Assembly (NCBI GenBank): GCA_026120035.1
Contig: JALRME010000019.1
Coordinates: forward strand, 794,336 to 858,335
Source of the DNA: Coleophoma eucalyptorum
Taxonomy: Eukaryota; Ascomycota; Leotiomycetes; Helotiales; Dermateaceae
Direction: 5' to 3'
DNA length: 64,000 nucleotides
Part shown: piece by piece, positions 1 through 64,000 of the stretch
Layout of the letters: each line of letters opens with the position of its first letter
Position numbering within the stretch: position 1 is the first letter of the stretch
Position numbers and translations under genes: made by a program
Notes under the pieces: model-generated
Database searches by the model: none
The model's input: the letters and a program-made list of their open reading frames with translations, nothing else
Told to the model about the DNA's origin: nothing

Positions 1-420
1 CTTTGGGGTTCCATTTGAGATATCTGATATAGGCAATTTCTTGGGCTGTTGTGCTCTGCGAGGTATTCGTCCGCCGGAGGGTTCTCGTCGCTTGCGGCTC
101 TAGCATTCACCGATAACGCTTGAGCCGCAATTGCTATCACTTTAATCTTCACTGTAACTTTTGAGGACTCAGATACCGCAGCGCATTTTTGCTTTCCCAG
201 CTGGAAAGAGAGTGATGACTCGGTCATCTGCATCTTGGATGCATAGATAAGGGACCCAGAAGAGAAGATTGAGACAAGCGACTAAAAATCAGCTACAGTA
301 GTGCAAATGCATGCAAGGTGGGAAAGATCCGATCTAAGTTAGGATCTTAGATTGTGACAAGAAGAGGGAAACAGTCAGAAAGTCGATCTTGCAGCTTCCT
401 TCTAGACATGTTTGCCACAC

Positions 421-444
421 AAAAAAAGAAAGAAAGAAAGAAAG
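421..444. repeat. AAAG microsatellite
   Basis: A run of A followed by about four to five AAAG units, in gene-free DNA. It is an ordinary purine-rich microsatellite with no evident function. Confidence 0.9.
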
Positions 445-1490
445 TGGGTGTAGAGGAATTAGTGCAGTAGCGGTGGCGAAGATACCTTCTTCTTTTTGGT
501 TTCGCAACTCTGACTCCAAAGTCGATTGTCGAAAGCACTGTTGTTGCGTCTCACCGCGTTCAGGATCCCCACGGACTTGTTGTAATCGACATCATGATCC
601 GGCTCCGGTGCTTTGATAAGAGTGAGAGCGCGTTACTTTTCATGATAAAGTCCAGACCTTAGATTTCCGACAGTTCAACTAGCTAACAGTGTTTCATGCG
701 TAGGGCAAGAAGCTAGATGGCAAAGGCAAAGACAGCGTCAGGGTCAGCCTGGAGTCGCGATGCGCAAGGGTGCATAATGATTTGGCCGAGTGAAAAGGAT
801 AAAGGGGGCTGGAAAATGATCATATAGCAGGTGCGATCGGATAGAGAAAAAGGAGATTCAAGAGCCAGATCGTGACCGGTAGATTACTTTTTCGAATTCT
901 TATCTTGTCTTGGCTTATCGTGCTTGGATTATAAAGATGACTGATCTACGAAGACCAAGGCTGTTTGCGTAGGCATCAGAGCAACATATATGCCCAAGCT
1001 CCTTACTAACTTTGGAGAAAGTTAATCAGCCGACGAGGTTGGAGTGACGGGAAGGGGCGTATGAGTGAGATCTGGGGCAAAAACGCCATGCCATGGTCTC
1101 AGACGTCGTGGTGATCAGGCTAATGGGCAGTTCTTCCCGCTAGACTGTGGGGAAATACGATGTTAGCAGAAAGGCTGTTTTAAAAGCATGCCTTTTCTTG
1201 CTGGCTCAGCATTAGGGTAGTCTCTCTAGTTGTTTCTACTTTGTATAGACCAACCTCGAACCAGTCTGACTACGGGCTGATACTTTTCGTTGTGGAGAGT
1301 TGGAGCGGTAATGCATTTCAGATTTGAGATACTAGTGCCAAGAGCTGTAGGGAGGGCCAAGGGCAGTGATCGTGGTGGGGGGGGGAGGTATGACGGACAC
1401 AAGTGCTGACTGACTGACACCATACGAGTAGGACGAGCAGGGACCGTCGAGGACATAAACCGTAGGGCAAACCACGAATTGCAGGATGGG

Positions 1491-1518
1491 GGATGAAGGA
1501 TGAAGGATGAAGGATGAA
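1491..1518. repeat. GGATGAA heptanucleotide tandem repeat, four copies
   Basis: Four perfect head-to-tail copies of the 7-mer GGATGAA in gene-free DNA. It is a small minisatellite. Confidence 0.9.
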
Positions 1519-2332
1519 GAACGAAGAGATTTTCAGCTCCATCCGAACTCATCAGTGTTGGGCGTACAGGCTGCTTCCAAATACTGCCCCAAAAAGAAGC
1601 AAGACAGCAACTGGATCCCAACTTGGCGTATGATGCTTAACTCATTGGCGCTTCACGGCTGCCACAGACGCCATTCTCGACGGCCGTAGACAAGCGATAA
1701 TTCCTCCACAATTTCCCCATGTTTTCTTCTCTGCTTCTCCACCTTTTTGCATGTTCCAGTTCATGCCTGCCGTAATAACGAAAGGGCTCACGATCCTTCG
1801 GTGCGGATTCTCCTTCACCTTGTCGGGCTCACCGTGATCCCCCCCGGGGGGTGAGTGCTGAATACTGCACGTCGCTGATATTCTCGCGTCTGACTTGCCC
1901 TGCGCAAGGCTTAAACGACGGCGTCTGGAGGCGTTTGGTTTGGGGAAGCCACTGACGGGAGTTGCAGGCTTGAGAGCAGATCCCTGAACGGCACATGCAA
2001 CCTTATTCACAGCTTAATGATTGGAGGCTGACACCTTCAAAGCGTTGCTGGCATCCCGCAAAGAGCTGACCTGCGGGGTAGAAACCCAACGGCTTGACGA
2101 CGGCTTGTAGTCTAGCCGTGGCCCACGGCACTAGAACTGGACTTGTCTGACCATAATTGGCCGATGGTCACGGTGTCGCCCTGATCAGTGGTGGGAAGTG
2201 GTGGTACGGGGCCAATGGTAGCGGCCTTCCTCGACTCCTCTGCACCGCCTGATCATACGTGAAGAGCAACTGCGCTGCTCCAGTCGGCCCTTTCGCCCTC
2301 TACGGCGTCGCAGCGTGCTCCGTAGCTCCATA

Positions 2333-2361
2333 CCCCAGACCATGGTGAGATCCTACCCCAG
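2333..2361. promoter_or_regulatory. Two candidate CreA/Mig1-type sites upstream of the sugar transporter
   Basis: CCCCAG occurs at 2333-2338 and again at 2356-2361; its complement CTGGGG fits the SYGGRG consensus of the fungal carbon-catabolite repressor CreA. Another match, CCGGGG, lies near 2438. Paired sites upstream of a sugar transporter suggest glucose repression, but so short a motif occurs often by chance. Confidence 0.3.
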
Positions 2362-2648
2362 CCAGCTCCTTCAATGGCAGTGGCCGGCGACCAGCACTAG
2401 GACCAGAACGGTCGAGGCGAAGGATGTTTGGTGCCGGGGTTTGGGGGCTGACACCAATCCCCATGCCTGCAGCCCAGAGCTTCATCGCCAATTTCGTCTG
2501 GAATGGAGCTTTGCTTTGGTCCCACGCTTCTGGCTTCTGGCATCTTCATCATTATGCTGGACTCGGGGACGCACACGGGGATGCAGATGCGGTCGGTCCG
2601 CGTTTGGCTCTAATTCTCCAGTGCGAGCCTTTGTTGTCCAACTGCTCA

Positions 2649-2716
2649 TATATACCCCCTCTTGCCCGCCTGCCTCTCCAGGGGTTTTTTCTTTTTCTCT
2701 CTCTCTATCTATCCCA
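2649..2716 (+). promoter_or_regulatory. TATA-like element and CT-rich tract before the sugar transporter
   Basis: TATATA at 2649-2654 lies about 110 bp before the ATG at 2763. A pyrimidine-rich tract full of CT repeats follows at about 2690-2716. TATA plus a CT-rich start region is a common core-promoter arrangement in highly expressed fungal genes. Confidence 0.4.
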
Positions 2717-2762
2717 TTAAGCTGCTAAGACCCGACCTGAGCAAGCTTAGCAAGTCGACATC

Positions 2763-4668
2763 ATGGGTCTCGCTCTGAAGAAGCCTGAAGGCGTGCCGGG
2801 CAAGTCCTGGCCCGCTGTAAGTTGCTTGCGCGCTCCAGCACGAGGCTGTTTGCTAACCCTTCATAGATTGTTATTGGGCTTTTCGTAGCCTTTGGAGGTG
2901 TCCTTTTTGGGTATGTCGTCTGCCCTTCTTCCCCCCGCCGAGATCTAATCATATCAGATATGATACCGGAACCATCAGCGGTATTCTTGCTATGGACTAC
3001 TGGCGGAACCATTTCTCCACCGGCTACATAGATTCGAAGAATCACTTGGATGTGTCCCCATCCCAATCCTCTGAGATCGTGTCGATTCTTTCCGCTGGTA
3101 CCTTCTTTGGGGCTTTATCAGCTGCCCCGCTGGGTGATCTCATCGGTCGACGATTTGGTTTGATCGCTTCTACCGGCGTCTTCACCTTTGGTGTCATTCT
3201 CCAAACTGCATCAACCGCGATCCCAATGTTCGTCGCCGGTCGCTTCTTCGCTGGCTTCGGTGTTGGACTGATCTCCGCTTTAAGTTTGTCTACCCTCCCT
3301 CTTCGGTATTTTCATGCTAACTAATTAGTTCCACTTTACCAATCCGAAACCTCTCCCAAGTGGATTCGGGGTCTAATTGTGGGCAGCTACCAACTTGCTA
3401 TCACCATCGGTCTTCTGCTGGCTGCAATTGTCAACAACAGCACTCAGAATCGCCAAGACTCCGGATCCTATAGGATTCCCATTGCGGTACAATTTGCGTG
3501 GGCGATTGTTCTCGTTGCTGGAATGTTGGTCCTACCCGAAACACCTCGATACTTGATCAGACAGAACCGGCCGGAAAAAGCTGCCGCGTCACTTTCTAAG
3601 CTGCGTCGTCTCCCGGCTGATCATGCTGCGATTATCGATGAGCTTAGCGAGATCCAGGCTAACCACGAGTACGAGCTCACTTTGGGCAAGGCTTCATATC
3701 TCGACTGCTTCCGCGGAAACTTGCTCAAGAGACAACTGACTGGGTGTGGTTTACAAGCTCTACAACAGCTCACGGGTATCAATTTCATTTTCTACTATGG
3801 TACCCAGTACTTCAAGAATTCGGGTATTACCAACCCATTCATTATCAGCATGATTACCAGTTCCGTCAATACCGCCTCTACCTTCCCTGGTCTATATGCA
3901 ATCGACAAGTGGGGTCGACGTCCCCTGCTCTTCTGGGGAGCCATTGGTATGACCGTCAGTCAGTTGTTGGTTGCTGTACTGGGCACGACCACCACTGGCC
4001 AAACTGCCGACGGCACTGTCTTCGCCAAGAACTTGGCTGCTCAAAAAGCCAGTATTGCGTTCGTTTGTATCTATATCTTCTTCTTTGCTTCTACCTGGGT
4101 ATGTTCTCTCCTTTTCACACTTGATAGCAAACCTGCATATCTGTTGGTTTTGTCGTCTCAATAGACTATGACTTACGAAGCGAACAGGGACCAATTGCCT
4201 GGGTTGTAACCGGAGAGGTGAGTTTACTGTCATTATTCATCACCGAAGCTAGATACTAACAAACTCCAGATCTTCCCTCTTAAAGTCCGTGCCAAGGCTC
4301 TTTCTATGACCACCGCCACGAATTGGCTCCTCAACTGGGCCATCGCCTACAGCACGCCATACCTTGTGAACTTTGGCCCCGGAAACGCCAACCTGCAATC
4401 GAAGATCTTTTTCATCTGGTTCGGTTGCTGCTTCCTATGTATCGCCTTTGTGTACTTCATGATCTACGAAACCAAGGGCTTGACCCTCGAGCAAGTCGAT
4501 GAGTTGTATGCCGAAGTAAGCGTTGCACGGAACAGTGTCGGTTGGAAGCCAACAACAACCTTCCGCGATATTCGCACATCTGTAGCGCATCAAGGTGGTC
4601 TTGGTGGCAAGACGGACGAAAAGACGGGGGAGAATTTGACTGAGTACCGAAATGAGCATGAGAGTTAG
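2763..4668 (+). CDS. MFS sugar (hexose) transporter
   Basis: A proton-coupled sugar porter of the plasma membrane, belonging to the MFS sugar transporter family. Six exons (2763-2816, 2867-2910, 2958-3283, 3329-4098, 4188-4217, 4270-4668) join without a frame break into 540 residues, the usual length for the family. Signature motifs appear in order: GRRFG after TM2, a PETPR loop after TM6, QQLTGIN in TM7 (typical of hexose carriers), WGRRP in the repeated loop, TGEIFPLKVRAKA, and YETKGLTLEQVDELY at the end of TM12, where YETKG replaces the usual PETKG. The ATG at 2763 opens a short charged N-terminus directly before TM1. It most resembles fungal high-affinity glucose transporters; the actual sugar cannot be read from sequence. 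A downstream convergent MFS gene is unrelated. Confidence 0.93.
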
Positions 4669-5126
4669 ACAAGGCCATGTCCACATCATGTGACTTCGTC
4701 GTACTTTCGTCATTTTAAGAAGGATCTTTGAGCAATGTTTAAATACTTCACTACCACCGCTTCGATCCTATTTGATTCATAAAGCCTTTTGGCTGCTATT
4801 GTATATAAACTTCCGAAATGTTCAATTCGATGTTGCGAACTCCTTAATACTTGTTGTTCGCCCCCCTCTCTCTCTCTTCTCTTTTTCCCACTCAGAGGTA
4901 GCTGTTGAGACGCAAGAACAGAATAGCACAGGAGGAAGTGTATATGGAGCCAATTTATATCCATTGAGACCCCAAAACTCCGGTTTGATAGTTCTACACC
5001 AATGCCCACCTGTCTATCCAGGGTACCTTCATACCAAGCCTCTCTATATGATCTGCACCCCGTTCATACATCAACCATTCTAGCCCTTCCCACCGCATTT
5101 TGAATTTTAGTAAAGAGCAAACTGCA
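4669..5126. other. Convergent intergenic region
   Basis: This holds the 3' ends of the sugar transporter (+) and the DHA2-type transporter (-). The sequence is AT-rich with a CT-rich run at 4861-4890. No further gene is visible. Confidence 0.6.
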
Positions 5127-7236
5127 TCACACATGAGCCTCGCCATCCTCACCACTGGCACCTTCAACCTCACCCCGTACAACTCCCACCTCTTCCCTCT
5201 CCTCCTCCGTAACCTGACCGATCTTCCACCCGGTTCCAGCCTGCACCAGCACCATAGTGATCGCCAGACAACTGCCCGCCCAAAAGAGTGTCTTAAATGC
5301 ACCTACGTACGCATTGACAGCCACGGTCTTCTCCGCGCCCTCCAACCCCTGCACCAGAACAGGACTTCCCAGCAACCTCCTCAGCAATTGGTCCTTGCCC
5401 GTGAGACCATGCTCCTTGAAGCCCGCTTCCAAGTTGCGTTTCAGGACACGAATGAAGAAGCCGCCTCCAATGGCAGAGCCGAAAGAGCCTGCAAAGCCGC
5501 GGAACGTGTTGAGGAGTGAGGCGACGATGTAGTGGGTGTCGGGAGGTGTGAGGTGCAGCACGTGGGCGAGAGTGTAGTTCAGCGCTGCGCCAACGCAGAG
5601 GCCGTTGCTGAAGGTGGCGAGGACGTATGCCCATGTTGGTGTGGCCGGGTTGGAGATGAAGCCGAGAACGACAAGCGTCGACACGAAGAGGGTGTAGCAG
5701 ACTATACACGCTCTGGGATGTGTTTGTAAGTACTAGAACAACTGCATCGCATTCGCGTGACGAGGCTGTGACAGGAGACTTACGACCAGAAACTACCCGC
5801 TCTTCGGATGTGCAATGCACCTGCTAATATACTTCCGGCAGCAAAACCCATGTTGGTGGGAACTAGAATACTTCCCGCAGATGCGGGACTCCAGCCTTTG
5901 ATACTGAGTTCGTAGACTGGAGTGTAGAAAAGCACCATCCATCGGGATGCCATAATCCCCAGTTGTGCAAAGCAGCTTAGCAATGCTCCTCGTGACTTCA
6001 GAACGGTGACGGGGATGATAGGGTCACTTGAAAAGTAGATCTCGATGTATAGGAAACAAGGGAAGGTAATGAAGGAGAGGATGACTGAGAGCCATTGGAT
6101 CGTAGGAGCGGAGAGACCATAGAGGAAGAGCACGATAGTTAGAGTCTAGATAATTAGCAGGACTCATTCTCTCAGGATGAGAAATCCTTACCAAGGATAT
6201 AGCTCCAAGGTAGTCAATCCTGACCAGTTTGGACCACGTCGACCTCTCGCCGCTATGTTTTGACGCGGAAGATGTGAAGCTCTTCGGGATACTGAATGCG
6301 ACACCCAACCCAGCAAGCAAAGCCAGGGGGCTCTGGACCAGAAATAGAAATCTCTGGCACGAAGTTTTAGCAAAATTCTACCTCGAAAAAGAAGAATCAA
6401 CTTACCCATCCAGTGATACCGACCAAAGCACCAGCAAGAACAGCACCTAGAGCCACACCACTAGTGAAGCCCGTATTGGCCAAGCCAACGAACAAGCCTC
6501 TCCTCGTCTTCCCACTCAACTCAAGAACCAAGACAAACGTAATGGTCATGATTCCAGCACCGCCTACTCCACTGATCGCTCTCCCGAACAAGAAGACCGG
6601 CAGCGATGGCGCAGAAGCAGTGACAATTCCACCCAGCGAGAAGAGCACCGAGGCGAAGAACATACAGTTCCGTGGTGAGAAGATGGTCGCTAATCGACCG
6701 GCCAGTGGTGCACAACTCGACATTGCGATCTGAGAAGAAGAATTAGTGGCATAGGTGGAAAAAAAGTAAGGAAGAGAAAATACCAGATACGCAGATGTGA
6801 ACCATGATGTTTCTTCAAAAGCATCGAGCTCCTCCGCAATGATAGACTGGGTGACAGCGATGACGGAGATATTACTAGCTTAACACACGATTAGTCTCTG
6901 GAACTTCACAAATCAAATCCAGACCATACCTTGCAAAAAGATCAAACCCCACAGACTCAGGATAATAAAGAGAGCTCTCGTGCTGCCAACACTCTGGTTC
7001 GGCCTATCGCCATCATGTTCCTCGCCCGCATCGGCGAGAGTGCCTTCGCTACCATCGCTACCGTCATCACTGCCACGAGTACCTGGTCCCAACAAAGGAG
7101 TGCTCTCTCCAATGGATCTTTGATGTTGCGCATGCAGAGTCGGTGACACGAGACCACTTTCTTCATTTATTTGCGCGCCATCGCGTGACCGGCTCCTTAT
7201 CGCAGCGGCGGTTTGGACAGACCTACCAGAAGCCAT
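5127..7236 (-). CDS. MFS transporter, DHA2 / vacuolar basic amino acid (Vba/Fnx)-like
   Basis: Six exons on the minus strand (6930-7236, 6784-6878, 6406-6729, 6192-6353, 5784-6145, 5127-5712) encode 611 residues, consistent with a 14-helix MFS drug:proton antiporter-2 family protein. The first 85 or so residues are hydrophilic and contain ESTPLL, an acidic-dileucine-like signal of the kind used for vacuolar sorting. The membrane part begins with LFIILSLWGLIFLQ, followed by TSWFTSAYL, the motif A region PLAGRLA, the motif C-like SGVALGAVLAGAL and GWRFLFLVQ. These fit the Fnx1/Vba group of vacuolar amino-acid exporters as well as multidrug exporters, so the substrate is open. I chose the ATG at 7236 because an in-frame TAA lies a few codons upstream with no earlier ATG. 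Confidence 0.85.
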
Positions 7237-7963
7237 ATATGGCAACTTTTAGGGGGTGGAGTGACGGACTGGTTCGGTTGTCAAGCTCAACAATTCATAT
7301 TCGAATCCCGCACGATGGAAGACACTTGTATTATAGAGATGGATTTAGGGAAGTGGAAAAGATAAGAACTGCGCCGGGCCCAAGAGTACAACGGACATGG
7401 ACAGCAGAAAGGACAGGGGATATGCGAAGTCTAAGTCCCATTCTTGATGAGTGAGTTATCAGAACTCCGTAGTCTTACCCGTTCCTAGGTTCTTCGGACT
7501 GCCGTCGATTACGGGCACGGAAAGCCGGCGTTTCAACAAAGGTGCATTTGTAAGCCTCTATGCTGTGATCACATGACTGGATCTGACCTCTCTCCCCTAC
7601 TTGTCATCAAGTTCGAACGTTACTTTCGGACAGACTCATATCGCCGGGAACCCTATATCTACTTCTTCACTCATCCTCGCCCCGGAAGCGGCATTCTTTG
7701 TAGTATGCGTTGGCTTCGAGAGATAAATGATGTAATGTCCGCACTGCAAACTTAATCCCTCGAAGGTTTCCACTGATTACCAAGATTCTTTCAATTCTTT
7801 CAATTCACTCTACTCAACTTCCTCAACAAATAACTTAGTCAACTAACAAGAGCCTTACCCTGAGCATCCCACTTCTTAACCCAATTTCTCATACATTCGT
7901 GACTACTTTACAATAACAGGTTGACTCCATTGCTATTGTTTATTCCTCAGTAGCTGGTTAGCA
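7237..7963. other. Intergenic region between the MFS gene and the Dnmt5-class gene
   Basis: Both neighbours lie on the minus strand, so this is the promoter side of the MFS gene and the 3' side of the methyltransferase gene. It contains a short direct repeat (TCTTTCAAT, twice near 7789-7806). No coding sequence is supported. Confidence 0.6.
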
Positions 7964-10900
7964 CTAGTATCCGGCTGGGAATAATCTACTGGCAATCAAA
8001 CTGCTGTATTCGCCCTCCTCTTTTGCAGCCGACGTTACAAGTCCAAGCTTAGACCCGAATCCAGGGAATGGTTGGTGTTGTGTAGATTCTGAGTCTTCAA
8101 CTTCTTTCAATGTCTTTCCAGTACGCATCTGAATAATATCAACATCTATGGTATTGGTACTCAGCATCTCGTAAACATGAACATCGTACTTCTGTCCATG
8201 CCGCCGAGCTCTACCAATTGCCTGCAGCTTTTGGTCACGATATGCGGCCTGTGAAGAGACACCATGGATATTGTACGGGTGGTAGAAGATTACATGATTT
8301 GCTCTAGTAAGGTTACTGTCACAATTATTAGCAGGTTCTAGACACCGCAAGACATTTTGAACTTACGCTCCACTCGCGGAGGCATCCCCTAACTTTAGCA
8401 ATAAGACTTGTGTATTATCCCGCCCATTTTGCCAAGCATTGAGAGCATCTGACGATTTATTTGAGTCATCTAGGAAGGTGTATCCGACCTCGCACTCGGT
8501 GAAAGCTTCCTCGATAACAGTTCGAATCTCGTCATACTGCACAAACAACAGGATTCCACCAGTCGTTTTACCAAGCTCATAATGTCCTTGAATATTCTTA
8601 ATAAGATCAACAAGATCAGAGATCTTCCGCCCGAAGTAAGGTCCATGAACTATATCTGTGCTTTGGTCCCCAATATAGCCAATTTTAGTCTGCTCAAATG
8701 ACTTCGAGGAAGCTGAGCAAGTTTCGACGGAACAATCCTCTATCGGCGAGAACTTGACATAACACTTCTTACAAACGGTGTGGCCGCAAGTTGAGAAGAT
8801 GGTAGCATCCGGAAGACTACGAATAACTTCATTACAACCCCCGCAGTTGACTTCCTTGCCCTTCAGCATGCTGCAAAGAACCTCAAGATATCGTAAATAT
8901 CTCTTTCGAGTTACAAGTTCGTTGCCTTGCTTCGTCAAAGCTGTGACGACAAGGCGAAGCTCCACTTCTTTGTTTGACAAGTTCTTGTACTGACTCTTTT
9001 GGCTCTTGCCCATAGGGTATGGCTTTCTTGAGTCACTATCGCCGCTGTCTTCATCAGAATCGACAAGACTGTATGGACGATACCATTTCTCCCACTGATC
9101 ATATGAAACGTGTTGTTCGGCCGCGGTGACGCAGTTGATCATGCGAGTTGTGACTTCTTGATCACCAAATGCATTGCTTCGAAGACGCGCCTTCCACATA
9201 TCAAGCCGGTCGTTCGAATGATTCTTTGTAGCATTTTGGAGCCATGTAGCCTTGGTAATTGAGTCGTTAAACCTTTCCCAAAACTGCTCGTATTCCTCTC
9301 GGCGAACGATTAGATTGGATTCGCATGTGCTCGAGGTAGCCTTCAGATATTCTTTTATCTTCTCGTACGAAGTGTCGACCCCTGCCTGGATCAAGAACGC
9401 CTGCTCACTGTCCTCACATGTCTTAACATCTTGCGTCAGTTGCTGGCTTCGACTGCTTCCATAACTAATTGATCTCTTAATATTTGCCATCTGGAAATCG
9501 CAAGACTGCAAGGCTGAGGCGAATTCTATTCCATGGGCTCGTTCGTAAGCTGACTGCCGAGTGAGGACATAGTGGGTGTAAAAGTCAATATTGGGAATCT
9601 TTGCAGTGTTCTGTTCACAACTTAGTATATTCATACAATTAGTAGTTTTAAGCTTACCTGTCGAACGTATAGATCACAGAAAGTTTGTGCAACCTCATTA
9701 TCTCGCTCAAGGAAAGCACTTGAAGGATTTTCGAACTGAGCCAAGTACAACTCCCTACTGGTTGAATCTTTCTCCAAACTCTTGATCTGGTCAGCGTTCA
9801 TAGAAGCCTGAGAAGTACGGCCCAAATCTAGACCAACCCATTGGGCCATATTCTTGATATCCTGCAGGTTGCCAAGCGGAGGAGTTCCTGAAAGTGCCCA
9901 TCGAGCATTGGCGTAGAGGTTCTGGACAACCAATGCAGCTTGTGACGTATTATCAAGATATGTGAATTCATCAACGATGACACGAGCAAATCGAAATATT
10001 TCAAAAATTGGAGATGTCATGTTTGTCCAATGTCCCAGCTTTTGGAATCCAAAAATATCCTTGCGAGGCTTGAGCTTCATGTCAGAAGGAACTTTAGCCA
10101 AAATCTCAGTGCCGAGCGCCTTGCGCTCTTTCGATGCTAGATATTGTGCACCACGGAATCGCTTAGATGGGATTGGAACGTCGACATTCTGTGTCTGTTG
10201 CATGTGCTCTTCATACTGCCTCTGGAGACTCTTGTTCATTCCTGCAGGGTTATTGCGTAATTCGTCAACGTTATTGAGAATCTTCTCGCGTGCTTGCTTA
10301 TACCACGTCGCAGTTGCGCGCGAGCCTGCATTCTCCGCGGGCTCCACAAGACCTGCAAATTGAGCGACTCTAAGGGCGTAGCCTGCACTCTCGCATACTC
10401 GCCAGTTGACAATGATTAGTGACGCCTGCTGAAAGTCTAACACAGATTTCTTATTGAAATCGTCAATACGGTTGACTACCAGAATATCTGACTGGCTGTA
10501 TCCCAAGAACTTCTCAGCCTCATTTCGCCACTGTCCGGTCAGATGTGCAGGAACAAATATTATGGTGGCCTTGAGAGGTATCATTCCTCGAATGTCATCG
10601 TTTGCAGCCTTCATATCTTTGCTAAACTGGACACTATGTAGCATGAGTTGCATCAAGGTCTTGCCAAAACCAATATGGTCAGAGCAGATTCCACCTCGAG
10701 CAGAGCATTTCATACTTGCTCGTGCTTCGAGACGATACCCCAGGGTCTGGATGCGCTGCTCTTTTACTTCTTCTCGGATAAAGACAGGAGGGTTGTTCTC
10801 CTGTGCCAGCATCCAGCGAAGCTCTTTCTTCTGTTCCTCTCGTGGAATACCGCGGAATGCAGCAGATAATTCGATGTTCATGTCCATCTCGTCCTCGCAG

Positions 10901-13900
10901 TCCTTCAGATACAAGGCTGTGAGATTTGCCTTTCTGTCCGAAGCCTCATCGGTTACCAGGCGATAGGAATGCATTACCTCCATCTCACAATGATCCCTAA
11001 TCTTTTCAAGAAGAGCTGCCTCAGCCTGATGAAGCAGTGTTTGTGGATTATAGCCGACTTTGATTTGAAGTGAATGCCTCGTCGCATCGAAGCGATAGAA
11101 AGCTTCGAGGGCCCTTGGACGGGTCTTTAAGGATCGTTCGTAGGCAGCAGCCTCTTTAGGATCTTCAAAGGGAATTTGCTTTCCGTTCTTGATCTTCCAC
11201 AAAATCTTGGGAGAATATGGCGCACAAGAAGTGCACCGATCTGGATGCTGGCGGGCACATACATGTTGCCAATTATCACTGGATTCAATATGGCAGCTCA
11301 ACTTCTTACCTTGAGCTAGCATCCAGAGCAATTCGTCTTTGATATCGAGTTCAGTGGCCTTGGTAAGCTTGACCCACTCGTTAGGAGACCATCTAGGTTG
11401 TACATCCTTGGGCAATTTGGCTTCACATATAAGAGCGGCATATTTGGTGCTGCACCCACTGGACAAGGATAACGGTTGCTTCGGCAGTTGACGATATCGG
11501 ATTCTGTCTTCGTTGCCATTCTTATAAAATCTGATATCAGCTACAGTTTTCCACTTTCCTCGAACTGTGAGGTTTATCTTCTCTACACGGTTGAGCTGAT
11601 TTTCCTTGACCTGGTCAGACTTGACTTGATATATTCGCTCAGCCTCATGCTTTGATGATTTGACTAGTTGATACTTCTGTTGTCGCCAGTCGCTCGTGAG
11701 AGAAGCAAGAATTTGTCGCTTAGAAGACCAGGCGTGTTGAGATCTGTCATGTGTGAACACAAATCTGCTATCCTTTGGATCTTGTCCAACACTTTCTTGA
11801 TCAAGAAAGAAATAAAGAGGAGAAGTGGTGCCTTTTGTATCTTTCTTAATATGGAAAGAATCAAAAGGCATACCACAGTTCTGAGAGAGCTCATAATCAC
11901 CGCTGAGATTCCCAAAGCTGTTGACGTTCCATGTCTTGGGAAGATCGAGCTTATATGAAGTGGAGACATACTCATTTGAGTGTTGGGGAATACCAATCTT
12001 GTTTTCGAAAGAAGGTACGAGTAGGCCATAACCGGTCAATGTAGCTTGAAAGTTTGACTCTTGAGGAAGCCAGAAGTCCCAGGCACCATCTAAGAGATCT
12101 GTCTTGTTGGGGAACATTCGGGCGATTGGGTATTGCAGATATGAACGCGAGGCATGGTTGTTCCTCACGTTGTTCCCAGGCTTAGCGAACAAGTTCCATT
12201 CCAAATCGTGCTCGCTGATATGAAGAATAAGCTGTGCAGAGCCCGATTCGTAGTAGGCTTTCCAAGTTTCTCCACGATGGATCTTCTGTAAGCATAGTTC
12301 GGAGGAGAATGCTTGTTCGATGGGTTGGAAGATCAGGTCTCGGGTAGGAGCCTGAAAGCACTCTTGATACTCGTTAAAGACTTTCTTGAGATCCAGTGGG
12401 CCGAAACGAATCTTCTTTGGCAAAGACTCTAAGAGCATGGTAGCAAATTTTGACGGTTCTAGTCGTGATGCAACCAGATGATCTGGCAAAGTTACATAGC
12501 TGTGTCGAGGCTTTTGCCCACAACGGATGTGAGTTGTATGACCACATATAGTGCACTTTTGCATGGGTAATTTATGCAAATCTGAAGTATTCTCGCAAAG
12601 GCAATAGCGAGCTGTAAGAGCGGCAAAGCTGCGCAAAGCGCTGGCGGTCGAAATTTTGTATGAGTAAGGATTTGCTACATAGGTAGTAAGATGGGCTTCA
12701 CCCTGAAGCAAATGGTCAACTTTGTGATTAAGAAGTTTTAATACCTTCGGACCAGGCTCCAATTCTCTATAGAAGACTGCAAAGGCAGCAAGAATACAGG
12801 CTCCAACAACAGTGGAGCTCATAGCATTGCCTGCCAAGTCTCTGATTTGCTTTGAGCTCAAGCGGTTGAAATCTAGTCGTTCTATTGGAAGTCCTTGTAG
12901 AGCAACCACTTCAGAACCGGAGATACCACCAAATCGTGAGGTGTGAACGAACATGCCACTTGGTGTGATACAAGGTGCCCGCCCAGATGAAATAGTATCT
13001 ATACCCTGCATGTCAATGTTCTGCGATACATCAATGCAACGGCTAACATAACGCTGGTCATAACCACGTCGAATCGCACGAAGGTAGCTAAGGTCCAAGA
13101 AATCAAATACGCGCTCTCCTAGAGTAGGCACATAATTATCGCTATTGTCGGGAAATATTGTTGCGCCGCCGTTCTGCCAACTGGTGAATGGCCGTCCTTC
13201 TCCAAGTTCCAAATCATGCCTAAGCTGTTGATGACGAACGAAACAAGTTGACCAGTCGTGAACCGTGTTACTTGAGGCTGAAAGATCAAGACCACGCGGA
13301 ATATGAGGGCTATCATGCTCGAAGAGCATGCTCTCATAAGGAACAGAATTCTGTCTCTTCAAGAGGCTCATCATATCCAGCCATTTTTTTCCTGACTTCT
13401 GGTTCCAAGCAGCAAGTTCCTTGCGCGGTAGAACTGCATCTTTCCGCATGACATCGACACACACCATGTAGCCTCGCAAGCGTGTTTGCGGAATATAATA
13501 GTCACTCGAATCTAATGACGCGAACTGGCAGGCGTAACCAATCTTGCGCATGTATTCGTTGAATGCAGTCTTCCCATTTCCACCGACATTCTCGTTCTCC
13601 CAATTCTCTTCATTGACTTGTTCTTGAAGCCACGGTGCTCCTTTGACGTTTTCGGTAACCAGGAGTCTAGGACGTAACTTTTGGCAATAATCCCGAAGAG
13701 CTAGAAAAGTGTCGCCAGATTCGCCTCCTGCTTCAATAGACTTGGTAGCAACGTTGAGGTTGGAGAAGTCGACGCAACAAGTACCCGCTATAAGGATGTC
13801 CAGATTGCCAGCAACATTCTTCTTACTACCGAGAGCAGTGATTCTGTACAGGTTAGCAGCTGCTACAACACCACTTCTAATGATTGCACTTACGCTTCGA

Positions 13901-14858
13901 TCTTTCCACCTGCTCGCTTGACGCTAACATCCAAGACATCTCGGAAGAGCTCTTCTGGTTCAAAGTTGGTTTGAATGTAAGATTGCTTAAATGGTACGAT
14001 CTCAAAGCTAAACTTGTGGGCAACATTCAATTGCGCGTTGTTCAAAGTCTTGGATTTCTTGCAGAGTTCACCGATATCTAATAACAACGTTAGAAATGAA
14101 AACTGCGGAATTGACTTGATACATACGTTTGGAAAACATCTCTAAAGCAAGAATTGGAGACTCGGTTCCAGAACAGAAAGTGCCAACAGTCAGCGGTCTA
14201 TTCCCCATGTGCAAGAGGAAGCTCTCAATATGCTTCCAAGCATTACCAATCAGATCTCTGAAGAAGTCCTCATTCTTGTTGAGTGGCGCAAGCCCTGCCT
14301 GAAAGCCACACTTGAATGTGAACTTGTCTTGTTTCCGTTTGGCTTCTTTCCCGTTGTTTTGGCCACCAAGAGAGCTAATATTGGCTAGAGTTGGTCTTCG
14401 AGCCCAATCATTTTCAGGATCTTCTTCTGAATCAAGAAATTCTTCGCTGTGGTTAGTTTAGACCTCGGAGATTCAGATGAATACTCACCAGTGGATATTT
14501 TTGAAGTCGAGGCTTTCTTAGCAGCCCTCTTCAGAGCCTTGTGCAATTTAGGATTTTGTATTGGCTGGCGAGAACTTGCTTTGCTCCGTGACCGCGAATC
14601 TGTCTTCTGCTTCTTTACTGGTTGTTGAATAAACTCATCCAGGGATTCGTAGCCATTGCTTGAACCCACAGCTGAGTCACTTGAGCCCTCTGGATCCATG
14701 TCTTCAGTAGCACTGGACTCATCCATCGTCTCTTTGTAAGAAGAAGAAGAAGAAGAGGAAGCGTATTTGAATTGTACTGGAGGGGAAGAACGGCGTGATA
14801 TCTTTCTAGGTTGAGTAATAGGTTCATGTGACAAGTTGCGTTTGACGCCCCTAGCCAT
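7964..14858 (-). CDS. dnmt5: Dnmt5-class DNA cytosine methyltransferase with SNF2-type ATPase and RING finger
   Basis: Six exons (14489-14858, 14127-14426 or -14441, 13894-14077, 9658-13843, 8367-9610, 7964-8315) give 2,211 or 2,216 residues. An acidic, Ser- and Lys-rich N-terminus (residues 1-150) precedes the methyltransferase domain. That domain has motif I GTFCSGTE (about 205), a motif IV equivalent GTCCVDFSNLN (about 310), motif VI ENVKGAPW (about 350), QTRLRG, and motif X GNAM (about 627). A Cys/His cluster CTICGHTTHIRCG follows at about 720. The SNF2 ATPase half has Walker A GFGKT (about 1349), a DEFT box (about 1580), SGTPP, a RING (CGGC...CGHTVCKKCY, about 1937-1970), and helicase motif VI AIGRARRHGQ (about 2133). 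This order matches Cryptococcus Dnmt5, an ATP-dependent maintenance CpG methylase. I see no chromodomain. The role here, nuclear DNA methylation, is inferred from family. Confidence 0.9.
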
Positions 14859-15677
14859 GGTTGCAATTGGCCCGAAGGCCAGGCGACTTTGTTGATATTT
14901 GCGAGGTTCTGTGAAAGGATGTCAGTATGAGGGCTAAATTTCTGACTGGCTTGAGAAATACAAATAATAACGACATGATAAGATGAGTAGGAGCAGAGCA
15001 GAGGAAACGCAAAGAGATGATAAATTGAAAGAACAATACCGATTAGCACCTTTTCACCCCATCAGCAGATATCAGAGATATTGAAACTGCGAAGGGAACG
15101 GTGCTCTTGGTCCTATCTATTTGTGAAAGCGAAGCCACTTAGACTGCTAAATATGCGTTGAGTTATACTATGCTCATGAGAGAATAAGTCGAAAGCTATA
15201 AACACCCAAGAGCAGCATCCTTGGGCTATAACACCATGATTGGGCTGTAGCTGTGTAATTGGAGGTAGTAGCTCCGAGGGAAGATAGCGGTCGGGGATTA
15301 TGCATGAGAATAACTTTGAGATAGCAGTACTTACTGATAGTCAAAGCAACCTCATTGAGGTACTTCTATGAACGGGATTTTTGCAAAGCAATAAGTGTTT
15401 GCTGTTGGGTGATATGAATGACGTGATGGAATCAAGAAGATGAGAAGGTATGCGGTGATAAACAAAAAATTTGTACTAGCCAATAAGTCGGACGGAGGAC
15501 AAGTCCACGAGATACTGCATGCCTGAGCGCTGAGAATATTCTCCACCAACACTTCCCATGGCAATGGGACTTAGAATTCATAATATATTCATATCCAAGG
15601 CATGTCCATATGTTTAAGAAGGATCAAAGTCTGGCACCACAGAATGGATGCAGACTGTGATCCTGAAGTGTTGGTCC
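14859..15677. other. Upstream region of the Dnmt5-class gene
   Basis: Gene-free DNA, fairly AT-rich, lying between the methyltransferase ATG and an orphan ORF on the same strand. Small frames on the minus strand (for example 15352-15564) have no recognisable content. It probably holds the promoter and 5' leader of the methyltransferase gene. Confidence 0.5.
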
Positions 15678-16434
15678 TCAATTTCTGGTTCTTCCGAACA
15701 ATTCAGTATCGAGTAGTTCACGTCCATTTCGATATATTGTTGACACTAGCCATAGGGAACCTGTCTCGTTATAGATAACTACGATAAAGGCAAGCTTTGC
15801 TCCGGACAAAAGAAATATTCAACTCACTTCTGTGATCTTCCAAAGTAAAACTTTTGGAGGTCCCTCTGCTGAGTACGTCTTCAAAATCCTTTCTGGCATT
15901 ACCAGTAATATTACTCTGTTGCGAAAGGGGGATGTATGATAAGCCTCTCCTGCTTAAAGTCCTCCCAGGGCTTGTGATCAAGACGGCAAGGTTGGCATGA
16001 GCCCGGCCTCTCCAAACTGATGACCTGGGATCAGAAGGATGTAACCCATCATCGAGGATTACCACTGGTGTACTCAAATTTATAGCAGAAGGACAAGGTT
16101 CCTCGTCCTCGTGCTTGTGCTTGTTATCTGCATCTGAATTCTCAGAAGTATCGGCTGAGTCCAGCAGTAGTAGAGATTGTCGAACTCTACCTCGTGTTTC
16201 TTTGGCGGCTTTCCTAGCACTACCTCGGCGACCAATTTTTTGGTGTCTGGTCTCGCTCTCTTTCCAGTGTGAATCTGAGCTTGGGTAGAGCATATAACCC
16301 TTGCTACTACTTTGTGCCATCTTTCTTTTCTTACCAGATTTTAAGGTTACAGAGTAATTCGCTTGGTGCCCGGAAAGGTCAGATGCTGTGTTCATAACGG
16401 ATACTCCAGTATCCAGAGTGATCTCAGCTTGCAT
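15678..16434 (-). CDS. Orphan basic/acidic low-complexity protein, hypothetical
   Basis: From the ATG at 16434 an uninterrupted frame runs to a stop at 15769 (221 residues). A GTGAGT donor near 15825 and an acceptor GAGACAG near 15774 would instead splice to a short last exon ending at a TGA at 15678-15680; that end is used here but is uncertain. The protein is not recognised. It has no membrane helices, a Lys/Arg-rich stretch (GKKRKMAQSSSK; RKAAKETRGRVRQ) that could direct it to the nucleus, then an acidic Asp/Glu/His segment and a hydrophobic-Asp motif VVILDDGL. It lies in tandem upstream of the Dnmt5-class gene, about 0.8 kb away. It may be a lineage-specific gene or a chance frame. Confidence 0.35.
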
Positions 16435-17887
16435 AGAGTTGCTCTGGCAAGATTCGAGAGGGGTTTGTATCTTGTTGGGAGTCGGTTCTGCTTCAAAATC
16501 CGCGATGTCTGTAGCAGAGACCGAAGTCGATTGGCTTATTACAAAGTCTCTAATTGCCTAAAATATCGTGCGCTAAGATTTCCCCCACAAGATGTCTCAG
16601 GATAGCAATACCGTATTAAAGTTTCGCTTGATGCTGCTCTCTCAGCAACGTATGTAACGTCAAGCTAGCAATCGTCGATATGCCAGTTCTCGAGAGTGGT
16701 GGTTGTCCAGTAGGAATAGAGTCGAGACGTATATCCGTGGTGGATTCCGCAAGGTGAGGCCTGCTTTAGAGCAATTGATGATAGGACTGGATATGTCAAG
16801 TCAATATACTTCACAGTTTCACTCGACCTCGTTGCTGCCCTTAAAGAATATTTCTCGAACCTGCGTCAATGCTCTTCGTCGAAGGAAAGAATGCTTCGGC
16901 GTGCTATTAATAAATGGTGGTGGGATACAGAAAAAATCTACCATACCCCTTGGCGGTAGTTAGCCTTTGTTAAAGAGCGAAAAGACAGCCCAATGCTGAT
17001 GGGAGATATACCGAAGAGATAATGTCCATGTCGTATGCACCGAGAATAACTAACCATGCTATCTAGTTTAGTTCTTGAACAAGTAGTTGACAGAATCAGC
17101 AAATTCTAATATGAACTACGGTTTCGTAAAACCAAGGCAGCATGGCTTTGACCAAAGAGATCTGTGAAAAGCAGGCAATCAACATTTACTTCTACCAGAC
17201 GCGGGCGAGAATCTGGGGAAGACGCGATTTTTACTAGCGCGTCCTGGTGCGGCCGCATCTGGTATTACTCCTACACCTCTTCCATACTTGGTGACCAAAA
17301 TTTGAACTAAGTGTGATTAACATTATGAATCTGTTGCTGGCATTGAATTAATCAGTACAAATGCTAGATTTCTTAATTCTTTCTCATGTATGCTCAGAAA
17401 CAATGCGCTGGGAAAATACTCTCACGATGTTCAACTTTCAATAGGAAAGCTGTCTTCATACAATGAAAACAATTTGTTATAAAGACCTTGACTAAGGAGA
17501 AATAAAGTTAAATACTTCAAACCACATCTGCATAAGATTTAATTAAGAAGAAAGCCATTCTTTTAGCTACAAGTACCTACTCAAATTCCGGAGCTTATTG
17601 ATTGATTGAGCAACCTCGATTACCAGGCTTGCTGCTCAAATTGATGACACAGTAGTTCTTAAATGTGGTAAACTTGATATGGAACTACCTACTTCTATTT
17701 TGAGTATTCTTACCTTAAGGCACAATGTAGACCACGCTTTTGATCTAGAAAATGCCTACAGTGTACCTGCAGAGTACCTTGAAGCACTTCGGATCACGCA
17801 TTACTAAGCGGATCGACCAACCCCTCACAGCACCTGTCCTGCCACGATGACTGTACAAGTGAAGCATCAGCCTCAAAAGCTGCAATC
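16435..17887. other. AT-rich gene-free block
   Basis: No coding frame is convincing. The part from about 17,040 to 17,860 is clearly AT-rich, with many A/T runs. It could be degenerate repeat DNA or simply a long intergenic spacer; no transposon ends or coding remains are visible. The right end supplies the promoter of the 2H phosphoesterase gene. Confidence 0.5.
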
Positions 17888-19150
17888 ATGGCTTCTGCTC
17901 CAGCTGGGACACCTGACGCCTTGAACAAATTCGAGGACCTATCTGGGGTAAACAGTACTCTGTACCGAAATCCTTACGATGCCTTGCTTGAAGCTTGTCA
18001 CGATGATCCGGTATTTCCACTCGCCTACCTTATCTTTTACTAACTCATTTAACACCATATGGTTTAACCATATTCTCGAGGGCTTGATAATTCAGTAGGG
18101 TGATGGCTAATAGTTGCAGGCACTAATACAAGCTCGATACCATACACATCGCACCACAAGGAATGCTCAACAAAAGACTGCGTTACTCTCGCCAAGTTTC
18201 TCAGGGTTGAATATTGACCAGATCCTGCTTAAGCTTGAAGACCAAACGATAGAACCGGGTTTTACGGATGCTAGAAATTGTCTTGTCTTCTGGGCAAGAC
18301 CGCCAATTCATATAAGAGACTTGGTTGATAGAGTTCAAACTATGTTGAAGCAATTTGCTCCAAGTGAGTCATATGATTCATACTGCTGCTTTGTAATAAA
18401 ATGCGCCTTGGAGCTTTTTCTGGGAGTGCAAGAGGGATTTCAGATTATTTGCTGCTGCAAACACCCTGCTTTTGATTATAGGCTTCGAGTTCTGTCAATT
18501 TCTTGTTGGGAACCCAGGCATGGTATCAAAATTAACGCTATTCAGGTCTCTGGCTGATGCCAATTCCAAATCTACATCTCACTGCCTTGGAGATTACTCA
18601 TTCCCTCACAAGGCCAGAGATCCTCGCATTGCTTGATAAGCTAGGAGATACTGTCATCGAAAACATGACAGACTATCCATACCAGCACCGAGCACGACTT
18701 ATCAAGCCCATGCTATCCTACGACGCATCAGCAATCGCCCTGTCCTTTGTTCCTGCAGCATCAGAGAACCTTTCAGGAACCCGATCTCCAGAGGACGACA
18801 TCTTCTCCTACCACCATCTACGTCGCGATCTGTTTGATATTGCAACTACACAATCATCAGTTACAATCAACTCCCGATACGTTGTGCCCTCCAGCCATAT
18901 CACTATCGGCAGATTCTTGACGCAAGATGATCATGACTCTCCCGAGAAGATGAAGGGGTGGATCGGAGTTATTGACGACATCAATGAGATGCTAGTATGT
19001 GAATTCTGGCCAGACGATACTGCTAAAGATATCAGCAATGGTGAGTGGATTGTGGGTCAAGAGAAGGGATTAGACTGTAGAGAAGGGACTTTATGGTATG
19101 GTAGTGGACAGACGGTAAGGCTTGGCAAGGGATTTGAGCGTCCTATATGA
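17888..19150 (+). CDS. 2H phosphoesterase superfamily protein (RNA ligase / cyclic phosphodiesterase-like)
   Basis: Three exons (17888-18010, 18120-18363, 18546-19150) join in frame to 323 residues. The protein has the two HxT motifs that define 2H phosphoesterases: HLTALEITHS directly after exon 3 begins, and SHITIGRF about 115 residues later. Members of this superfamily cleave 2',3'-cyclic phosphates or 2'-5' linkages in RNA and nucleotides; fungal genomes carry a related family annotated as RNA ligase/cyclic nucleotide phosphodiesterase. Both catalytic motifs are intact, so activity is likely, but the substrate is unknown. No signal peptide or membrane span is seen, so a cytosolic or nuclear protein is expected. 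The second intron, 182 nt, is long for this window. Confidence 0.8.
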
Positions 19151-19654
19151 GAAATGGTCCCAGCATTGCCTAAACTACCTAGATATTTCAATGACTTAGA
19201 AAGAGTGGTTAGATAAACAATAGAACCAAGTTCTCGTCCTCTCTAGTGGATATTTTGATACATGCAGGGTGTATGGCCTTCTGGTAAAAACCACAAGGCT
19301 CATAAGAATGTGCATCACGATGATTGAAAAAGTTAAGTCCTTTCTATAGACTCAAAGAGAGAAAAATCACAAGTTTCAAGTCAGCGAAATAAAAATCAAG
19401 ATCAGAACATCAGTTTGGTGTGTACCAGCGAACTTTGCTATGCTCCACGACACTCCACGGAATTAAGATACAAGATCACAGGAATTCCCCTTTTCTGTAA
19501 AAGTCGTTGGAGGTATTTGGTCCCTTGCTCCCATCCATTTCCCCGTTCTTGCCGAGCGTAAAAAGAATTGTATCTCGTTTTCGTGCAAGCGCAAGTCCCA
19601 CCAATCCCAAACCATTGCCATGCTCCCAAGGTCAAACAAAAGATCATGAAGCAT
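19151..19654. other. Convergent intergenic region
   Basis: This lies between the stop of the 2H phosphoesterase (+) and the stop of the eL42 gene (-). It contains only presumed 3' untranslated sequence; no other gene is supported. Confidence 0.6.
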
Positions 19655-20460
19655 TTAGAATACCAACGCAGCACCCTTGGTCTTCTTGTCACCACTGTCG
19701 AAATATTAGTGTTCCGCTGGTAGTTGTATTGAACTCATATGACGTACCCAAGCTCGAAGTGCTTGCATCGCTTCAACGCCAATTGTGCCTTGGTCTTGCA
19801 AGCTGTGCACTCCAATCTCAACACAACCTTCTTTGTGGTCTTTGCCTTCTTGTGGAAGACAGGCTTCGTTTGACCTCCGTAACCGGATTGTTTACGATCA
19901 TAACGACGCTTTCCCTGGGCGAAAAGAGATGCCTTGAAACGAAAATTAGTCCGTATTCTCGATTTATAAAATCTCATTCGTAGACTCGTTGGTGTTGCGC
20001 GGGAGAGTTCGTATTTACCTTTCCAGCCTTGTATTGGGTAACCTTGTGTTGGGTGTGCTTTCTGCAGTCCTTACCCTTGCAGTAGGTGCGTCTGGTCTTT
20101 GGGACGTTGACCTGTTGAAATATGAATGTTAGCATTTCTCTCGTTCCACTCAAAAGTCTGCTATTTCCTCCAAGTGCCAATATATCGAAGTCGTCGTGTT
20201 TTCGAATCGCTGAAACATTGGCATGGAAATCGCTGGTTGAAGATGGCTCATATCAAACTGATATTCAGTTTGATGCCCGTCCCTTCCATTTCGGTGACTG
20301 GTGTGTGTCGCGATCGTGAAATCATCGTAGTCGATATCTCATTGCTGGTTGATATCCTTCCTGCCCTCACTTTCTGGCCATCCACATCGCGGTCGAATTA
20401 TCCAGCCGTAGAGACCAACTTTCCAATATAATCCAGCAGAATAAGAATGCTACGTACCAT
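19655..20460 (-). CDS. rpl44: 60S ribosomal protein eL42 (L44/L36a family)
   Basis: A structural protein of the 60S ribosomal subunit near the E-site. Four exons give exactly 106 residues, the length of yeast eL42: the ATG alone (20458-20460), 20019-20111, 19748-19932 and 19655-19694. The sequence has the family's [19 protein letters not shown] start, the zinc-binding cysteines (C12, C17, C74, C77), [17 protein letters not shown] and the HFELGGDKK tail. The first intron (about 346 nt) begins immediately after the start codon, a layout common for fungal ribosomal protein genes. Residue 56 is proline, the form associated with sensitivity to cycloheximide in yeasts. Identification is secure. Confidence 0.97.
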
Positions 20461-23449
20461 TTTGGCGGTTATGCGGTGGTCGATTTGGTGATGGAATATC
20501 GTTTGTCGTCGGGTCTTCAATTTTGGACAAGTCGAACGAAAATGTTGTTGTGCGCGCTTACCTTACCCACAATGGTTTAGCGCTAAAGAAAGATATGTGG
20601 TATACCACGTGATACATCCATATTCTGCGACCTTCGCGCGAAGTTCAATTTGTTATACTGAATTGTAGAATAAGTATGGTTTCTTCATCAAACCCATCCA
20701 CGTGGAACAAGCGCCCGGCCTTGCTCTAACAATATCTTGTTAAGCACCAATAACTAAGACTTAGAAACTCTTAAGTTATTTCGACAAGTATTCATTTTCA
20801 ATGATTGAGACACCACATGACGTGAACAATAGTGCTCATTCATATACCACTTCGTCTTCATGACCTGAAGTACAACTGCATGCTCGTATTCTGTCTGAGG
20901 GACGGGCTTACTTGTGAGATGAGCGGCTCAATCCATTTCAGAGAGAGAATCCCTCTTGTTTGATGTACAGGGCCTTCATTCTTAGGTGGCAGTGCAGAAT
21001 TTAAATTGACTCACCAAGAGCTGGTCTCGCAGAGTACACGATCCCAGTGGTAGGTTTCATTCGTATGGGCTGTGTTAGTAATTATGAAGGCGCGCAGAGA
21101 ACAGTGTAATTCTTAAGTAGAATCTCATAGGTTGGCTTATACTCCATCTTACGAACAAATATATGTGAACCATAATGTTGGAGGATGTTTCGGATGGAAT
21201 TGAATCTAGAATACTTCGAGGAGATTCATACCCCAGGTATTCTATATGGATACCCAAACCAGAGAACATTTCGGCAGATTTCTTCTACCGATAGAATTAT
21301 GGGAGACCTTTGCGATTTGTCATCTTGGGATGTCGTTCGTTCAATGACACAACTGAATATGGGAAACCTAGTTCGAGAAGTACTCCTACTGGCTTCAATG
21401 TGAGCATAATATCGACAATTGTTTCCCATTTTTTGCTCTTCCGGTGGTAACCGCAGCCGATGGTTGAAGGAACACCACAAGTCAAACATCCAGACAGGAT
21501 GAGAGAGAGGATGTTTTGAAGACGGAATGAAATTGTATTAGCATAGACAGACAGACCTTCGGTCCGGCACCACTTCACATTGCGAGAAACACCTCACGAG
21601 AGAAAATGACTTCACTCCCCGCAGCTAGCGACTCTATATCCTTACAGCCAAGACACGCAGAAACTCGGAACACAAATGGTGGTGTTTAGAGATTTTCATC
21701 TTAACTATTGCGACAATAACGAGATCCAGAAATTGTCCGTGGGTTGAAGAAATTTCAGGTCCGGCTCCAGATTTGTATGGATGAGCACGAATAACCCGAA
21801 GGTTTGAAAGTGCAGCCGAGCGATTGGGGGTGAAGCAGCAGAGGGATAATCGTTCATGGCCACCAAACCATCTGATCTCTTCAGAGTTCTGTTACGTGTC
21901 AGAGATCCAAATATTCTTGACGATCCAAATTGGTTCCTGCTTCATAGCAGTATCAGAAGTAATGCCAAGATCTTGAGCCTTGTTAGGTCGAGGGGTGTTT
22001 GCTTCAGCCCTATGACATAGCAGATCCAACTCCTTATTGTGTTTAAGTATTGACAGGGCATTATGGCCAGCCCAAAATACTCTATGGCCTGACCTTTTCC
22101 GAATCGACGTGAGAACCACGTTGGCCGCTGCCTGTGTATACGAGTATCTTTACCGTACAATGTACAATGTAAAGTACCCACCACTGACGGCGGCAACTGC
22201 CTTTCGATCTAGTCTTTCGGGTACCCCTCGATCCGAAGTCAAGTACGGAATTGCAAGTAGAAGCGAGCAGAAGCTAACAACCAGTGATCTTTGTTTGCAG
22301 ATCATTTGGGTGAGCAACTTTAATTCCTTGCTCCTTCTACAGTTGGTCATTTCAAATGTTATGCTTGTCGGCAGGCTCCAAGCCACGAGGAAGACGATGC
22401 ACGCGTTCATGAATCACAACTCCGTTACCAAACACGGAGACCATAAGCCGTGCTTATCGGGCCATTAAATCTACACGATACAAAAGCTCTTTTAAGGAAC
22501 GACTGGTAATGGGTTGTCATTTCCCACTTGCTTCGTGAGCATAATTGGGACAAGCAACGGGTCTTGCTTGCTGGGCCGGTGATAGAGAACAGGAACTCCA
22601 AAACCGTAACCGTGTTCAGTAAGAAATAAGCGAGGTCGGCAGATTCCAGTTGGCCAATCTAACAACCTTCTCTGAACATCTCTTGAACATTCTCGGTATA
22701 TGCCCATGCTTGCTATCCAATACCATCATCTATTCACTACAATGCAGCTCGAATATTAAACCACATGCGTGCCTCACATGTTTTGTTTTGATGATGGAGA
22801 GCATTCCCAGCCTTCATCACTAGCCTCCGCCACGATCGCTCCACAAGCCACCAAAGGGCACTGGCACTGAATTCAGCCTTCGCTTCATCCTCAAACCTCT
22901 CGGGACTCTTGCGAGCCGGCTACCTACTGGGCGTTTCAATCCACAAGCATCGCAATCCCAACGAGGCAATTGGACAATCTTGGGCAGGATGGCGAGGCTA
23001 CTCTCGGCACCTGGTACGGCACGAGAGCAGTCCGAAGCGGCCCACGCGTTAACAAACACAAACTCACTGCGCATGTCACCCCGCCAGACATACCTGGGAG
23101 TCAAGGAGCTGGCTGTCTTTGCTCCACGGCCCGGTGGCTTCCACCAAACCACAGTTGCACACACACGGTGCAGATCCCGCCGTCTATCTCTGCTCTCCTA
23201 CCTCTGCCTTACCTTCTCCTAATTACATCTAATTCATACTACGCAGTAGTCTGTCCCCTTTTCGATTACGCCTTCTTCCCAATAATACTATGTACAAGTA
23301 GTAATTTTTTGTTTCTCTATTCCTTCTTAGCATAATCCACGGCCTTTCCCCCGCCTCAAATGCTGGTCATACGTCCGGGTCGATTGCTGTATATATTGAG
23401 CTCGCATTCCCTTTTACCTTAATTGCCCTTTCTGCACTCAATCGCCGTC
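20461..23449. other. 3 kb gene-free region between eL42 and the P450
   Basis: The left end is the eL42 promoter and the right end the P450 promoter. Between them I find only frames under about 145 codons without recognisable content, several without an ATG (for example 22037-22468). One ATG-initiated 72-codon frame at 21185-21403 (+) overlaps another on the opposite strand. Nothing resembles a transposon. Confidence 0.5.
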
Positions 23450-25518
23450 ATGGTTACCATCTTTTACTTTGTGATGGCTGCCATACCTCTGTATGTGGTA
23501 TGCTCGTCACTCGCTGCTCTGAGGAAGAATATTGCTGCTGCGAAGAGGTCAGGTTTGCCATATGTGGTTACTCGTAGGTTCAACCAAATCCTTCTCGTGG
23601 CACGACTGATCAAGACCAGCTGTATATCTTTATAATCCTTTATGGATGTTGTCACACAAGTTGTTACTGCCACTCATCGCCAGGTTACCAAAGTCTATTA
23701 CAGAAAATTGGATAGAGTGAGTTTGCATACCCAAGTTGCAGTCCCTCTCGTTGACATCAATAGCTATATGACACCCGATTGGTGTTGGGAAAAACTATAC
23801 GAGCCATTCAAAAAGACGGGTGATACTTTTCTCACAGTCGCACCTGGTGGAATGATCTGTTGGGTGAGCAATGCCGAAGCCATCCACCAAATAGCTACAC
23901 GTCGCGAAGCCTTTCCCAAGCCACTTGAATCCTATGCAATTCTGGAGATATTTGGCAAGAATGTCCTTACAACGGAGGGTCCAGAGTGGAGGGCACATCG
24001 AAAAGTCCTTTCGCCTGCGATAAACGAGAGGAATAACGCGCTGGCATGGGGCGAATCAATTATGCAGGCGCAAGGAATGATGCGAAAGTGGACAGGCGAG
24101 GGTGTCACGACAATCAAGGATGTTCCAACGGATACCATGCGTTTCGCTCTACATATAATCACAAGAGTTGGTTTCGGTGTAAGACTACTATGGCCTGGAG
24201 AGAGTCTGGGAGAGAAGCAGAGCGAGCAGGATGCGGCTTTCAGCAGTAACGAACCACCTAAAGGACACTCCTTAAGCTTTGAGGGCAGTTTGAGTATTCT
24301 GTTAGAGAGACTTCTGTGGGTGCTACTTACTCCAAAGTGGCTGCTAAGTAAGTTGGGAAATTGATTAAGTTTATGAGCACTAGTTGACGAGACATAGAGC
24401 AACTTCCGTTCCATGGCGCAAAGGAAGGGTTCGAGGCTTTCATTAACTGGCGCGAGTACATGACCGAATTACTTACGAAAAAGTTGACAGAAGTCCGAGA
24501 GGGAAAGGAGAGTGACGGCATGGATATCATGGGATCGCTTGTAAAGAGCTCTTATGGAAATCCAGCACCAAACGCGTCTTCAGGCCGCGCTGAAAAGAAG
24601 GGCGCTGGCCAGAAAATTCTCTCCGACTCAGATATCCTTGGTAATGCGTTTGTCATGATCGTAGCCGGCCACGAAACAAGCGCGAACAGCATTCACTTCT
24701 GTCTTATGGAACTTGCCATGTCACCCTCCTCGCAGAAACTCGTTCATGACGAGGTCTCCTGCATTTACGGAAATACCTCACCATCAACCTGGAGTTATGA
24801 AAGCAGCAATGAGCTCCTCGGAGGCGTACTTGGAGCGGTTCTTAATGAACAGTTGCGACTGATGCCGCCTGTCATCAATATTCCAAAATCCGTCCCAAAA
24901 ACTCACGATCAAATCATCTCGATTGATGGCAAGAAAGTCACTATACCGAGAGGTATTCATATCAACTTGAACGCAGTAGGAGTCCATCGCAATCCCCGGT
25001 ATTGGTCGACATCTCCCTCAAAAGTCACATCATGCTCTAATGATCTTGATGATTTTCGACCTCAGCGTTGGCTATTGAGCCCATCGGCAAAGCAACAATT
25101 CGACGGTAGTAGTTCAATAGATTCATCAGAGGATGAGTTTGGAGGTCAGACTGGACACACCACAGCTTCAACTTTACATCGCCCAGTTCGGGGCTCTTAC
25201 CTGCCTTTCTCCTTGGGCTCGAGATCTTGTTTGGGAAGGCGTCTTGCCCAAGTGAAGATCATGGCTGTTTTGGCCGTGTTCTTCCAAACTCATTCTATCG
25301 AGCTCGCGGTGGACGAATGGGCTTCAGATGAGGAGGTGGCAGATATGAACGATCAGCAAAGGCGTGAGATCTATGCAAAGGCACAAGCAAAAGCGAGACT
25401 AACGTTAAGAGCTGCAACTAGCATGTTAACTTTGAAGCTTCACGAAGGTCCTGGCTTTGTACCCGTCAGGGTCTGCAAGAAAGGGGAGGAGCGCTTTTTG
25501 CATCTTGCTGATCATTAG
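23450..25518 (+). CDS. Cytochrome P450 monooxygenase
   Basis: A heme-thiolate monooxygenase anchored in the ER membrane, with an N-terminal hydrophobic helix (FYFVMAAIPLYVVCSSLAAL). All core signatures are present: helix I AGHETSA, the ExxR motif within NEQLR, FRPQRW (PERF region), and the heme loop FSLGSRSCLGRRLA with its cysteine ligand. Exons are 23450-23573, 23661-24347 and 24398-25518, about 643 residues, long for a P450 because of Ser-rich insertions before the heme loop. The first splice is uncertain: a donor at 23574 and acceptor ending at 23660 keeps the frame, but another donor nearby would also work. The substrate and CYP family cannot be assigned. No polyketide, peptide or terpene synthase gene is adjacent. 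Confidence 0.88.
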
Positions 25519-26061
25519 AGTGCGCTTTATTATTAGATACCACAGCTACTGGGTGCATGGTTTGGCGTTCACTTTGGAAGATACGAATATGGATATGTAA
25601 ATCATATACCTAGATGAAAAGAATAAAATACACCACACAACACAGCAGATGAATCCAGAATTTCTCAGCAGGTTCAGCACCCGGTCATTCTGCGTCATGT
25701 ATATCACTTTGATTAGTGCAACATGGAACAGTGGCCAATCTAACAAGTAAACACAGGGATTGTGTGTATATGAACAACAACAGTCACTCTAACCAAAAAC
25801 GTGAACTACAGAAGATTGTTGATGCTCGTAGTAAGCACACTTCGACTGCTCGCTCTCAATTGGCTAGTCCGCCTGTAGTATTTACCTAGCGAGGGTATGT
25901 TGACAAGCGCGAGGTTCTTCCCAGCCTCCCCAAGAAACCCCGCGACATCATAACAGACCATCACATCGCAAACAACCTCTCTCCATCAAACATCAACTCG
26001 TCTAGCAACCCAATATAACCATTTGAAGCACCTCGATTTTGCGACCAACTTCATACCCAAC
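25519..26061. other. Intergenic region
   Basis: This is the 3' region of the P450 gene followed by the promoter of the HeH-domain membrane protein gene. No further gene is visible. Confidence 0.6.
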
Positions 26062-27231
26062 ATGTCTGGTGCTGCGAATTGGCTTCGACAGCAGAAGAAG
26101 GGAGAATTATTGGAGCTCGCTGATTCCGTCGGCTTCACTGAGTGAGACAACAACAGCCCTTGCATCTTGTGTTATTGTTACTGATATTGACGCGCAGATA
26201 TGATGGAATGAAGAAAACTGACCTCGAGCTTGCGCTGGATGATTATCTCACCAAGAACTCAACAGAGCTCTCCAGCGATACGCGACTACAACCCTTCTAT
26301 AAGAGAAGGTCCGAGTCGTCGCCCATCAAGAGGGAGACTTCAACGGTCATGGGGGATGGAGAGACTACAGTAAAGAGAGTCAGGCGCCGGGCTACCAAAG
26401 CTGCTGAGGAAATTGCGAGCGTCATCGCCAGTGCAACGTAAGTTTTTGCGCATCTCGATCGATCGCGTGTTTTTAGCTGACTTTTCTTTGCTCCACAGTG
26501 ATGATGAGACAGAAGCTGAGCTTGCTGCGACGCGATCAAGAACAGCTTTAACACGAACCCCAGCCCGGTCAAACGCTCTTACGAACATTACCTTTCCAGC
26601 CAACGTTCCACTGCCACCATCTCCAGCTGTCGTTGCCGACGCGATTGATCGTCGCACAGCGGTTATACGCTCGAAACTCAACGAAGTATATACCGAATCC
26701 GGGATCACCGAGACTGCGCAAGCTACAAGGGAAACTCTCTCCACAGTCTCTGCTATTCAAGCTATTCTCGTAGCTTACGAGGTCTACCACTTGCGCCCCG
26801 AACTCCTCACTTCTCACTATGCCTTCACAATTCCAGCCAATGCGTGGCTGCACACTTCAGCACATGCAGTCAAGATTCCTGATCTATTCCTGCTCTTGAC
26901 TAGCTCTTTCTGGGGACCATTCTTGTTATGGCTTTCCACTAGCGTCCTACTTCCATTGTTCGCATCATACTTCTTCAACCTGACAAGCAAGCCAAAGACG
27001 CGTAGCAACAACACGCGTTATGAATACACGTTCGACCCTCTGACCTTCAATATTGTAAAGGCATTGTTGACATTTGTTATCTATGGCCAAGACGTCACCT
27101 TCGGGGGACTGGTCGATCTGGAATACGTTGCACGAATCAACTCTGCTCTCTACGGGGGCTGGCAGAGTATTCTAGTTGGTTCCGGTATCGGTATTTTGGT
27201 GACGATGTATGAGGCTGTCCTGAAGAAGTGA
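26062..27231 (+). CDS. HeH/SAP-like domain protein with membrane helices, uncharacterised
   Basis: Three exons (26062-26141, 26198-26437, 26499-27231) give 350 residues. Residues 3-45 (NWLRQQKKGELLELADSVGF ... KKTDLELALDDYL) look like a helix-extension-helix or SAP module, the fold that binds DNA in nuclear-envelope proteins such as Heh1/Src1. A basic, Ser-rich linker with KRVRRRATK follows. The C-terminal half has several hydrophobic stretches: LSTVSAIQAILVAYEVYHL, LFLLLTSSFWGPFLLWLSTS..., NIVKALLTFVIYG and ILVGSGIGILVTMYEAV, consistent with four or so membrane spans. I know similar unannotated proteins in Pezizomycotina but no studied function. A role tethering chromatin at the nuclear membrane is inference from the domain pairing. 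Confidence 0.8.
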
Positions 27232-27957
27232 ATAATTCTTGGAACGCGAAAATGTTTTTTCTTAGGGAAAAATGAAAGAAGTGAACGAGTTTTAATCATA
27301 GGGTTGAAGTTGCCTATTGATTTTGACTCAATATCTAAAACATTGCAGGCTTTGGATTCTTTGTTGTTCCTGGGTGTTGTTGCTTTTTGCCTTGGGGAAA
27401 TCAGAGTGTTTAGATAAGCACTCGAGTCTTCAAAGCAAGTATATCCATTGTGAAAGGATCTCTTTTGTATTTTCTTTATGTCCACTCGGAGAACCACAAA
27501 GGCTTCCATGTTGATTTGATTCTCGTGCAAGAACATAGAGAATGGCGTCGAGGCGTGGAGGCGTGCGATCAGGGCTTTGTGGACTTGGTGCCTTCGGTGA
27601 GGGTTTTTTTGCTTCTCTCCTGCTTTTAGTTCTCTTCCCTTGTCCGCAGTTACTTGTACATGGAAGGACTTGGAATGGTGCAGGAATTGGGGCAATGGAT
27701 TGTGGAGAAACGTTTATTCTCCCTAGTGGCTAGATAATTGGACTACCTATTCACTTTATCCCGATATACTACTAAAAAGATCTATGATCATTGACCTAAG
27801 TGAATTCAGATACTATTTTCAAATCGAGCTAAGTCCAACGCAATTAGCCGAGCATGGCTAGCGACCAGGTGAGTAACGGGAGATGGTTAATATCTATTAA
27901 ATAAGAGTCCTTCAATCACAACCTCCAGCGCAATAATCCCTGCCACAGCGAGCCAAA
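27232..27957. other. Convergent intergenic region
   Basis: This separates the stops of the HeH-domain gene (+) and the beta-propeller gene (-). A 63-codon frame at 27542-27733 is rich in Gly and Leu and not recognisable; I take it as chance. No other feature is seen. Confidence 0.55.
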
Positions 27958-29064
27958 TTAACCCAGAACCTCAGCCAAATAGCCCGCCGTATCAAAGGCA
28001 AGAACCTTTCCACCCACAATCCCCGTAGTGGGAGGAGCAGCCAAACCACCATTAGTGACGACGTACAAAATATCTTTATCAGTCTCCATTTTACCAAACA
28101 TACAAGCCGTCCCACCGGCCACTACATCTGACCCCGACACACCAGCAACAGTAAAAACCTCGCCTTTGGCCTTCCCATCTGTAATTACAAGCGTCAACAT
28201 ATCCAAGGGATCCTGCACAATCCATGCGTTGCCTTGCCGGTCGAGGATGAAATCATCGCCGAAGACGCCGGTAGCCAAGATCTCGTTAGATCCAATTGTG
28301 AACCGAGTCCCTGATGTCGCGTTGGAGGGCGTCACGGTGATGGGAATCCGGCAGAAAAGTTCCTGTGTCATTGAGGTGTAGTATAAGTAGTCATCTCGGA
28401 TATGAATCCCATTGACGCCTAAGAGGAAGTTTGGATCGGATAATTTCATCTCTGGGACATCGATGAAGACCTCATATGTCCGTTTGAAGACATCAATTAA
28501 CCAAACCAGACCAAGTGTCGAATCAGCACAGATCAGGAGTCCGTCTTCGGCACTGAGTACTTCCAGCCCGTTGAGAAAAGCTGCCTTGGGCATGTCCAGG
28601 ACCTTGGTAATGACGGGAGTGGAAGGGCGCATGTCCAGTTTCATTATGGCATACGATCCAGCACCGACAGTGTCCTGGCTTGTTGCCGCCGTGAAGTTCC
28701 CGGCAACAAAGTAAAACTCATCTGGCACGAAGGAGGTGATACCGAGTAAGGCTTTGAATTCAGTAAAATCCCCGAGAAGAATGTGCTTGGATGGGTCCAG
28801 CGGATCTACTAAGTAGAGTGTTGGAGTGGTGATGAGAGAGATGATTATTTGACCATTGGGACGAATAGCGAGGTTCTCAAGCCAGGTGTTGTTTGGAAAT
28901 TGCGTGATTAGAGACGGGGAAATGGTGTAATTGGTGATAGGCGAAGGGCCTCGAGCTTGCACAGTTCTTGACCTGTGTGATGATGGTGGTGACAATTGTG
29001 GGAGTGCAAGTGATAGAGAGACCATAGACCATCCCACGAACAACAAGAGGGTAGATAAATTCAT
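27958..29064 (-). CDS. Secreted SMP-30/gluconolactonase-like beta-propeller protein
   Basis: A single exon of 368 residues starting at the ATG at 29064. Residues 1-20 form a signal peptide (STLLLFVGWSMVSLSLALP). The mature part has repeated blade-like units typical of six-bladed propellers of the SMP-30/NHL type: WLENLAIRPNGQIIISL, TPTLYLVDPLDP, FLNGLEVLSAEDGLLICADS, LLGVNGIHIRDDYLYYT, DDFILDRQGNAWIVQDP and DILYVVTNGG. Several NxT/S sites suggest N-glycosylation. Fungal relatives include hydrolase-like proteins and the hetero-Diels-Alderases of tropolone-type biosynthesis, so an enzymatic role is possible but unproved. The P450 gene is 2.4 kb away, beyond one unrelated gene. Confidence 0.85.
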   Translation of the reverse strand: MNLSTLLLFVGWSMVSLSLALPQLSPPSSHRSRTVQARGPSPITNYTISPSLITQFPNNTWLENLAIRPNGQIIISLITTPTLYLVDPLDPSKHILLGDFTEFKALLGITSFVPDEFYFVAGNFTAATSQDTVGAGSYAIMKLDMRPSTPVITKVLDMPKAAFLNGLEVLSAEDGLLICADSTLGLVWLIDVFKRTYEVFIDVPEMKLSDPNFLLGVNGIHIRDDYLYYTSMTQELFCRIPITVTPSNATSGTRFTIGSNEILATGVFGDDFILDRQGNAWIVQDPLDMLTLVITDGKAKGEVFTVAGVSGSDVVAGGTACMFGKMETDKDILYVVTNGGLAAPPTTGIVGGKVLAFDTAGYLAEVLG

Positions 29065-30681
29065 GGTTATGAGATCTTGACAATACGCCGAGGTATTACT
29101 TTGGGATGAATCTTCGCGAGAAAAGTTCGATCATTTCACCAAAGGAATCCCATGGTTTTTATAGTTTCTTTCGCAGCTCACGATAGCCTGCACTCAGAAC
29201 GTGGGAAGTGAACTGGATTACATGATCAGTATTAAGCAATCTGCACTAGTAAAAATCCATGGATGCAACTTCGTCAACTTCGCCAAGAAAAATTAATAGT
29301 AAATACGGCTGATCCCTGAAAGCAGGCAGGCAGGCAAGACGTAACATCGACTGAAGCAGGGGGGTTTCTGAAGAGTCCAACTATCTCGGGATTGAGATCA
29401 AAAATGTTTCTTCTTATATATTGATTTATAAAGGACAAAGCGGTGAAGCGATGTTATACATTGAAGCATAGTTCTTCAATACCACTTCGTCGTCCATCCT
29501 TTATGAGGTTGTACCTGTGATAAAATACGAACGGAAATCCCAGTCATTCGGGATGTCTCTGCAAAATATTTATACGTGGATCGAAATTAATTCAGAAATC
29601 AACGACCTATTATCAATTGCTCGTTTCCTGCAGCTTGGTGACTAAAAGCCTGCAGCTAAGTTACATGACCTTAGCAACAACTTTAACGCCGAAGTCCCGA
29701 TTATTCATCCACCCCCCCCCCTTTACTGCTATTGCCTGTCATCTTAGAAATTGCCCTCCAGGAGTGCAAAGCATGCGCCTGATTAATCATGTTGAAAACC
29801 TCAATCATACTGCGCTACTGGTACGTTTGACCAGATCTGCTGCAAGTTTCTTCAGCTTACTTCTACCACTCTCAAGTCGTCGCCTCATGCAAACTTCGAC
29901 TTAACAATTGTTGAATGGATCCGATTTAACTTCTATAACCATCTCTGTGGTAGCAGGGTTGAGTTGAAGCATGAGAACTAGAACGAGGAAGAGCCTTAAA
30001 GACCGACTTCATCCTCCAAGCCTTCCTCAAGCTAGTGCCTATGTTCTGCTGCAGACATTTTCGAAACGTCATAAGATATTGGATACAGTCCCTTTACTAT
30101 TGTCATTCGCTTCTGCCAGATTCATCCACAGACCTGCAGTTCCTATGGCTGCCTTGTCATCAATTCCAAAATTCCCCTTTTATAAGAATATTCTCATTTA
30201 GTTCGGCTCTGTAGCTGCAGCCACCTGCCCTCCCCTTTTTCTTCTTCTTCTTCTTCTTCTTCTTATAAGACTTTTGTCTCATTGACATCCTGCTTATGCA
30301 TATGAGGATAGTGAAATCCGAATGCTAGAATGTGGCCCTATTGGTCACTCAGAGTTGTGTAGAGAAGCTAGATAAAGTTGAAATACTCCCTCTTTGAATT
30401 GTGGTTGCCATTGTTGAGCCATGCTCTATATGGAAGGCACAATTCTGTTATGTATACTGAGTCTCTGTTGGATAAGGTTCTCCCAGACAACCGCTCTCAT
30501 CTCAACAAGGTAGCGCGACCTCTCTCTCTGCATTACTCAGATCAGCAACTTGACGGTGAAATGTTTGAGGATTCATATATGGCATGCTTATAAGGCTGGA
30601 CGAAGATTTACTTGTGTTTGTGTAATTCGTTAGGTACAAATGATGACCGTAATACAACGCTTGCTTTAACTTAGCACAGAA
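29065..30681. other. Gene-free region with simple repeats
   Basis: This runs from the beta-propeller promoter to the 3' end of the RNF10-like gene. It contains a C10 run at 29712-29721 and a CTT repeat at 30241-30264. Frames such as 29617-29904 show no recognisable content. No gene is supported. Confidence 0.55.
30241..30264. repeat. CTT trinucleotide microsatellite, eight copies
   Basis: Eight perfect CTT units in non-coding DNA, preceded by a T-rich stretch. Confidence 0.92.
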
Positions 30682-33026
30682 TCAAGCAGCCCGTCGTGCC
30701 GTTGTACTCATTAACGTAATCTTCTTGGCTTTCTTCTTCTTTCCCTTAGGTTCCGGAACACTTGAGGATCCGGCACTGCCTTCTAGACTTGCTGCTTGAG
30801 CTTTTGCAATAAGCTCATTCTCAGCCAATAATTCCTGTTCCCAACTTTGTAACCAGCCATCATCTATGTCTTCTGAATTCTGAGGATGGCTCTCAGGCGA
30901 AGAGGGAGCAACCAATGTCGTTCCCCAAACAGTCTTAGGCCCTGCATGACTTAAACCAGGAATTGTGTTATCGGAAGGACTCGTTGATGGAGATGCCAAT
31001 GTCGCAAATGAAGAGCCTTGGCGTGTTGGCCAAGGTGGAGAAGCGTGGGAAGCATCCAGCGAAGTCGATGTAATCGAGAAGTCTTCATGGAAAGAGTCTT
31101 CAGCCGTCTCCGGCCTTTTACGTCGAGCACTTGCCCAGCGTTTATCTTCTTCTTCTTTTTCAGCCCGTGCTCTATCTTTCTCCTCTCTGTACTCCTTGTC
31201 TCTATTGCGTTTTCGTCTTCTTTCGACTTCCTCTTTGAATTGAGCAAGGATTTCTGGTGGTACGACATCTGTCCAATTGCACTCTAAGAACCCAACTTCA
31301 CAACCATAAGGTAGGTGTGCCAGGTACTTGGTCCGCTTGCGCAGATCATCATCCATTATGTGGCCGGTTGATACTCGCTCCACACGTGGGAGTAACGTCG
31401 CTGGAAATGATGAAAAGTGACCAAACGCAGACTTCAAGATTCTGATATCAAGTGGTGCAAGATAATAATGCAGTAAGGCTTGGTAAAAGTAATAGGGCTC
31501 ATCTGGACGATGGGCACCACTTGTGTCATGTTGAACGGGCTTTGGTCTTGGCAATTGGGTATCCTGCAAAATCCCCTTTTCAAGTTGCGTTTCAGAAGGT
31601 GGTTCTGTTGAATATAGAGTATTTGCTGAAACTGATGGTGTACTTGACATGCTTCGACCTGACTTGGCTGCATTTTGGATCAAGTACATCTCGGGTACGC
31701 CGTCATCTGTCTGATTGAACTGTATTGGCTGTCTCTTTGGCTTCTTCTCTGTTGGTTTTTGTGGTGCAGGTGCATTGCCGATATCTTTGATTTTCTCCTT
31801 AGCATCTTTAATGGAGTTAACAGCTTTATTCGTCCATTCAGTCTCCTCGCCAAACATCAATTCGTCCTCTTTCTCTTGGCGCCGTAAGTCCTCAATCTCT
31901 GATTCGTATTGCTCTGTCATATAGTCCTCACTTCCCTTCATTACTCTAGCGTAATCTGTGACTTCGGCTGCGAAAAACCATGGAATATCATCAGATTTAC
32001 CGAGTGCATCAGCACCATCTCGTGGAAGAGCGAGGGTACTTCCAGGTTGACGCATGACCAGTCTCAGCACGACATCATCTCCTTCCCGAGGAGCGGGGCC
32101 TTCTTGACCAATGAACCATCGAACCGGTCGAGTTTCTGATATATAAACAGTATCCCAACAAATAGGGCACTTCTTCCACCGAGCTTTCTTCTCAGGCATC
32201 GAGTTTGTGTCATCCGTGGAGTGCATGTAACGAATGAGGCATGGCAAGCAGAAGATATGTCCACATTTGGCCATACGAGGCGCGACTGGTGGCGAGAGGC
32301 AAATGGGACATGCTGAAGCTTGGGATTCTGCAGATGCAAGGATTTGTAGAACGTCGTTCCAGTCGAGATGTTGATCAGCATTGACTGCTTGTTGTTTATA
32401 GTCACCGTTAGGCTTAACAATGAAACGATAGTTGGCATGGATATATCTGTGAAAGTCAGCAAGTGTAATCCAACAGGCCTCTGAAAGCATCATCTCGATA
32501 TAGAAGCAGGTGGCATGGGTTAGATGCACATTTCCTATTATACTGGCAAAGTCGAGGATAAGTAACCTACCGAGCTTTGTCACTTGCATGATGACCAGAT
32601 CCAATTCCGTAGATATTTCCCCTCCTAGTTCCCCGACTCATCGAATGCTGATTGTATTGCGGCCGTGGCGGAAGTGTGATATTCATTAAGTGTGTGATTG
32701 AAGTTTGGCCACGCCTACCATTAGGATTCCTAATGACTCTCTGTATTCTATTAGCCAGTGCCTGGGTGCTGGTGCTCGATAAATGCTCTTACGGATTCCG
32801 CCATTGCGTCCTCATCCGCGAGCCTAGGCTTCCTTGAGTTCTTATGCTGCTTCCTCTGGTTTTGGCCGTTTCTTGGCAATGCAGCTGTGGTCGAGCTACT
32901 GGAGCGTCTTGAGCTGGATTCGAAGCCCGGAGAAGTGACGGATTGTTGGTGCTGAATCGGAGAGTGAGTAGAAGAAGTATTGAGTTTCCCTCCAGATGAT
33001 GCCGCGTTAGGTGGGTTAGAAGTCAT
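30682..33026 (-). CDS. mag2: RING E3 ubiquitin ligase, RNF10 / Mag2 family
   Basis: Three exons (32793-33026, 32571-32740, 30682-32446) give 722 residues. A disordered Ser/Gln-rich N-terminus is followed by the conserved block TSITHLMNITLPPRPQ and GIGSGHHASDKARYIHANYRF, which I recognise from the RNF10/Mag2 family. A C3HC4 RING follows at about residues 181-232 (CPICLSPP ... CGHIFCLPC ... CPICWD). Further on are a family-typical segment around YYFYQALLHYYLAPLDIRIL, a charged coiled-coil (about 500-540) and a Lys-rich tail. In animals RNF10 ubiquitylates 40S proteins uS3 and uS5 on stalled ribosomes; yeast Mag2 acts on uS3 in decay of non-functional 18S rRNA. A cytosolic role on stalled small subunits is therefore expected. 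It is divergently transcribed from the Ubp3/USP10 gene. Confidence 0.88.
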
Positions 33027-34091
33027 CGTCGACACAGACAACCCGTCTTAGTTCAGTGGGAACAAAGAGAGAACTGGTCACTCTTTCGTATAAGTTATCG
33101 CGTTTCTCAGCTCTGATGGAAAGACCGGCGGTCTCGATGAGGTGATGTGCCGTGGACTGATTGTGCTCCGCACAGCGCTGAATAGGTATCGTCTTCGAGA
33201 CTTGCGTAGGAGTAGGTCCCTCCAGAACCATCAAACATGCCCGCCACGGTAGGATATCGTTGTGAATATACAGTCGCCACAAGGCGCTGAACGTCGATGA
33301 AGGAGGGGAGTCAAGAGGGCGTGGAGGGGCGATAGGATGCTTGCACTTCGGCAAAAGCTCGTTTGGGAGTAGCGCAGAGCTCCGTCATCAAACACTTGAT
33401 ACTCTCTGGTGACTCGGCCGCTTCGACATTATGCATGTTTGCCCACGACTGCGTTGTCTTTGTAGAACTTCACTTTAGTCTGAACACAAGGGATACTATA
33501 TTTAATAATAACCTAAACAATTGCCCGTCTTGAATTTAATCCAAGTGATAAAAGTGGCTATTGATATGACTTCAGTCATTCCAGGTACGACACTGTTCCC
33601 TGGCGCATAGAGACTTTGTCGTTACTACCTAGGTATAAATTAATGTCCGAAGCTGATGACCAAATTCCTGTTTCTGTACCACTTCTTCAACTTTGAGTAA
33701 CTACTACAAGCTGTTAAAAGGCCATCTTTTTCAGTATTTCACCCCTCGTGCCCAAAAAACAGAGACATGGACCGCCTTGAAGCTCCATAAAATAGACCTG
33801 AGTCTGAAAACACGCTAGCACGAACACCATGCGGCTCAAAACGTGATAGTACCGGGGTCTGATCAGTCATCCCAGAATTTTGGACCTCAAGCCTCAAGCT
33901 TTCCTGAACTTGAGCCTACCCCGACACTTCGAACATCTGCGCCCGCCTACTACCACCCTCTTACGATCAATGCTCTGGATATAGGGATAAGAGGTCAACA
34001 CCATCATTGTGCGGCGTCAATCGATCATCTTCGCACACCTCCAACCCGACCGCAGGACGCGATCGGTTTGGAAAAGCACTCCCACGCCGGT
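33027..34091. promoter_or_regulatory. Shared divergent promoter region, RNF10/Mag2 and Ubp3/USP10
   Basis: This spacer of about 1.07 kb lies between two start codons facing away from each other. Near the Ubp3 side are short upstream ATG frames: 7 codons from 33767, 5 codons from 33829 and a 4-codon frame near 33969. The Ubp3 reading frame itself stays open back to a TAG at 33816-33818 without an earlier ATG. The middle (33,430-33,700) is AT-rich. No additional gene is seen. Confidence 0.6.
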
Positions 34092-37029
34092 ATGATGAAT
34101 GGCCGTCATCTGCCGGCAGGGCAAGGCATGCAGGCAGACATGGGAAGACGAAGACCATACAATCCGAACCAACATCAACATCAGCATCAGCATCAGCAAT
34201 ATCCTCCCGTGCCGCCCATGTACAATGGCTATATGCACCCGTATAACGCGAACTACTATCCACAACAGTTACCACCGCAATATCAACCTGCGATACCACC
34301 GCACCAATATGCGCAATATCAATCATATGGAAGATCCCCCCCTCCGCCAATGCAACACCAATATGCTCCGTTGCCGCAGTATTCCAACCCACCCCCTCGA
34401 CCGCACCACTCCCCTGTTGTAGTTTCTACGCCGTACCATGCGTCACCACTCCCGCAGACGCCATCATCTAGTCAGCCAACGCAGACCTTACCTGTGCCGA
34501 TGACACCTCCTACGCCAAAGACTACAATCAGCATACCTCCTCAATCTCCCCAACCTCCGCCTCAACCTCGACCGCAGTCGCAAGCTCCAAGTCAGCCTTT
34601 CCGAGCCCCAGTAAGTTATCCGGAGCCTGTCCAAGCCTGTTGCTGATTTCACATAGCTTCCATGGCACTCGAATCCTGAATTTCCTTGGCCAGCAAGACA
34701 ACCCCGGAGGAGGAGGAAGCGAATAGCAGACCTGGAGACTGAATCACTGCAGTTACCATCGCACACTGGTGATGCAGAGACGAAAGACACTGTCTCAGAC
34801 TCAACCACACTCCCAGAATCAATTGCTGAGTCAGGGTCAGCTGCGCCTTCTGCTCCTGGCCGTCCTGAAACTCCATCGACAAACCATGCTGCGTCTGAAG
34901 AGGCAGATTCTACTAACCCCACAACCCCTTCGTCCATTCAACCACAAGCAAGTGCTTCTGAGGAATCTGCTCCAGGGGAAATAACTCCAGTACAGTCAAA
35001 GCCCCGTTCTGCCCTTGCTGCCGTACCAATCATCCCTGCCCTGCCCAAAAAAGTTGTTACACCAGAAAAACCAGCCGAAGAAGTAGTACCAGCAAAACCA
35101 GCTGAGGAAGTGAAAGAGGCGGAAGAAGCAAAAGCTGAGGCCGAAAATACACCCCAAAAAGAGACAAAACCTACATCACCTGCAAAGCCCAAGTCATGGG
35201 CTACACTTTTCAAGTCCTCGGCTGCCGCTGCCAGTACAGCCGCTGATGCTCCTGGAGTTGCCCCGGCTGGAGGGTTTGCCAAGAGGACAGAATCCTTGGC
35301 TGAAGGGCTACGATCTTATAACGTTACTTCAGCGGGACCTAAGGTCGCATTTTTGGAGCCACGAGGACTCGTTAATACAGGCAACATGTGTTATATGAAC
35401 TCTGTAAGTATCTTGAGCTAACATAATAATACGATTCCCTAACGACTACAAGGTTTTACAAGTTTTGATATTCTGTATGCCTTTCTATGATTTCTTGGAC
35501 CAGATCAGCAAAAGGGCTGTTCACAGCTTCAAGAGCGATACCCCTCTTATTGATGCAATGTGAGTGCTTCTTGATCTGCTCGAAGCCTGCCTCCTAATGG
35601 TTTTAGGATCATGTTCATGAAAGAGTACCCTATCATCGACTCTGCTGCTACTGTGGAGCAACTAAGGTTGCGACTTAAGGAGCGCGAGCTGGAACAATAT
35701 GGAGACCCTTTTACTCCTGATTTCGTTTACAATGTCATCAACAAGCTCCCCAGGTTTTCCAGCATGCGTGTAAGTCTAAGAAATTTACACCTGTACCTTC
35801 CAAGCCTTAAAATGAGTTGTCCAATCATTCTTGTACATTTCAATTTTTCAATTCGGGTTCAATGATATCTGAACAAAATCCCTCCAGTTCTTAGAATGGA
35901 TCAGTAGTATTAAAGATTCAAATCAGGGCTAACTTTTTCTTAGCGTGGCCATCAACAAGATGCAGAAGAGTTTCTTGGCTTCCTCCTCGAAGGTCTCCAC
36001 GATGAATGTGTTCAAATCATGAAGAGTGCCGGCTCTACTACAACCTCTTCGACGGCAACACCATCAAATGTGCCTTCATCACCTGTCAGTGAGCGCGGAT
36101 CTGTGACTGATTCCACGTCTGGTGATGCCAATGGATGGCTTGAAGTTGGCCCTAAGCAAAAGGCTGCCATAACACGATCGTCTGGGACCATCATTACTGG
36201 GTCACCAGTAACTAAAATCTTTGGCGGAAATCTGCGATCTGAGCTGCGAGTACCTGGATTGAAGGACTCGGTCACACTTGAACCGTATCAACCACTCCAG
36301 CTCGACATTGGCGCGTCACATGTAAACAACATCATCGATGCCCTGAAGGGACTGACCGGCTCCGAGGCTCTTCACGGAGATTTTAAATCGCCAAAAGGAC
36401 CGAACGTCACGGCTACCAAACAGGTTTTCATTGAAACATTGCCACCCGTACTGATTTTGCACCTGAAGCGTTTCCAATATGACAATGCGGGAGGCACCCA
36501 AAAAATTTGGAAGAAGGTTGGTTATCCACTTGAACTTGAAATTCCAAAGGAGGTCTTCCCACGGCAGAAGCGTAGTCAATTCACTTTAGGTGGACTCCCC
36601 AAGTATCGCTTAATTGGTGTTGTCTACCACCATGGAAAAAACGCCAGTGGTGGACATTATACGGTTGACGTGAGAAGGCAAGATGGACGTGAGTGGATCA
36701 GACTCGACGATACTGTTATTCGGCGTGTTAGGAGTGAGGAGGTTGCTGAAGGTGGCAGTGAGGAGGATGCAAAGGCTTCAGCTGCTGCTTTGGATGCTCA
36801 CAAGAAAGAATCTAATTCTTCGAGTAACATTTTCTCAAGCATTGAAGATAACGAGACTGATGGAGAGGAGGGATGGAAGCAGGTCAATGGTTCCTCAGCA
36901 GGGACTAATGGCGCGGGGAAAAAGTGGTCAAGCATTGTCAACGGTTCCAACACACCAAAGGCCAAAAACGAGAAGTTTTCTATGAAGGACAATAAGGTTG
37001 CATATCTCTTGTTCTATCAGAAGATCTAG
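34092..37029 (+). CDS. ubp3: Ubiquitin carboxyl-terminal hydrolase, Ubp3 / USP10 family
   Basis: A cysteine-protease deubiquitinase. Five exons (34092-34610, 34657-35403, 35453-35559, 35607-35769, 35944-37029) join in frame to 873 residues. The first 400 residues are disordered: a His/Gln repeat, a long Pro/Gln/Tyr-rich stretch, then Glu/Ala/Lys-rich sequence. The USP fold begins at GLVNTGNMCYMNS with nucleophile Cys418. It continues with RRGHQQDAEEFLGFLLEGLHD, HLKRFQYD and ASGGHYTVDV with catalytic His750, then WIRLDD, and ends KVAYLLFYQK. The Cys-box sequence and domain order match yeast Ubp3, which works with Bre5 in ribophagy and COPII recycling, and human USP10, which removes ubiquitin from 40S proteins. 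The start is the first in-frame ATG; translation from an upstream exon cannot be excluded. Confidence 0.92.
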
Positions 37030-37703
37030 GGGCGAAGTGGTGGTCACGAAAGACGCAAAATTTTGGGGCAACGAAAACTGCACCCATTCTTCTGCATTCA
37101 TTCTCTCGACGGTCTTCGTGCTGAGCGGAAGAGTATAAGTAGATATATTTGGTGGCTGCAGACGATGGCTCTTCGAGAGCTTCATGTACATCATTCGCTT
37201 CGTCTCACGAGCATGGATCTCAAGCATGAGCAACTGGGCGCTTTGGAGGTTGGGCGTCTTGAGAAATCACTTGGACTTTATGACCTAAGGACGGAAATCT
37301 GTAAGATGTATAATACACCTGCTATTTCGCATAGCGATGCAGTTTCGAAAAATAAAAGTTATTACTTCAAGATCACAGACTACTGTAGGACCATAAATAG
37401 GGGTAAGGTATCATCAGGTTCGGATCGTGACGCAGAAAACTGCCGAGCGCATGACCATCATTGCTGGTTACTGGCCAGCGTTTCCGCCCTGACAACGCTA
37501 GACCCCGTCAATATTTGCAGGTACGCGACACTTGAGCGCAATTTTAAATGTGGACAAGAACGCCTGCCGTGCAGCTTTCCTTGGTAGATTCCAATTCCTT
37601 CTGCAATCGGGATTCTCGGTAGCCTCGGATTCCGAAAATATAAACTCAGGCAAATACAATTGGATTGCTTTCTTTACTTGGTGTGCTCAGCTTACCGCCC
37701 AAG
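37030..37703. other. Intergenic region between UBP3 and ERG4
   Basis: This is the 3' region of UBP3 and promoter of ERG4, both on the plus strand. A frame from 37063 to 37587 lacks an ATG at its start and has no recognisable content, so I do not call it a gene. Confidence 0.6.
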
Positions 37704-39558
37704 ATGTCTGAAAGATACTCGCTGCGTGCGACCCCCAAGTATGTATACTATATAAACTCCGTGCTGCTCGTCTTCCACTTTCGTCTTTTCCTTGTACTAA
37801 ATCCTCCTCGTAGAAAAACCAGACAGCCTGCTGGCTACGTGGACACTCCTGGCACCCGCCCATTATCAACACGTCGCCAACCCTCATACGTCTCTGAGAC
37901 CGACGACTCTTCCGCGAACGAGAGCAGCGCATCCACCTCTACGAACGGCACCAGTGTAGACAGCGCGCCCAAGCGACGAGTTTCGAAGCGACAGGTCAGC
38001 ATGGTTGAAAAGGCTACAACGAACAATCGGGCCAGCAATGGCGTCGCTTCTCCTGAACCAGTTGAAGCGGACAAGAAGCTCAACGGAGACATCAAGACTG
38101 TGATTGATGGATGGGAAGTTGGCACTGATCCCAAGATCGACCGGAACGGCCATTTTGACTTTGGCGGATCAATTGGTGTTTCCTGCATGATGATATGCTT
38201 TCCACTACTAATGTACTACATGTGGGCTGGTGCAACATACTACGATGGCAGATTCCCAACACCCAAGGACGGAGAAAGCTTTGTGGACTTTGTGAAGCAC
38301 ATGGGTAATTTGGTCTACAATGGTGCATTCCCTTCTTTACGCGCTTTCAAGATCTACTGGACTTTCTTTCTCTTCGAAGCATTCCTATATGTCTACGCTC
38401 CTGGTGTGTATGCTTATGGCAAACCACTTGCACATGAAGGTGGCAAGCAGATGAAGTACTATTGCTCGGCAGTCTGGTCTCTGTACATCACCATCGCTGT
38501 TATGGGCACACTTCACTTCACTGGTCTTTTCCCGCTATATACCTTAATGGATGAATTCGGGCCAATCATGTCCGTAGCTATCATTTCTGGCTTTGCTGTT
38601 TCGTTCATAGCCTATTTCTCTGCGCTTGCCAGAGGTGCCCAACACCGCATGACTGGCTATCCCATCTATGACTTCTTTATGGGTGCCGAGTTGAACCCAA
38701 GAATTGGAATCCTGGATTTCAAGATGTTCTTCGAAGTTCGCCTCCCTTGGTACATTCTTCTTGGTCTTTCTTGCGGAACTGCTGCTAGGCAGTGGGAACA
38801 ATACGGCTATGTTTCCGCAGAAGTTGGACTTTTGGTCATGGCTCACTTCCTATACGCAAATGCTTGCTCTAAGGGCGAGGAGTGTATTGTAACCACTTGG
38901 TAGGTTCTCATCATTGTTGACTGGAACGACTATTAACTTGATCTAGGGACATGTACTATGAGAAGTGGGGATTCATGTTGATCTTTTGGAATTTGGCTGG
39001 AGTTCCTCTATCATATTGTCATTGCACCATTTACCTTGCCAACCACCCACCTTCCACGTACAAGTGGAATCCTTACTTCATGACTGCTCTCTATATCGCG
39101 TATCTTTTCATGTATTGGGTCTGGGATACCACCAACTCTCAAAAGAACCGTTTCCGCGCCCAAGAACGTGGAACTTTGGTACAGCGAAAGACTTTCCCTC
39201 AATTGCCATGGCAAACCGTCAAGAACCCACGCTTCATCAAGACCAAGACCGGCGATTCTATCTTGGTTGATGGCTGGTATGGATATGCTAGAAAGATCCA
39301 TTACACCTGCGATGCTTTCTTTGCGATTTCTTGGGGATTGGTTACTGGCTTCAAGAGCCCCTTCCCATGGTTCTATCCATTCTTCTTCTCTTGCATGATT
39401 ATCCACCGAGCATACAGAGACATCCAGAGGTGCAAGGCGAAGTACGGGGAGAGCTGGGATGAGTATACAAGACTTGTTCCTTACCTCTTCATTCCAGTAA
39501 GTTAAGAATTTTTGCAGCTTTAGAAATGTGCTGACAGAAAACATAGTACGTCATCTAA
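37704..39558 (+). CDS. erg4: Delta(24(24(1)))-sterol reductase (Erg4)
   Basis: This enzyme catalyses the last step of ergosterol synthesis, NADPH-dependent reduction of the C24(28) double bond of ergosta-5,7,22,24(28)-tetraenol, in the ER membrane. Exons 37704-37738, 37814-38899, 38947-39496 and 39547-39558 give 560 residues. After a hydrophilic N-terminus (about 1-135) there are multiple membrane helices and the ERG4/ERG24 family signatures: [56 protein letters not shown] near the C-terminus, and the ending [20 protein letters not shown]. The last exon supplies only three residues and the stop, so it is easily missed. It differs from the related Erg24 by the Erg4-type C-terminus. Regulation by sterol factors cannot be judged from the upstream sequence. 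Confidence 0.94.
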
Positions 39559-40183
39559 ATTTCGAAAGAGTCATAAGAGTTATGAGATTCTCTGTATCCC
39601 TTTTCATTATAGGAAGTACCACCAGTCTAAAAGGTAAGAATGGGTCTGTACGATATGAATGGCGGAAGATATAAGATAGAAAACATACATATGCTGCTAC
39701 TACTTTGAAGTAGTAGCTTTTTCATTGTTGTACATGTTTTGGACAATAGAAATAGTTTAATAGGCAAAGTTTTGTGCATTCTTCTGGAGGACCTCTAGAT
39801 AATCCTCAAAGCGGATTGGTATTCGAAGAACAGAAAGAAGAATATTTAAAAGAACATCAAAAATATCAGCTTCACGGTGCTGTGAATCAATAAGAACTCG
39901 CCCTGCAAAGCCTCGGTTTGTGCCATCAAATCAAGAAGCGAAGAAGTCTTTCATGTCTAATAAATGAGCACAAATGAACAGTTAAGATGCACGCAAATCT
40001 CACACCACTTGCATCTACAGAATGGACGAGGCTGTTGGCACGTGACTGATACGCCGAAATTAATTACTGTCGGGTCGCCGAAATCCCATCAACGCGCTCG
40101 CGTCTCTCAATCCCCTCTCCATTTCCTTCTTCTTTCTCCCTCAAATCGAATCTCTGCCATCTCCCAAGATACCCCCCGCAACT
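39559..40183. other. Intergenic region between ERG4 and SPT16
   Basis: This is the ERG4 3' region and SPT16 promoter. It contains a near-perfect inverted repeat at 39696-39717 (listed separately). Nothing else is visible. Confidence 0.6.
39696..39717. repeat. Inverted repeat downstream of ERG4
   Basis: GCTACTACTT is followed two bases later by its exact complement AAGTAGTAGC. In RNA this could fold into a nine-base-pair stem with a four-base loop. It lies about 140 nt after the ERG4 stop, so probably in the 3' untranslated region or just past it. Confidence 0.7.
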
Positions 40184-43100
40184 ATGGCAGAGATCAAGAT
40201 TGATGCAAAGCTCTTCCAAGAGCGCCTCTCGCATTTCATAGCCGCATGGAAGGCTGACAAGAGAGCGGGCAACGACGCGCTGTTTAATGGCGCCTCTTCC
40301 ATCTTGGTGCTAATGGGGAAGACCGAGGAGACAGCGCAATTCCAGAAAAACAATGCTATTCATGTGGGCTTTTTCTTGTCTAGCCCGCGCAGACATGCGG
40401 AACCAAAAGGCTAACAATCTGTAGTTCTGGTTACTAGGTTATGAGTTTCCGGCAACTCTTTTCCTCTTCACGGTCGAAGCTCTTTACATCGTTACAACTG
40501 CAAAGAAAGGTGCGCTTGATTGTTGGAGGCGATAGGCATCGATATGGAATCTAACAATACACAGCAAAGCACTTAGAGCCTTTGAAGGGTGGAAAGATCC
40601 CACTGGAAGTCCTGGTACGAGGCAAAGATGCAGCAGCAAACGAAAAGCTCTTCACGAAGATTACGGACGTCATCAAATCTGCAGGCGTGAGTCATTGAAC
40701 CTTATTGTTGCCTAGATCAGTCGGAATTGACAATCATTCTGCAGAAGAAAGTTGGTGTTTTACCGAAAGATACCTCAAATGGCCCATTTATCGACGAGTG
40801 GAAGAAATCATATGGTGATATTTCCAAGGATGTTGAAGAAGTCGACGTCTCAGTAGCACTGTCTGCAGCTGCCTTGGCTGTTAAGGATGAAAATGAGCTG
40901 GTTTGTGGATACTCATATTGTTTTCGGCAGATTGACTAACAACTATAGCGAGCAATGCGAAATGCTTCCAAAGCATGTATTGCCCTCATGAACCCTTATT
41001 TCGTCGAAGAAATGTCCAACGTTCTCGACGAAGAAAAGAAGGTCAAGCATAGCGCATTGGCAAACAAAGTGGATGGCAAGCTTGACGATACCAAATTTTG
41101 GACCACAGTTGAGCTCCCCAACAAGCAGAAGATGCCATCAGATTTCGATCCGTCCCAGCTGGATTGGACCCATGGGCCTATCATAGAAAGTGGCGGAAAA
41201 TTTGATCTCAAGATGACGGCGCAAGTAGACGACGAGAATCTCCATGCTGGTGTTATTATCGGAATTTGGGGTTTGAGATACAAGTCATACTGTTCCATGA
41301 TTGCACGAACCTATTTGGTTGACCCAAATAAGTCGCAGGAAAGCAACTATAAGCTTCTCCTACAAGTCCACAGCCTTGTGATGAAGGAGATCCGAGATGG
41401 AGCAACTGTGAAAGAGATCTACTCAAAGGCTCTCCAACTAGTACGAAGCAAAAAGCCAGAGCTTGAGAAACACTTCTTGAAGAATGTCGGAGCTGGTATT
41501 GGCATTGAGACTCGGGACAGCACTTTAATCTTGAATGGTAAAAGTGCACGAAGTTTGAAGGATGGTATGACATTATGTGTCACTACCGGCTTCAGTGATA
41601 TCGAGAATCCAAATCCGCAGGACAAGAAGAGCAAGATCTACTCCTTAGTTCTTACAGACACCGTTCGTGTTACAACATCCGAGGCTGTTGTCTTCACCGG
41701 TGATGCTCCTTCTGATCTGGATGCAACCTCTTTCTTTTTCAAGGATGACGAAGAACCCGAGCCAACCCCCAAGAAAGCAAAGAAGGATTCCTCTGTAGGT
41801 GCAGTAGCTACCAAAAATATCACCAAAACCAAGCTCCGCGCTGAAAGAACTACCCAAAATGATGAGGGAGCCGAGGCTAGGAGACGCGAGCATCAGAAGG
41901 AGCTTGCTCAGAAAAAGCAAGAAGAAGGCCTTGCAAGATTTGCCGAAGCCACTGGCAATCAAAATGGAACTGCAGTTAAGAAGTTCAAGCGATTCGAATC
42001 ATACAAGAGGGACAGCCAATTCCCACCTCGAGTTAGAGATCTGGCCATTGTTATGGACCAAAAGAACTCGACAGTGGTGCTTCCGATCATGGGTCGTCCT
42101 GTGCCATTCCATATCCAGACCATCAAAAACGCAAGCAAGAGTGATGAGGGGGAATTTGCTTACTTACGCATCAACTTTCTTTCTCCTGGACAGGGTGTTG
42201 GGCGAAAGGATGACCAGCCATTCGAAGATGCTGCTGCACACTTCGTGAGAAGTTTGACATTCCGTTCTCATGATGGAGATCGCTTGCAGGATATTGCAAA
42301 TCAAATTGGTAACATGAAGCGAGATGCAGTAAAGCGCGAGCAAGAGAAGAAGGAGATGGAGGATGTTGTTGAGCAGGATAAGCTGATTGAGATCAGAAGT
42401 AGGTGATATCACTCCTTGTTAATAGTCAGTGGCTAACATATCACAGATCGTAGACCAGCTGTCATGGACAACGTCTTCATTCGTCCAGCCATGGATGGTA
42501 AGCGTGTACCTGGAAAAGTCGAAATTCACCAGAACGGTCTCAGATACCAGTCACCTTTGAATACTCAACACAGAGTAGATATTCTTTTCAGCAACGTCAA
42601 GCACCTCTTCTTCCAACCTTGTCAACACGAACTTATTGTTATCATACACGTACACCTCAAGGATCCTATTCTCATCGGCAAGAAGAAGACCAAGGATGTT
42701 CAATTCTACCGAGAAGCCACCGACATACAATTTGATGAAACTGGAAATCGAAAGCGCAAGTACAGATATGGTGATGAGGAAGAATTTGAGGCCGAACAGG
42801 AGGAACGAAGACGTCGTGCTGACCTTGATCGCCAATTTAAGGCTTTCGCTGAGAAGATTGCTGATGCTGGCAAGAATGAGAATGTCGACGTCGACGTACC
42901 TTTCCGCGAGGTTGGTTTCAACGGTGTACCTTTCAGGTCCAATGTTTTCTGCCAACCTACAACGGAGTGCTTGGTTCAACTTACAGAGCCTCCTTTCATG
43001 GTTCTAACCATCGACGAAATTGAGATTGCTCATCTAGAACGTGTGCAATTCGGTCTCAAGAATTTCGATATGGTCTTTGTCTTTAAGGACTTCCATCGAG

Positions 43101-43555
43101 CTCCATATCACATCAACACCATTCCTGTTGAATCCCTAGAGAACGTCAAAGAATGGTTAGATTCAGTCAACATTCCTTTTAGTGAAGGTCCTCTCAACCT
43201 GAACTGGCCTACAATCATGAAGACCGTCACTGCGGATACACATCAATTCTTTGTTGATGGTGGTTGGTCATTCTTGGCAGCCGAGTCAGATGATGAGGAT
43301 GCTGAAGAAGAATCAGAAGAGTCTGCCTTCGAGATGTCGGATTCGGAGCTTGCTGCTAGTGAAGAGAGCTCCGAAGAAGATTCAGACTTTGATTCAAATG
43401 CTAGCGACGACGATGGTGATGCTTCTGAGGATGATGAGGAGAGTGGTGGTGAGGACTGGGACGAGCTGGAGAAGAAAGCTAAGCGGAAGGATAGAGAGAG
43501 CGGAATGGGAAGTGACGAGGAGGAAGAAAAGCCAAAGAAGAAGAGAAAGCACTGA
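40184..43555 (+). CDS. spt16: FACT complex subunit Spt16
   Basis: A histone chaperone that, with Pob3, destabilises and rebuilds nucleosomes during transcription and replication in the nucleus. Six exons (40184-40363, 40425-40509, 40565-40686, 40745-40900, 40949-42398, 42447-43555) give 1,033 residues, close to the 1,035 of yeast Spt16. The aminopeptidase-like N-terminal domain (about 1-460) carries [15 protein letters not shown] and [13 protein letters not shown]. The dimerisation and middle PH domains follow, with [32 protein letters not shown] and [15 protein letters not shown]. The C-terminus is a long Asp/Glu/Ser-rich tail for binding H2A-H2B, ending in a Lys/Arg-rich nuclear signal. The peptidase-like domain lacks metal-binding residues, as is normal for Spt16. 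It is tandem to ERG4, with no functional link evident. Confidence 0.97.
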
Positions 43556-44175
43556 GTATAAGGTGTAAAAGACATGTACGAACAGAATAACGAGGGCGGA
43601 ACAGGTTTCTTTTGCAGCTGCTAGGCAGGCGTCCCGGGTCAGCGAAACTGGTTCACTAATAGCAAATTCGATGATTCATACGATTTCGGTTATTCAGATC
43701 TTTCATAGATTCTGGAAGGTCTTAAAGTCCTTGATACATCTGTCTAGGCCTTTGAATGAATGCGCACTACTTGTCTATGTTTATTTGATCTCCAGCTAAA
43801 GTCCTCTTGTTGTGATGTGCAATCAACAATTGACACTGGAGCAATCTACTCATGGATAAAACATCGACAGTTGTTAAAAGTACGAATTCAATGTTTAGAC
43901 CTAACTCAGAAATAGAAAACTGGACAGTATTTGTATAGTCATCTTAAATAGATATCACCCCAACAGCTCTCAATGACACTGAATCCCATCTCGTTCATAA
44001 CAGCATTTCATTGAATGCTAAATTGCTAGAAAAACCCCGTCATTGCAGCCGCAAGAGAACAGAAATAGAAAAAGAAACAGACCAATTTCGCCGAGTAACC
44101 CAATTTCCCGCCCCATGTTAAGCAAAGCAAATAAGCATACTGTACATCATCAATGATCAAGGTCCACGTTCATCG
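43556..44175. other. Convergent intergenic region
   Basis: This separates the stops of SPT16 (+) and CDC50 (-). AT-rich; no gene or structured element is noticed. Confidence 0.6.
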
Positions 44176-45743
44176 TTAAGCTTCTCCTCCACCTCTTGAG
44201 ATGGGGTCTTGGTGGCCTCCATCGCGACCAGTTGTCGTGGCGCTTGGATGCTCATTGTTCCAGGAGAGATAGGTGTGATCACCCAGTTTTCTAGTTTTTG
44301 TTAGTCTTTGTTCACCATTATCTTGTCCTGGACTTGCCTTGGCTTAATTAGATGTGTCACAGTGAAAAGAGCACCTAGTACAACGCAAATCCCTGCAACG
44401 ACAATATATGCAATACCAAGGAACGGGTTCTTGCCTCCGGTCACAGTGCGAGTAGAGAGGATGATGGATTTCGTGCCACCATACTCGGTAACGTTAAAGT
44501 CTGTGGAAGAAAATTAGTATTTGATGTCTCATAAGCTCGACTGACTTACGATGATTGATATCAAGCTGATAATTTCCAGCAACCAAGGTATGCGAGTCGT
44601 TACGTTGGGCTAACTTGCTGAAAGTTGGCAATCCAGCAGTTCTCATCCAGACTTGAAAGGGTGCATCGTTTACCAAGTCTGGGTGATAATCATCGCTATA
44701 GCCGTCTGGGTATCTTTCTATCCAGTTCGGTGGTACGACTACATCAGACCAATTGTATTTAGACGCACCATAAAGATCCTTGTCTGATGCCCATGAAATA
44801 CCGGTGGTATTGGTCATAACATATGTCTCATTGGCCGCACTGCTCCCTGGGACGTTTAGAAGTACAGGGCTCGAGAAGGTATCATTGAAAACCGAGTTGG
44901 CGACAATTCCACAAGGATAATACGGCTTTTCTACTCCATTAACTGTTGTAGTTGTCAAAGGGGCACAGTCACCGCCAGAAATAGTACTGGCAGACACAGC
45001 AGTACCACTAAGTTGGTCGGAGTCAAAGGATTTAACATATCGTCGATGGTTTTGGTAGAAGTTCGTTAGCTGGTAATAGAAGAGTACTGGCGGTGTCATG
45101 TCGGATGGAATGTAAAACTTGATCGAACATTGCCAGGTTGGAACGACGATTGAATTTGTAGGTCCGTAAGTAGCATTGATTTGTTGCCTGGACCATTGAG
45201 CTGCCGTATTTCCTGTGCTACTATTCGCATTGCTCTTGAAATGTGAAGTGACGAGATCTGTAGGCATGGTATCAAACGTAGGATATATGGGGGCATCGGT
45301 ATAGCATTTCGAGTAATCAATGATCAGTTCCTGGACCTGGAAACACTACCGTCAACGAAATCCAAGCAAGAGCAACACGGAGACTGACCAGCGAGCTTGA
45401 CCAAATCAACAACCCTCCAATCGGCGCGAATATGATTCCGACAGCAAAGAATAACGGTAGGACAGTTTTGGGGGTGAGAATTGGTCTGTCTTTTGTCAGC
45501 TGTCGTCCGGGCGCAACAATTGCGAATACAACTCACTGCCACGCCTTCAGTCGCTGTTGACGAAATGCAGTATCTGACGAAATCAAACACCGGTCAGCCA
45601 CTCTGCGCGCAAATTTACGATATATTCCAGAGGAGTATCTCACTTGCTGGCCTCCTGCTCTTGATCTTGGTCGGCTTCTGATTCGCCGGATCCTGGGAAC
45701 TGATGGAGTCTTCATGACCCAAGGGCGGACTTGTATCTGCCAT
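44176..45743 (-). CDS. cdc50: Cdc50/Lem3-family subunit of a P4-ATPase phospholipid flippase
   Basis: A chaperone and beta-subunit of aminophospholipid flippases in ER, Golgi, endosome and plasma membranes. Six exons (45644-45743, 45537-45573, 45389-45485, 44550-45336, 44338-44500, 44176-44290) give 432 residues. Family hallmarks are present: RLKAWQPILTPKTVLPLFF before TM1 (FAVGIIFAPIGGLLIWSSS), a large lumenal domain with paired cysteines and many N-glycosylation sites, YYQLTNFYQNHRRYVKS, NWSDVVVPPNWIERYP, FQVWMRTAGLPTFSKL, and TM2 (PFLGIAYIVVAGICVVLGALF). The last intron (44291-44337) uses a GC donor (AAGGCAAGT); splicing there restores a family-like tail LGDHTYLSWN, which supports the call. 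The start ATG at 45743 precedes a short acidic cytosolic tail. Confidence 0.95.
44291..44337 (-). other. GC-AG intron in CDC50
   Basis: The donor reads AAG|GCAAGT and the acceptor ACTAG, 47 nt apart, with a CTAAC branch point near the 3' end. No GT donor at this place keeps the conserved frame that follows (KLGDHTYLSWN). GC-AG introns are a minority class, spliced by the normal U2 spliceosome. Confidence 0.8.
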
Positions 45744-46215
45744 CTTATGGAGACTCTAGGGGCATGAGCTGGCGCGATCCAGTGGTTTTCTCGTTCGGAT
45801 GGTTGAACAACGGTGCGGAAGGGTCGATTGTCGTGTTTATGATGCTCCTGCACAGCCATCCGTAACTTCCACCTTTAGCGCCATTTGTCGGATGCAACCC
45901 AAAATGCTGACTAAGATTCACTTTGGCGAGGTTAAAAGGGGATCAGTCTGCGTCCAATGTGGAGCATGTGGGTGCGTTGTCGATTTGTTCGCAACATTTC
46001 TTAATTACCGTATCCGCGGAAGAAGTTAAATTCATATATCTTCAATTGCAATGACCTTGGCCAGCTTCTCTCGGACATGAAGCCTCCAAAGCATTAAAGA
46101 CTTCCACTAGCTATAATCACTAAGCGCTAACAAATGCAATGAGTATAAAGAATGCTCCAATTCCATCCTACAATGGCCCAAATAAACAGCCTGTCTAAAT
46201 ATGTGCACGCTAATT
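45744..46215. other. Intergenic region between Sae2/CtIP and CDC50
   Basis: Both neighbours are on the minus strand, so this holds the CDC50 promoter and the 3' region of the Sae2-like gene. No extra gene is supported. Confidence 0.6.
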
Positions 46216-49053
46216 TTACTCATCTTTAAATAAGTATGCACCACCAGGTCGCATGGCCTCCATGTGTCTCTGCTCAACCAGTTCTCTTTCCCGCTGGTAT
46301 TGCTTCTGCCGTAACTCTTCATCCTCTTGGGTATTCGGAAAGTCTGTATCCCACAAGCCTGGAATACTTGATGTCCTGTGGAATTGCTGACGATGTTTGC
46401 CATACTTATTTGAAAGCTCTCTGATTTTAGCTTGGATGACAAGATCTTTCCTTCCTTCTGGCGTCAGATTGCGTAGTTTACTCCTGTTATCACCCAGAAA
46501 ATCGTCGAGCAATCGAGTTTCTTCTTCTTTCTCTTGTGCAGTCAATGGTTCTCGATATAAGGTCTCAGCTAATGTTCGAAACTTGGATCCACAACAATCT
46601 GGCTTGACACAGCCTTGGAGGCAAGCACGATCTGCTTTCCCGCGAACCACATCTGTAAAAGCATAATCATATCCTCCATTATAAGCTGGGTTTACTTTAA
46701 AGTGCTCGAGGCCGAGTTGATGAAGAGGTCGAGAGCGAAAAGGTTTATCATCTGGATTGCTAGCTTCCACTGTCTCGGTGTCCTCGTGTCCGGCTGCTAT
46801 ACTTCGTCTTTGTGCCTTTCGATTTACAGAATCCCGGGTGAAGGATAGCTTCTTATTTGTTTCCTGTAAGTCCTCAGACGAAATGGAAGTAGTAGTTTGC
46901 TGAGATTGAGTTTGAGATCCAATTGATGTTTTGGCTTTTAGACTGTATGTTCTCATTCGTCCTTTAGGAGTACTGGAAGGCGTTGTCTGACTTATATATG
47001 TCACCTTTTTGGGTGATAACACGCCTGGTCTGGAAGTTCGTCCATCTGCTGGTGTTTCCTGGGTGGGGAAGGTAGCGTTCTGTAAAGGTATGCTTGCGTC
47101 CCGTGACATGAAAAATGTACTTTTCGGCGCTGATAACTTCTGTTCGGACAGTACTACAGCTCTTGGTCTGGTCAAGATATGCTTCGCAGGGGAAGTTCCC
47201 TCCAGCAAATTCTCAAGTCGTGCTGCAAGCTTGGACTGGCGCACAGTTGATGGTGCTTCTGCGGATTTCAACTCTTGAGATATTCCACCATCCTCTGCAA
47301 GGCTTTCGATTTCCTTGCTACCAGCATCACGTCTTCTAGGTGTCTTGCTACTAGATGTGCTGGATAAGATACGTGGGTTTGGACTAAGAGGTTGCAGTGC
47401 AGAAGTTTTAAGCCGTGCCGGAGATCTGAATAAAGTCTTTACAGTCTTGTCTGTATAAGCTTCCTCGAATTCACCTCTCAACTTGGCATTCGAAATATCA
47501 GTGGCCTGGTCATACACTTCAAACTGTCTCTTCTTTGTTGGCGTCCTAATTCTTTCACCAATCTCATCTAAGTCCATACTGTCATGGTAGGCAATCATGC
47601 CAGCAATTCCAATCGGGCTACTTGAAGTAGGCTCAGTTTTGACTTTTGTCAATGAAGAAGTGTCGATTGTATCAGTCTTTCTCTTTCTCTTCAAAACTCT
47701 TCGTACTTCAAGAACCTCTAGACTTTCGGGTGATTTAAGGGGCAGTCTATCTTCATCGAAATAGGACTGCTGCTTGTCGCTAACTCCATGTGGCGAGGAT
47801 CCCTGGGTTTCATCTTCTGAGTTGGCACATGATTTCATTTCCAGATGAACAAATGGAGTACTTGGTACATCAGAATCTGTACTCTTAGAAAGAGAAGTTG
47901 TAGGAGCAGTCTGAAAGGCTCGCGTAAGGCCAGGTAAAGGTATCGATGGGAAAGCAGAGGACATCGGCAGATCATTGTGGGGAGCATCGCATATCGGATT
48001 GAACTCGATACTCAATTGACCAAGATCTCTATCCTTTAGTATAGAGTCACCCGGTACCATGCTAACAACATCTTCAGTTGCCACATCATTCTCAGAGTCA
48101 TGACGACTTTCCGGAGGGGGGGATCTTGCAGGATATCGCATAACCGATTGGGATGGATTCGTGAATTTTCCTTCACCTGTATTAGGAGGATTCGCATTTT
48201 GCAGAGCTCTGGGATGTTTCTCTAGCTCTTCCACTTGTGCTCGAAGTCCCTGTATTTCCTCCTCTAGCCGTAAGATACGGTCTGTCTTTTGTTCAATCTC
48301 CAGCTTTTGCTCCTTTCCAAGTCTGTCCCAATCTCTCCGCTCGGACTTCCTTCGTCGTAGAGTATCCTCCAATACCTTTCGAGCCTCTTCTGTCTCTTTG
48401 TGGTTTTTGCATAGTTTATTATACCTTGCGACAAGCTTATCGTGTTCTCTGGCAGATGTAGGTTTCTCGGAATTCGATGGTGTAGGTGTGATAGTTGGTG
48501 CATTTAAATCAGCATCCAGAGTCGAAAGTCCTTTTCTAACTTGTTGTCCCCGGATATTCTGTCTGACTTCATCTAGCTTTTGACGTGATTCCTTAAGCTC
48601 CTCGTTAAGCCGATGGACTTCCTCCTCCAGCTCGGTCTTCTCCGCTGCAAGCGTGAGTCGATCGCGAGACTCTTGTGATAGTCTATACTTGCTTTCCTTT
48701 AGACGTTTATTCTCTAATTGTAGTCGCGCGTTGTCCTCGGCAAGCTTTGTTGTTTGTGCATCCTCTTCTCGGAGGCGCTGTTGCTCTCTCAGACTGTTTC
48801 CAAGTTGAATGTTCTGTTCCTTGAGTCTTTCAACTTCTGTAGCCGCCTTTCGAAGCTTTTGGAGTTCCTCTGCTTCAAGAAGCTTTCCTTTCAGACCTGA
48901 AAATGTTAGTGCTACGCTCGTCATACATGCTCGTAGATCCATACCAACAGCCAGCTCTGCTTCATACTCAGCAAAGAAATCGTCAAATCGTTCCTTGCGG
49001 CTCGCACGCTCATTCCGCCACTGCTCCATGGTCTCAATCACGCATGACAGCAT
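46216..49053 (-). CDS. sae2: DNA-end resection factor Sae2 / Ctp1 / CtIP family
   Basis: A cofactor of the Mre11-Rad50 nuclease that starts resection of DNA double-strand breaks, acting in the nucleus. A single uninterrupted exon of 945 residues starts at the ATG at 49053; a second ATG nine codons in (49029) is equally possible. Residues about 60-310 form a long coiled coil, as expected for the tetramerising N-terminus. The middle is disordered, rich in Ser, Thr and Pro, with many SP/TP sites that could be CDK targets. The C-terminal family domain has a Cys cluster (C811, C815, C820, C821) in CLQGCVKPDCCGSKFR and the KYGKHRQQFHR motif (883-893), equivalent to the DNA-binding RHR of CtIP. Length is near human CtIP (897) and far above yeast Sae2 (345). 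Confidence 0.9.
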   Translation of the reverse strand: MLSCVIETMEQWRNERASRKERFDDFFAEYEAELAVGMDLRACMTSVALTFSGLKGKLLEAEELQKLRKAATEVERLKEQNIQLGNSLREQQRLREEDAQTTKLAEDNARLQLENKRLKESKYRLSQESRDRLTLAAEKTELEEEVHRLNEELKESRQKLDEVRQNIRGQQVRKGLSTLDADLNAPTITPTPSNSEKPTSAREHDKLVARYNKLCKNHKETEEARKVLEDTLRRRKSERRDWDRLGKEQKLEIEQKTDRILRLEEEIQGLRAQVEELEKHPRALQNANPPNTGEGKFTNPSQSVMRYPARSPPPESRHDSENDVATEDVVSMVPGDSILKDRDLGQLSIEFNPICDAPHNDLPMSSAFPSIPLPGLTRAFQTAPTTSLSKSTDSDVPSTPFVHLEMKSCANSEDETQGSSPHGVSDKQQSYFDEDRLPLKSPESLEVLEVRRVLKRKRKTDTIDTSSLTKVKTEPTSSSPIGIAGMIAYHDSMDLDEIGERIRTPTKKRQFEVYDQATDISNAKLRGEFEEAYTDKTVKTLFRSPARLKTSALQPLSPNPRILSSTSSSKTPRRRDAGSKEIESLAEDGGISQELKSAEAPSTVRQSKLAARLENLLEGTSPAKHILTRPRAVVLSEQKLSAPKSTFFMSRDASIPLQNATFPTQETPADGRTSRPGVLSPKKVTYISQTTPSSTPKGRMRTYSLKAKTSIGSQTQSQQTTTSISSEDLQETNKKLSFTRDSVNRKAQRRSIAAGHEDTETVEASNPDDKPFRSRPLHQLGLEHFKVNPAYNGGYDYAFTDVVRGKADRACLQGCVKPDCCGSKFRTLAETLYREPLTAQEKEEETRLLDDFLGDNRSKLRNLTPEGRKDLVIQAKIRELSNKYGKHRQQFHRTSSIPGLWDTDFPNTQEDEELRQKQYQRERELVEQRHMEAMRPGGAYLFKDE

Positions 49054-50631
49054 ACACTATTGGCTTGTAGAGAATTGTTGCAGGACCCCAGATTGAGACG
49101 ATCCGCGCACGCGTCTACAGGCGCGGGAGGCCCTAGGCAGAAAGTTTTACCGAGGCAGCCATTTACGCCAATACACGTGATTTGTAGGTCCCTAATGAAT
49201 TGGAACGCTAGAGTTCGCATTGTAATTGTGAGAATCGAGGGAGTGGTGCCATGTCGTACATCTTAGAAAATAGTATGATTTGCAACAAGGACGTAACTGG
49301 CATAAGTCGACGTGTTCGCTCCTTTGCATTGCCTATGTTTCAGGCGAACTCTCAGAAGTTACATAGTATGAGGGGTACAAGAAAACCAAGTGTAGTGCAA
49401 AGATATTCTAGCATAAGTTGGGCTGGAGAGGATGATCTGGAAAGTTTGAAGACCTCATCTGTAGCTGATTGGCGATAGAAAGTGTCCTCTTATCTGTTAA
49501 TTACAATAAACTCTGGTATATTACAATGAACTTCAAGCCTTGAACTGCTCAAGATAATACTGGTGTCATATTCGAGTGCTAGCATAATTCAGCGCTAGCT
49601 ATTAGTTTACCTAAATCTAAATTCATTACAAGAATGAGGTACAGGGCTCAGATCCCTGTAAGCAATATTCACCTCACATGTCACGTCGTCACCGACGAGT
49701 TATTCTTCTCTGCCGTCAAAAAAAAAATTGGTGCTTCTAGTGCTGGTTAATACCATCTCCAGTCTCTAGAATTGATCCTATTTCAAGACTTAAACGATGG
49801 AACAAATCATACCCTCTGATATGGGTTTATAGGGTTTTCTTGGATTAGCAGTGATTACAAGACTCTCCTAAGGACTCTTAGCAGATGTTCAAATACCTAG
49901 TGGAATTAATAGGTTTTCTAAGGTTCAGAGGATGCTTCGATTCAGTTGTGTGGTTATAAACGACCAATCACGCACTGCATGTAAAAAGTGTTAGTAACGA
50001 TCATCAGAAGGCATAAACAACACGCCTTTCCAGTTACTTATTGCATTGAGGATTTAAATCGTTTCGACCAAGGCTTCCGTGCATACACCAAGTAATAATT
50101 TTTTCACCCTTTTTGATACTAGGTCTTAAGAGGGCTCGGTATTAAAGAGATTATATATGTGGTGCTGCTGGCTTGGGAATAGGATGTTTCAGTCATGCTC
50201 TATCTGTTTGAATATCTTGTGGCCGAGGTGGAATTGTGTCCTGGAATATTCACAGGCATGTTGTTGTACACAAAATCGACAGTTTCTGATTGTGATCATG
50301 ACCAGACACAAATTACTTTGTTTTATGTTTCAAGCACTTAAAATTTTCCGATAAAAAGCCCATTGGGTCATTTATGTATGAGGGAAAGCGTGAGATTATT
50401 TGGGAGTTGAAGTAAGCAATCTGCTCTTCCACCAACCTAGAACAATAAAGAATAGTTAAGCGGCCACCCCCCCCCCCAATTTACTTCAGCGGGGAATTTT
50501 TAGAAATTATGATTCATGACAAGCAGTAATCAGATACAAACATTGGCAAATACGGGTAATTTTAAATTGGAAGAAAAGAAACTATAAGACATATACATTT
50601 TGATAACTCATACATGCTTATACCCGCCAAT
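49054..50631. other. AT-rich gene-free block
   Basis: This lies between the Sae2-like start and the stop of the aminopeptidase gene, both on the minus strand. The part from about 49,480 is AT-rich and contains a C11 run at 50467-50477. No coding frame is convincing and no transposon feature is recognised. Confidence 0.5.
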
Positions 50632-52791
50632 TCACTCAAATTCCTTCAAATCCTTCTCAACTTGAGCCCGGCAGATAGGATGATAGAAGTTACGATTCTT
50701 TTCAAATGTACTAATCGCCAGCTTTGAATCTGCAAGAGCCAGTGATCTATAGAGGGGCCTCACAAACTTCATGCGTCCAACAGTGCCTAGTAGATCTGCG
50801 GCAGGCTGGTAGACGGACTCATCTTTTGCTGTAAGCCCGATTTTGAAGTAACGACTGCTGAGTTCTACATTGCGTGTGCCGACAAACTTATATGCTTCAC
50901 CCATAGCCTTGCTTTGGCCGGCTGTGAGTGGTTTCTTGAATAGTTGGACACGCTCGAGGAATACGACGACCTGGTTTGCCGTCCAACCCTCGATGTCTGA
51001 AGAGCTTGGTTTGAAATCCTATTACAATTAGTTGGACTTTCCGAAAGAATTGAGATGAACGTACTTCTGATTCCCACTTTGATGCCAAATCGTAGCATTT
51101 GTCAACCATAGAAGTGTCAAACTTGGGCTTTGGTGGCATTCCTGGCTTATAAAACCAGGTATCCCAGTCCACTGATTCGAGAGCTTTGGAGGAAACCTTA
51201 TCGGAAGCGAAAAAATCAAGGAGGGTGGCTTTGAACTCGTATGAATCGAGTGACTTTCTTTGCCAGGTAGTGAAGTAGTGTGGAATGAATTTATCCCATG
51301 CTGGCTTGCCTACAAGCTTCTCAAGATAGTAGAGGAAGTGGAAACCCTTAGTCAATGGTCAGCCAGGTCTATAACCGCACGAAGGATGCACTACCTTTTC
51401 ATATGGAATACTGCTAAATGCATCATCAGGGTCTTTACCCTCAAGATCCAATACAAGTTTGGTAAATTCGTGATCGTGACCGAACAGATCCATTGAATCC
51501 TCTTCACCAGCATCAGTATTTAAATTCTATTGGATCTGGGCACACTCACCAAGAGCCTTCCACCCAATAATGGCACTAAAGTCACGATGAGGTTCACCAT
51601 GTACAGCAGCTTGAATCCTACGCTCAAGATAGGTTGTCCAACCTTCATTCAACCAGAAGTGTTCCCAACTAGCATTAGAAACAAGGTTTCCACTCCACGA
51701 GTGGCTCAACTCATGAGCAATAACGTCAATATTCTCGCGATCACCTGAAATGATGGTAGGTGTGGCAAATGTGAAGACGGGACTGTCTATTGTTAGTAAC
51801 CATCTGCCTAACATAGTTGTTTCCGCACTCACTTCTCCATGCCACCATACGGAAAGCTTGATGGGAGCGAAAGAACATTATATTGAGTCCAGGCATATGG
51901 GAAAACCAGTTTCTCAGCAACTTCGATGAATTTCTCTGTATCTGCCTCAAGTTCCCACTTAGCATCATTCAGCTCTTCTGGTCCGGTCGATACAAGCGAG
52001 CGTGGACCAATAGAAGCGGTAGCAATGTCTCCAGAAGCTATAGCGAATAGGTATGATGGAATTGGAATTTCTTGGCGGAAGGAGTATAACATTGTCCCAG
52101 ATTCACCATTCTCTCCGTGCTTGAAAGAAGATGCTCCTGTGGGAAGACCGCTAGCGATGACAGGGAGAGGTGATCTGATGTAGAAGTCATACGTGCTTTT
52201 GACATCTGGAGTATCTTGACAAGGGAAAACAGATCTGTTGTGGATGGCCTGACATTGAGAGAACATATAAGGAAACTTCTTGTTTGAAGTCTGAGCTGGA
52301 GTCATCCATTGTAATGCCGTGCAGTCATTAGTGGTTGATACGGTAATCTCCACTGATACAATCTTGCCCAATTCAGCACCACCTGGTACCTTGACGGTCA
52401 ATGGACTCCCATATGGCTCGGAGCGAGGCTTGACCTCCCATTCTCTGCTCTTAGTGCCATTGACACTGATAGTTGTGATATCCAGAAAGCTTGTATCGAG
52501 TACAACCACATCGGACTCCTTCTCAGTCAGGGATTCCAACTGCAACGTCACAACTCCAGACAAGCGTTGCTTCTTGAAGTCAATAGCAAGGTCTGCAATG
52601 GTGTGCTTCGTCTTCCATTGGTTATAATTTGACAGGGTATTGGGATCACGTGGACCAGATCGAGAGGATCTGGTCGAAGTTGATGCAGCCATGATGCTGT
52701 TGGTATTGATGATGGCAGGTTGGATCCTTGATGGCACGGCGCGACGTGCCGTTGTGAAGAAGGCGTTGGCAAAATATTGTAGAGGTTTCAT
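50632..52791 (-). CDS. lap2: Leukotriene A4 hydrolase-type aminopeptidase (M1 family)
   Basis: A zinc metallopeptidase; yeast Lap2 is mainly an aminopeptidase with weak epoxide hydrolase activity. Five exons (51833-52791, 51550-51782, 51395-51501, 51065-51346, 50632-51018) join in frame to 655 residues, close to yeast Lap2 (671). Catalytic features are intact: the exopeptidase motif GGMEN (316-320, split by an intron), the zinc site HELSH (H343, H347) with the third ligand E366 in LNEGWT, and [13 protein letters not shown] downstream. The C-terminal helical domain is complete. The first about 35 residues ([21 protein letters not shown]) are basic and amphipathic and look like a mitochondrial presequence, with a second Met at 34 that could start a cytosolic form; that dual targeting is inference. 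Confidence 0.95.
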
Positions 52792-55700
52792 ACAGGATAG
52801 ATCAGACCAGACTCTCCAAACAAGCAGAGATTTCTGTACTATGTCTCTCCTGCCCGATTGAGTGAGGATGTGGTACCCTTACTTAGGTAAGTGGTCGTAC
52901 ATTCGAGTGTCGCCAACTCCGTCGGCGGTGATTCTGTGGCCTCAGGCATGAATACGGCGTTCGCTTAGCAACTTGAGCGCGTTGGTGTTGGTTCAAAAGT
53001 GATAAACGATTGCTCTTGTGACCGGTCCAAAGATCAGCCATTTTTTTCTGTCTCAATGATAAAAGTGACTTTTCGACTGCTAGTTTTACATGGTACCCAC
53101 AACAACGCTATTATTTCAGGAACCACGTTTCCATCGCTTTGAATGCTCGATCATTTCGTCATCAGTGGCTGCATATACGATGAGATCCAAGCACATGGTG
53201 TGACTCGCGCTAGAGGCACCAAGAGGCAAGAAAGTAGCCAGAACTTGGAGGAACGTTGCTGAAACCTCTAGAAGGACATCTTCATTGTACCATCCGTTCA
53301 TTGTAGCTGCTGCCGCCAAGAATAGAGTTCACACTTGAGCGACTCGGCATGCAGGTCGCAGCACCATTGAAATTGCTGGCAAATGTGACTTTGCTTATCA
53401 AAGGGACTTGAAACGAAGTCTACGAAATTTTCATGAATATGAGGTCGAGTGTGAAATTCAACACGGATCTTTGGAACAAAGGCGATGATCATGGTAACGG
53501 GATCGTCCCTTGAGGTTTGGAAGAGGATAATGCAATCTGCCATTGAATGACTGTCAACCTTCCTGAAACTTCCGGAGGCGATTCTACGCGATCAACCCTT
53601 CAACGAAGATGCTGAGCGTAATTTATCACTCCGCTTGGTGGGGATGAATTTCCGTCAATGATCGTGAAGCTGTGCCACAAAGGTACCAAGGGAAACGACG
53701 ACTTCTCGCTCTTGAGACTTGTGATACTGAGCAGGCCGTTGTTGGTGGCTTCGGAGATGAAAGCCAAAGTTCTTGCCGTCCTTCGTACAATACCTAGCCA
53801 CGAAGGCCACCCTACTGCTTCGGAACATCTCGTGGAGAGTTAGGATCCTTTTTTTAATCGGGTTCAGTAGTACCTGCTGTATGGTCTAGAACGGCTTAAT
53901 TGCTCCGCTGGGTCTTGTACCTGCGTAGACGATTCTAAGTCACGGCTCGTATTTTGCAAAATCGAATCCCACAATTGTCCGCACCCTGGGGTCTGAGATT
54001 ACGAAATCAGGTCTTAAGTTTCACAGACCTTAACAGAGCGTTATCGTTCAGGGTCTATCATCGGCTCTCGGAAGGCATTTGAGGATTAGTTCCATTATTA
54101 TTGCAAATTGCAGTTGTTGCACCATGTAACAGAGATCCGTCGTTTGCACTCACTAATGCCCATTTAAGCCTATCCCTACCCATCTGTACAGTTTAAGGCG
54201 GGGTGGGTAAATACGCGGAAACGGGAGTATCATAGTCAAGAAACCGAGTCGTAAAGCCTGGCTTGAAAATCCCTGATACTTCCGTAACTTGGTAAGTGGA
54301 GGCTAGCTACCCTTGAGGTTTGTGATGTACTTTGACACTTCGTTGTCAGCCACGCCGGCGGATACGGATCGATAATATGGGACGAGAGTCCATACCGTTG
54401 GTAGCTGCTACAATTCCGAAGAACAATTTACATCCTCGGTTGGAATCTGTGACCTACTGCTAACCCTGTGATACTGACCCTGATAGGATTCTGGAAAGTG
54501 ATCAAGCAAGGGTGAAAAGCCTGAATTGAACTGGACTCCAGGTCTCCGAGGTTGTTCTCGAGGGATGCGAACCGCACAGAAAAAGGACCTTGGCAAGACT
54601 TCAAATTACAGCACTCTTGAGGATGCCGTCTATCACCCGAAGATGTACATCTGTTTTGCCAGCATTGATAATGGATGCTGTAGAGTAACTAGTAATGCAC
54701 ACCGAGAACTTTCTGCATTGCAGATCGCAGCGTTCGTCCATGGACACTATTCCTTCGGCATAAAGTAACAGCAAATCATTTCATAAGAATAATTGGTAGA
54801 TCATAGCGCAAAAAAACAACACAGAGTGGGACAAAGAGTCTGGAAGGATGAGAGATCCAATATCTCCTATTTCCCGGTGTTTGGCTGGTTTCGAGAGGGC
54901 GAATGGTGTAGCCTTTGATGTTTCGGCCTCATGTACGGGTGCAGTTCCGAAAGCAGAAACTGAGCTTCGCCTGAACTTCCTTGTCTCTGCATCACGAACC
55001 AGCGGAGAGATAAAGAAGGCCGGTACTTTACTGCTCATCCAATCCTAACCCTGTTCGAACCAAAAGTCCAGCAGCCAAGCTTCACTCGTCGTCGGGACCC
55101 GAAGTCTCAGACCTTCTTTTCCAGGATCCTTGTTCATAGAACAGCTACCCGGTGATATCAGATGCATCAAATCCCTGGCTATTGCAACCCTACCTGGTTA
55201 ATATGTAGAGTTTGAGCATCGAATCCCAGTTCTTGCGCAATTGACTGTCCAACCTTAACCTTCGAAAGCAGCGACCGAATACTACCTAAGTTCCCTAATG
55301 GAACTTGCCCGGTGTGCGAACGGGTTCACAAGATAGAGCACATTGCATAAACGAGGGGCAGCGTGGCAGAAAGGCTCCCTATTGTCCATGTGCAGAGTGA
55401 AAGTATCTTTTCGCCCTTTTGTGTCTACTTTCAAGGGAACGAGACGAGGTCACAGCGACAATCTTCTCCACGAAAACCTGCAACACAGGTCGCTTGTGAC
55501 AGGCCAAGTAATATATTTAAGCTCAGTTATGATCTGAGGTATATTAATTAACCTGCAAGCGGAGAATTATGTATGAACATTTATGCAGATTGACGCCCCC
55601 ATCCACGTGGGGATTATTTGCTGTGCGAACCTGTCGGTTCCTAGTCCACCATTATCACACAGACCTTAAGTGCTCTGTTAATCAACCAGGTAAAGGCGTT

Positions 55701-55885
55701 TTATGATTTCATCATGACTAGGGACGAGCTACCTACCGACATTTATTCAGTGCCATATACGAGTCGTGATATTGGCACGGGATGTCGTAACTATTAGTGA
55801 GTGTATCAACTCCGCATAACTATGCGGTACTCGTCTCATCTTTGTTCGTGCAGCAATCAATCTTGAGCAGAGCGAGTGACAGTCA

Positions 55886-55920
55886 CAAACAAAACAAAAC
55901 AAAACAAAACTAAACAAAAC
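55886..55920. repeat. AAAAC pentanucleotide microsatellite
   Basis: About seven AAAAC units in a row, one interrupted by a T, in gene-free DNA. Confidence 0.88.
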
Positions 55921-57126
55921 GAGCAAAACAGAGTTCGAAAGCAAGCAGGAGTCCGCTGTACGAATAATGCGCGCCACTCCTGTCAAAAAGTACGAGTAGA
56001 ACGTGCAGCGCCGAGATGTAATGCAACCAAGCGACGCTCGGCCATGATCGTCTTTCTTATTCCCCAGAACCGAACTCACGAGACTGAACCCGAAGTGATA
56101 AAATCTACCATCTCTTCCATCGCATATGATGGACGGCATGGCAGCCCAGGTACACCTACACCATGGGCCGGCCGATACTGTACGGCAGAGCATACATAGC
56201 CTTAAGTCCGTGAAGTCACCATTGGGGAAGTTAAAGAGGACCAAACTCTCCCTCCCCACAAAACGCCATGCAAGTGGCTTCACATAAGGATGAGGGCTAA
56301 AAGGATAAAATCCACGCAGCGTAAACCGTCGTAGTGCATAACTGCGATCCGCTCCCAATGCAACACATTACCACCGGACCTGCAAAAACTAAGCTTTCCC
56401 CTTCCTGCTAATCTAAGTGATGATCGTCTATTGTTTGGGAGACTGGTCTAAGAGAACACTTTGTTTATGCTTATCAAGCTACCTACCTTTTCCCGAGAGG
56501 CCAAACGCTGCTGTCTCCACTCTACCATCGCTTTCGTTTCCCCTCCTTGTATCAGCGCCATGGGCATCCGACACCAAAAGCCCCGAAGATAGATTAATCC
56601 CGCCCACGCAGTAAATTCTTGATACCCTCTACGACAGGTACAACTGCACCGCTTCAGAGGAGAAGTGGGCTCTGTGTCAATCTGTCATTGGGGTTTGATC
56701 GACCAAGAATGTTCCTTTGCCTGTTGGTATGACATCTGCTGGCGGTAGATCAATCATTCCAACGGCCATGCACTCGCTAGGCAGTGCTTGACAGGATCAC
56801 CTCGTGCAGTTTTGAAGAACGGGGACAGTGCGCATTGACTAACCGTGAAATCCTCATTGTTGTGCACGCAGCAAGCGACCACGACGGGCCCAGCCCTGAG
56901 GTTTGAACGCGCTCATGTGTGTATGGGATAGATCCCTTGACACCTTTCCGATCCACCAACGTGCCTACTGCCATGCCTTGAGAACCCCCTTTTTATGTAC
57001 CTACACAGTCTTTATGCTGCTTGTTGATGTACCAACCCATATGCTTGTCAACTATCGACGGGTTGACTTTCCCCGAGGGTCTCATTGTGCTTAGGGCTCC
57101 AAATTGAATATCAGTTCTGGGGATAC

Positions 57127-57150
57127 TGATCCTGATCCTGATCCTGATCC
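57127..57150. repeat. TGATCC hexanucleotide tandem repeat, four copies
   Basis: Four perfect copies of TGATCC in gene-free DNA. Confidence 0.9.
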
Positions 57151-59633
57151 TCCATGCGGTACTCCGGGTAGATATCACTTGAATCCCGTCATTTCTACCT
57201 CGTCACGTCTTTCTGCCGGGAAAAGGGTCCAAACTGGCCGGTCTTATTGATCCAAGTCGTGTGGGTATGTGCAACCTTACCGCCTTGATCGAACCAACCG
57301 TTTACATGAACTTTAAAAGAAAGTATTATTCTCATCGCTTTGATTTACTTGGCATCTTCCTAAATATCTACCTTAAACACCAACAAGCTTTGAAACAAGA
57401 CATCATATCTGCCCCACGACCTCAGATAAGTTATGGTAGCTCTGTCTCATCCATTCTAGCTGATTTATCCCGTAGCTTGAAGCCATAAGAAACGACTAGC
57501 TTTGGTTTCCTGTCAGAGTGCTGTATCTACGAAAATCAAGGCTTGGCGACGCTTTTCCTCTTCTAACGATTGTTTGTGAAGAAGGTTAATGAGATACCAT
57601 ATTGCGTCACCTAGCTAATTCGAAAGCCATTCTCTTAGGTGGATAAGGCGCTGGTTTTGATACCTCGATTTCTACTATATCTTTACATCAAGAGTCTGTC
57701 AATTTCTAGAACCTGTGCAAAATTGACAAGAGACTTCCCGCTGAATAGTGGGCACACGAGGCTCATTCCGTCAAGAGAATGAAAATTGAAAGGCCCCGTA
57801 AGAGCAGGACAGGATAAACGCTCCTTTTTTTCTGCAGCATTGCTATTCAGCTATGATCTTGTCCTTGTGGCGCCGAACTAAAACCCCTAGTCCAGAAGTA
57901 CCGATACCCATCCGAGCTACATCAAAAAGGCAGTTTTCCACATCGATAGCTCCTGAGACCACGCGGGTTTGAGTGTGCTCGTGAGCTTCTCATCTCTCTT
58001 AAAAGCAGCTTTGTATCCGTCCCAATACCAAAGAAAGCCCCTAATGATGTGTGATAAGGCGAGAGAGTTCGCTCTATCTCAACCTCTGCCGACCGCACAG
58101 ACTGACCGAATCACGGACACACAGCTTGAATAGGTGGCTGCCCCGCAGATACTTGATTTTACTCTGCACTTCCCCAGCAGGTGGCTTGCTCTGTAGTTTC
58201 ATGCTCGAATTGTCTTTCTTCTCGATGTAGGATTCAGGAGGAAAAATCAATCCATGAGCAGAGGACGATGTTCAGATACGGCTTTTGAGGAGTGGTGCCG
58301 AAGGCAAAGAATACCGCTAGCTGGATAACTCATGAAAAGAAAATCCTTCATTTGACTTGCATTGCAGGTGCATTATGCCTTGCTCACTAAAACAAATATT
58401 GGTGTAACCATGACAGACTTTGCTTTAGAATTGTCGCAATTAGAAAGCTTCTAGAAGTCTTAATCATATCGCTATAGCCCATGGCTTGTTCTACAACATA
58501 GCTCTCTGATAACGTAACATCCAAGAAGCCAATTTACGGGAGACAGCTCCTGAAAATTAGTCAGGCCGCTCAAATTGTATGTACGGAAGACTGTGCAAGT
58601 ATAGAGTTTCTCTGCTTGGACTGACTCGTGGGACCAAAAACGTGGTGAATTGAACTCTCTTCCTCTCGATATTCATGATAGGCCAAAATAGAGTTCAACG
58701 ATGGATACCGTATTGGTACTGGTAGTATTTTTGGTGACGAATGCTGAACTTTCAAGAGTCAGCATATCAGCATCTATGAAAGGTCTTTGGGTTCATGGAG
58801 TAATTCTGAAAAGCTGCTAAGTTTCACTTCAACCTCTTTTCATCTTTTGCCGAGAGGATTCTGACGGAGGATTGAGAGATATGGAGATGGCGAATACACC
58901 GTTCTCACTCGATCCTTTCGTGGCAACATGTGCTGTGACGATCTATATCACTTGCGACTTGATATGTAGACTGTATGACCGGATTTGCGTGGGCCCACCA
59001 AAAGTCTTTGATGAGAAGATATACTCGTATTCCCTTTCAAGAAAATCGTGCACGCATCGTATAGCCAGCCAAGTCTTCTGGATGTAACTAAATGCTGTCG
59101 CTCGCAAGTTGGCACCAAGCCTCGCACCAAGCACCAAGCACCACTACTATTGTGTACAGCACCACCAGTGATGGTGGAACGGTCGGGTAGATTTGATGCG
59201 CGATGTACTCTTGTATTAACGAATCGGGGAGAGGGAGGCTTGCTACTACATCAGAGAAGTGAGCAAGCGAGCGCACGATGTTCGTCCTGATTTAAACCAC
59301 TGGGGCGAGGAGAGGGGCGCACGCTGGCGCACAGTGGGGAAAGGTGCATGAATTCAGACTTCGCATGCCGCAAGAGCAAAAACGAGGTTCTCGAGCCCCG
59401 GGCGATCTCATTGTTTGCCATGCGGATCAAAGCTTGCACGGTGCTGTTATTCGCGCAGGCGTGAGCTGCTAGTAGACTAGCAGATCCTGGTCTAAGCCCT
59501 GGCTGATGTCGTGGATTGAAGCCGTTTCATTGTGACCCTGCCCGCAGACTTCCCAAGAGCTCTGCGAGGTCGAGGACGAACAGGGTCGTAGGGGGCAGGT
59601 AGGCAAGCAAAGGTGGAGCAGAGGAGGAGGCTC

Positions 59634-59661
59634 GAGATTCGAGATTAGAGATTCGAGATTC
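59634..59661. repeat. GAGATTC heptanucleotide tandem repeat, four copies
   Basis: Four head-to-tail 7-mers, GAGATTC with the second copy ending in A, in gene-free DNA about 0.9 kb upstream of the Uds1-domain gene. Confidence 0.85.
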
Positions 59662-60535
59662 CCAGTGCCGCTATGGTTTTATCGGTGCCTGATATTTCAG
59701 ACTCGCCGGCTATAGAGGTAGAAAAAGGGTAAAGGGCGGCAATGCAGGCTAGGGTAGCGGACCGGGATGCTGTTACCAGCTGCAGTGCGCCTGCACAGTA
59801 CACAGGAAAGCACTATAGGCACGAACCTTCGAAAGAAGCTGCACAGGACGCCACCGTACAGACCACGGCCGATTAAAAATGTGCTAAAAGACGAAGAGGG
59901 GGAGAGAGAAAGAGAGATAGAGACGGGAGAGCGACTACGCAACCTGACAGGAGGAGGAGAATCAAGCCCCAAACGGCTCTACGCAAGCCATCCAGCCAAA
60001 ATCATCTCCTCTCCCTCTCCCTCGCTCTCCGTCTCTGCTGCTGTCTCGCAAACCGTACCGTGCTTACCTCTCTGCCTATTTCACTCCCAAGCCCCCACTA
60101 CCCTTGCCTTGTCCTGCCCTGCCCTGCTGTTTTGTGTCTCGGACGCCACAGCGTTCATGGGATTCCCTGTGGAAGGTCAATTCCAGCCGGCCCCCGTCGC
60201 AGAAGCATGGGACTTCTCCCTCTTGCTGGCCCTAGTTCTTCTTTTATCCTAGTTCCATGTCGGAGCCCTACCTATATGTGATATGATGGTGCAGCCGAGC
60301 AGTAGCAAAGGCAGTACGAGGGTCTGAATAACGTTAACCCTATATTCCATCACTTCCGAAGTTCAAAGCTTAGTTAGTCAAAGAGCTTGCTCGGTTCCTT
60401 GGATATATCTATTTGCTAGCCCCTTCAACCTCTTCGAACTTCATGTCCGGTGGCTGAGTTCGACCTTCAACACGACCACTATTACATCTTGGGGCCTACT
60501 GCCAGTACTTTGATTGAGGATCTATATCTCAGAAT

Positions 60536-62564
60536 ATGGCACACATCGCTAGTTTCATGGTGGAGAGTGGCAGCAGTGTGGGGTTGAACAACTTGATTGC
60601 CAGAGAACTATCGCCCGACTCGTCATCATCCGCAAACTCTTCTAGAGTTAATGTGAGTCTACGAACCGCTTCTACTGGACATGTACTAATTATTTCAGCT
60701 TTCAGAAATGTCGCCGTACAGCTCATCACCGAGGGAGGAGAAAGAGAAGTACGTTTGGAGGTTGCACCAACCAACAGAATCTCGACGATTCAACTTATTT
60801 CCGTCAAAAGAGAAGCCTTCTTGCATCTCCACCGTTAGGAAAACCTCAAACCCAGAGAACATGGCACTGGCTGTAGGAGACGTGAAGAGCCACCTTAGAT
60901 CCAGATCAAAGGAACAGCCATTAGGCAGACGAAGAAAAATCAGCGTGCCAGAGCTTGGTCCTATGACAACTGTACAGGAGGTTCCTATGGATTCTCGTGA
61001 GTCGACTACTCTTCATCTATTAGCTCGGCTAACCCATCTTAGCAACAATTCCAGGACGACCACCTATTCATGAACGATCCATCAGTGCGCCCGCTAACAG
61101 CTGGGCACGACACATATATGGTGAGAACATGCTCTCTTGTATCGAAGGACCAGCACTCGACGAGAGTTCAGAGTCGATGGAGGCTCCATCCGAGGCGCTG
61201 GGGAGACCTGGATCGAGATCACCCAGAAGACTCGCACCCATCGTAACCTCACAAGGTAGCATGGCAAATCCACGTCTTCGATCCAACAGTAGTTCTCCTC
61301 TTCCACCGGATGTACCACCAAAATCAGCTCGCATGCAGAATGCCTCTCCACATTCTCGAGGCGTTTGCACACCATCATCCTCTGCAACCACTTTGGTAGA
61401 GACTCCTCTAGTCAGCGCAGAAGGAAGGGGATCTCCAGATCCAAACCTGTGGAGAATGCCTACTAGCCAAAATGGGCATTCTCGCCACCAGTCTGAGGAT
61501 ACGTTTCAATGCATCTCGCGTCAGCCTACGAGCCATCGACGTGGAGAGTCGGAATCATCAGTGTCCATTATGAACCGAGGACGCCCAAAGAAGCGAGCTC
61601 CAGACGGTAGCCCCATGAAGCGGGCACCCAGAAGACGGAGCCCATCAGTAGAAGAGGAAGAATTCGACTCTCTTCCACAAGGATACAGAGCGGCAAAGGC
61701 ACCTTCCAGCTTGGCCACACCAGAGCTCGAGAGTCTCCGAAAACAAGCGATGGGCCAGGCTTCAAAATTCGAAGTTCTGCCCACGAAGGATGTGGAGGCA
61801 CTTTCAAGGGTAAGCTTCAGACTCTCCTTAACGAACTGCCCCTATCGCCTATGAAACAACATACTAACCCCAACTAGGAACTCCGTGCCCTCGACGAACG
61901 ATGCGATTATCTTCGCAAAACCCACAAATCCCTACGCAGTGGCCGTCGGAACCTTCATGATCGCATCTGCTCTTACCTTCGGTCTCCACGCGTGGCACGC
62001 TTCTCTCACGAGAGCATCCTTAAGCAAGAAGAAGCTTTGTCAGAACTCGACTGCTCAATTGATGACTGGGTTGCCAAGCTAGACTATGCTGAGAACCGAC
62101 GAACTCGTATTCGTCAAAAGCTACTCGAGCATGTCGCTGCTGCTTTGATAATCCCGCCTTCAGATGAAGACACCCCTTGTTCTCCATTCCCCGCTTACAC
62201 CCTCAACACCCCACCACGAAGCCCAACCAAGTCGCAGTCGCAATCACCACAGCGACTCGCCGAACCTCTGAAGGTCTCTATACCGGAGCCAATGCATCGA
62301 AAGGATGTGCAATCTGTGGCATCGATGGCATCGATCAAAATCTACGCTGACTCTGATGTCTACGCCTTGCTTGCCGATGTCGAAGAAGAGATTAGCCGTA
62401 TGAGTGATCAGCCCGAAGGTCTCTCTACGTCGGCTCGTTCTTCAATACATGCTCCAGAACAACCACAGCCTTCGCTTCAGGCCTCGCCTCTGAGTGATGA
62501 TGGCCCTATCTTGAATGCCATGACATTCCAGGGTACCTACACCCGCAATGTCCAGCATGTATGA
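60536..62564 (+). CDS. Uds1-domain protein (up-regulated during septation family)
   Basis: Four exons (60536-60652, 60699-60996, 61055-61809, 61878-62564) give 618 residues. The first 400 residues are disordered, rich in Ser, Pro and Arg, with RGRPKKRAP and KRAPRRRSPS basic patches. From about residue 375 a coiled-coil domain begins at PELESLRKQAMGQASKFEVL, split by the last intron, and continues ELRALDERCDYLRKTHKSLR ... RRNLHDRI and LSELDCSIDDWVAKLDYAEN. I recognise this as the Uds1 domain, named from a yeast gene expressed at septation. The molecular function is unknown; a role in septation or cell polarity is inferred from the name-giving family. The ATG at 60536 was chosen because it joins the first exon in frame; the initial 39 residues lack support beyond that. 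Confidence 0.72.
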
Positions 62565-63274
62565 GTACCTATTATGGTAGAGACGAGCGACAAAAACATT
62601 CTTTTATTTTTAATGACCCTTTATGATTGAACTTTATCAGCGTTGCGTGCGATTCACGAATAGCATGGCTGATGCGTGTCCGCTTATGCCGGAGACGAAT
62701 CTCATTTTTTTCTGTTACGTCTCTTGGCTACCTACTTATTCCTTATATTTTTAAGCGTTTTGCTATCGGGGTTTACAGCTGTCTGGTTACTTTTTTTGTT
62801 GATACCAACATTTTCAGGAGTTTTTTTTGGGGAGTTTTTTTCTTTTGTTACCCTTTGTCTCTCTCGAGCAGGGAACTTTTGCTTTCATCTGCCTACTGCT
62901 GGCATCGATCATCCACCTCTCTTTCTACTATACTGTTCTGTGATAGACTCTCTGTCTCTAGGGCCTTTCCTTTGTTTCACTTAGTAGCTTGTATGATTTA
63001 TGGTAGAACGGGGACTTCTTGGTTAGAAAAACAGGATTGGATGACAATCATCTAAACCTTATGGGACAATTAAAATCACTTCATTATTTCCGATCAATAT
63101 TCTTAGGCCGTTTTCCACATGCGCGTAAACCTTGTGACCTCATCTATTACCTTTCTTCTAGAAATTATTCTTGACTTTCAGAGTGTTGATTAAGGTGTCC
63201 AAGACAGATTATAACTAATATACAATTGGTAAATGCCTGAGGAAATCCCTGCCATATCTTACATATCTTTGTGC
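62565..63274. other. Convergent intergenic region
   Basis: T-rich sequence after the Uds1-domain gene, probably its 3' untranslated region, facing the 3' end of the partial epimerase-like gene. The frames seen here (for example 62627-63055) have no recognisable content. Confidence 0.6.
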
Positions 63275-64000
63275 TCATGCAAGACCAGCCATCCTCCTGA
63301 TAGCTACATTACTCGCAATCCTACCCTCATCGCTAATACCGGTTCCCGTCAACTCCTTTCCGTCTCCCATAGCCAGATCAGTCATGACCCTTGCAAGATC
63401 TTTGGTCGGACTATGCATACTCGTATAAAGGCACCTAATTGTAGGGAACATTGTTGTCTCGACGATCTTCATGAGACCAGATCTCTTAGCCACATACTCA
63501 TGGATCTCAGGATGCTGCGAATAATCCACCGCACCAGGGCGGACTGAGTAAGCTCTGAGGTTCGGATACTCCTTTCCTAGTGCTATGAGGGCTGCTTCTG
63601 CACGTCCCTTGACGACTGCAAACCGCTGCGTGAGTCTCCCCGGGCTAGTCGTCGCGCCTTCTCCAGAGACATAGACAAACTTGAAGGGCTCTGAGGCGGG
63701 GTTGAGTGTCGCGCATGCTTTAGCAAACGCGAGTGGGTAGTCATAGGTGATTTTCTCATACTCTCTGTCATTGGGTTAGTTCATACGTCTCATGCATGTG
63801 AACAGCGCTGTCTAGTAGATACTTACTCTTTACTCACTTGTGTCACACTGATGCCTTGTGCCCAGACTACACCCTCTGCACCTTTCAATTGAGCTAGTGT
63901 TTCGGGAGGATAGCTCGTAAAGTCCTTGTGGATTAAGACGTGGACCTTGGGATGCCCTTCTGCTTGTGGGACTGGCCGCCTGCTCAGGACTGATACTTTG
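63275..64000 (-). CDS. NAD(P)-binding epimerase / Fmp52-HTATIP2-like protein, 5' end missing
   Basis: The 3' part of a gene that begins beyond the right edge. Two exons are visible (63827-64000 and 63275-63764), joined across a 62-nt GT-AG intron, giving about 221 residues to the stop. Features of the short-chain dehydrogenase/NAD-dependent epimerase fold are seen: a strand ending in SRRPVP after the missing dinucleotide-binding loop, GAEGVVWAQGIS, KFVYVSGEGA, and RAEAALIALGKEYPNLRAYSVRPGAVD, where RPG is a typical epimerase turn. This resembles HTATIP2/Fmp52-type proteins. The glycine-rich cofactor loop lies outside the window, so substrate and subfamily stay open. Confidence 0.75.

What the first reader, a model, noticed from the sequence alone, without database searches (positions are those of the whole stretch)
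7964..14858. Dnmt5-class DNA methyltransferase-ATPase in an ascomycete
The gene fuses a cytosine-5 methyltransferase, a RING finger inserted in an SNF2-type ATPase, and helicase motif VI in one chain of about 2,210 residues. Seen: motifs I, IV, VI, VIII and X of the methylase, Walker A, SGTPP, RING and QxxGRxxRxGQ-like motif in order. Known: Cryptococcus Dnmt5 uses ATP for strict maintenance of CpG methylation without a de novo enzyme. Inference: this fungus has heritable CpG methylation, separate from the DIM-2/RID pathways usual in Pezizomycotina.
Basis: partly seen in the sequence, partly recalled or inferred. Interest (0 to 1): 0.8.

Follow-up and report, generated by a model that had tools for sequence, protein, structure and literature searches.

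The report
Ordinary Dnmt5 gene, unusual methylation toolkit
This is an intact copy of a known enzyme, Dnmt5, which is thought to burn ATP to copy DNA methylation marks; such genes are already known from many ascomycete fungi, but this fungus also appears to carry a rarer animal-like methylation-copying set (a DNMT1-type enzyme and UHRF1), which makes it a useful test organism.

Summary
One minus-strand gene (ATG 14858, stop 7964) has six exons and encodes 2216 residues: a cytosine-5 methyltransferase, an SNF2 ATPase with a RING between its lobes, and helicase motif VI, in that order. It aligns with a solved Dnmt5 chain over residues 173-2193 at 1e-207 and sits in a Dnmt5 clade with 100/100 support.

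Dnmt5 is not unusual in ascomycetes: 8 of the 10 Dnmt5 relatives found bear ascomycete names (placement recalled), and Dim2+Rid+Dnmt5 is called the commonest ascomycete set (PMC8091789, passages). This genome also carries DIM-2 and RID genes and HP1 and DIM-5 candidates, so nothing shows a separate Dnmt5 pathway.

Repeats show a strong CpA (RIP) signature plus a weaker CpG excess, clear in one family and marginal in another. That fits some CpG methylation but cannot be assigned to Dnmt5. The gene is a new member of a known kind, in an interesting genome.

The parts
7964..14858 (-). Dnmt5 gene, six exons: 14858-14489, 14441-14127, 14077-13894, 13843-9658, 9610-8367, 8315-7964
   Evidence: open frame of 2216 codons with five GT...AG introns of 47-51 bases
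14296..14858 (-). N-terminal tail, residues 1-172, rich in Ser and Lys/Arg, no domain recognised (span includes intron 1)
   Evidence: no Pfam match in this part at E <= 1; alignment to 7r76_A starts at residue 173. Window coordinates of domains worked out by hand from the exon table
12718..14229 (-). cytosine-5 methyltransferase domain, residues about 195-665 (limits chosen by me): motifs I, IV (TCCVDFS), VI (ENV), VIII (QTRLR), X (LAGNAM)
9793..10833 (-). SNF2 ATPase lobe 1, residues about 1294-1640 (end chosen by me): Walker A GFGKT, DE box VDEF, SGTPP
8717..8851 (-). RING-type zinc finger, residues 1939-1983, between the two ATPase lobes
   Evidence: cysteine/histidine pattern and alignment; no significant Pfam RING match
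8195..8602 (-). ATPase lobe 2 (Helicase_C), residues about 2022-2140, motif VI QAIGRARRHGQ (span includes intron 5)
   Evidence: (under the Pfam cut-off)

Best explanation
The gene is an orthologue of Dnmt5: an ATP-dependent cytosine-5 DNA methyltransferase that, by analogy with Cryptococcus Dnmt5, recognises hemimethylated CpG, uses its SNF2 ATPase to let the target base reach the catalytic site, and so maintains symmetric CpG methylation. Shown here: complete architecture, conserved catalytic and ATPase motifs, clade membership, intact frame. Inferred: enzyme activity, CpG and hemimethyl specificity, in vivo role. No chromodomain like that of the Cryptococcus enzyme was found, so recruitment to heterochromatin would have to go through partners such as HP1 or an SRA protein, for which candidates are encoded here. 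It probably works beside DIM-2 and RID, and here also beside a DNMT1-type enzyme and UHRF1, not as the sole methylase. The rivals below concern its role and weight and overlap with this reading in part.
For: Gene model, 2216 aa. 7r76_A at 1e-207 over residues 173-2193, and the ATPase and C-terminal parts match it on their own at 2e-44 and 1e-34. Catalytic and ATPase motifs kept. Tree 100/100. 87% identity over 100% of the query to a Coleophoma protein, so the long frame is kept across species. Candidate partners: chromo-shadow, Pre-SET, two SRA matches. CpG C-to-T rate in three long copies of one repeat family is 1.7 to 2.0 times that of CpC+CpT.
Against: No expression, methylation or enzyme data. 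In V. dahliae JR2 and Z. tritici Dnmt5 contributes little (PMC8091789). The Cryptococcus targeting domain was not found. The stem to the query-Coleophoma pair is long (0.9 changes per column), so specificity could have drifted. The CpG excess is marginal in the second repeat family (CpG 125/2924, CpC 139/3845, CpT 103/6319, non-independent pairs) and may belong to RIP or to another methylase.
Confidence: 0.75

Rival explanations
1. A real Dnmt5 that is a secondary or conditional enzyme: DIM-2 (with HP1 and DIM-5) makes most 5mC, and Dnmt5 acts redundantly or only in certain stages.
For: DIM-2 and RID genes and HP1 and DIM-5 candidates are in the genome. V. dahliae JR2: 3 windows hypomethylated in CG without Dnmt5 against 100 without Dim2; similar outcome stated for Z. 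tritici (PMC8091789, passages). No chromodomain found.
Against: P. destructans is reported with high CG and low non-CG methylation (PMC7862722, passages). In V. dahliae V592 methylation fell slightly without Dnmt5 and hardly without Dim2 (PMC10638132, passages).
Confidence: 0.45
2. Dnmt5 kept for a function other than methylation, such as Rad5/Rad8-like repair or chromatin remodelling by the RING-SNF2 half.
For: The SNF2 half also matches Rad5 (6l8n_A 1.2e-5), and the authors of PMC8091789 raise DNA-associated processes other than methylation.
Against: All catalytic methylase motifs are kept in the query and nearly all in its relatives, which argues for selection on methylation.
Confidence: 0.1
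3. CpG methylation in this fungus, if present, is maintained mainly by the DNMT1/Masc2-type enzyme with UHRF1, and Dnmt5 is a back-up.
For: DNMT1-type gene on contig C46 (BAH plus methylase; groups with DNMT1-type rows) and a UHRF1-like protein. CpG signatures in repeats have been linked to Masc2-class genes (PMC4352252, passages).
Against: The C46 enzyme is divergent: motif IV reads PVCDG where most relatives have PPCQ, motif X GNSVP for GNAVP. No replication-foci domain was found, but nothing rang in the controls either, so absence is not shown.
Confidence: 0.3

Closest known systems
Cryptococcus neoformans Dnmt5 (PDB 7r76, deposited as 'DNA repair protein Rad8'; that this chain is C. neoformans Dnmt5 is recalled and fits PMC7862722, which equates Rad8 with DNMT5)
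   Same: Order and kind of all domains from residue 173 on; TSCVDYS/TCCVDFS, ENV, TRxR, DLAGNAM, GKT, DEFTYL, SGTPP, RING cysteines, QAIGR
   Different: No chromodomain found here; the host has DIM-2, RID and a DNMT1-type gene, whereas C. neoformans is said to retain only Dnmt5 (PMC8091789 and PMC13297926, passages)
Coleophoma crateriformis hypothetical protein BP5796_01808 (P0001)
   Same: 87% identity over 100% of the query, same motifs
   Different: Small differences only; its public name is 'hypothetical protein'
Verticillium dahliae Dnmt5 (PMC8091789, passages)
   Same: Ascomycete Dnmt5 reported to lack the N-terminal chromo domain (the paper writes chromo-shadow); co-occurs with Dim2, Rid, Hp1, Dim5
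   Different: Sequence not compared here; three DNMTs reported there, none of DNMT1 type
Pseudogymnoascus Dnmt5 (P0002)
   Same: Next relative in the tree (82/96), same architecture
   Different: 32% identity; 467 residues before motif I against 208

Membership tests
Dnmt5 | Cytosine-5 methyltransferase fused to an SNF2-type ATPase in one chain, with a RING between the ATPase lobes | tested here: met
   RING by spacing and alignment, Pfam RING not significant; Helicase_C just under cut-off
Dnmt5 | Methylase domain groups with Dnmt5 and not with DNMT1, DIM-2 or RID | tested here: met
   11 of 11 Dnmt5 rows on one side of a 100/100 branch; DNMT2 not included
Dnmt5 | Catalytic methylase and ATPase motifs intact | tested here: met
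Dnmt5 (Cryptococcus type) | N-terminal chromodomain | tested here: not met
   none at E <= 1; none in P0001-P0004 at E <= 0.1 and PF00385 in none of the ten precomputed domain lists (P0005, P0006 and P0010 have short or missing N-termini). V. dahliae Dnmt5 is reported without it too, so it does not define the whole family
Dnmt5 | ATP-dependent methylation of hemimethylated CpG | not testable with these tools
   needs biochemistry or bisulfite data
DNMT1 or DIM-2 (alternative placements) | BAH domain, or DUF7893 with BAH | tested here: not met
   no BAH or DUF7893 in the window protein; tree
Rad5/Rad8 repair ATPase without methylase | No methylase domain | tested here: not met
   PF00145 at 49.9 bits

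The most novel reading that the evidence does not exclude
This fungus runs two CpG maintenance machines side by side: ATP-driven Dnmt5, perhaps with an SRA-only adaptor, and an animal-like DNMT1-type enzyme with a UBL-PHD-SRA-RING UHRF1, on top of DIM-2 and RID. That would make it an ascomycete in which the division of labour between the two, and the open question of whether UHRF1-like adaptors serve Dnmt5 outside Cryptococcus, can be tested in one genome.
Probability: 0.3. Interest if true: 0.55.

Novelty: new member of a known kind. Interest (0 to 1): 0.3.

Why it matters
The gene alone adds one more ascomycete Dnmt5. The repertoire around it is less usual: a 2026 review says it is unknown whether UHRF1-like adaptors work with Dnmt5 outside C. 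neoformans (PMC13297926, passages), and one survey found the Masc2 class in only one of the 16 ascomycetes in its tree (PMC4352252, passages). A fungus holding both systems would allow single and double deletions to show which one carries CpG memory, and whether the CpG excess of C-to-T changes in its repeats follows from it.

Tried and rejected
Rejected: a pseudogene or chance frame (open over 2216 codons and conserved in Coleophoma); a plain Rad5-type protein (methylase present); a DIM-2, DNMT1 or RID identity; 'Dnmt5 in an ascomycete is new'. DNMT2: the PF00145 search gave six matches, all from four loci (C9, C46, C11, C12), none of which I would call DNMT2; a weak or many-exon gene could be missed. 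CDCA7: one zf-4CXXC_R1 match in a 1217-residue frame; a 72-residue piece that I cut from that locus gave no Pfam match at 1e-4, perhaps because I mis-cut it, and it was not followed further. DNMT1-RFD: none found, but the controls did not ring. Dinucleotide content shows RIP-like repeats (L027-L030: TpA o/e 1.30-1.39, CpG o/e 1.00-1.34) and no CpG depletion there, so context-specific rates were counted instead.

What was left out of the mutation test. One search gave 34 matches and 30 loci; one search compared 17 of the 29 other loci with L035 (4 long, 13 short) and six ordered pairs among L037-L039. Only L037-L040 went to the Fisher test. L036 (98% identical) has few changes: CpA 9/214, CpC 1/216, CpG 3/213, CpT 0/241. 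The 12 other short pieces have 28-36 CpG sites each; there CpG ranges from slightly above to well below CpA, and in two (L052, L055) it is below CpC or CpT. L035 is not ancestral: 127-176 of about 2,280 A/T sites differ the other way in L037-L039.

Full report
What is there. The window is part of a 45.26 Mb genome in 101 contigs. On the minus strand, ATG 14858 to stop 7964, six exons separated by introns of 47-51 bases encode 2216 residues. Of the 17 other stop-to-stop frames of 230 residues or more in the window, 16 were scanned, and the piece 6397-6879 besides: an MFS transporter piece and an unassigned frame lie next to Dnmt5; further off are sugar transporter, P450, RING, ERG4/24, SPT16, SAE2, ubiquitin hydrolase, CDC50 and peptidase M1 frames. 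No mobile-element domain was among the matches.

Host. The best protein matches of three of its genes are from Coleophoma: Dnmt5 87%, the DNMT1-type gene 69-74%, UHRF1 77% over 82% of the query. That Coleophoma is a leotiomycete of the Helotiales is recalled; no barcode was examined.

Identity. Pfam gives DNA_methylase at residues 288-637, SNF2 at 1294-1410 and a Helicase_C match just under its cut-off at 2022-2140. The solved chain 7r76_A (2348 residues, deposited as Rad8; its being C. neoformans Dnmt5 is recalled) aligns over residues 173-2193 at 1e-207, and the ATPase and C-terminal parts match it on their own. A search that scored 4091 candidates returned 11 proteins: ten with methylase and SNF2 domains and one (P0011) with RING and SNF2 domains but no methylase. 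Of the ten, nine carry an organism name: eight ascomycete genera (placement recalled) and the amoeba Planoprotostelium. The nearest is Coleophoma crateriformis at 87% over 100% of the query; the next is Pseudogymnoascus at 32%. Two rows (own RID, P0028) had 35-38% of the columns filled, two slices (P0003, P0013) were cut too long and trimmed by column filling, and DNMT2 was not included.

What differs. The first 172 residues have no recognised domain, P0001-P0004 show no chromodomain, and none of the ten precomputed domain lists has PF00385. Cryptococcus Dnmt5 has one; V. dahliae Dnmt5 is reported to lack it (PMC8091789, passages). The stem to the query-Coleophoma pair is long (0.9), and some residues are private to the pair among the eleven, such as TCC in motif IV and RFGG where most have RGGP, so conclusions about specificity drawn from Cryptococcus are inference.

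The rest of the methylation machinery. PF00145 rings at four loci (six matches in all). C12 is this gene. C9 is a 1405-residue frame with DUF7893 and a sub-threshold BAH, DIM-2-like, grouping with two DUF7893 proteins at 100/100. C11 has SPPCQTWSPAHT and EQT motifs, which I read as RID from recall. C46 is a BAH-methylase protein; its 17 hits, from a capped set of 7995 candidates, are led by Coleophoma and Mollisiaceae, 9 of the 17 carry a DNMT1-RFD domain and 2 carry DUF7893. In the tree C46 groups with Coleophoma, Mollisiaceae and P0015 rows (95/98 for the five-row set), although the DNMT1-type rows as a whole are not one clade (2 changes). C46 keeps the catalytic cysteine, ENV and QSR, but motif IV is PVCDG, shared with C. 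cylindrospora.

SRA domains ring twice. C46:418747 lies in a frame with SRA (128 bits), RING (three models over their cut-offs, others under), a ubiquitin match under its cut-off and a cysteine pattern that I read as PHD; Pfam listed no PHD and no tandem Tudor match for this frame, which was scanned with introns read through. Its best relative (P0029, Coleophoma) has a PHD domain in its precomputed list, and the next listed hits are UHRF1-type proteins of fungi and animals (120 of 1023 shown). C57:1013318 is a second SRA match in a short frame without other Pfam domains. A chromo-shadow match (C46:741057), with a chromodomain match about 0.3 kb upstream (C46:740677), is the HP1 candidate; one Pre-SET match is the DIM-5 candidate.

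Mutation signature as a proxy. One less-mutated copy of a retrotransposon-like family (L035) was compared pairwise with others, counting C-to-T by the following base in L035. For L037, L038, L039: CpA 178/449, 291/449, 321/449; CpG 78/450, 122/450, 142/449; CpC 41/453, 73/452, 83/452; CpT 58/544, 80/542, 78/542. CpG against CpC+CpT: odds ratios 1.9, 2.0, 2.4 with p from 1e-4 to 9e-11, and 5.5 (p 3e-4) for the piece L040 (copies share history, so these are not independent). In six of six ordered pairs among L037-L039 CpG is above both CpC and CpT. L035 itself carries changes, so the direction is only approximate. In a second family (six loci, 30 ordered pairs pooled, first alignment of each, not independent) CpA is 743/2661, CpG 125/2924, CpC 139/3845, CpT 103/6319: CpG exceeds CpT but hardly CpC. 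So RIP of the CpA kind is clear, and a CpG component is present in one family and marginal in the other. PMC4352252 (passages) links CpG signatures to deamination of methylated CpG and to Masc2-class enzymes; here the component could come from Dnmt5, C46, DIM-2 or RIP itself.

Mechanism. For Cryptococcus Dnmt5 (review PMC13297926, passages): hemimethylated CpG activates the ATPase, ATP binding reorganises the catalytic centre, and the base is extruded and methylated. The query has the parts needed. Whether it does so in this fungus is inferred. The ascomycete literature is mixed: Dim2 dominates in V. dahliae JR2 and Z. tritici (PMC8091789, passages); slight losses without Dnmt5 or Rid, and little effect of Dim2, in V. 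dahliae V592 (PMC10638132, passages); CG-rich methylation in P. destructans (PMC7862722, passages), while B. cinerea, said to have the same genotype, has very low methylation (PMC8399656, passages).

How common. PMC8091789 calls Dim2+Rid+Dnmt5 the most common ascomycete combination. Against that, PMC7862722 (passages) names RID and Dim-2 as the main ascomycete enzymes with some additional DNMT5, and PMC12543289 (passages) reports Dnmt5 lost in most Sordariomycetes and absent in 13 of 29 species of one leotiomycete clade. So it is widespread but patchy.

Novelty. Dnmt5 in ascomycetes is established. DNMT5 with Helotiales gave 0 papers and DNMT1 with Leotiomycetes and DNA methylation gave 2, in an open-access library that lacks most subscription journals, so the combination of DNMT1, UHRF1 and Dnmt5 may be in print elsewhere (for instance Bewick et al. 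2019, recalled, not read). The structure paper of Dnmt5 was not held.

Noticed in passing
G000 contig C46:1046500-1052500 (L018): DNMT1/Masc2-type enzyme (BAH plus methylase) with unusual motif IV PVCDG and motif X GNSVP shared with Coleophoma; catalytic Cys kept.
   Followed up: partly
G000 contig C46:418000-421800 (L007, L021): UHRF1-like gene: ubiquitin-like region, PHD-like cysteines, SRA and RING, with little room for a tandem Tudor domain; relatives in Coleophoma, Phlyctema and Geoglossum.
   Followed up: partly
G000 contig C57:1011500-1015500 (L020): Second SRA match in a short frame without another Pfam domain; a candidate for the stripped-down UHRF1-like adaptor described in Cryptococcus.
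   Followed up: no
G000 C49, C59, C86, C17 repeats (L026-L030, L035-L039): Chromodomain retrotransposon-like copies with strong CpA-to-TpA (RIP-like) change and a secondary CpG component; other copies (C86, C100) nearly untouched.
   Followed up: yes
P0005 (Planoprotostelium fungivorum): Dnmt5 attributed to an amoeba nests inside the fungal Dnmt5 rows with Geopyxis and P0010 (99/100); horizontal transfer or carry-over from fungal food.
   Followed up: no
P0013 (Coleophoma crateriformis DNMT1-type): Public model shows gaps at methylase motifs I, IV and VI in the alignment; a mis-annotated exon or a real loss.
   Followed up: no
G000 contig C16:5424-5639 (L065): Single zf-4CXXC_R1 match in a 1217-residue frame; whether it is a JmjC-type or CDCA7-type protein was not settled.
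   Followed up: partly
window 15772-16557, minus: 262-residue frame next to Dnmt5 with no Pfam match at E <= 1e-5; not identified.
   Followed up: no
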